From Verrucomicrobiia bacterium (GTDB lineage Bacteria > Verrucomicrobiota > Verrucomicrobiia > Limisphaerales > UBA8199), in the NCBI GenBank assembly GCA_035946615.1, contig DASYZB010000029.1:1-33868 (forward strand): DNA of 33,868 nt. The letters are read 5' to 3'. Below, in pieces: positions 1 to 33,868 of the stretch (its first letter is position 1; every line of letters begins with the position of its first letter). The position numbers and the translations under genes are program-made. The notes beneath the pieces are model-generated. The model did not search any database, was not told the DNA's origin, and saw only the letters and a list, made by a program, of their open reading frames with translations.

Positions 1-278
1 AAATGCGCATCCGCGTTGTCTTCCCCGGTGCGATTGTGGTGATACTGTGAGGTGGGTTCGTGGGGCGCCAGCTTCTCGAGCCAAACCTCATAATCGTGCA
101 GAAGACCGTCCTCGGCGTCATTTATATACACGGAGGCGCTGATGTGCATGGCATTGACAAGGCAAAGCCCCTCGCGCACGCCGCTCTTCTGAACCAGCTC
201 TTCCACTGCCGAGGTAATATTCACAAAACCGCGGCGATTGGGCACCTCAAACCACAGGTGTTCGGTAAGACTTTTCAC
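1..278 (-). CDS. yjbQ: YjbQ/UPF0047 family protein (secondary thiamine-phosphate synthase-like), 3' end cut by window
   Basis: Reading the minus strand gives 92 complete codons beginning [12 protein letters not shown], followed by NRRGFVNIT, a [15 protein letters not shown] block, [17 protein letters not shown] and GEDNADAH at the window edge. These are hallmark blocks of the YjbQ family (about 135-140 residues), with the conserved histidines (MHISAS, QYHHN, DAH) that line its active-site pocket. The family has reported thiamine-phosphate synthase side activity, but its true role is not settled. I chose the GTG at 278-276 because the family normally begins MKSLTE or similar at that point; an in-frame TAA lies a short distance upstream, and TTG/CTG codons between them are possible alternatives. 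The C-terminal third lies outside the window. The gene is divergent from the ABC exporter. Confidence 0.88.
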
Positions 279-432
279 AAGGGATTTATGCCCCAGAGCC
301 AAGGCTGAGGCAACTTGAGATTAAGCGCGGCTGCCTTTACTCACCGGAGTCCGGCTGGTAGGCTCCTGCCGCAATGAAAATCCTGGCCGGGATAACTCGT
401 GCGGATGGCTGCGGGGGCCTCGAGCGTGAGGT

Positions 433-1200
433 ATGATCGAAGTCGAACGCCTCTCAAAGTTATATGGCGAGTTTGTAGCCGTAAACGAGCTGTCCTTCGC
501 CGTGCGGCCAGGGGAAGTGTTGGGCCTGGTTGGGCCCAACGGCGCGGGCAAAACGACCACCCTGCGCTGCCTCTCGGGCATTATCCCGCCGACACGCGGA
601 ACCATCCGGCTGTGCGGCCATGACCTGCTCGCCAATCCGATCGCCGCCAAACGGGAATTGGCTTGTTTCAGCGATGAACCGCGGCTGTTTGATTATCTAA
701 CGGTTCAGCAACACCTCGAGTTCACAGCGCGAATTTACCAGGTCAGTCAATATGAGGCCGCCGCCGAGCAGTTGCTGGATGAACTGGAGCTTGTTGAAAA
801 GCGCAACGTCCTTCCAGGTGAACTCTCGCGGGGCATGAAGCAAAAGCTGGTGATTGCCTGTGGGCTGCTTCACGCGCCCAAGGTCCTTTATTTCGATGAG
901 CCGCTGACGGGTCTGGACCCTTTTGGCATCCGCCGCATGAAGGATTCGATTGTGAAACGCGCGCGCGCAGGCGCCGCGATTATTATCAGCTCGCACTTGC
1001 TGCATTTGGTGCAGGAAATCTGCTCGCACATTTTGATCCTGAAAAATGGCCGGTTGCTCCTCAGCGGCACTATCGAAGAGGTCGCAGGCCGCTTTTCGGA
1101 GCAGGGCGGCGGTATCAACCTTGAAGAGGTCTTCTTCCGCGCCACCGCTGCGGAGACCCAGAAAACCGAACCTGCCCCCGACGCGGCCTCTGCTGAGTGA
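433..1200 (+). CDS. ABC transporter ATP-binding protein (ABC-2 type exporter)
   Basis: The 255-residue protein is a single nucleotide-binding domain. Visible motifs are Walker A GPNGAGKTT near residue 34, the signature loop LSRGMKQK near 136 (the LSRGM variant usual in ABC-2 exporters), Walker B VLYFDEP followed by the D-loop LTGLDP, and the switch histidine in SSHLLH. It lacks membrane segments and would energise the membrane protein encoded next to it. The last 20 residues are Ala/Pro/Glu-rich and probably not part of the fold. The start ATG sits only 1-2 bases after GAGG, so ribosome binding may not depend on a classic Shine-Dalgarno. The downstream permease gene starts within 20 bases of, or slightly overlapping, the stop. 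The substrate cannot be told from sequence. Confidence 0.93.
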   Translation: MIEVERLSKLYGEFVAVNELSFAVRPGEVLGLVGPNGAGKTTTLRCLSGIIPPTRGTIRLCGHDLLANPIAAKRELACFSDEPRLFDYLTVQQHLEFTARIYQVSQYEAAAEQLLDELELVEKRNVLPGELSRGMKQKLVIACGLLHAPKVLYFDEPLTGLDPFGIRRMKDSIVKRARAGAAIIISSHLLHLVQEICSHILILKNGRLLLSGTIEEVAGRFSEQGGGINLEEVFFRATAAETQKTEPAPDAASAE

Positions 1201-1216
1201 ATGGCGCTCTCTGCTT

Positions 1217-2968
1217 ATGGTAGCTGCGCTCTTGTTTCTACAGTACCACTCGATCAAAAACCGCCTCTGGATGCGGATCAAACGGCTCAAACAACCCAAA
1301 TACCTCCTGGGCGGCATTGTCGGCGGGTTGTACTTCTATTTTTATTTCTGCCGCTATCTCTTTGGCCTTCCGTCGAGGCATCAGACTCTGGGTTTTTCCG
1401 GGACGCCCTCTGACCCCGAATTTTTTGAGTTGCTGGGGGCGCTACTGCTGTTTGTGGCGGTCGTAGCGGCATGGGTTCTGCCCAATAGGCGGGCGGCGCT
1501 CGGTTTCACTGAGGCAGAAGTGGCGTTTCTTTTCCCGGCCCCCATTAGCCGGCGGGGGCTGATTCATTACAAGCTGCTGCGTTCACAGGCTGCCATCCTT
1601 TTTACTACCTTGCTGCTGTTGTTTGTCACCAACCGGTTTGGCGGACGGACCTGGATTCATGCGGCAGGCTGGTGGTTTATTCTTTCGATTTTCAACCTGC
1701 ACATGCTTGGTTCATCGTTCGCGCGGACGATGTTGCTGGACCGCGGGATTACCAACCGACAGCGGCGGTTGGTGATTCTTGCGGGCATGTTTGCGCTCGT
1801 TTTGGCCGTTATTTTCTGGGTCCGCCTGACGCTGCCCGGGTTTGATGTGTCTCAATTTACTGACCCCGCATCAGCCAAAGGTTTTGTTCAAAAGGCACTC
1901 GGGTCTGGCGCGATGGGCTGGTTGCTCTATCCATTCCGATGGGTTGTGCGCCCCTTTCTGGCGCCAAACGCGCAGTCGTTCCTTATCGTTGCGTGGCCTG
2001 CGCTGCTATTGATGGCCGTCCATTATGTCTGGGTTATCCGTTCCAACGTTGCGTTCGAGGAGGCCTCCGTCGAGGCCTCCCAAAGGCTCGCCGATAAAAT
2101 CGCAGCGGTCCGGGCCGGCAACTGGCGAGGGGCCAGTAAAAAGCTCAAGCCCAAAGGCGCGCCATTCGTGCTCAGGCCGTCCGGGCCGGCATTGGTTGCG
2201 TTATTTTGGAAAAACCTGATTGGGGCTGGACAGGTCTTCACGGCGCGATTGTGGGTGATTCTGGCCATTTTTGCTTGTTGCGCCGCTTTCGCCGTCGGCC
2301 AAAGCTCTGCGGGGCCGAACATGGCCTTTGGGTTTGGCGCGATTGCGGGCATGTTCCTGGTTTGGTCGTTGCTCCTTGGCCCGCAAATCCTGCGCCAGGA
2401 CCTGCGCCAGGATTTGCTCATGGCCGATGCGCTGAAATTATATCCATTGCCAGGCTGGCAGGTTGTGCTGGGTGAACTGCTCGCCCCGGCGGCGATTCTC
2501 ACCGGGGTGCAATGGCTGCTGGTGGTTGTGTCGGTAGCCCTGCTCTACCCGGCGCGCACGCCGGTCCTGGGGGATGCGCGCAGTCTCGTCTTGAGCATAG
2601 GGCTGGGCGCTGTTTTTCTCCTGCCGATGCTGAACTTGATCACATTGCAGATTCCCAATGCCGCCGTCCTGGTTTTTCCGGCATGGTTCCAGACCGGCAA
2701 AGAGGCGCCGCAGGGCATCGAAGCGACCGGGCAGCGGATCATTTTCATGATTGGCCAGCTCCTGGTTTTATTGCTTGTGTTGGTTCCGGCGGCAATCGGC
2801 TTCACGCTCCCTTTCTTTCTGCTCAGGCTGCTCATCGGCACGGCTTTTGCCATCCCCGTTGCGGCGTTGGGGGCGGCTCTTGTGCTGGCCGGCGAAGCCG
2901 TGCTGGGGCTCATGCTCCTGGGCCGCCTTTTTGATCGGTTTGATCTCTCTGCTGAGGGGCGTAGCTGA
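1217..2968 (+). CDS. ABC exporter membrane permease (large ABC-2-like)
   Basis: About 583 residues, rich in hydrophobic segments (for example around LLGGIVGGLYFYFYFCRYLF, LLLFVAVVAAWVL, ILAIFACCAAFAV and the Leu/Val-rich C-terminal third). It follows the ATPase gene directly, so the two very likely form one transporter. The reading frame is open further upstream to about 1046, but that stretch overlaps the ATPase gene and has non-native composition. I chose ATG 1217 (MVAALLFLQYHS); non-standard CTG codons at 1190 or 1193 would add the residues LLSEWRSL and create an overlap with the ATPase stop. The last 59 bases overlap the 3' end of the convergent GNAT gene. Family membership is inferred from pairing and topology, not from a sharp motif. 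Confidence 0.85.
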   Translation: MVAALLFLQYHSIKNRLWMRIKRLKQPKYLLGGIVGGLYFYFYFCRYLFGLPSRHQTLGFSGTPSDPEFFELLGALLLFVAVVAAWVLPNRRAALGFTEAEVAFLFPAPISRRGLIHYKLLRSQAAILFTTLLLLFVTNRFGGRTWIHAAGWWFILSIFNLHMLGSSFARTMLLDRGITNRQRRLVILAGMFALVLAVIFWVRLTLPGFDVSQFTDPASAKGFVQKALGSGAMGWLLYPFRWVVRPFLAPNAQSFLIVAWPALLLMAVHYVWVIRSNVAFEEASVEASQRLADKIAAVRAGNWRGASKKLKPKGAPFVLRPSGPALVALFWKNLIGAGQVFTARLWVILAIFACCAAFAVGQSSAGPNMAFGFGAIAGMFLVWSLLLGPQILRQDLRQDLLMADALKLYPLPGWQVVLGELLAPAAILTGVQWLLVVVSVALLYPARTPVLGDARSLVLSIGLGAVFLLPMLNLITLQIPNAAVLVFPAWFQTGKEAPQGIEATGQRIIFMIGQLLVLLLVLVPAAIGFTLPFFLLRLLIGTAFAIPVAALGAALVLAGEAVLGLMLLGRLFDRFDLSAEGRS

Positions 2969-3446
2969 GCCCTGGCAGGACTTGGCCTGGTTTCCAAAAG
3001 AACCGGTTTTTGACCCGTGATGCCTTGCCATATTGCGGATCACCGGCGGGGAAAAAAATCTGGTCAATGAAAAGGGCGCCGAGCCGCTCGATGGTGCGCA
3101 GAGAGGGTTGATTATCCGGGTCGGCGGTGATGATTACCTCGCGGTAAATCTTTCGAATGAACGGTTCGAGGGCGCGGCAGGCCTGGAAAGCATAGCCGCC
3201 CCCTCTGAATCGCTCCTGCACTTGATAACCGATGTGCCCCGCGTAGAGCCGGATGTGGTCCGTTTCGCCGACGCGGAAATTGATGTGTCCCACATCGGTT
3301 GAACTCACGGTGATACGGAAATGGTAGAATGGAACAAACCCGCGCTGGAGTTCGGCTTCGCTCAGGCACTCAAAGCGAAGGGACACCGCTGCGAACGCCA
3401 GTCGCGCCGGCGGGGTGGGGAGCGGGGCTGCCTGAGCCATGTCCAT
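2910..3446 (-). CDS. GNAT family N-acetyltransferase
   Basis: 178 residues. The acetyl-CoA binding region is recognisable around HIGYQVQERFRGGGYAFQAC (residues 70-89), a version of the GNAT motif A (Q/RxxGxG/A) with R-G-G-G-Y, followed by an ADPDNQPSLRTIERLGA block typical of RimJ/RimL-like GNATs where an aligned Asn packs on CoA. The acceptor substrate is unknown. The C-terminal tail (about the last 20 residues) lies in the overlap with the convergent permease gene and looks unlike a GNAT end, so the original stop may have been lost. The gene lies downstream of the PhoH-like gene on the same strand, separated by 77 bases that hold a perfect hairpin. Confidence 0.85.
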   Translation of the reverse strand: MDMAQAAPLPTPPARLAFAAVSLRFECLSEAELQRGFVPFYHFRITVSSTDVGHINFRVGETDHIRLYAGHIGYQVQERFRGGGYAFQACRALEPFIRKIYREVIITADPDNQPSLRTIERLGALFIDQIFFPAGDPQYGKASRVKNRFFWKPGQVLPGLSYAPQQRDQTDQKGGPGA

Positions 3447-3460
3447 TTATCGGATTACTG

Positions 3461-3481
3461 CAGCCATTTTGCAAATGGCTG
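3461..3481. terminator. Perfect hairpin between phoH-like and GNAT genes
   Basis: CAGCCATTT and AAATGGCTG form a perfect 9-bp stem around a TGC loop. It lies 43 bases past the stop of the PhoH-like gene and 15 bases before the GNAT start on the minus strand. There is no T-tract on either side, so it is not a standard intrinsic terminator. It could be an mRNA processing or stabilising hairpin, or a translational block in front of GNAT. Confidence 0.5.
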
Positions 3482-3523
3482 GGCGGCCCTCATGAAGCGC
3501 GCCGAGGACACCGCAAGCAAATC

Positions 3524-4840
3524 CTATAGAATATTTGCCGCCAGTTCGGCCAGTTCTGAGCGCTCGCCTTTGGCCAATTCGATGTGAGCGGCTATCGGCT
3601 CGGCCCGAAACCGGCTCACGACGTAATTGAAGCCGTTGGACGAAGAGTCCACATAAGGGTTGTCGATTTGGTAGGGGTCGCCTGTAAATACGACTTTTGT
3701 GCCGCTGCCGACCCGGGTAATGATGGTCTTGGCTTCGAGCGGGGTCAGGTTCTGGGCCTCGTCGATAATCATGAACTGGTTGGCGATGCTGCGTCCCCGG
3801 ATGTAGCTCAGGGCCTCGACCACGATGCTGCCCGAGCGCATGAGGTCACCGCTCCGGCGATGCTCCTGACCCATGTTCAGATCGTTGAGCATCTCGAGGG
3901 CGTCGTGAATGGGCTGCATCCAGGGCGCCAGCTTCTCTTCGAGAGACCCTGGCAGAAAACCCAATTCTTTTCCCATCGAGATGGTGGGGCGGGCGACCAC
4001 GAGCCGGCGGAACTCGCGGTCCAGCACCGTGCGTTTAAGCCCGGCGGCCATTGCCAGCAAGGTCTTTCCAGTGCCGGCCTTGCCCATGAGGGTGACCAGC
4101 TTGACCCGATCGTCCAGGAGTGCGTCAAAGGCGAAGTGCTGCTCGCGATTACGGGGTTTAATACCCCAAACCCCTTCCCGGCAATCCACAATGGGCACCA
4201 GTTTCGTCCCACGGAGGTCCACCTTGGCCAGTGCGGTGCGTTTGGGATTGGTCTGGTCGGTCAGCGTGCAGTATTCATTGGGGAAATAAGTGTTGCCCCC
4301 ATTCAATTCCAGTTCGCCGTTGGTCCTGAAGGCGGCCATCCTCTCGACCGGCACAGTGACCTCGATCATCCCGGTGTACAAATCCTTAATCAGCACCCGA
4401 TCATTTTCGTAGTCCTCCGCCATCAGTCCCAGCGCGTCGGCCTTAATGCGCAAGTTAATATCCTTGCTGACCAGGACCGTTTGGTCCTTGGGCTGGGACT
4501 TCTTGACGCCGAACGCCAGGGCCAGAATCCGGTTATCGACCGAGTCGGTGCTGAAGACGGCGTGTCCGTTTTGGCCGCCTTTGAATTTCTCGAAGAGAAT
4601 TCGAAGCTGGCCGCCGTTGGGCAGAGGCACACCCTCGCTTAGCTGGCCGGCGCCGCGGAAGCCGTCCAGCATGCGGGACACCGCCCGGGCGTTCTGGCCC
4701 AACTCAGTGGATTCCCGCTTGAACCGGTCGATTTCTTCGATGACCTCAATCGGCAGCAAGACGTTGTTATCGTCAAACTTGAGCAGCGAATTGGGGTCGT
4801 GCAATAAGACATTGGTATCAAGGATGTAGTTCTTTTTCAC
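3524..4840 (-). CDS. PIN domain - PhoH-like ATPase (PhoH2 type)
   Basis: About 438 residues in two parts. The N-terminal PIN nuclease domain begins KKNYILDTNVLLHDP, with the catalytic-type Asp in DTN and further acidic residues (EVIEEID, DSVDNRIL); it runs to about residue 145. The C-terminal PhoH ATPase (about 225-438) has Walker A GKAGTGKT at 253-260 and Walker B FMIIDEAQ at 356-363, with VVFTGDPYQID as a sensor-like segment. Such PIN-PhoH fusions are known as RNA helicase/ribonucleases in other bacteria; here that role is inferred. I prefer GTG 4840 (V-K-K-N-Y, matching the usual MKKNY start); TTG 4846 is possible. The start overlaps the GST-like gene end by about 23 bases, so the pair is probably translationally coupled. 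Confidence 0.92.
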   Translation of the reverse strand: MKKNYILDTNVLLHDPNSLLKFDDNNVLLPIEVIEEIDRFKRESTELGQNARAVSRMLDGFRGAGQLSEGVPLPNGGQLRILFEKFKGGQNGHAVFSTDSVDNRILALAFGVKKSQPKDQTVLVSKDINLRIKADALGLMAEDYENDRVLIKDLYTGMIEVTVPVERMAAFRTNGELELNGGNTYFPNEYCTLTDQTNPKRTALAKVDLRGTKLVPIVDCREGVWGIKPRNREQHFAFDALLDDRVKLVTLMGKAGTGKTLLAMAAGLKRTVLDREFRRLVVARPTISMGKELGFLPGSLEEKLAPWMQPIHDALEMLNDLNMGQEHRRSGDLMRSGSIVVEALSYIRGRSIANQFMIIDEAQNLTPLEAKTIITRVGSGTKVVFTGDPYQIDNPYVDSSSNGFNYVVSRFRAEPIAAHIELAKGERSELAELAANIL

Positions 4841-5507
4841 GAGCAAACGTCTTTAATTGGAGCCGGCTCATGCGCTGATGCCAGTCGTTGAGCCGATTGT
4901 GTTTGGCCGGCAACTTATAGCGGCCGGAATAGAGAAAATTGCCCAGCATGCCGAAGAGGTCAAAATCGACGAAGAGTGGCCGCGAGGCATCCAGCAGGAA
5001 TGGTTTGTGCAGGAGCATTTCCTCGAACGGGATGAGCCTTTGTTCGAGCTGCGCCAGCAAGTCCTGCTGTTGAGTTCGCCATTGATCAATGCAGCCATGC
5101 CCGAACTTGCGTTCTTTGTGGCGCAAAAACAGGAGCCGATCCGAGGCCGGAACCATCTCCTGCCAATAAATGTCATTCAGCCGGAAACAGACCCCTTCGA
5201 TGTCGTTTTCGATGTAGCGCCAGAGTACCGACTGAATCCCTTCCCAGTCCCAGGGAAACAGGCCCAGCTTGAGCTTGCTATCGAGGTATTTGGCAATGAC
5301 CTGCGATTCCTCATTGACTTCAAAAACCACCGATTTGCCATCGCGGATGATCGGCACCCCGTAATAACGGCCCCGGGTCAGACGCCACACCAGGGACCGA
5401 TCGCCATTGGGGATATTGGTGATTTTAAACTTGGACCCGGAGAATTCCAGGATACGGCGCTGGACGATGCAAAAGGGGCTCCAGGGAAACTGAATGAGTT
5501 CAATCAT
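4818..5507 (-). CDS. Glutathione S-transferase-like protein
   Basis: 229 residues. The N-terminus (IELIQFPWSPFCIVQRRILEFSG) matches the thioredoxin-like GST start, with an SPFC motif near residues 10-13 where GSTs carry their catalytic Ser/Cys, followed by VPIIRDGKSVVFEV and SQVIAKYLDSK, which correspond to the cis-Pro loop (VPI) and the E/S-S glutathione-binding turn. The C-terminal half is helical, ending PAKHNRLNDWHQRM as in GST C-terminal domains. The substrate is unknown. ATG 5507 is used; no clear Shine-Dalgarno precedes it. Its stop overlaps the PhoH-like gene start. It is divergent from the glycosyltransferase gene at 5626, with an inverted repeat in the shared spacer. Confidence 0.82.
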   Translation of the reverse strand: MIELIQFPWSPFCIVQRRILEFSGSKFKITNIPNGDRSLVWRLTRGRYYGVPIIRDGKSVVFEVNEESQVIAKYLDSKLKLGLFPWDWEGIQSVLWRYIENDIEGVCFRLNDIYWQEMVPASDRLLFLRHKERKFGHGCIDQWRTQQQDLLAQLEQRLIPFEEMLLHKPFLLDASRPLFVDFDLFGMLGNFLYSGRYKLPAKHNRLNDWHQRMSRLQLKTFAREKELHP

Positions 5508-5546
5508 GTCGTGCTGTATAGACGCGCCACTAAATTAATCTAGGAC

Positions 5547-5582
5547 GCGGGCAAAGGACTGACAAGGGTAAATCCTGCCCGC
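5547..5582. promoter_or_regulatory. Inverted repeat in divergent intergenic region
   Basis: The arm at 5547-5558 (GCGGGCAAAGGA) is nearly complementary to the arm at 5573-5582 (TCCTGCCCGC); only two extra A residues in the left arm break a 10-bp match. The loop is 14 bases. It lies 40 bases from the GST-like start and 44 bases from the glycosyltransferase start, which are divergent, so it could be a shared operator or a 5'-leader hairpin of the glycosyltransferase mRNA. No -10/-35 pair could be assigned with confidence. Confidence 0.45.
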
Positions 5583-5625
5583 AATTCCACTTGCCAGACG
5601 GTCCTGCTCCGATTAGGAACCGGCG

Positions 5626-6762
5626 GTGATTGCGACCGGGATTCTGGGCGGTTTGGCATGTCTGAGCCTGCTGCTGCTGTTATGGCAGTGGCTGGCTGGG
5701 CGGCGCTTTACGCTGCATCAACGCGCCCCATCTAGCTCGTTCGCCCCAGGGGTGAGCTTGCTCAAGCCGCTCAAAGGCTGCGAGGCAGCCACAGAAGAGT
5801 GCCTTCGCAGTTGGCTGGTCCAGGAGTATGGCGGACCAGTCCAGTTCCTGTTCGCGGTGGCGTCGGCTGACGACCCGGTTTGCCGGCTTGTGCAAAAGCT
5901 GCTTAAGGAATTTCCCGGCAAAGATGCGCGTCTGGTCATTTGCGGCCCCTTGGAGGGTGTGAACCTGAAAATCTCCAGGCTAATGCAGATCGAAGGCTTA
6001 AGCCAACATGAACTGCTGGTCGTCAGCGATGCCGATGTGATGGTTTCGCCGGATTTTCTCAAGAACGCCGTTTTGCCGCTGCAATCGCCGGATGTGGGGC
6101 TGGTCAATTGCTTTTACCGATTGGCCAACCCGGCGACGCTGGCGATGCAATGGGAAGCGGTGGCCATCAACGCGGATTTCTGGAGCCAGGTCCTGCAGTC
6201 GCGCGCGCTCAAGCGGCTGGATTTCGCGCTGGGGGCTGTGATGATAATCCGGCGGCGGCAATTGGCAGAAACGGGCGGCTTTGGGGCTCTGGCCGATTGC
6301 CTGGCGGATGACTATCAATTGGGCAACCGTCTGGCCCGACGAGGCTTGATCATCGCGCTGTCACCCCTCGTCGTGGAATGCTGGTCTGACACGATGGGCT
6401 GGCCGGAGGTTTGGAAGCACCAACTCCGCTGGGCTCGCACAATTCGGGTTTGCCAGCCGGCACCGTACTTTTTCAGCATCCTGAGCAACAGCACGTTGTG
6501 GCCTTTGTTGTGGCTGGTGATCAAGCCAGGGCAAGGAGTGCTTGCTTTTGCCTTGTTATGTTGGATTGTGCGGCTGACTACCGCGCTCAATCTGCAGCGA
6601 AGGCTCACCCAGCATCGGGCACCCTGGTGCTGGCTCTGGCTTGTGGCCTTGAAAGACCTGCTCCAAGCCGCTCTCTGGGGATTGGCGTTCATGGGCAACC
6701 GTGTCGAGTGGCGCGGGGAAAAGATGCGCTTGCGGCGGGATGGAACGCTAAAACCGCTGTGA
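5626..6762 (+). CDS. GT21-type glycosyltransferase (ceramide glucosyltransferase/HpnI-like)
   Basis: 378 residues. An N-terminal membrane helix (residues 3-22) is followed by a GT-A catalytic domain: SLLKPLKG (44-51), the metal-binding SDADV (134-138), the general-base region ADDYQLG (227-233) and the HQLRW motif (265-269, the Q/RxxRW signature). Two more membrane segments follow near 285-320 and 335-360. This order is that of ceramide glucosyltransferase and hopanoid-linked HpnI. No other hopanoid (hpn) gene is visible nearby, so the lipid acceptor is open. Start: GTG 5626, with AGGA at 5615-5618 giving good spacing. It is convergent with the methyltransferase gene. Confidence 0.8.
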   Translation: MIATGILGGLACLSLLLLLWQWLAGRRFTLHQRAPSSSFAPGVSLLKPLKGCEAATEECLRSWLVQEYGGPVQFLFAVASADDPVCRLVQKLLKEFPGKDARLVICGPLEGVNLKISRLMQIEGLSQHELLVVSDADVMVSPDFLKNAVLPLQSPDVGLVNCFYRLANPATLAMQWEAVAINADFWSQVLQSRALKRLDFALGAVMIIRRRQLAETGGFGALADCLADDYQLGNRLARRGLIIALSPLVVECWSDTMGWPEVWKHQLRWARTIRVCQPAPYFFSILSNSTLWPLLWLVIKPGQGVLAFALLCWIVRLTTALNLQRRLTQHRAPWCWLWLVALKDLLQAALWGLAFMGNRVEWRGEKMRLRRDGTLKPL

Positions 6763-6809
6763 TTATTGAGGCTCGCCCTCGTTCTCGCCATATCGTAGCA
6801 GGCGACGCC

Positions 6810-6855
6810 AGGAGGCTCAGATTTCAAGCGGTTTTAGTGTAGATCAGAGCCTCCT
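6810..6855. terminator. Inverted repeat between convergent genes
   Basis: AGGAGGCTC (6810-6818) and GAGCCTCCT (6847-6855) are perfectly complementary over 9 bases with a 28-base loop. They lie between the convergent glycosyltransferase and methyltransferase stops, a natural place for a bidirectional terminator. The right arm is also the left part of the dispersed hairpin repeat at 6842-6871, so two alternative hairpins compete for the same GAGCC. Confidence 0.45.
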
Positions 6856-6871
6856 TTACGTCGGCTTCTAC
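6842..6871 (+). repeat. Dispersed hairpin repeat, family 1, copy 1
   Basis: A 30-base unit beginning GATCAGAGCC and ending CGGCTTCTAC. It matches the unit at 21266-21294 with a few substitutions and one length change. AGCC and GGCT pair around an 11-base loop. In the second copy the corresponding arms are AGAC and GTCT, so a C:G pair is replaced by an A:T pair, which indicates a conserved structure. Confidence 0.6.
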
Positions 6872-6888
6872 ATTTTCAAAACACCCTC

Positions 6889-7803
6889 TTAGACCTTTTC
6901 CGCGAAAATAAACAGGTACCAACCTATCCTCGCTGCCACAACCTGCTCGATCCCAAGCGGAATCCACGAGCAGTACTTTTTCAAGGGGAAATGGGCCACT
7001 TTCATTTCAACCGACCGGAATTTCGAGAACAATTGGCGCGCGTCGCCTTTCGAGAAGGCATAGGCGACAGGGCATTCCGGGCCGTCGGTGCAGTGGTGGA
7101 CAAAATTGCGCGCCCGCAGGTAAGCCCCGCCTTCGCGGAGGAAATTGCGATAGTGGATATCCCAGATTCTGCTGTCCTGGTTGCCGCGCAGTCCTTCGAG
7201 CTCGGCGGAGCGGGCGCGGGCGCGGTCCCGTTTCCAGGAGCCGAGCCGTGAAAAAATCTGAAGCAGCACCCGCAGGCGCATATAGGTCATGATGCGGACA
7301 TGGTAATTAAAACTGCCCTTGTGATAGAGCATGATAATAGCGCGCCCGCCCGGCTTGAGAACACGATAGACCTGATTGATCGCCGCCTGGGTGTTGGGCG
7401 TGTGGTGCAGAACCCCGTGGGAATAAACGATGTCATACGTTCCGTCCGGAAAGCTGAGCTGCTCGGCATTTTCCTTTTGAAAAGTTCCATCGAGTCCGAG
7501 GACTTCAAAATGCTTCCGGGTCGCTTCCAGCGCCGCTTCCGTTAAATCGACCCCGGTGTAAATCCCGCCGTTCAAGGCGAACATGACGCCGTCGGCGCCA
7601 TTGCCAATCCCAATCTCCAGGACCTTTTTGCCCTTCGCTTGGGCAAAGGGGACCAGCAGCGGAATATGCCACTGGGTGCGGTAACGTTGTTCGCGGAATT
7701 TGGCGTAAAAATCAGCATCGCCAGAGGCGCCTTTAACGACCTGGGTATCGCAGGCCTCGGTGTTCCAGAAGCCATGAACTTTTTGCAAGGCGGATTCAGC
7801 CAT
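6889..7803 (-). CDS. Class I SAM-dependent methyltransferase (type 11-like)
   Basis: 304 residues. A Rossmann-type methyltransferase core is evident: motif I KVLEIGIGNGADG near residues 60-72, the acidic end of strand 2 in YTGVDLTEAAL, an ENAEQLSFPDGTYDIVYSHGVLHHTP stretch (motifs III-IV) and VYRVLKPGGRAIIMLY (motif V-VI). It resembles the UbiE/type-11 group, but an N-terminal segment (FWNTEACDTQ) and a long C-terminal extension (about 165-304) including YHVRIMTYMRLR suggest a specialised small-molecule or glycan methyltransferase. The substrate is unknown. ATG 7803 has no clear Shine-Dalgarno. It stands alone on this strand. Confidence 0.88.
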   Translation of the reverse strand: MAESALQKVHGFWNTEACDTQVVKGASGDADFYAKFREQRYRTQWHIPLLVPFAQAKGKKVLEIGIGNGADGVMFALNGGIYTGVDLTEAALEATRKHFEVLGLDGTFQKENAEQLSFPDGTYDIVYSHGVLHHTPNTQAAINQVYRVLKPGGRAIIMLYHKGSFNYHVRIMTYMRLRVLLQIFSRLGSWKRDRARARSAELEGLRGNQDSRIWDIHYRNFLREGGAYLRARNFVHHCTDGPECPVAYAFSKGDARQLFSKFRSVEMKVAHFPLKKYCSWIPLGIEQVVAARIGWYLFIFAEKV

Positions 7804-7964
7804 GTTGAGCCGAATGGATTAGCACAGCGTGGAAGAATAAGAGCCACCCTGGCCGCAGGCAAGCCTAGCCTTCGACTGGTTCGACTGGATGCAGCCCCGC
7901 CAATGACAATGTCAGTTCCAAACCTTTGTAGGAGACGCAGCAACGTTGGAACAATGTGCGGAAT

Positions 7965-7989
7965 GAGGGGGGCGCTAAACGCGCCACTC
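7965..7989. repeat. GC-rich hairpin upstream of serA
   Basis: GGCGC (7971-7975) and GCGCC (7981-7985) pair around a TAAAC loop, and flanking GAGG...CTCC can extend the stem with mismatches. It lies in the 251-base spacer between the methyltransferase start and serA. It has no T-tract. I see no protein-coding signal in this spacer. Confidence 0.35.
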
Positions 7990-8054
7990 CTTACCCCTAT
8001 CAGGAAAGCGGCGTTTGACCCGGGCGGCCTCTTTGCCTAGACTCCGGCCTCTTT

Positions 8055-9653
8055 ATGAAAATCCTGGTGTGTGACCCAGTATCGCCGAAGGGAATCGCCT
8101 TGCTGCAACAGCGGCCAGAATTCGAAGTGGTCGTGCTGCCCAAGCGCCTCCCGGAAGCTCATTTGTTGCCCCTCGTCAAGGATGTGGCCGCCATGGTGGT
8201 GCGGTCTGAAACCAAGGTGACCTGCAAAATCATCGAGGCAGCCCCACAGTTGCGCGTGGTTGGCCGGGCCGGGGTCGGAGTGGATAACGTGGACGTGGAC
8301 GCGGCAACCCAGCATGGGGTTGTGGTGATGAATACCCCAGGCGGCAACACCATCTCGACTGCCGAACTGACCTTTGCCATGATCCTCAGCCTGGCACGCA
8401 AAGTCCCCCAAGCCTCGGCTTCGATGGCGGCCGGCAAGTGGGACCGCAAACAATTTCAAGGAGCCGAAGTTTCGGGCAAGACCCTCGGGGTCCTTGGTCT
8501 GGGGCGTATCGGCAGCGAAGTCGCCCGAAGGGCGGTCGCGTTTGGAATGAAGGTCCTGGCTTACGACCCTTTCCTGACGGAAGCTCGCGCGCGAGCTTTG
8601 GGCATCCAACTGGTCGCGGACCTGGACAACGTTTATCGCGACGCGGATTTCATTACCGTACACATGCCGGTCACCGACCAGACGCGCGGGATGCTCAATG
8701 CCTCCTCATTTGCCAGGATGAAACCCAAGGTCTGCCTCATCAACTGCGCGCGCGGGGAGATTCTCGTCGAAAACGATCTGCTTGCCGCATTGGAGTCCGG
8801 CAAAGTGGCCGCCGCCGCCCTGGATGTGTACGCCACCGAACCTCTGCCGGCCGAGCATCCCTTCCGCAAGCATCCATTTGTTGTTTTGACACCCCACCTC
8901 GGGGCCAGCACGCACGAGGCGCAGGAAAAATGTGGCATTGAAGTCGCCGAGGTCCTCACCGCTTATTTGCTCACCGGCGAGGTGCGTAACGCGGTCAACC
9001 TGCCGTATCTCGACGCTAAAACGTACGAGCAGGTCAGGCCCTATCTTATTTTAGGAGAAAAGCTGGGCAAATTGCTGGCGCAACTGACGCCGGCGCCGGT
9101 GGACCGGCTTCACATTACCTATGGTGGCAAGGCGCAGGAGTTGCCCAATATCGACCCTATCACACGCGCTGTCCTGCTGGGCTTTCTCTCTGGCGCCTCG
9201 GTCAAGGACCTCAACAACGTAAATGTTCGCAGTATCGCTTCCACCCTCGGGCTGACGGTCGAGGAGAAGCGCTCAAATGAACCCGTGACCTTTAACGAGT
9301 GGCTCCATGTCCAGGCCTTTCGCGGCGAGGAAAAGGTCAATTCTGTCGGCGGCACGTTTTTTGGCTCGCCGGACAATCCGCGCGTCGTGCGCGTTTTTAG
9401 TCAGCCGACCGAAATCGTCCCCTTCGGGGTGGTATTGCTGCTGGAGAACAAGGACAGACCCGGTATTGTTGGCTATCTGGGGACGCTCCTGGGACGGCAT
9501 AACGTCAATATTGCCAGTATGAGCCTCACACGCGACACCGTGGGGGGGCATGCCCTGACGGTTTTGAACCTGGACAGTGTTCCACCAAACGGGGTCCTGG
9601 ACGAGCTCCAAAAAGACCCCGATATCCGAAATGTTAATGTAGTCAAATTGTAG
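8055..9653 (+). CDS. serA: D-3-phosphoglycerate dehydrogenase, long form
   Basis: 532 residues, the usual length of the type I enzyme that oxidises 3-phosphoglycerate with NAD+ in the first step of serine synthesis. Seen in order: the substrate domain, with GRAGVGVDNVD at 70-80; the NAD-binding motif GLGRIG at 148-153; catalytic Arg233 (NCARGE), Glu262 (ATEP) and His281 (PHLGAS); an intervening ASB-like domain (about 320-450); and a C-terminal ACT domain (FGVVLLLENKDRPGIVG and after, about 450-532), which commonly binds serine for feedback control. ATG 8055 starts the protein directly at MKILVCD; no Shine-Dalgarno is obvious. The foldase gene follows 22 bases later and may be co-transcribed. 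Confidence 0.97.
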   Translation: MKILVCDPVSPKGIALLQQRPEFEVVVLPKRLPEAHLLPLVKDVAAMVVRSETKVTCKIIEAAPQLRVVGRAGVGVDNVDVDAATQHGVVVMNTPGGNTISTAELTFAMILSLARKVPQASASMAAGKWDRKQFQGAEVSGKTLGVLGLGRIGSEVARRAVAFGMKVLAYDPFLTEARARALGIQLVADLDNVYRDADFITVHMPVTDQTRGMLNASSFARMKPKVCLINCARGEILVENDLLAALESGKVAAAALDVYATEPLPAEHPFRKHPFVVLTPHLGASTHEAQEKCGIEVAEVLTAYLLTGEVRNAVNLPYLDAKTYEQVRPYLILGEKLGKLLAQLTPAPVDRLHITYGGKAQELPNIDPITRAVLLGFLSGASVKDLNNVNVRSIASTLGLTVEEKRSNEPVTFNEWLHVQAFRGEEKVNSVGGTFFGSPDNPRVVRVFSQPTEIVPFGVVLLLENKDRPGIVGYLGTLLGRHNVNIASMSLTRDTVGGHALTVLNLDSVPPNGVLDELQKDPDIRNVNVVKL

Positions 9654-9675
9654 GTTCATGATAGAATAGACCCCT

Positions 9676-10827
9676 ATGTTTAATGACAGACTGACCAAAT
9701 GTGTTGCACTGGCCGTGGTAGCCGCCGGCCTCACAGGCTCCGCAACAGCCGCAGAACCCGCCGGCGCGAATCCTTCAGCCTCAGCCCCCGCCAGGAAAAC
9801 CGACTCACTTTTTCCGGATACCGTGGTGGCCAAGGGCAAAGGCGTCCAGGTCATGCGCAGCGAAGTCGATGAGGTCATGGACGGGCTAAAGGCCAATGCC
9901 GCCGCGCAAGGGCAGGTGGTTGGGCCCGAACAGGAGTCCCTCATCGCGCCGCAGATTCTGGACCGGCTTATTCAAATCCAGGTGTTGCTCGCCAAATCCA
10001 CTGCTGCCGATAAGACGGCAGGCCAAGAGGCCACAGCCAAACGCCTCGACGCCATCAAGACCCGCGCTGGAAGCGAAGAGGTCCTGGACCGGCAGTTGAA
10101 AGCCGTCGGCACCACTCCGGAGGCATTCCGCCGCAAATTGATGGACGAATCCACCGCCGAGGCGGTCTTGGAACGCGAGTTGAACATCAATGCCACAGAC
10201 GATGCAATCAAGAAATTCTATGATGACAATCCCTCGAAATTTGAGCAGCCAGAGATGGTCCGGGCCAGCCATATTCTGCTGAGCACGCGGGATATGACCA
10301 CCGGCAAGGACCTCACCGAGGAACAAAAAGCAGCCAAACACAAGCTGGCCGAGGACCTCCTCAAGCGGGCTCGCGCCGGTGAAGATTTTGCCAAACTGGC
10401 CAAGGAATATTCCGAAGACCCCGGCTCAAAAGACAAGGGCGGCGAATACACCTTTGCGCGCGCCAGCGCCGACCCCCAGCACGCCATGGTGCCGGAGTTC
10501 GAAACCGCCGCCTTCTCCCTCAAAACAAATGAGGTCAGCGACATTGTCACCACGCAGTTCGGCTACCATATTATCAAGCTGAACGAGAAAATCCCCGCCA
10601 AAAAACTCGCATTTGCCAAAGTCGCCCCAGACATTAAGGAGTACCTCAAAGGCCAGGAGATGCAGAAACGGCAGGATGAACTCAAAGGCTATATCGCGAA
10701 GATCAAAAAGGAAGCCGATGTCCAGATTCTCGATGACAAGCTAAAGATGAAGCCCGCTCCTGACGCGGGGGCAGGCGAAAATACTTCTGCCAAACCCGCG
10801 CCCACCCCCAACGTAAAGCTCAGGTAA
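9676..10827 (+). CDS. Exported peptidyl-prolyl isomerase of PpiC/SurA type
   Basis: 383 residues. The N-terminus has a signal peptide (hydrophobic residues about 9-24, Ala-x-Ala near 24-26). A SurA_N-like helical part (about 55-180) is followed by a parvulin (PpiC) domain at about 193-303, with ASHILLSTRD, EYSEDPGSKDKGGE and FETAAFSLKTNEVS...FGYHIIKL, which contain the conserved His, acidic and Phe/Tyr positions of parvulins. It probably acts as a periplasmic folding catalyst for outer-membrane or secreted proteins. The C-terminal tail is Lys/Pro/Ala-rich. It is convergent with murJ, with only 29 bases between them. Confidence 0.9.
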   Translation: MFNDRLTKCVALAVVAAGLTGSATAAEPAGANPSASAPARKTDSLFPDTVVAKGKGVQVMRSEVDEVMDGLKANAAAQGQVVGPEQESLIAPQILDRLIQIQVLLAKSTAADKTAGQEATAKRLDAIKTRAGSEEVLDRQLKAVGTTPEAFRRKLMDESTAEAVLERELNINATDDAIKKFYDDNPSKFEQPEMVRASHILLSTRDMTTGKDLTEEQKAAKHKLAEDLLKRARAGEDFAKLAKEYSEDPGSKDKGGEYTFARASADPQHAMVPEFETAAFSLKTNEVSDIVTTQFGYHIIKLNEKIPAKKLAFAKVAPDIKEYLKGQEMQKRQDELKGYIAKIKKEADVQILDDKLKMKPAPDAGAGENTSAKPAPTPNVKLR

Positions 10828-10856
10828 ATGAAGGAGACAGCGTAAGGGGTCTTTGT

Positions 10857-12443
10857 TCACTGGCTCTGGCGCCCGCGGACCTTCGAGAGAATCAATTCCG
10901 TCAACTCCAAGGCCGCAGGCACCCGCAGCCACAAGGCTGAAATCCAATACACCAGCCCCGCTGCCGTCCCAGGGACGAATACCGCGCCGAATTTGACGCT
11001 CAAAGTGCGATGGCCGAGCTTTAGCTCCCAAAGGCGATAAACCAGGGCTGCCACAATCCCGGCAAGCAGCGCGCCCGACATGAGGCCCACCAGGCTCTGG
11101 CGCAAAGAACTCATGCCCAGGAACCCAAGCTTCCGTCTCAGCGCGTAAATGAGCAAGACGACATTGAACGAGGCGCTCACGGTATTTGCAATGGCCAGTC
11201 CCACCTCTCCCCCAATTGAGGTTCTCTGAAAGTACTTTACCAGCCAGAAAGCCATGACCAGGTTCACAGCCAGGCAGAAGACGCTAATCTTCATAGGCGT
11301 TTTGATGTCGTTCAGGGCATAAAAAGCACGTGCGACAATATTATTCATCGAGAACATCAGCAGCCCCGGGGCCAGACACGCCAACGCCAAGGCGACGCGG
11401 TGCGTGGCATTTTCGCTGAACATCCCTCGCTGGAAGAGCAGCCGTACAATCGGTTCGGCCAGTGCCAGGGCTATGGCCGTGGCGATTAAGTTCGCAAGGG
11501 CCAATGCGCCAAGGCCCTGGCGCAAGGTTTGCCTGAATTCGGGGTACTTCTTTTCGGCAGCCAATCCGGCGAGGGTGGGGAGCAAGTAGGTGGCAAGCGA
11601 GATGCCGAACATGCCCTGGGGAAGCTCCATCAGGCGCACCGAATAGTTAAAGGTGGACACGATGCTCGGATCGAAGACAAAGGCGAAGCATTGGGTTATG
11701 AGCACGTTGATTTGGAAGGCAGCGACCCCAATCGAGCCGGGCAGCATCTTGCGCACAACCTGGTGCACCGTTGGGTCCGCCCACGGCGAGACCCAGCGAT
11801 AGCGATAGCCCTCCCGCGATAGGCTCGGCAACTGGAACACGGACTGGGCAAAACCGGCAGCCAGCACGCCAATCGCCAGGCCGAAAATCTGCTGGTCCAG
11901 GCGGACTCCCATTCTCGGCGCGAGCCACAAGACGCTGGCGATCATAACAATGTTGAGCACTACAGCACCCAGCGCCGGCACGAAAAAATGGCCCCGGGCA
12001 TTGGCCATCCCGATCAGGACTGCCGCCAGGCACACCAGCAGCATGTAAGGAAACATCAATCGAAGCAACCGCAGCATCAAACGCGTCTCCGCATTGCGCA
12101 CACCGACCAGTAACGCGATCGAAATTCCAATGGCAACGAGGAGGGTGATCGCCGCCGCGACCGCTACCAGCCCGGAGATGACCGCGTTGGCCGTGCGCCA
12201 CATCTCGCGTTCGCCCTCCTGCACTTCCTTTTGTTTAAAAATAGGGATGAAAGCCGCCGTCAGCGCCCCTTCGCCCAGCAGGCGCCGGAAAAGGTTGGGC
12301 ACCTGAAAGGCCATCACAAACGCGCTGGCTACCCACGTGTTTCCCATGAACGCGGCATAAACCACCTCCCGGGCCAGGCCCAGGACACGGCTGCTCAGCG
12401 TCGCCAGCGCCATAGCGCCTGAGGATTTCAACATTTGCGACAT
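10857..12443 (-). CDS. murJ: Lipid II flippase MurJ
   Basis: 528 residues of alternating hydrophobic helices (about 14) as in the MOP superfamily. The N-terminus (SGAMALATLSSRVLGLAREVV) and the following FMAFQVPNLFRRLLGEGALTAAFIPIF block are the most conserved MurJ signature, including the Arg residues (R19-like and R-R-L-L) needed in the central cavity. It moves undecaprenyl-linked peptidoglycan precursor across the inner membrane. ATG 12443 is preceded by no strong Shine-Dalgarno. It is the only peptidoglycan-precursor gene in the window. Confidence 0.96.
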   Translation of the reverse strand: MSQMLKSSGAMALATLSSRVLGLAREVVYAAFMGNTWVASAFVMAFQVPNLFRRLLGEGALTAAFIPIFKQKEVQEGEREMWRTANAVISGLVAVAAAITLLVAIGISIALLVGVRNAETRLMLRLLRLMFPYMLLVCLAAVLIGMANARGHFFVPALGAVVLNIVMIASVLWLAPRMGVRLDQQIFGLAIGVLAAGFAQSVFQLPSLSREGYRYRWVSPWADPTVHQVVRKMLPGSIGVAAFQINVLITQCFAFVFDPSIVSTFNYSVRLMELPQGMFGISLATYLLPTLAGLAAEKKYPEFRQTLRQGLGALALANLIATAIALALAEPIVRLLFQRGMFSENATHRVALALACLAPGLLMFSMNNIVARAFYALNDIKTPMKISVFCLAVNLVMAFWLVKYFQRTSIGGEVGLAIANTVSASFNVVLLIYALRRKLGFLGMSSLRQSLVGLMSGALLAGIVAALVYRLWELKLGHRTLSVKFGAVFVPGTAAGLVYWISALWLRVPAALELTELILSKVRGRQSQ

Positions 12444-12632
12444 CGGCGGCGAAGTCTAAGGATTCAATGCCACAGGCTAAAGAGAAAGATGATCGTGGAG
12501 CGCTTTAGAGTCAGTTTTGTTGAATCCCTTCGCGCGAAGATGTGGGTAAAGAGAAACGCTTTGCCGGCGCACTCCATGGGAGCCGGCCCACCGCACAGCG
12601 CCCGGGCCGGACGCATTCCCACTCTCCTACGC
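12444..12632. repeat. Palindrome-rich spacer between murJ and the esterase gene
   Basis: This non-coding stretch contains a perfect 12-base palindrome (CTTCGCGCGAAG, 12528-12539) and a pair of GCCGGC hexamers (12563-12568 and 12582-12587) flanking CTCCATGGGAG-like sequence, able to form a hairpin. It has the look of dispersed non-coding repeat sequence, but no second copy occurs in this window. The minus-strand reading frame through it has no protein-like features. Confidence 0.3.
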
Positions 12633-13940
12633 TCAACGTCTGCCCCACTGCTTATCGGCAAAGTCCATAAAGACCCGCCAATCATCAGCGGTCATGGAGT
12701 GTTTACCCTCGCGAATATAATAGCCCAGGGGACTATCCACGAGCTGGCGTAAAAGCGGCATTTGTTTGGCCGCCAACCCTTTTGACCCCAGGAACCGATA
12801 GACCGGGTCGGCCGCCTGCAACACCTCAAATTGCCCGGCTGGGTTGGCCCACTGATCGCCCTGGGCCGCAGAGAAAAGGACCGGGCGCGGCGCGCACATG
12901 GCCAGGAGACAATTCTGGTCGAAGGGCAATCGGTCCGGGGCGTCATTGAATTGCTTGAAGTTGGCGTCAAACCAGTGGGGGAAATGGTCGTTAATGGCCT
13001 TTACCGATTCGCCGGTCTTGCCCCGGCTGGGGGCCGAGCCGCCGCAGCCGGCCTGGTGCGGAAAGGCCATCGCGATGCGCTCGTCAAAAGCCGCCGCAAC
13101 CAGTGCCGCTTTGCCATTGCGCGAATGGCCCAACGCCGCTATCCGCTTGGAGTCCACATCAGGGTCCTTAACCAGGTAATCCACGCACCGATGGAATCCC
13201 CATGCCCAGGCGGCTATGGTGCCGCGGTTGGTTGGATTGTTTCTGGCCGGGTCGCCCTTGGCCAACCACGCGTAAATGCCCTCACTCACATCGCTCCGGT
13301 CCGGGTCGATGTCGCCGCTATAAAAAGCGGCCAGGCCATAGCCGCGTCGGACGATTTCGGCCAGGGGCCAGTCGGTAGCCTGCGCGCCGCGCGATGCCTC
13401 GGTGGGCTGATTATTGGTGCAGCCTTTGCAGAAATCAGGCACCCAACTGCGGGGCAACGGCACACGCGGGTCGGCAGTCAGCGCTTGATTGCCGCAAAAA
13501 TCCATCGCCAGGAACACCGGCGCCGGCCCGGGGTGGTGGTTGGGTAGAACCAACATCAGGCCGATGCGCGGCGCGTCTCCTGAGCCGGTTTCCAGCTCGA
13601 GCAGCTTCAGAGTCGCGCGCCCTTCAAGAAAATCGCTGTATTGACCCAGGACCCTGGCGTGAACATGCGCCGGCTTGGGCGGGAGCGCGCCATACATGTA
13701 ATGCTGAAACAGAGCCGCTAATTCTGGCCGGCGCTTTTCTATCCAGTCGGTTCTCGAGGAGACGCGTTTTCCGGAAAACATCGTCAGCGGGTCGGGCATC
13801 GTCGCCTGTGAAGGCAGAGCCGAAGGCTCGGGGAAATGGTCGCCAACGGGTCCGCTGGCATATGCCTGCGCCAGAGCAGCAATGCACAATAGAATCACTA
13901 AAACCGAAGAACGCGGGGTAAATTGAAAAGCACTGTTCAT
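12633..13940 (-). CDS. Secreted CE15-like carbohydrate esterase (glucuronoyl esterase-like)
   Basis: 435 residues from ATG 13940. A signal peptide is clear (SSVLVILLCIAALAQAYAS). The alpha/beta-hydrolase nucleophile elbow is GHSRNGKAA (Ser273), matching the G-x-S-R-x-G motif of CE15 glucuronoyl esterases, followed by HQAGCGGSAPSRGKTGE and HFPHWF, both typical of that family. GDQWANP and the late His (GKHSMTADDW, about residue 414) fit the acid and histidine of the triad. CE15 enzymes split ester links between lignin and glucuronoxylan, so a role in plant-polymer breakdown is suggested but not shown. A TTG at 13967 would add nine residues before the signal peptide; ATG is preferred. Confidence 0.8.
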   Translation of the reverse strand: MNSAFQFTPRSSVLVILLCIAALAQAYASGPVGDHFPEPSALPSQATMPDPLTMFSGKRVSSRTDWIEKRRPELAALFQHYMYGALPPKPAHVHARVLGQYSDFLEGRATLKLLELETGSGDAPRIGLMLVLPNHHPGPAPVFLAMDFCGNQALTADPRVPLPRSWVPDFCKGCTNNQPTEASRGAQATDWPLAEIVRRGYGLAAFYSGDIDPDRSDVSEGIYAWLAKGDPARNNPTNRGTIAAWAWGFHRCVDYLVKDPDVDSKRIAALGHSRNGKAALVAAAFDERIAMAFPHQAGCGGSAPSRGKTGESVKAINDHFPHWFDANFKQFNDAPDRLPFDQNCLLAMCAPRPVLFSAAQGDQWANPAGQFEVLQAADPVYRFLGSKGLAAKQMPLLRQLVDSPLGYYIREGKHSMTADDWRVFMDFADKQWGRR

Positions 13941-14100
13941 AAAGCTGCGGCCATCTTCGAGCCGCAAAAATAGGTGGAAAAATCAGGTGATTTCTGCTGC
14001 ATATTTCCCGTATGTCGCGGCTTAATCTCACTAAAGCGAAAATCAGGAAAAACTGCAACGGGTTTATTTTCAGCCAAAAGCCTAGCGGAAAGCTGGAGCA

Positions 14101-14110
14101 GGAGAGGGAG
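14101..14110 (+). promoter_or_regulatory. Strong ribosome binding site for the rhodanese gene
   Basis: GGAGAGGGAG lies 7 bases before the TTG at 14118. It is one of the few good Shine-Dalgarno sequences in the window and fixes a TTG start; the frame is open further upstream but that part shows no homology. Confidence 0.6.
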
Positions 14111-14117
14111 CCACTCA

Positions 14118-14501
14118 TTGTTCGGGGCTAATGACTTTGAAAATAAAGTCGCCTTTACAACCGGGCCAGTCGAACTCGACCGGATGATCAAGTCGCCGGA
14201 AAATCACATCGTAGTGGTCGATGTGCGGCAGGCCGAAGATTACGCCAAGGGACACATCCCGGGCGCCATTAACCTGCCCAAAGGGACATGGCACAAGCCG
14301 GAAGGGTTGAGCAAGGAGAAGACCAATGTTGTTTACTGCTGCTCGATTGTGTGCCACTTGGCTGCAAACGCCTGCGTCGCCTTCGCATCGAGGGGTTACC
14401 CGGTCATGGAACTCGACGCCGGCTTCAATAGTTGGAAGGAGCACGAGCTGGACATCGAGCAGGAACCGGCAAACCGGTTTAAAGGCGCTGCCAAACGGTA
14501 A
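14118..14501 (+). CDS. Single-domain rhodanese-like protein
   Basis: 127 residues from a TTG start chosen by the ribosome binding site and by where homology begins. Rhodanese features: KVAFTTGPVELDRMI, then VVVDVRQAEDYAKGHIPGAINLP (the CH2A DVR and the GHIPGAIN block) and the active-site strand VVYCCSIVCHLAANAC, where a Cys at the loop start would carry the persulfide; the loop has extra cysteines. PVMELDAGFNSWKEHEL closes the fold. Such proteins transfer sulfur or sense thiols; the partner is unknown. The gene is divergent from the esterase and convergent with the lectin gene. Confidence 0.85.
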   Translation: MFGANDFENKVAFTTGPVELDRMIKSPENHIVVVDVRQAEDYAKGHIPGAINLPKGTWHKPEGLSKEKTNVVYCCSIVCHLAANACVAFASRGYPVMELDAGFNSWKEHELDIEQEPANRFKGAAKR

Positions 14502-14537
14502 GCGACCTGACGGATGTGTCGAACCTCTTCAGATAGG

Positions 14538-15047
14538 TTAAATGACCATGAGCTGAATGCTATCCACAAATGCCCAGTGGCGCCCCTTGAATCCTGCCAG
14601 CCTGCGCCCGGGCGGCACCGTCAACACCCGTCGCAGGCGTCCCCCCTCCCCGCCATATGGCCCATACGTGCCTTTATTGGTATGAAACGTTAGCCGATCG
14701 ATATACGTCCAATACTCGACCGACACCTCCACCACAAACTCGTCCGCCGCCAACTGAAACGTGTCCTGCCGCACGTCTCGCAGCCGTTCCGCTCTGCCAA
14801 TCCTCGGCAGCTCCCCTTCATCGGTTTCGAGCCGGATGCTATCGACATATTCCCGATGCCATACCGTTACTCGCCGGATGCGGTCAGACGCTTGGGCGCA
14901 GGAGAGGTAGGGAACGCCACCTTTGCCGCCGCATTCCTCACCAAAAGCCTTCGGCTCCTCCCGCTTGGCGGCTCCGAGGCCGGCTGCTTTCGCGCTCTCC
15001 CCTCCATCTGGTTTTCCCGGTATCTCGCTCACAGCATCAGCATTCAT
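14538..15047 (-). CDS. Jacalin-like (beta-prism I) lectin-domain protein
   Basis: 169 residues. After a charged, Gly/Ala-rich segment of about 35 residues without a signal peptide, a complete jacalin-type domain can be read: GGKGG (40-44), RIRRVTVWHREYVDSIRL (57-73), FVVEVSVEYWTYIDRLTFHTNKGTYGPYG (104-132) and LAGFKGRHWAFVDSIQLMV (150-168). The order and spacing match the three beta-prism repeats of jacalin-related lectins, which are common in plants and rarer in bacteria. The usual sugar-binding GxxxD loop near the C-terminus reads W-A-F-V-D, so sugar binding is uncertain. The start ATG 15047 follows an in-frame TAA closely, so little can be missing upstream. It is convergent with the rhodanese gene. 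Confidence 0.78.
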   Translation of the reverse strand: MNADAVSEIPGKPDGGESAKAAGLGAAKREEPKAFGEECGGKGGVPYLSCAQASDRIRRVTVWHREYVDSIRLETDEGELPRIGRAERLRDVRQDTFQLAADEFVVEVSVEYWTYIDRLTFHTNKGTYGPYGGEGGRLRRVLTVPPGRRLAGFKGRHWAFVDSIQLMVI

Positions 15048-15355
15048 CCCCGCCCCATCCCACAGCTCCGGCCCGTTTTACCCCAATCGCTTTCCTCCGC
15101 GGGTCGCTCCAACCCCGCAAAAGCACTCTTTAAAATCCCCCGCAAGGGCATCGGGCGCAATTCAAAAGGAGAAATCCGATTGTAAAAATTACTTCAAGAA
15201 AGCACAAAACGCCACTTGCCCCAAAACAAGGTTTTTCCTTGGAAATTCCACTCCTAAACTCCACGGGGGACCGAGTTCCACGAGAACCCTAATCGCGCAG
15301 GCGTCCAACCGGAATTTGCTTGCCCGCTCAGGAGGTTGGAAGGTTCCCTTCACCA
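15048..15355. other. 308-base spacer between lectin and epimerase genes
   Basis: No convincing gene is visible. It should hold the divergent promoters of the lectin and epimerase genes, but I cannot place -35/-10 boxes with confidence. A small hairpin (CAAGG, TTTTT loop, CCTTG at 15227-15241) is present, and GGAGG at 15331-15335 lies 20 bases before the epimerase ATG, too far for normal use. Confidence 0.4.
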
Positions 15356-16363
15356 ATGCGCATTCTTTTCATCGGCGGGACTGGAAACATCTCGGCAGAT
15401 TGCGCCGCGTTGTTGGCTGAGCGCGGCCATGAAATCGCCGTCATCAGCCGGGGCCGGGCGGCCGTCCCTTCAAGCTATCATCACCTGCAGGCCGACCGCA
15501 AAGACCCGGCTGCACTCCGCGCCGCTCTCAATGCAGCCCAGCCTGAAGCCATCATCAATTTTCTTGGGTTCGAACTCGAAGATGTCCAACTCGATTACGA
15601 ACTCTTCCCGGCATCGGCTCGCCAATACCTGTTCATCAGCTCCGCCACCGTTTATGCCAAACCGCCCGCTGCCCTGCCCATCACGGAAGACGCGCCTCTG
15701 GGCAATCCATGGTGGGATTACGCCCAAAAAAAGCTCGCCTGCGAACAATGGCTGCTCGAACGCTACCATGAAAGCGGCTTTCCAGTCATCGTCGTGCGCC
15801 CCTCCCATACCTATTCCCACCGCTGGATACCCAGCCCGGTTTCCAGCTCGACTTACAATTTCGCCGCCCGCATCGAACAGGGCAAACCAGTCTTTGTGCC
15901 CGACCAGGGCCAAAACCCATGGACCCTCACCGCTTCGAGCGACTTCGCCATCGGCCTGGCCGGTCTGGTAGGCAACCCCGCCGCCATCGGCCAAGCCTTC
16001 CATATTACCAGCGATGAAGTCCTCACCTGGAATCAGATCATCAAGGAGATTGCCCGTGCCCTTGCCCAATGCGCCGGCGCCCCCAGAGAACCTGACATCT
16101 TGAAAATCCCAACCGATTTCATCTGCAAAATCGCCCCGCGCCTGACCGGCACTCTTAAAGGTGACAAGGCCCTTCCCGGCGTCTTTGACAATTCAAAGAT
16201 AAAACGCCTTGTCCCCGAGTTCGGCTGCACTAAACCCTTTGCCCAAGGCATCCGCGAATCCATTGAATGGCTGCGCTCAGACCGGGCCCGGCAAATCCTT
16301 GACCCAAAAGTGGAGGCAACTATCCAAGACGTCATCAGCGCATGGCAGCGTGAGGGCCGGTAA
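15356..16363 (+). CDS. NAD-dependent epimerase/dehydratase-like protein (extended SDR)
   Basis: 335 residues from ATG 15356. The N-terminus MRILFIGGTGNIS is a Rossmann GGTGxxS nucleotide-binding loop, followed by VISRG after strand 2, FLGFELEDVQ, FISSATVYA and a DYAQKKLACE segment that holds the Tyr-x-x-x-Lys active-site pair (Y-A-Q-K-K). The downstream VIVVRPSHTYSHRW and AFHITSDEVLTWNQI blocks are usual in extended SDR sugar-nucleotide epimerases and in the related CSP41-like RNA-binding group. The substrate is unknown. A TTG 36 bases upstream is in frame but lies before the homology begins. It stands alone ahead of the TrpB2 gene (84-base gap). Confidence 0.85.
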   Translation: MRILFIGGTGNISADCAALLAERGHEIAVISRGRAAVPSSYHHLQADRKDPAALRAALNAAQPEAIINFLGFELEDVQLDYELFPASARQYLFISSATVYAKPPAALPITEDAPLGNPWWDYAQKKLACEQWLLERYHESGFPVIVVRPSHTYSHRWIPSPVSSSTYNFAARIEQGKPVFVPDQGQNPWTLTASSDFAIGLAGLVGNPAAIGQAFHITSDEVLTWNQIIKEIARALAQCAGAPREPDILKIPTDFICKIAPRLTGTLKGDKALPGVFDNSKIKRLVPEFGCTKPFAQGIRESIEWLRSDRARQILDPKVEATIQDVISAWQREGR

Positions 16364-16447
16364 CCAGCTCCAATTTTACGTGACCTTTTCCTCTCCCCTC
16401 ATTAGCCTCTAACGGTCCGTTGCAAAACCGTAGAATCCGAACTCATC

Positions 16448-17749
16448 ATGCAAACCCGTTTCGACCTCACTCAAGCCGACATCCCCAAAACTTGGTACAA
16501 CCTCCTCGCAGACCTTCCCCAGCCCCTGCCTCCACCATTGCACCCCGGCACCAAACAACCCCTCACTCCTGACGCCCTTCTGACGATTTTCCCTGAGAAC
16601 CTCGTGCAGCAGGAGATGAGCCCGAAGCGGTGGATCGAGATTCCCGAGCCAGTGCGGGAAATCTACGGCCTCTGGCGTCCAACCCCGCTGTTGCGCGCGG
16701 TCCGCTTCGAAAAAGCGCTGCAGACACCGGCTCACATTTATTACAAGTACGAAGGAGCCAGTCCGGCCGGAAGTCACAAGGTCAACACCTCGGTCGCGCA
16801 GGCTTATTTCAACAAAATAGCCGGCACTCGGCGTTTGGCAACGGAGACCGGGGCGGGGCAATGGGGCGCCTCCCTGGCATTGGCTTGCAAGCTTTTCGGA
16901 CTGGAATGCAACATTTACATGGTCAAGGTGAGCTACCAGCACAAGCCCTATCGGCGGATGCTGATGCATACCTGGGGCGCAACCGTGCATCCCAGCCCCA
17001 GCGACCAGACCGAGTATGGCCGCAAGTTGCTCACAGAAGAGCCGGATTGCCCGGGAAGCCTCGGCATTGCCATTAGCGAAGCCATCGAAGACACCCTAAA
17101 GCATCCCCAAACAAAATACTCACTCGGCAGCGTGCTCAATCACGTGTGCCTGCACCAAACCGTCATTGGCCAGGAAGCCATTCAACAGATGCAAATGGCC
17201 GGGGAGGAGCCCGACGTCATCTTTGCCTGCTGCGGAGGGGGCAGTAATTTCGCCGGGCTGGCGTTTCCTTTCCTGCGCCGGAACCTGGCCGAGAAGAAGA
17301 ACTACCGCTTTGTGGCGGTCGAGCCTTCAGCCTGTCCGTCGCTCACCAAAGGCGAACTGCGGTACGATTTTGGCGATACGGCAGAAACGACGCCGCTGTT
17401 GATGATGTACACACTCGGGCATAAGTTCATGCCCCCGTCGATACACGCAGGCGGGTTGCGCTACCACGGCATGTCCCCCATGATCAGCCACGCCCTCAAA
17501 CTGGGCCTCATCGAGGCTGAGGCTTATCACCAGACAAAAGTCTTTGAGGCCGCCACATTGTTTGCGCAGACCGAAGGCCTCATCCCAGCGCCCGAATCGG
17601 CTCACGCCATTGCTGCGGTCGCGAAAGCAGCCCTGGAATCACGACAGAGTGGCCGCAAACAGGTGCTCCTGTTTAACCTTTCTGGCCACGGCCTGCTGGA
17701 CCTGAGCGCCTACGAGAGTTATCGGACGGGGAACCTGGAAGATGTTTAG
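16448..17749 (+). CDS. trpB: Tryptophan synthase beta chain, TrpB2 type
   Basis: 433 residues. The pyridoxal-phosphate lysine is in AGSHKVN (Lys111); TETGAGQWG (132-140) carries Trp where classical TrpB1 has His, which together with the longer N-terminus ([19 protein letters not shown]) marks the TrpB2 subgroup. The phosphate-binding CCGGGSNF lies at 261-268, and LSGHGLLDL ends the fold. The enzyme joins indole and serine to make tryptophan. No trpA or other trp gene is adjacent. TrpB2 proteins often work without stable TrpA contact and may salvage free indole; that role is inferred here. Confidence 0.94.
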
Positions 17750-17818
17750 ATGTGAGCGGCCAATTTTTCCTGACGTTCAGCGTCTGAGGGATGCCAAATC
17801 GTCGGTTCACGCTCATTC

Positions 17819-18706
17819 TTAGCAGGTGATAACCACCTCATTGATTTCCCCGCGCTTCAAGCCGTTACTGTTGATTGCCCGGCGGGCGCGCACGGTGTGA
17901 ATAACGAAATCGCCATATAATTCCCTGATAAATGGCGTATCTGAGTTGGAAAGCATCAAGCGCACGCCGCGCCGCGCCCCGCCGGCAAAGAGCCCGGCTA
18001 ACTCGCGTTGCGCTTCCAACCCAAACTCTTCCCTTGTGTAGGAAGTAAAGCTTGCGGTGGGCGAAACGGGCGCGTAGGGCGGGTCAATGTAAATGAAATC
18101 GCCCGCGCCGGCTTCCTCCATTGTATTGCGGAAGTCTTGCACCGCCAGGTGTGCGCCCTGCAAAGCCAGACTTGCCGCCAGAATATTCCCCCGATCATAT
18201 AGTGCCGGATTTTTGTGCGACCCGATGGGTACGTTGAATTGGCCGCGCGCATTGACGCGCCACAACCCATTGAAGCAGGTCTTGTTCAGAAAAATCATGC
18301 GCGCAGCCCGTTCGACAACCGCTTCGAACGGCACCTCGTGCTGGCTGCGGATGTGGTAAAAATAGCGCTCACGTTCAACGCGGTAGTGCGCGAGGTGCTC
18401 GTCGAGACGGGCCATAAGGTCGTCCGGGAAATCGCGCACCACCTGGTATGCGTTAATCAAGTCGGCATTGCTATCCCGCAGGAAGGCCCGCATCCGGGGA
18501 AAGCGGTGTTTCAGATGAAAAAATACCGCGCCTCCGCCAGTGAACGGCTCGAAATAAATATCGAGTTGTTTGGGCAGCAACCCGTCCAATTGAGTCAGCA
18601 GTTGCCCCTTGCCCCCAGCCCATTTCAGAAAGGGCTGCGCCGCGATAATCGCCGGTGCAACGCCCATCCTTTCGAGGCTGGTTTTGCGCAGGTCTGGTTC
18701 AAGCAT
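17819..18706 (-). CDS. DNA adenine N6-methyltransferase, Dam/D12 class
   Basis: 295 residues. N-terminal PFLKWAGGKGQLL (26-38) is the SAM-binding motif of Dam/DpnM-type enzymes, FEPFTGGGAVFF (52-63) is the FxGxG motif, MIFLNKTCFNGLWRVN (138-152) is the conserved central block, DPPY at 208-211 is the catalytic motif IV, and RAINSNGLKRGEINEVVI closes the protein. This class usually methylates adenine in GATC or a related site. No restriction endonuclease gene is adjacent, so it appears to be solitary. ATG 18706 is used; ATG 18667 (MGVAPAII) is an alternative nearer the conserved part. The frameshifted methyltransferase-like gene lies 57 bases upstream on the same strand. Confidence 0.92.
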   Translation of the reverse strand: MLEPDLRKTSLERMGVAPAIIAAQPFLKWAGGKGQLLTQLDGLLPKQLDIYFEPFTGGGAVFFHLKHRFPRMRAFLRDSNADLINAYQVVRDFPDDLMARLDEHLAHYRVERERYFYHIRSQHEVPFEAVVERAARMIFLNKTCFNGLWRVNARGQFNVPIGSHKNPALYDRGNILAASLALQGAHLAVQDFRNTMEEAGAGDFIYIDPPYAPVSPTASFTSYTREEFGLEAQRELAGLFAGGARRGVRLMLSNSDTPFIRELYGDFVIHTVRARRAINSNGLKRGEINEVVITC

Positions 18707-18763
18707 CGGGCCGATTTACCCGCATTCCCCCACAGCGATCAATGTTTTCTTTTCGATCGCCCT

Positions 18764-19389
18764 TTAATCGCTTCGTTTCGGGCAAGCTGACTCATCGGAG
18801 GATTTGCTATTCCGGGCGTAGTAAACAAAGGCGGGTGGCGCATTGAGCAACACGGGAACCGTGCGCACCCGGCCAAATACTCGACGGAGGTGTTTACGAT
18901 CCCAAAGCAGATGCTGAACCTGAATGAACATCCCGTTTTCCGAAAGCACATGGGTGACGGCGTGGAGAAGTTCCAGAACTTTGCTTTTACGCAGGTTTCC
19001 GATCGGGAGCCCCGAAACAACGTAGCCTGGCTTTTTTGCGGAGGAAACCATGAGCTCCGGTAAAAGCTGCTGCGCGGACTGGGCGCGGACCTTAACCCGG
19101 CCATCACGCCCGCTTTGAGCAGGTTCCTGCGAGTGATCTCGGCCAGAACGGGGTTAATCTCGCGTGCCAGAATAGTGGCTTTCGGACATCGCGCCGCCAG
19201 GCGCATAGTGAGCCCGCCGGTGCCTGAGCCGAGTTCAACCACACGCCCGGTATAATTCGCCGGGATCGGCGCGATCATCCTCTGCACGAGGAATCGCTGG
19301 CAGGGAATGACCGAGCCGGTCTGTAAATGTTTGACAACACCTGCCCAGAAAAATTGCAGGTGCCCTGCCATGAACTCAGTTTTGGGCAT
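18764..19389 (-). pseudogene. Frameshifted phospholipid N-methyltransferase-like SAM methyltransferase
   Basis: From ATG 19389 the frame reads MPKTEFMAGHL...VKHLQTGSVIPCQRFLVQRMI and motif I RVVELGSGTGGLTMRLA, then REINPVLAEITRRNLLKAG. After about 19109 the homology leaves that frame and continues in another one: GRVKVRAQSAQQLLPEL, YVVSGLPIGNL (motif IV region), FIQVQHLLWD and LNAPPAFVYYARN, ending at 18764. The whole matches the PmtA/rRNA-dimethylase-like family of phospholipid methyltransferases. Loss of a single C at the CCC of 19109-19111 (plus strand) would explain the break. It may be a real inactivating frameshift or a sequencing/assembly error. The first frame alone runs on to 18739 but its C-terminal half is nonsense. 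Confidence 0.75.
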
Positions 19390-19498
19390 GATTAATCCAG
19401 TGGAACCCCAGAGACCTGACTCTGGACAAAAACGCGTTCGCCCCCAATGGGGTAAGTTACTTAGAAGGAATCCGGCCATACCCCCTCAGGCGCTGTTC

Positions 19499-19894
19499 TC
19501 ATTTGCGATATTGTTCGTCGCTGACCTTTTCCATCCAATCCACGGCCTTGCCATCGAGCTGTTCTTGGATAGCGATGTGCGTCATGGCAACGGTCGGCGT
19601 GGCACCGTGCCAGTGTTTTTCGCCGGGTGGGAACCAGACAACGTCACCTGGCCGAATTTCCTCGACCGGTTCTCCCCAGCGCTGGACCCATCCGCAGCCG
19701 GCTGTGATAAGGAGGGTCTGGCCCAGGGGGTGGGTGTGCCAGGCAGTTCGAGCGCCGGGCTCGAAAGAGACGATTGCAACCGTGACCCGCGCTGGATCGG
19801 TTGCCTTGAACGGGGAGTCAATGCGCACCGTGCCGGTGAACCAGTCGGCCGGACCTTTGCTGGAGGGTTGTGAACCAACTCTTTGGATGTTCAT
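19499..19894 (-). CDS. Cupin-domain protein (mandelonitrile lyase-like small cupin)
   Basis: 131 residues forming one cupin barrel. Motif 1 includes [19 protein letters not shown] (metal ligands His-x-His and probably the Gln) and motif 2 is [16 protein letters not shown], with the final His ligand in KHWHG. The [16 protein letters not shown] stretch is typical of the small cupins that include manganese-dependent hydroxynitrile lyases and related proteins; enzymatic function here is unknown. The start is well supported: AAGGA lies 8 bases before ATG 19894. It lies on the minus strand next to the Kelch remnant and is not part of an obvious operon. Confidence 0.85.
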
Positions 19895-20008
19895 GCTTAA
19901 GTCCTTTCTTTGAGATTTGATAATTCAGCGCGCTTTTGCATCTTATTTCTCGCAATTCGCCTTGGCAGAATCCATAATACCCGGCAAGCCGTGGCACAAG
20001 AGTTCATC

Positions 20009-20388
20009 ACACGCCCGCGTTGGCACATGAACAACCAACACGCCACCATGAACGCTGGGCGCCGGTTCCACACGGCCACCCTGCTGCCTAACCTGGCCGT
20101 CCTGGCTGCTGGCGGGGCAGACGCCTCAGCCGAATTATATCTCTACGCCGTTCCATCCCCGTCGCTTGTCCTTATAGCGAGCCCCTCACACCTACCGAAC
20201 CCCGCGTTTCAATTCTTCTTCACAAACACCCCAGGTGCCACTTTCAGCGTCCTCGCCACGACAAATATCTCAACCTTTCCGACCAACTGGATGCCCCTCG
20301 GCCCCGCTTTAGAATTCCTCCCCGGCCAACCTTCATCGACTCACAAGCTACCAACCAGCAACGCTTTTACCGGGTGCGCTCACCGTGA
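20009..20388 (+). pseudogene. Remnant of an exported Kelch-repeat protein
   Basis: The first frame contains a Kelch-like stretch, MNAGRRFHTATLLPNLAVLAAGGADASAELY, close to the usual HTATLLPNGKVLVAGG...SAELYD form, followed by a short C-terminal-type domain with FTNTPGATFSVLATTNIS and NWMPLGPALEFLPGQ. At about 20327-20330 the frame breaks; the adjacent frame continues TFIDSQATNQQRFYRVRSP and stops with TGA at 20386-20388, which is the normal end of many exported Verrucomicrobia proteins. The N-terminal part and the middle Kelch repeats are missing. It is therefore a decayed, internally deleted and frameshifted gene. The first frame stays open to 20470 but without homology. Confidence 0.7.
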
Positions 20389-20481
20389 TGCAAAAAACGC
20401 CTACATGCCGAACCCTGCCATGAGTGGCTCGTCGGTGCGGGCAAGACATGCCTGCATTTCGAGGAGATGAGTCTCAGCGCG

Positions 20482-20811
20482 TTACAAGAGCCTTTCCACG
20501 ATAAAGCCATGCTTCTGAGCGATCCTCGATGCCGTGGGAAAGTCGATGAATTCGTCGGCGTGTTTGAAGATGCGTAACTCCACCACTTCGGCCACCACTT
20601 TGAAAGGCTTTACCCCAAGGAGTTCGGCCAGGTCCCGGATTTCGATGTAGTCCGGCACAAAAATCCGCTTCCCCGGTTCGCCAGGCTCCAACAAATCCCG
20701 CGATGTGAGTTTGGGCGGTCTGGGTGGCGGTTGTGGCGGACCGCCCGCAAAAGCCGGTTGGGTTTCCGGGGCTTTGTCGGGTTGCAGTATGAACTCATGG
20801 CCGCTATCCAT
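20482..20811 (-). CDS. Small protein with stand-alone IF2_N-like domain
   Basis: 109 residues. The N-terminal half is Pro-rich (FAGGPPQPPPRPPKL). The C-terminal part, from about residue 52 (VPDYIEIRDLAELLGVKPFKVVAEVVELRIF...TASRIAQKHGF), resembles the IF2_N fold found at the N-terminus of bacterial initiation factor IF-2: a DLAxxLGVxxxxVVxxLxxLxxF pattern. A protein made only of this domain is too short for IF-2, lacks a GTPase and must do something else, perhaps binding RNA or a ribosomal partner. It lies 23 bases downstream of the thiamine-binding protein gene on the same strand, so they are probably co-transcribed. Confidence 0.7.
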   Translation of the reverse strand: MDSGHEFILQPDKAPETQPAFAGGPPQPPPRPPKLTSRDLLEPGEPGKRIFVPDYIEIRDLAELLGVKPFKVVAEVVELRIFKHADEFIDFPTASRIAQKHGFIVERLL

Positions 20812-20834
20812 TAGCTACTCAACTTCAGGATCGT

Positions 20835-21140
20835 TCATAGAGAGGCCAGTTTATTCTCCACGCTGTTGGTCTTCTCATCCATGGTCTGAGTCCGGTCCGT
20901 TCGGGTCCCGACCTTCATCACGGTGAAAACTCTTGGAGCGCCCATTTTGTGAACGACTTCATGGCAGCGGCGAACAGCGGCAAATACCTTGTCCCATTCC
21001 CCTTCGATGTTCGTGCCGTTGGCGTGCAGCACCCTCTTCAATCCCGCTTCACTCAGCACCTTCTCGCAGGCTGCAACATACGAGGACAAGGAAACGCCCA
21101 CACCGATCGGGACGATGCACAGATCAACAATCACATTCAT
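20835..21140 (-). CDS. MTH1187/UPF0045 family thiamine-binding protein
   Basis: 101 residues, the usual length. VIVDLCIVPIGVGVSLSSYVAACEKVL, the LHANGTNIEGEWDKVFAAVRRCHEVVHKMGAPRVFTVMKVGTRTD stretch and the short tail match the thiamine_BP (PF01910) family, small ferredoxin-fold proteins that assemble as tetramers and bind thiamine or a related ligand. The role in the cell is not well defined. ATG 21140 begins the protein at MNVIVDL. It is the first gene of a probable pair with the IF2_N-domain protein. Confidence 0.88.
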   Translation of the reverse strand: MNVIVDLCIVPIGVGVSLSSYVAACEKVLSEAGLKRVLHANGTNIEGEWDKVFAAVRRCHEVVHKMGAPRVFTVMKVGTRTDRTQTMDEKTNSVENKLASL

Positions 21141-21209
21141 TCCACTATAGGTCTGCCATGTTTTAGCCGGTGTCCAGCCTGCGTTTCTCGCCCGCTATGC
21201 ATTCACCAG

Positions 21210-21272
21210 TCTGGTGATTACCGGGTGATCTACGACTTCGACCGGGTAAAACGCGTCCTTCACCTGATCAGA
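21210..21272 (+). pseudogene. Fragment of a RelE/ParE-type toxin gene
   Basis: One plus-strand frame reads SGDYRVIYDFDRVKRVLHLIR, the conserved C-terminal strand pair of RelE toxins (GDYRVIY followed by an acidic turn and a hydrophobic strand that normally continues into IGHRRxVY). Here it changes at once into the hairpin repeat that begins at 21266. No N-terminal toxin part or antitoxin is visible, so only about 21 codons remain. The match is short, and chance similarity is not fully excluded. Confidence 0.5.
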
Positions 21273-21294
21273 GACTCCTTACGTCGTCTCCTAC
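21266..21294 (+). repeat. Dispersed hairpin repeat, family 1, copy 2
   Basis: A 29-base unit beginning GATCAGAGAC and ending CGTCTCCTAC. GAGAC pairs with GTCTC around a 10-base loop. It aligns with 6842-6871, and the stem pair that differs (A:T here, C:G there) changes on both sides. It sits between the RelE-like fragment and the RNA methyltransferase gene. Confidence 0.6.
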
Positions 21295-21406
21295 ACTCAG
21301 GAATGGCGGCTCGTTGCTTCGGCTCTGCGGTTAGCCCCGCCAAGCCCCGCCCTCCGACCCGAGAAAGTGCTTTCCTTGCCTTCGCCGGCCTTGTTAGGCT
21401 GTTAGT

Positions 21407-22564
21407 ATGGGTCCCGCTGTGGGCGAGAAATTCAGTTTGGGCGTCAATGACGTTGCCTTTGGCGGCGAAGGCGTGGCGCGCCATGATGGGTTTGTCGTGT
21501 TCGTCCCCTTTTCTGCGCCCGGTGAGGTGGTTGAGGCTGAATTGGTCGAGGTTAAGAAGCGCTTTGGCCGCGCGCGCCTCCTGCGGGTCATCGAACCCTC
21601 ACCAGACCGTGTTCAGCCGGCCTGCCGCTATTTTGGCGAGTGCGGCGGATGCCAGTATCAGCACCTGAACTACTCGGCTCAATTGCGAATTAAACACAAA
21701 CAAATTTGCGATTTATTCGAGCGCATCGGGGGGATCGAGGCAGGGCGCGTCGCCGAGATTATCCCATGCCCCCAGCCTTACGGCTACCGCAATCGCATCA
21801 TGATCCGCAGCCAATGGGACAAGTTCAAGCAGGGTTTGAATATCGGCTTCATTCGCGCCGATAACCGGCTGGTCGTCGATATCGAAGAGTGCAAGATCGC
21901 CGAACCGGCCATCAACCGGCAGATTCAGGCCGTGCGCGCACAGCCCCCGCCCAAAGGCGGCCTTAAAGTGGTCCTGCGTGTGCCGCCTCAAAACTGGGAC
22001 GTGCCGCCGGATTCCTTCTTTCAAAACAATTTTTTCCTGTTGCCCAGGCTCGTGGAGGTGGTCCGGGATTGCTTGCGCCAGAGCGGCAGTCGTCAGCTTG
22101 CCGATGTTTATTGCGGTGTGGGTTTCTTCAGTATCGAGCTGGCAGACCTCGTCGAATCGTTCGTTGGAATCGAATATGACCGCATGGCCGTAAAAGCCGC
22201 CCGGCAGAATGCCGCCATCCGCAACCGAAGTAACGGCGAATACCTTGCCGGGCCTGCGGAGGAGCTGCTGGCCAAGGTCATGATGCGGTTTGACCCGCAA
22301 ACCACTACCGTGCTGCTGGACCCCCCGCGCAAGGGGTGCCCTCCCACCCTGCTGGAAGCCCTGGGCCAGGCGCCTCCGGCGCAAATCATCTATGTCTCCT
22401 GCCAGCCGGCTACTCTGGCCCGGGACTTGAACATTTTATGCGCCAGCGGTGTCTTTAGACTGGCGCAAGTGGTCCCTTTGGACATGTTCCCCCAGACCGC
22501 GCATGTCGAGTGCGTGGCGGACCTGCGGCGCGCAGGCATCCCGGCTGCGCCGGTCCAAAATTAG
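21407..22564 (+). CDS. 23S rRNA/tRNA uracil-C5 methyltransferase, RlmD/TrmA family
   Basis: 385 residues. The N-terminus (about 5-62) is a TRAM-like RNA-binding domain. PACRYFGECGGCQYQHL supplies Cys73, Cys79 and Cys82, and ECK supplies Cys162, giving the CX5CX2C...C set for a 4Fe-4S cluster. The methyltransferase core has FQNN (205-208), DVYCGVGFFSIEL (motif I, 233-245), LDPPRKG (304-310) and the catalytic Cys332 in YVSCQPATLARDL. This family adds a methyl to C5 of uridine in rRNA or tRNA; which one cannot be told from sequence. ATG 21407 starts directly before the TRAM domain. It is the first gene of a tight plus-strand series, 13 bases ahead of the next. Confidence 0.93.
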   Translation: MGPAVGEKFSLGVNDVAFGGEGVARHDGFVVFVPFSAPGEVVEAELVEVKKRFGRARLLRVIEPSPDRVQPACRYFGECGGCQYQHLNYSAQLRIKHKQICDLFERIGGIEAGRVAEIIPCPQPYGYRNRIMIRSQWDKFKQGLNIGFIRADNRLVVDIEECKIAEPAINRQIQAVRAQPPPKGGLKVVLRVPPQNWDVPPDSFFQNNFFLLPRLVEVVRDCLRQSGSRQLADVYCGVGFFSIELADLVESFVGIEYDRMAVKAARQNAAIRNRSNGEYLAGPAEELLAKVMMRFDPQTTTVLLDPPRKGCPPTLLEALGQAPPAQIIYVSCQPATLARDLNILCASGVFRLAQVVPLDMFPQTAHVECVADLRRAGIPAAPVQN

Positions 22565-22577
22565 ACTTGCTAACCTC

Positions 22578-25559
22578 ATGAGCATCGATTCAACATTATC
22601 TCGCCGCATGACGAGCGCAGACGAAACCAGCCCTGAGAACCACTTTACCCCGGCGCTGTTGCCCTGGCTGCTCGCCGCAGGGATGTTGGCGGTGTACCTG
22701 CTGACCATCAACCACTGGGTCGCATTTAACAGCCTCTTCACCATCAGCAGGGTTTCAGGTTGGAACTGGCAACCGGAGTTGCAAGGGCCGCTGTATTGGC
22801 TGATCACCGCCCCCTTTCAGTTGCTTCCGCTTTCGTGGATTCCCCTTGCCCTGAATCTCCTGTCGGTTCTTTGTGCTGGTCTGACTCTGGCGCTGCTAGC
22901 CCGCTCGGTCGCCTTGCTCCCCCAGGATCGGACTGAAGAGCAGCGCATCCGCGAACGGAGCGATGACTCGTCCCTGTCCATACCCGCCGCGTGGCTGCCT
23001 CCGGTCTTGGCGGTGCTGGTCTGCGGGTTGCAATTGACCTTCTGGGAGAATGCGACGATCGCCTCGAAAGACATGCTCGATTTGCTGGTCTTTGCCTATA
23101 TCATCCGATGCCTGCTCGAGTACCGCATCGAGGGCCGCGATTCCTGGCTGTTGCGGGCAGCCCTGGTGTATGGAGCGGGGATGGCCAATGATTGGGGCAT
23201 GGTGGGTTTTTTCCCAGCCTATATCGCCGCCCTCATCTGGATTAAGGGCCTTACCTTCTTTAACGGGCGATTCCTCTCGCGGATGTTCCTGGTTGGTGTG
23301 GCCGGGTTGTCCCTCTATTTGCTGCTGCCACTGGTCAGCGCAGTGTCCAGCTCCTCGCCCGTCACGTTTTGGCAGGCGCTCAAATATAATCTCGCATCTC
23401 AGAAGCAGTTTCTCTTTTTGTTGCCCTTTAGCAAAACGGCGCTCCTTCATGGCCTGGCCGACCGCCCGCTATGGGTTCTGGCGCTGCCGACGCTGCTGCC
23501 GGTTGTGATCATGAGCATCCGTTGGCCCAGATTCTCCGGGGACATCAGCAAGCTGGGCATTGCCCTGGCCAATAACATCTTCCACCTCTTTCACGGCGCT
23601 GTGCTGCTGGTGTGTCTCTGGGTTGCTTTGGACCCCGACAAATTCAGCCCGCGCCATCTCCTGCCTGGCCTGCCGATGCTGACCCTTTATTACCTGGGCG
23701 CTTTGAGCATCGGTTACTACAGCGGCTACTTGCTGCTGGTGTTCGGCGCCCGGCCCCACCGCCGCTTCCACCGGCCTCAACCTGCCTACCTGGTTTTGCT
23801 GAGTCGAGCGGTTGTGAGCGCCGTTTACGTGCTGCTAGTCGCCGTTCCGCTGCTGCTGGTTTATCGCAACCTCCCCGCAATTCGCACCACCAACGGCCCC
23901 ATGTTAAGGCAATTTGCGGCCCTCACAGCGGAGCATCTGCCCGCCCAGGGCGCCGTCTTATTGAGCGATGAGCCCGTGCGCCTCGCGCTGCTTGAATCCG
24001 CTTTGACGCAGGCCGGCATGGGCCAGAAGTTCCTCTTCATCGATACCTCCGGCTTGCGAACGCCTGAGTATCACCGGTTCCTTAAAAGCCGTTACCCGTT
24101 GCGCTGGCCGAGCAACCCATCGAAGGATGTTAAAAAGATTTACGACTCGGATGTGCTTCCCATCCTTTCGGGCCTGGCCGCGAGCAATAGTCTTTATTAT
24201 TTGCATCCAAGCTTCGGCTATTATTTCGAACTGTTCTATGGCGAACCTCATGGTCTCGTTTATCACCTCAAAAACTATCCTTCCCACCAGATCGATCCGC
24301 CGCCTTTAAGCAAAGGGCTTATCGCCGAGAACGAGGACTTTTGGAAGCGAGCCGATGATGTGACCTTGAACGCGGTCGATGCAGCCGGCACTCCCCCAGT
24401 CGCGAGCGGCAGCCCCGGCCTAATCGGATTGCTGGAGCAACGGGCGCACTTGGGGCATGAAGCCAACCTGAGCGCCTTGTTATTGGGGAAGTTTTATGCC
24501 CGAGCGCTGGACTCCTGGGGTGTTGAGCTGCAGCGCCAGGGCCTGCTCAAGGAGGCCCAGGCTCATTTCGACCGCGCCCTGGACCTGAACCCGGACAATG
24601 TCGCCGCCAAGGTCAACCTCGAGTGCAATCGTCATCTGCAGGCCGGCGAATCCTCCACAGTGCCGTTGCCCAAAGCCGTTCAGGACCAATTGGCCAAATA
24701 TCGCAGTGGCCTCCAGATGCTCAGAGACAATGGCCCTTTCGACGAACCAAGCTTCTGCCTGCAGGAAGGACAGGTATTCGTCGAATCCGGCAGTTACCGT
24801 CAGGCGGCCCAGCAGTTTGAGCGCGTAACCCAATTGGCGCCCGATCATCTGCCCTCCCGTCTGTTGCTCGGGCGGTTGTGCATCGTCAATCAGATGCCGG
24901 ACCGCGCTCTGCAAATTACCGATGAAATCCGGCAACAACCGGAGCGGTTCGGCTTTGGCCCAACCAACGAAGCCGAGTTGCTTTGGGTCCAAACCGCGGC
25001 GTGGCTCGCCAAGAAGGACTCCGCCGCCGCTGCCCAGGTGGTCCAGAGCGCCCTGAACCACTATCCCGGCAACCAGGACCTCTTAACCGTGGCCACGCGG
25101 CTTTTCATGAATTTCGGCTATTACTCCAACGCGGTGGCCATCCTCGATGACCAATTGAAACAAACTCCCGACGATCCGGGCACCCTCGTCAACAAGGGTT
25201 ACGCCTACCTGCAATTGAAATCGTTTGCGCAAGCCATTCCACCCCTGACGCGGGTCTTGGAAATGAACTCGAGCAACTTTCCTCCTGAATTGCACTACTC
25301 GGCCCTGTTTAACCGCGCCATCGCTTATCTGCGGACCGATAAGCTCGATGAGGCCCAGCAGGATTACGAGCAACTCCATAAGGCCTTTCCGGCAGGGTTT
25401 CAGTTTTATTACGGGCTGGCAGAAATCGCCTATCGCAAGAAGGACACCAATGCCGCTGTGCAGAATTATCAGCTCTATCTGGCCCATGCCCCAACCAACA
25501 CCGCCGAGGCTTCCTTCGTCGTGGCGCGTCTTAAGGAGTTGCAGCCCGGCTCGCCCTGA
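22578..25559 (+). CDS. Large multi-pass membrane protein with C-terminal TPR repeats (glycosyltransferase-like)
   Basis: 993 residues from ATG 22578. Residues about 28-460 are highly hydrophobic with roughly ten membrane segments and short loops, in the style of DUF2723/protein O-mannosyltransferase-like enzymes that use a lipid-linked sugar. A soluble region follows (about 460-640), then from about 650 to 985 a series of tetratricopeptide repeats (for example EAQAHFDRALDLNPDNVAAKVNLE and later AVQNYQLYLAHAPTNTAEA). The frame is open another 43 codons upstream, but that part overlaps the RNA methyltransferase gene and is not protein-like. With the two following glycosyl genes it suggests surface or protein glycosylation. 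The catalytic assignment is inference; no strict motif was identified. Confidence 0.72.
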   Translation: MSIDSTLSRRMTSADETSPENHFTPALLPWLLAAGMLAVYLLTINHWVAFNSLFTISRVSGWNWQPELQGPLYWLITAPFQLLPLSWIPLALNLLSVLCAGLTLALLARSVALLPQDRTEEQRIRERSDDSSLSIPAAWLPPVLAVLVCGLQLTFWENATIASKDMLDLLVFAYIIRCLLEYRIEGRDSWLLRAALVYGAGMANDWGMVGFFPAYIAALIWIKGLTFFNGRFLSRMFLVGVAGLSLYLLLPLVSAVSSSSPVTFWQALKYNLASQKQFLFLLPFSKTALLHGLADRPLWVLALPTLLPVVIMSIRWPRFSGDISKLGIALANNIFHLFHGAVLLVCLWVALDPDKFSPRHLLPGLPMLTLYYLGALSIGYYSGYLLLVFGARPHRRFHRPQPAYLVLLSRAVVSAVYVLLVAVPLLLVYRNLPAIRTTNGPMLRQFAALTAEHLPAQGAVLLSDEPVRLALLESALTQAGMGQKFLFIDTSGLRTPEYHRFLKSRYPLRWPSNPSKDVKKIYDSDVLPILSGLAASNSLYYLHPSFGYYFELFYGEPHGLVYHLKNYPSHQIDPPPLSKGLIAENEDFWKRADDVTLNAVDAAGTPPVASGSPGLIGLLEQRAHLGHEANLSALLLGKFYARALDSWGVELQRQGLLKEAQAHFDRALDLNPDNVAAKVNLECNRHLQAGESSTVPLPKAVQDQLAKYRSGLQMLRDNGPFDEPSFCLQEGQVFVESGSYRQAAQQFERVTQLAPDHLPSRLLLGRLCIVNQMPDRALQITDEIRQQPERFGFGPTNEAELLWVQTAAWLAKKDSAAAAQVVQSALNHYPGNQDLLTVATRLFMNFGYYSNAVAILDDQLKQTPDDPGTLVNKGYAYLQLKSFAQAIPPLTRVLEMNSSNFPPELHYSALFNRAIAYLRTDKLDEAQQDYEQLHKAFPAGFQFYYGLAEIAYRKKDTNAAVQNYQLYLAHAPTNTAEASFVVARLKELQPGSP

Positions 25560-25568
25560 CGCCCCAGG

Positions 25569-26750
25569 ATGCGGGTCGTACACATCATCACTCGCTTAAT
25601 CGTCGGGGGCGCCCAGGAAAACACCGCCGCATCCGTTCTGGGGCTGCGTCAAAAACCGGGTCTGGAGGTTCACTTAATCACGGGCCTCTCTGAAGGCCCG
25701 GAGGGTTCGTTAGAAACCAAGTTCTCCGGCTGCCCTGAAGTGCTCGAGATACTTCCTGAGCTGGTGCGGCCAGTCAATCCCTGGAAAGATGGGCGCGCAC
25801 TGCAGCGGCTCACGGCTATTTTGCGAGCCATGCGCCCCGATGTCGTTCACACCCACAGCGGCAAAGCCGGCGTGATTGGCAGGCTCGCCGCAGCCCGCGT
25901 CGGCGTTCCAATTATCGTCCATACGATTCACGGCCCTTCATTTGGTTCCTTTCAGGGACCCCTGGCCAATTTGGCTTTCCGGGCTGCCGAGCGCTACGCA
26001 GCCAGGGTGACCACGCATTTTGTCGTGGTTGCTGACGCCATGAAACAGCAATACCTGGCCGCAGGCATCGGTCATCCTGCTCAATACACCCGCATCTTTA
26101 GCGGGTTCGCCCTGGAACCATTTCTCGAAGCGCGCAATGATTTGCAGTTGCGCGCCAGCCTTGGCTTGGGTCCCGAAGATATCGTGGTGGGTAAAATCGC
26201 CCGCCTGGTGGGTCTGAAAGGGCATGACGACCTCTTTGCCGCAGCGCCGGCTCTGGTCAAAAGTTGCCCGCGTCTAAAGTTCCTGTTAGTTGGTGATGGC
26301 GATTGGCGCGGGCGTTTTGAAGCCCAGACCCGCTCGCTTGGATTGCAGCAGCACTTTGTTTTTGCCGGTCTTGTTGCGCCCGAGAAAGTCGCCTCGCTCA
26401 TGGGAGTGATGGACATCGTCACGCACCTGTCGGCCCGCGAAGGGCTCCCTCGCGCGCTCCCCCAAGCCTTGGCGGCAGGGCGTCCGGTCGTGGCCTACGA
26501 TCGGGATGGCGCTCGAGAGGTTTGCCTCGATAAGGAGACCGGCTTTTTGGTGCGACCCGGCGACCTGGTATTGCTGCGCCAGCGGTTGCTCGAACTGGCG
26601 GGCGACCCGGCGCTCCGGGCCCGCTTGGGCGAGCGGGGGCGCCAATTTGTCCGTGAACGCTTTGGAGTCCAGCAAATGGTGGATGAGCTGCACCGTCTTT
26701 ATTTGAGGCTGGCAGACCAAGCCCAACCCCAACCACTCGCTACGGCGTGA
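25569..26750 (+). CDS. GT4 family glycosyltransferase
   Basis: 393 residues of GT-B fold. The N-terminal domain begins MRVVHIITRLIVGGAQENTAASVLGL, with the Gly-Gly-x-x loop of GT4 enzymes, and includes VVHTHSGKAGVIGRLAA. The donor-binding C-terminal domain contains VVGKIARLVGLKGHDDL, FLLVGDGDWR, FVFAGLV and the nucleotide-sugar loop SAREGLPRALPQALAAGRPVVAYDRDGAREV, where the second Glu of the usual E-x7-E is Gln, as in some GT4 members. Sugar and acceptor are unknown. It starts 9 bases after the TPR membrane protein and its stop overlaps the next start by 4 bases. Confidence 0.93.
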   Translation: MRVVHIITRLIVGGAQENTAASVLGLRQKPGLEVHLITGLSEGPEGSLETKFSGCPEVLEILPELVRPVNPWKDGRALQRLTAILRAMRPDVVHTHSGKAGVIGRLAAARVGVPIIVHTIHGPSFGSFQGPLANLAFRAAERYAARVTTHFVVVADAMKQQYLAAGIGHPAQYTRIFSGFALEPFLEARNDLQLRASLGLGPEDIVVGKIARLVGLKGHDDLFAAAPALVKSCPRLKFLLVGDGDWRGRFEAQTRSLGLQQHFVFAGLVAPEKVASLMGVMDIVTHLSAREGLPRALPQALAAGRPVVAYDRDGAREVCLDKETGFLVRPGDLVLLRQRLLELAGDPALRARLGERGRQFVRERFGVQQMVDELHRLYLRLADQAQPQPLATA

Positions 26751-27754
26751 ATTTTCCACAGAATGCTTATCTGGCGGCCATGGGGAGCGCCTGGCTGGTG
26801 GTCGCTTTATCCTTGCCCTTATGGCGCCAGTGGTGTCTGCGCACAGGGCTGGTGGACGAACCCGGCCAGCGCAAGATTCACGAGCAGCCTATTGCCCTGG
26901 CCGGTGGCCTGGCTGTGATGACTGGATTACTCGTGCCCATTCTAGCCGCCTCGGCACTGCTCTGGTGGCAACGCGCCAATCCGCCAGCTCACCCGCCTCA
27001 TTCCGCCCTTAACCCGCGCGCCGCATTTCTCCTTTTTCACGGCCTCAGCCGGCGCGGACCCGAGTTGGGCGGCATCCTGCTAGGGGCGGTTGGCATGCTG
27101 CTGGTGGGCTGGCTGGACGACAAACGCGAGCTGCGTCCCGGGCCAAAGTTTGCCGGGCAATTCTTGATTGCGTTATTGGTTGCTGCCAGCGGCGCGCGCA
27201 TCACCTTGTTTGTGCATAACACCCTTTTTCATTATGCCATAACGATCCTTTGGATTCTGACGCTGGTAAACGCGTTTAACTTCATGGACAACATGAACGG
27301 GCTTTGTGCCGGGCTAGGAGCTATCGGCTCGTTGTACTTTGGGGCCATTGCAGCCGTTGAAGGCCAGTATCTCGTAGCGTTAATCGCTTTCCTGACTTTT
27401 GGGGCGTTGCTCGGTTTTCTGCCGTATAACTTCCCTCGCGCGCGAGCTTTTCTGGGCGATGCAGGGAGCCATCTGGTGGGTTATCTCCTGGCCGTTTTGG
27501 CCATTCTGCCGCACTTTTACTCGCCCAAGCATCCTCGCCCCTTCGCGGTGCTGATTCCTCTGGTGGTGCTCGGCATTCCGCTGGCCGATTTGGTTTCGGT
27601 AGTCCTCATCCGGTGGCGAGCCGGCAAACCCTTTTACCTCGGCGATACCAATCACCTGTCCCATCGCCTCGTCCGCCTCGGCCTTTCCCAAACCCGCGCA
27701 GTCCTGCTCATCTGGCTAATGGCGGCATTAATCGGCGGGCTGGTCTTGCTCTAA
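26747..27754 (+). CDS. WecA/MraY-type polyprenyl-phosphate phosphoglycosyl transferase
   Basis: 335 residues with about ten membrane helices. Family motifs are seen in order: DEPGQRKIHEQPIALAGG (37-54), WLDDKRELRPGPKFAGQ (the DDxxxLxPxxK motif), NAFNFMDNMNGL (the N-x-x-N-x-x-D catalytic loop), ARAFLGDAGS, and the cytoplasmic HLSHRL, a shortened form of the HHH(L)HHRL loop. Such enzymes place a sugar-1-phosphate on undecaprenyl phosphate to begin glycan assembly. The region between the early membrane segments (RANPPAHPPHSALNP) is longer than usual. It begins at GTG 26747 in a GTGA overlap with the GT4 stop and ends before a strong hairpin. Confidence 0.92.
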   Translation: MNFPQNAYLAAMGSAWLVVALSLPLWRQWCLRTGLVDEPGQRKIHEQPIALAGGLAVMTGLLVPILAASALLWWQRANPPAHPPHSALNPRAAFLLFHGLSRRGPELGGILLGAVGMLLVGWLDDKRELRPGPKFAGQFLIALLVAASGARITLFVHNTLFHYAITILWILTLVNAFNFMDNMNGLCAGLGAIGSLYFGAIAAVEGQYLVALIAFLTFGALLGFLPYNFPRARAFLGDAGSHLVGYLLAVLAILPHFYSPKHPRPFAVLIPLVVLGIPLADLVSVVLIRWRAGKPFYLGDTNHLSHRLVRLGLSQTRAVLLIWLMAALIGGLVLL

Positions 27755-27776
27755 CAGGATGTCGCTAGGCCGCTTC

Positions 27777-27805
27777 TCCCTCTCCCCTTCTGAAGGAGAG
27801 AGGGA
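27777..27805. terminator. Long hairpin between convergent genes, probable bidirectional terminator
   Basis: TCCCTCTCCCCTTC (27777-27790) and GAAGGAGAGAGGGA (27792-27805) pair over 13 of 14 positions with a near-minimal loop. It begins 23 bases after the phosphoglycosyl transferase stop and lies before the priA stop on the other strand. There is no T-tract. Sequences of this type, CCCTCTCC-hairpin-GGAGAGGG, are often dispersed repeats, so it may be both. Confidence 0.5.
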
Positions 27806-27890
27806 CCCCTCTTGTGTAGTCCATCCCACGGTTCTCTCAGTAGGATGGCCTCCCGTTGTGTCCCTTCACCCAATCCAGACAAAAGGACCC

Positions 27891-30152
27891 TTAGCCTAGC
27901 TCGACGGGGTCAATGTCCACGATGAGAGAAACCCCCTCGGGCAGCGCTAATTTTTGCATGAACTGCGCCAATTGGCTGCTCAGGGCGCTCATTCGCCGCG
28001 TGCGAAGCATCACCTGGTAACGGTAAAAGGCCTCTGCCCGCAGCAACGGCGCGGGCGCCGGTCCGGCCATAATCAAATCCTTAAAACCCGCCAGCCGCTT
28101 CTCCAACTCGCCTTTAAGGTGGTCGGCTGAGAATTTCACCTTGTCCTCATTGCGCCCTTTCAGAGTGAGCAGCGCAATGCGGCTGAAGGGCGGATAGGAG
28201 AGTTGCTGGCGAAACTCGATTTCCTGCTCGTAAAATCCGGTGAAGTCATGCCGGCGCGCAAACTGAATGGCCGGGTGAAAGGGGGTGAATGCCTGCACAA
28301 AGACTTCCCCTTCGACCTCGCCGCGCCCGGCTCGGCCGGCAACTTGCGTGAGCAACTGGAAGGTGCGTTCACCAGCCCGGAAATCCGGTCGGTGCAGGGC
28401 GAGATCGGCGTAAATAATGCCCACCAATGTCACATTCGGGAAGTGCAGGCCTTTGGCTATCATTTGGGTCCCCAGGAGAATATCAATCTTGCCGGCGCGG
28501 AAATCACCCAGGATTCGCCGGTAATCTTCCTTGCGTTTCAACGCATCAGCATCCATGCGCACCGTTCGCGCATGAGGGAAAAGCTTGAGCAGGACATCTT
28601 CTACTTTCTGCGTGCCCAGGCCGGCGTAACGAATCGCCGGGTTCCCGCAGCCCGGGCTGGGACAGACCGGCGGAACCGGCTCGACGTGACCGCACAGATG
28701 ACAGCATAGGCGCGCCTCCTGCCGATGATAGGTCAGGGTCAGGCTGCAGTTGGGGCAATTGGCCACATAACCGCATTGGAGGCATTGCAGGGAAGTGGCG
28801 TAGCCGCGCCGGTTCAGAAAAAGGATGACCTGCTCCTTCTTTTCGAGCCGTTGCGTGATCGCCTCTTTGAGTTGCGGCGAAAGAATCGGGATGCTCTCGG
28901 CGCGTCGTATCGTCTGGCGCATATCTACAATGCGCACCAGCGGCATGGTTTTGTTATCTGCGCGCTCAAGCAATTCCAGCAGCCGGTACTTGCCACGCAG
29001 ACAGTTATGATAGCTCTCCAGCGATGGGGTGGCTGACCCCAAAACCACCGCGGCCCCTTCCATCTGGCCACGCAAGATCGCCAGGTCACGCGCCTGGTAA
29101 CGCGGCGCCTCTTCCTGCTTGTAACTTTGTTCGTGCTCTTCATCCACAATGATCAGTCCCAGCGGATCGACCGGGGCAAAAATCGCCGAACGCGCTCCAA
29201 TGACAATCCGCGCGCGGCCCTGTCGGATTTTGTGCCATTCGTCATGGCGTTCGCCAGAGGACAAATGGCTGTGCAAAACCGCCACGAGCGTCTGCTGCCG
29301 GCCCGAACTGAACCGCGCTTTAAATCGCTCCACGGTCTGCGGCGTGAGAGAGATTTCTGGAACCAGGACAATGGCGCCTTGTCCGCGCGCGAGGGCATGG
29401 GCGAGGGCCTGGAGATAGACTTCGGTTTTGCCGCTGCCGGTCACGCCATGCAGAAGGAAAACCGAAGGGCTCTGGGCCTTCTCATTGGCCTTGGGCTCGA
29501 GGCCGTTTGCCACCCGTTCTCCCTCCATTCGCGTGACGATTGCTTCCAGGGCCTTGGCCTGGGCAGGGTTGAGCGGGAGCGATTGGCTGGGAAGGATATG
29601 CTCGCGGGCGTAAGGATCGCGTTCGGATATCTGCGGCGCGATGGCAACCAATCCTCTGTCCTCGAGCCGGCGCAGCGTTGCAGCGGTAGTATGAAAATGC
29701 TTAAGCACTTCCTGCACGGGCAACTCGCGCCCCTGCTCGATAAATTCCCAAACCTCCTTCTGGCGCTTTGGCAGCTTGGGCAATTCCCCAGCCTGCGCCA
29801 GGGCGCTCACGTAGAGGCGCTCGCGCCATCCCGCCTCTTCTTGGCGCACGGCCTGCGGGAGCACTGATTTCAAGGCGGTCTCAGGCGCGCAGCAGTAGTA
29901 CTCGCCAATCCAGCGAGCCAGCTTGAGTATCTTTGGCGTCACCAGCGACTGGGCCCCCAGCACCTTGAGCACCGGCTTGAGCCGGCTCTGGTCCGATTCC
30001 TCAGCCAACCCCGTCACACAGCCCAGCACTTTCCTCGGCCCAAAAGGCACCTGCACACGGCTCCCCAACTCAATCGAATCCTCTAGCTCCGGCGGCACCA
30101 GGTAATCAAATTCCTTGCGCAAGGCAACCTCAAGCGTGACGCGAGCGATCAT
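27891..30152 (-). CDS. priA: Primosomal protein N' (replication restart helicase PriA)
   Basis: 753 residues. The N-terminal 3'-DNA-binding domain includes DYLVPPELEDSIELGSRVQVPFGPRKVLGCV. The helicase core has Walker A HGVTGSGKTEVYLQA, motif II LIIVDEEHEQSYKQ, and GRAGRGEVEGEVFVQAF. Between them lies the zinc region: CLQCGYVANCPNCSLTL and CCHLCGHVEPVPPVCPSPGCG, which hold the paired Cys ligands. The protein restarts replication at abandoned forks. ATG 30152 starts the protein at MIARVTLEV. It is transcribed alone toward the glycosylation operon. Confidence 0.97.
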   Translation of the reverse strand: MIARVTLEVALRKEFDYLVPPELEDSIELGSRVQVPFGPRKVLGCVTGLAEESDQSRLKPVLKVLGAQSLVTPKILKLARWIGEYYCCAPETALKSVLPQAVRQEEAGWRERLYVSALAQAGELPKLPKRQKEVWEFIEQGRELPVQEVLKHFHTTAATLRRLEDRGLVAIAPQISERDPYAREHILPSQSLPLNPAQAKALEAIVTRMEGERVANGLEPKANEKAQSPSVFLLHGVTGSGKTEVYLQALAHALARGQGAIVLVPEISLTPQTVERFKARFSSGRQQTLVAVLHSHLSSGERHDEWHKIRQGRARIVIGARSAIFAPVDPLGLIIVDEEHEQSYKQEEAPRYQARDLAILRGQMEGAAVVLGSATPSLESYHNCLRGKYRLLELLERADNKTMPLVRIVDMRQTIRRAESIPILSPQLKEAITQRLEKKEQVILFLNRRGYATSLQCLQCGYVANCPNCSLTLTYHRQEARLCCHLCGHVEPVPPVCPSPGCGNPAIRYAGLGTQKVEDVLLKLFPHARTVRMDADALKRKEDYRRILGDFRAGKIDILLGTQMIAKGLHFPNVTLVGIIYADLALHRPDFRAGERTFQLLTQVAGRAGRGEVEGEVFVQAFTPFHPAIQFARRHDFTGFYEQEIEFRQQLSYPPFSRIALLTLKGRNEDKVKFSADHLKGELEKRLAGFKDLIMAGPAPAPLLRAEAFYRYQVMLRTRRMSALSSQLAQFMQKLALPEGVSLIVDIDPVELG

Positions 30153-30220
30153 TTCTGCCTCGGAATGTTCCGGTTCGGTCCGGGCCTGTCCAGACTATTT
30201 GGAAAGGATGAAGTTGGTTC

Positions 30221-30260
30221 AGGCCAACGGCCTGTCTCATATCAGCCCAGGGCAACGCCC
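30221..30260. repeat. REP-like double hairpin
   Basis: Two short palindromes occur in tandem: AGGCC-AAC-GGCCT (30221-30233) and GGGC-AAC-GCCC (30250-30260). Both have the same AAC loop but different stem sequence. This tandem form is typical of REP elements mobilised by IS200-like transposases, and a transposase tail begins at once after it. Confidence 0.5.
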
Positions 30261-30328
30261 AGGAGGAGTATCGTGATTTATTGAAAAAGTACCACATCGC
30301 GTTTGATGAACAGTATGTTTGGGATTGA
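30260..30328 (+). mobile_element. C-terminal remnant of an IS200/REP-associated (Y1) transposase
   Basis: The plus-strand frame reads QEEYRDLLKKYHIAFDEQYVWD followed by TGA (30326-30328). This is the standard C-terminal end of Y1 transposases of the IS200/RAYT type, in which a (F)QEE(Y/L)RxLLxKxxIxxDExYxWD ending is strongly conserved. Only about 22 codons remain. The HUH and catalytic Tyr parts are absent, so the gene is dead. Upstream the frame runs straight into the REP-like double hairpin. Confidence 0.65.
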
Positions 30329-30418
30329 GTAACAGGCCAAAGGCTCGCACGATTCTTTGGTCGATGAACCTCGTGTTCATGCTTCTCTCCCGGTTCTAGT
30401 TCGGGTTAAATAACCACT

Positions 30419-30973
30419 ATGAAGTGGCGCGGGCAATTTCTCGTTCTGCTGTTGGGGTTGATAACCGCCTGGGTCGGCCATTGGTGGTGGGAGGGACGCC
30501 TGGAGCGGAGCCAGGATGAACCCATTCGCGCTGCTGCGCAACGCTATGGGCTCGAGCCGGCCCTGATCAAAGCGGTAGTTTGGCGCGAAAGTCATTTTCA
30601 CCCAAGTATCCGAGGACGCTTCGGCGAGCTGGGTTTAATGCAGCTTCAGGAGGAGGCGGCGCGCGAGTGGGCTGAAGCGGAGCACGTCAGCGGCTTCGCA
30701 CACGAGCAGTGCCTCAATCCGCTCACCAACACTCTGGCCGGGACATGGTATCTGAGAAAACTGCTCAGGCGTTACACCCTGGCGGACAACCCCCTGCCTT
30801 ATGCCCTGGCCGACTACAACGCCGGCCGAGGCAATGTGCTGAAATGGAACAAAGGAGAAGCAGCGACCAATAGCAGCGCATTTATCGAGCAGATCGGTTT
30901 CCCAGCCACGCGACTCTATGTCCAAGCGGTTCTCCGGCGTTATGAGCGCTACCGGCCAGTTTTTGGGCATTAG
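30419..30973 (+). CDS. Membrane-anchored lytic transglycosylase (SLT/GH23 family)
   Basis: 184 residues. An N-terminal hydrophobic helix (8-22) acts as signal anchor. The SLT domain follows: the catalytic Glu57 in WRESHFHP, GELGLMQL (69-76, with Glu in place of the more usual Ala), and YALADYNAGRGNV (128-140), the conserved tyrosine-containing region. It cleaves peptidoglycan glycan strands with 1,6-anhydro product formation. ATG 30419 begins MKWRGQF; no strong Shine-Dalgarno is seen. It is a small enzyme of the type often found beside cell-envelope-spanning machines, and here the next genes encode an STN-domain protein and a pseudopilin. Confidence 0.88.
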   Translation: MKWRGQFLVLLLGLITAWVGHWWWEGRLERSQDEPIRAAAQRYGLEPALIKAVVWRESHFHPSIRGRFGELGLMQLQEEAAREWAEAEHVSGFAHEQCLNPLTNTLAGTWYLRKLLRRYTLADNPLPYALADYNAGRGNVLKWNKGEAATNSSAFIEQIGFPATRLYVQAVLRRYERYRPVFGH

Positions 30974-31121
30974 CCTAAAGGTCTTGGCCTGCACCTGCTT
31001 TGTTTGTCCCTTGCCTTGCCCGGTTCGTCCCAACTCTAGCCTGCCTCGGTCACATTCCAATCGCGGACGCGTTTGAACCGGCTCAGAGTGGCGGGGAAGT
31101 TTGGGATCGAATGAAGTCGAA

Positions 31122-32009
31122 ATGAAAACGAAACATCTGCTTCTTGGCGTGGGAATCGTCGTCGTTGCCGGAGGGTTATGGTTTGGGCGAGTAGTCTGGC
31201 GAGTGCGTCATCAAATCGTCACGTTGGATGTCCGCAACGCTCCTTTGGCTGATGTCTTGCTCAGCCTTGAAAGACAAACCTGGACAAAAATCCGCGCCGA
31301 AAAGGCCTTGGACGCCCGCATCACGATGCATGTGACGGACAAACCTCTTGCCGACGTGCTGGACCGAATCGCCGAACAGGCCGGCGCGCGGTGGTCCAGG
31401 CTCTACGCGGTTTACGACTCAGGCGCTGCTCTTGCGAAACTGGATTCCGCCCTGGGCGGGAATGGAATGGTTGAATCTGCGGGTTGGACGAAGCTGGCGC
31501 CCAGTGCCTCCCTGGGTGAGCATGGCCTGGAAGGCGGAGGCCATGCAGAGGGCGGACCTCGACTATTTCCGCCCGGCGACTTGCCTCGAGGGATGGGTGA
31601 TGCTCCCCCGCCAGGCGGTTTGGGCCCAATGGCAGGGCGGCGTGGGCCGATGATGATGAGGCGCACGCTCAATGGCCCCATGATTATTCAAAACGGCAAT
31701 GGCCAGGTGGAACTGTGGTCCCCGGAGGAATTAATCATCGACTCGGCGCTCGATGCCCGGCTTGGGAGCGATACGAATCAGACCGCTACAGCCCAGGCCG
31801 CTGCGGATACGGCGCAAAAGGTGCATGGCAAATGGACCACTTACCTGGCGTTCACCAAATCCATCATGGGTGTCGGCTTCGGAGTGCCTCCGCGTGGACG
31901 CCCCGGCTTTGGCCCTCTGAGGGCCAATCCAAACGATCGCTTTGCCAGGCTCACGCCGCAACAGCGGGTCGAGCGCGAGCGCCAGCGCCTGGGGTTAAAC
32001 ATTAAATAG
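31122..32009 (+). CDS. Membrane-anchored STN-like domain protein with Gly/Met-rich region
   Basis: 295 residues from ATG 31122. A hydrophobic anchor (residues 5-22) precedes a segment at about 32-97 ([22 protein letters not shown]...[30 protein letters not shown]) that matches the short secretin/TonB N-terminal (STN) fold: two repeats of xxVxxxPLxDVLxxIxxQ. Residues about 128-190 are rich in Gly, Pro and Met (PMMMRR). The C-terminus is basic, [18 protein letters not shown]. No secretin barrel follows, so it is not a secretin; function unknown. A TTG at 31101 would add seven residues. Confidence 0.68.
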
Positions 32010-32035
32010 CAACCGGCTCTGTTGGCCCTTATTCT

Positions 32036-32686
32036 ATGAACTCAATAACTTCCTGCCCCAATCGCCGCGTCATAACCTGGATTGCCGTGCGCGCCTTTAC
32101 CTTAATCGAATTGCTCGTGGTGCTCGCAATTACCGGAATTCTGGCCAGCCTGCTGTTGCCTGCCCTGGCGCGGGCCAAAGCCAAGGCCTACAACACGGTT
32201 TGCGTGAACAACCTCCGTCAACTGGGGATTGCCACGCGCCTCTACGCCGATGATAACAATAATCTGCTGCCCAGCGCGGAGATACTGCCCACGGAGCCGA
32301 TCAATCCGCAAAAACCGCTGCCGCGCATCTGCGACGTGCTGGCTTCGTATGTCGCCAGGGCCGCCGGCACCAGCACCAACAGCGCCACCGTATTCAAATG
32401 TCCCAGGGACGATAAAGGCCTCTTTGCCGCCGAGGGTTCGAGTTATGAATGGAACGCGGACCTGAACGGTCACCGGATTGATGAAACCCGCACCGCCAAC
32501 CTGTTCCTGGTGACTGCGACCAACGGAGTAATCGTCCAAAGCACAAACATGGTGCTGCGCTTTCCACCCGACACCACGCCGCTCTTTCTCGACTACGAGG
32601 AGTTCCACCCACGCCCGCCCAAACCGGGCAAGAACGTCGTCTATATGGATGGCCACGTCGCCCCGCTCAACACCCTGAACGAATGA
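32036..32686 (+). CDS. DUF1559-like type II secretion pseudopilin
   Basis: 216 residues. The prepilin signal is [31 protein letters not shown], cleaved before Phe21 by prepilin peptidase; position -1 is Ala instead of the common Gly, and the +5 Glu (E25) is present. [18 protein letters not shown] is the conserved pseudopilin continuation, and the C-terminus contains [14 protein letters not shown], the DGHV motif common in Planctomycetes-Verrucomicrobia pseudopilins. It would assemble into a short fibre of a secretion or surface system. No ATPase or platform gene is in the window. It is the third gene of the plus-strand group. Confidence 0.9.
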
Positions 32687-32734
32687 CGCGTTGGAGTCGG
32701 CGGGCATAACCAGGCCCACCCGCTTGGGTCGGCC

Positions 32735-32745
32735 CTGGTCCGCGC
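32735..32745 (+). repeat. 11-bp direct repeat, left copy
   Basis: CTGGTCCGCGC. The identical 11 bases recur at 32915-32925. The two copies bound the pair of inverted hairpin repeats. Confidence 0.6.
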
Positions 32746-32747
32746 GA

Positions 32748-32785
32748 AGCGTCGTGGACTGCGCCAGTCCCCTGGCGCTTTTAGG
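32748..32785 (+). repeat. Hairpin repeat, family 2, plus-strand copy
   Basis: A 38-base unit starting AGCGTCGTGGACTGC. It has a perfect 7-bp stem, GCGCCAG (32761-32767) with CTGGCGC (32772-32778), around a TCCC loop. The second copy on the minus strand at 32861-32898 aligns over the whole length. In its stem two base pairs have changed on both sides, so pairing is kept. Confidence 0.7.
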
Positions 32786-32860
32786 CCGCACCTTGCGTAA
32801 AGTTCCACTCTCACGCCCAATGGCCTTGAATTGGCCGAGCGAGGTCGGAATGAAAGGACA

Positions 32861-32898
32861 TCCAAAAGCGGTAGAGGACTACCGCAGTCCAAAACGCT
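32861..32898 (-). repeat. Hairpin repeat, family 2, minus-strand copy
   Basis: Reverse-complement reading starts AGCGTTTTGGACTGC. Its stem is GCGGTAG with CTACCGC (32868-32874 and 32879-32885 on the plus strand) around a TCCT loop. Relative to the copy at 32748, two C:G pairs have become G:C and T:A, while the flanks and the CGCTTTT tail are conserved. Confidence 0.7.
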
Positions 32899-32914
32899 AG
32901 CGCGACTTCCGGCG

Positions 32915-32925
32915 CTGGTCCGCGC
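32915..32925 (+). repeat. 11-bp direct repeat, right copy
   Basis: CTGGTCCGCGC, identical to 32735-32745. It lies 3 bases beyond the stop codon of the CBM48 gene and also forms a local GGCGC...GCGCC hairpin. Confidence 0.6.
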
Positions 32926-32928
32926 CGT

Positions 32929-33270
32929 TCAAACGGCTATCACTGAATTGGCGCTGCCAAAATCGTTCGGAACGGATTCTTTGGCGGTTGGATCGCTCAG
33001 CCACTGACCGTCCGCCACGAAGCGGTACTCGTAACGGCCTGGAGCGAGGGACAGGGTAGTCGTCCATTTACCCTGTGCATCCTTGCGCAAGGGCGTGCGC
33101 TCGGGAATCCACTCGTTGAATGTCCCGGCGAGCAGGACGTTTTGGGCTGCGGGCTTATCGATGGCAAACGCCACCTCTTTGGTGGTTTTGGCGGTTCCTT
33201 TAACCGGGCGCATGACGGAGCGTCCGCTCGGGCGCGTGGCCCTGAGGGGTTTTGTATGTCGAAGTTCCAT
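32929..33270 (-). CDS. Stand-alone CBM48/AMPK-type glycogen-binding domain protein
   Basis: 113 residues from ATG 33270, chosen since GGAG lies 8 bases upstream; a TTG at 33276 is too close to that site. After a basic N-terminus (RATRPSGRSVMR), the E-set glycan-binding domain is clear: VAFAIDKPAAQNVLLAGTFNEW, ERTPLRKDAQGKWTTTLSLAPGRYEYRFVADGQWLSDP. The two Trp and the Lys/Asn positions match the starch/glycogen-binding site of isoamylase-N/AMPK-beta domains. There is no catalytic part. It may target or regulate glycogen or a glycan; such small stand-alone versions are known in several bacterial groups. It is convergent with the pseudopilin gene across the inverted repeat block. Confidence 0.85.
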   Translation of the reverse strand: MELRHTKPLRATRPSGRSVMRPVKGTAKTTKEVAFAIDKPAAQNVLLAGTFNEWIPERTPLRKDAQGKWTTTLSLAPGRYEYRFVADGQWLSDPTAKESVPNDFGSANSVIAV

Positions 33271-33487
33271 GTTCAATTCTCCAGTTTGTTTTTAAATCGT
33301 TTTTAAACTCTCTTAACTTTCGTCAGCATCCGCTATCGCGCCGAAGCTTTCAAGCTTTTGACAATAAAATCCTGTGACATTCTCATGTCCATTACGCGGT
33401 TTCCTCGCCATCACTCACGGCACGTGGCTCTTCGAACACCATCCGGTAGATGGGGAATTGAGCGTCGTTATGATGATTCGGGCGAAT

Positions 33488-33868
33488 TCACCCGCCCAGC
33501 TTCCTCTCCAAACGCCCGACCACCTCGCGAACCTGGGGATCCACTTCCATCCGATCTTGAACGAGCTTGCAGGCATGCAACACGGTGCCGTGATCCCGGC
33601 CGCCGAAAGCTTCGCCAATGGTGTTTAAAGTGCAGTCGGTCATCTGCCGCGAGAAGAACATGGCGATCTGACGTGGGAACGCGATGTTTTCCGGCCGGCG
33701 CCTGCTGCTCATGTCTGCCAGTCGGATATCGAAGTGCTCTGCGATTTTCTTTTGGATCACTTCGATGCTGATCGCGTGGCGGCCTTCCTCATGGAGAATT
33801 TCCCTCAGCAAACCTTCCACGACCTCGATGCTCAGGCTGCGGCCGGTTAAGGCCCCGTAAGAAACAAC
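33488..33868 (-). CDS. dnaA: Chromosomal replication initiator DnaA, C-terminal part (5' end beyond window)
   Basis: The minus-strand frame is open from the window edge and reads VVSYGALTGRSLSIEVVEGLL, then ISIEVIQKKIAEHFDI, RRRPENIAFPRQIAMFFSRQMTDCTLNTIGEAFGGRDHGTVLHACK and a Glu/Arg-rich end at 33488. RPENIAFPRQIAMFFSR and the FGGRDHGTVLHA signature are the DnaA domain IV DNA-binding helix-turn-helix; the usual VGGRDHTTVLHA is slightly changed at two positions. It binds DnaA boxes at the origin. Only domain IV and part of domain III are present here. No DnaA boxes (TTATCCACA) were seen in the 217-base downstream spacer. Confidence 0.96.
   Translation of the reverse strand, partial: VVSYGALTGRSLSIEVVEGLLREILHEEGRHAISIEVIQKKIAEHFDIRLADMSSRRRPENIAFPRQIAMFFSRQMTDCTLNTIGEAFGGRDHGTVLHACKLVQDRMEVDPQVREVVGRLERKLGG

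Follow-up and report, generated by a model that had tools for sequence, protein, structure and literature searches.

The window, by which is meant the whole stretch of 33,868 nucleotides that was analysed (contig DASYZB010000029.1, from a verrucomicrobial bacterium of the order Limisphaerales), carries a pair of short hairpins facing in opposite directions between a gene for a prepilin-like protein and a gene for a small CBM48/AMPK1_CBM protein (Table 1). An earlier sequence-only reading had placed the pair between convergent genes, and this holds, since the + strand gene ends at 32686 and the - strand gene at 32929. From 32742 to 32903 there are two inverted hairpin units of 43 nt, placed tail-to-tail, whose arms of 35 nt are 80% complementary in opposite orientation. 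The left stem differs from the right in two adjacent base pairs, both of them compensated, just as that reading had described. When the 191-nt block was folded, none of 200 shuffles folded as well (z-scores of -4.59 as DNA and -3.76 as RNA). A covariance model of the unit, built from 36 units that include both of those in the window, scores 67.7 and 67.0 bits at the block and at most 8.5 bits anywhere else in the window, and a comparison of 32000-33868 with Rfam gave no match at E ≤ 1. The 11-bp sequence CTGGTCCGCGC occurs at 32735-32745 and at 32915-32925, 180 bases apart as had been noticed before, and these are its sole two exact copies in the window.

Table 1. Features of the hairpin block and of the genes on its two sides (positions in the window)
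Feature	Position	Strand	Remark
Left flanking gene, prepilin-like protein (N_methyl motif)	32036..32686	+	
Head-side linker motif CTGGTCCGCGC, first copy	32735..32745	+	9 of 10 aligned copies have it with 3 mismatches or fewer
Left hairpin unit, type CC/GG: head, foot TGGACTGCG, stem-loop, CGCTTTT tail	32742..32784	+	67.0 bits, model R1
Left stem-loop GCGCCAG-TCCC-CTGGCGC	32761..32778	+	sequence, pairing counted over copies; arms GCGCCAG 32761-32767, CTGGCGC 32772-32778
Tail-side spacer, 77 nt	32785..32861	.	alignable in full copies of the same genome; conservation below that of the units
Right hairpin unit, type GT/AC, inverted	32862..32903	-	67.7 bits, model R1
Right stem-loop GCGGTAG-TCCT-CTACCGC, then TTTTGG	32868..32885	-	sequence, terminator scan; arms GCGGTAG 32868-32874, CTACCGC 32879-32885
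Head-side linker ending in second CTGGTCCGCGC, start of next repeat period, truncated in window	32904..32925	+	
Right flanking gene, convergent, small CBM48/AMPK1_CBM protein	32929..33276	-	

How many times does such a unit occur in the genome of this bacterium? BLAST of the block against the genome returned 59 matches, some of which overlap, and the covariance model (R1, built from the alignment A2 of 36 units) gave 119 hits when 150 of the 4580 first-look candidates were scored. Thus, the further genomic copies that a covariance model had been proposed to look for do exist. The hits form 94 clusters, 74 single, 17 double, 1 triple and 2 quadruple. In the quadruple clusters (arrays C93 and C116) successive units face opposite ways, the period is about 180 nt, and the head-side linker leads into a further unit. 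Of 64 single clusters, 20 lie in loci where 12 nt or more of the spacer are covered by a match, so that part of the single units are remnants of dimers, and the remaining ones may be remnants as well. Gene context was read for 81 clusters with 102 units (the 11 weakest hits and 13 of the 94 clusters were left out, and cluster C17 (3738) was read from a locus holding only a part of it), and genes were called by a simple purpose-written codon-based finder. By these calls, 77 of the 81 clusters lie outside genes and 4 overlap one. If the latter and 6 clusters without a called gene on one side are set aside (10 of the 81), the other 71 are found between tandem genes in 46 cases, between convergent genes in 17 and between divergent genes in 8, and 34 of the 46 clusters between tandem genes occupy the stop-side half of the gap.

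The repeat is also spread among relatives. Hits to the model at E ≤ 0.01 occur in 44 of 58 genomes of the order, that of the window included, some of them having one weak hit, and the search of related Verrucomicrobiota that had been proposed thus does find copies. The exact core of the window type was found in at least 120 stretches of named genomes; 78 of the 80 listed carry titles of Verrucomicrobia, Verrucomicrobiota, Verrucomicrobiia, Verrucomicrobiales, Limisphaerales or Pedosphaera, and the other 2 are titled just bacterium. One contig of the viral collection alone has this exact core (L436, 6266-6292). In the 80 named loci listed, the model finds 189 units. For spacing and context 174 of these hits were used and 15 weak ones were left out; the resulting 94 clusters comprise 65 inverted pairs and 24 single units, with gaps of 6-24 or 51-64 in 45 of 49 tail-to-tail dimers and of 19-30 in 27 of 28 head-to-head dimers. 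In L096 (6306-6920), five weak unit-like hits stand on one strand at a spacing of about 148 nt, which suggests that decayed or divergent units form a tandem array there.

It is to be noted that the unit consists of a short hairpin between constant flanks, TTGGA[C/G]TGCG before it and CGCTTT after it. Two units in relatives keep these flanks with a wholly different stem, and the pattern TTGGANTGCG-N{8,38}-CGCTTT was then searched for. It has 60 matches in the genome of the window and none when read backwards. The pattern is present in 118 of 146 genomes of the order and in 113 of 288 of the phylum (the window's own genome is counted in both), although many of these positive genomes have only 1-2 matches, near the control level of 0-3 per strand given by the reversed pattern; in many genomes the copies number in the tens, and the highest count is 351. 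Frame motifs of such kind recur in Verrucomicrobiota. Across the order and the phylum the flanks TTGGANTGCG...CGCTTT are constant, and it is the enclosed hairpin that is exchanged. The window's genome also holds a second repeat family of the same frame, whose longer stems (GCGGCGGCAAGCGAAGCGCGACGCCGC and GCGCCGGCAGAGCGCAGCGGCGACGGCGC) stand in inverted pairs of unlike partners (contigs C13, C34, C65, C66, C113, C126 and C151 of G000; loci L238, L243, L250, L251, L253, L255, L268, L272, L274 and L275). Could the block in the window, then, be a chance pair of hairpins, without common origin or constraint? Short hairpins are frequent in GC-rich DNA. However, the 119 homologous units in the genome, the z-scores of the fold and the control with the reversed pattern refute such a reading, whose probability we regard as negligible.

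The sequence-only reading had supposed that pairing is conserved, and indeed changes in the stem are compensated both across the copies in this genome and in relatives. In A2, 95.9% of the stem cells pair, a value as high as which was seen in 0 of 500 shuffles. In A3, an alignment of the best 150 of the 189 units from relatives that was fitted to the structure model, 99.5% of the stem cells pair and three pairs are changed on both sides. Both the share of cells paired and the covariation score were reached by no shuffle in either alignment. Two other measures do not exceed the shuffles: the number of pairs with a change in both partners was matched by 496 of 500 shuffles in A2 and by 49 of 500 in A3, and the number of pair types by 500 and 56 of 500, respectively. 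A model-free test took 150 listed frame-pattern matches of the phylum, with 103 distinct inserts: 71% of these extend the stem by at least 3 pairs, against 11% after their halves are swapped (the highest of 1000 half-swap trials being 19%), and the mean number of extra pairs per distinct insert is 2.75 against 0.87, with 0 of 1000 trials as high. The other 29% of the distinct inserts are without a 3-pair extension, and some of them are chance matches to the pattern. Inner pair 2 is CG in 46 inserts, TA in 21, GC in 13 and AT in 5, and at the fourth position 41 of 97 have a G.A mismatch. Thus, the inserts vary by lineage and yet pair. Since the copies are kin and several pairs come from one genome, these shuffle counts, as well as the re-pairing counts given below, overstate independence. 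As in REP/BIME elements, pairing is kept by compensatory change, here among related copies in which the events are not independent. An alternative hairpin, GGACT/AGTCC, was also considered as the conserved one and rejected: it never covaries in A2, and only 105 of the 150 units from relatives can form it.

The partners of a dimer tend to differ from each other. In the genome of the window, 19 of 21 dimers have unlike stems (14 of 14 read by script and 5 of 7 by eye), and in all 14 pairs read by script a unit with C as its first inner letter is joined to a G or A unit; the two misfit clusters, L302 and L353, have broken or mixed stems. The dimers of relatives are unlike in 46 of 56 cases against 28 expected, and 5000 re-pairings gave at most 42. 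In the second family, all 10 neighbouring inverted pairs seen are unlike. The two compensated differences in the window are thus part of a wider preference for unlike partners. This rule is not universal, since identical partners are found in the lineages G476 and G333. Heterodimers with differing stem residues are described for other REP families by Di Nocera 2013 (PMC3733652), where it is suggested that unlike partners might escape enzymatic clearance. The same escape might apply here, as an explanation borrowed from those families by analogy.

Identical 11-bp repeats on both sides of the pair had been taken for the footprint of an insertion, and the corresponding explanation is a small transposon (MITE) that entered the junction in the window once and left 11-bp target duplications. 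MITEs are, like the repeat here, non-autonomous and intergenic with an inverted-repeat structure. However, CTGGTCCGCGC belongs to the repeat family itself. Ten copies were aligned by their left ends, where 2 of them, including that in the window, have the sequence exactly and 9 have it with at most 3 mismatches, its core TCCGCGC being kept in 7 of the 10; it is the head-side linker inside the period of about 180 nt of the alternating arrays. Being part of the repeat consensus at other loci, it is not a target duplication, and the footprint falls. No target duplication was noticed for the repeat family. For outer inverted repeats, a score of at least 11 was reached by 5 clusters out of 196 and by 1 random pairing of flanks out of 200, near the control level, in a test that used fixed borders for G009 loci, some flanks of which include unit sequence. 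The terminal inverted repeats and target duplication of MITEs are thus not seen here outside two loci of one relative, G012 (L399, 1508-1689, and L402, 1462-1650). There the dimer lies inside an element of about 180-190 bp that has TA at both ends and terminal inverted repeats like TAGTGTRGTGTCTCAGAATT, one end in L402 having 3 mismatches, and that we take to resemble an IS630/Tc1-type MITE. Since 2 of the 7 unit loci of G012 lie in such a TA-ended element, which speaks for the transposon, the repeat may be transported there as a passenger. As an account of the block in the window, a MITE is very improbable.

Whether the block is gained or lost as a whole can be asked at junctions shared by related genomes. 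G012 and G008, which belong to one genus other than that of the window, have 72 and 13 unit hits, respectively. The flanks of six G012 unit loci were searched in G008; the seventh, L396, was excluded as a gene call covers its unit. Matches on both sides were obtained for 2 of the 6 junctions, and both are without units in G008: in one the whole dimer is absent and the gap is short, and in the other (locus L404, G008:C492 2102-2437) an unrelated tandem repeat of about 17 nt, TGGTTGCATGAGTTACA, stands in place of the dimer. The other four junctions have no two-sided match, and one of these four, L397, has a one-sided match at two places in G008, one of which (L405) adjoins a weak unit-like hit of 14.3 bits. 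The gain or loss that the sequence-only reading had expected is therefore seen, as occupied against empty, at both of the two junctions that could be tested, between two species of another genus. As for the junction in the window itself, a match to dnaA, a gene found at 33488-33868, is present in 26 of 31 genomes, that of the window included. Around the 26 other dnaA loci (25 in relatives and a second copy in the window's genome), the CBM48 and prepilin genes are absent within about 1.5 kb on each side, and none of these loci has a unit at E < 0.01 (best 12.9 bits). As these dnaA loci lack the neighbouring genes, relatives offer no orthologous junction for comparison. The two dnaA genes of the window's genome (the second at G000:C111:1625-1996) are 79% identical over the C-terminal part, and the 25 relatives with dnaA hits have one copy each, G029 alone showing a second, weak hit (L435).

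What moves the repeat? One answer is that the units are ordinary REPs forming REPINs, moved in trans by a RAYT, a transposase of the Y1/HUH type, with GGAG or GGAC as a variant of the GTAG foot. Genes with a Y1_Tnp domain are indeed present in the window's genome (7) and in all 14 unit-rich relatives tested, and the constant foot, variable apex and inverted pairs resemble Pseudomonas REPs, TGTGGGAGCGGGC...GCCCGCGAA, as given in Nunvar 2010. On the other hand, the units have no GTAG foot, and no unit lies within about 1.5 kb, as far as the contigs permit, of 37 Y1_Tnp loci, which are all 7 listed in the window's genome and 30 of the 89 in relatives, the other 59, some of them high-scoring, being outside this count. 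At E < 0.01 the count is 0 of 37, and a looser scan gave 5 matches, all without the frame. A cognate Y1 gene flanked by the repeats, as is characteristic of RAYT-associated REPINs, was thus not seen in the 37 loci, and we hold mobilisation of ordinary REPs by a RAYT to be a serious candidate that is nevertheless somewhat improbable. In the 80 named loci, 11 genes lie between neighbouring copies at distances of 400-3600 nt, and the 10 of them that were scanned show no transposase domain either.

As none of the 37 Y1_Tnp loci has a unit beside it, we infer an enzyme acting in trans. Such an enzyme would read the constant flanks together with the hairpin on single-stranded DNA and would copy dimers into intergenic gaps. 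Pairing would be maintained because units that do not pair escape its recognition. Unlike partners would be favoured for another reason: identical inverted units make one long perfect cruciform, which cells may tend to delete. Probably, the hairpin has only a secondary role after transcription, when beside a stop codon it may protect the 3′ end of the transcript or cause a pause there.

The position between convergent genes had led the sequence-only reading to propose that the block serves as their terminator, in other words that it is a bidirectional intrinsic terminator under local selection at this junction. Each unit in the window points the way in which the gene nearer to it is transcribed, and a simple scan, which gave 3 sites against 0.9 expected in the region, accepts the right unit as terminator-like on the - strand and does not list the left one. 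In the same genome, single units between tandem genes are in sense orientation in 28 cases and antisense in 8 (p = 0.0012), at a median of 39 nt from the upstream stop. However, conservation in relatives stops at three T after the stem, which 142 of 150 units have, whereas 50 of the 150 have a fourth; the single units of relatives are 5 sense and 4 antisense, and the B/C units, mostly dimers, divide 6 versus 6. Since the orientation bias is not repeated in these few single units of relatives, it is given little weight. Moreover, 8 of the 71 intergenic clusters lie between divergent genes, and both G008 junctions compared do without a unit. Thus, of the proposed terminator what stands is that the right unit passes a simple scan; conservation extends to TTT only and the sense bias to one genome only. 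A locally selected terminator is unlikely, and such a role is at most secondary.

To which class, then, does the repeat belong? Like REP/BIME elements, it is a short high-copy intergenic hairpin, found in inverted pairs and alternating arrays with conserved spacers and often downstream of genes, and the proposal of a BIME-like non-autonomous cassette agrees with what was found: the units are dispersed in many copies in the genome and in relatives, 77 of 81 clusters lie outside called genes in pairs and arrays, and pairing is conserved. The flanks TTGGA[C/G]TGCG and CGCTTT here are neither the GTAG nor the CGTC tag of the two described superfamilies, and by their descriptions both superfamilies were set apart from the repeat. 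GTAG REPs and REPINs share with it a constant foot and an exchangeable apex, and GTAG repeats are reported from a verrucomicrobium, Opitutus terrae. The motif that they carry unpaired at one end of the stem, GTAG or GYRG-like, has no counterpart here: the consensus has no GTAG outside the stem, and of the 150 units in A3, 122 have the foot GGACT and 26 have GGAGT. CGTC REPs, according to Di Nocera 2013 (PMC3733652), are mostly dimers with no associated transposase known, and their tag ends a stem of 8-9 bp, with AT in the first two positions and mostly a CCA tail. In the present repeat the stem base is GCG/CGC and CGTC appears in some heads about 7 nt off, and 63 of 150 heads in A3 are without GCGTC in the alignment, partly through incomplete matches; it falls outside the CGTC superfamily. 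The literature searched, which covers few subscription journals, holds no prior description of the repeat, and the accessible text of RepRanger 2025 has no occurrence of Verrucomicrob.

Copy number, architecture, spread, compensatory change, the preference for unlike partners and presence or absence in one genus are observations that, quite probably, have their whole explanation in a repeat of the REP/BIME type, moved by a trans-acting enzyme, with pairing kept and unlike partners favoured. The repeat appears to form a new branch among the REP repeats already described. It might even be a third tagged superfamily, in Verrucomicrobiota, defined by the frame TTGGANTGCG / CGCTTT with almost any self-complementary insert, by dimers made preferentially of unlike stems and by an enzyme other than a flanking RAYT, a proposal that we make tentatively and to which we give a little less than an even chance. 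In such repeats the phylum would offer a natural experiment on REP evolution at its own scale, in which flanks that are possibly read by the machinery can be compared with inserts that merely need to pair. Two old questions may thereby come within reach of a test: by what means are REPs without a flanking transposase moved, and for what reason do dimers prefer unlike partners?
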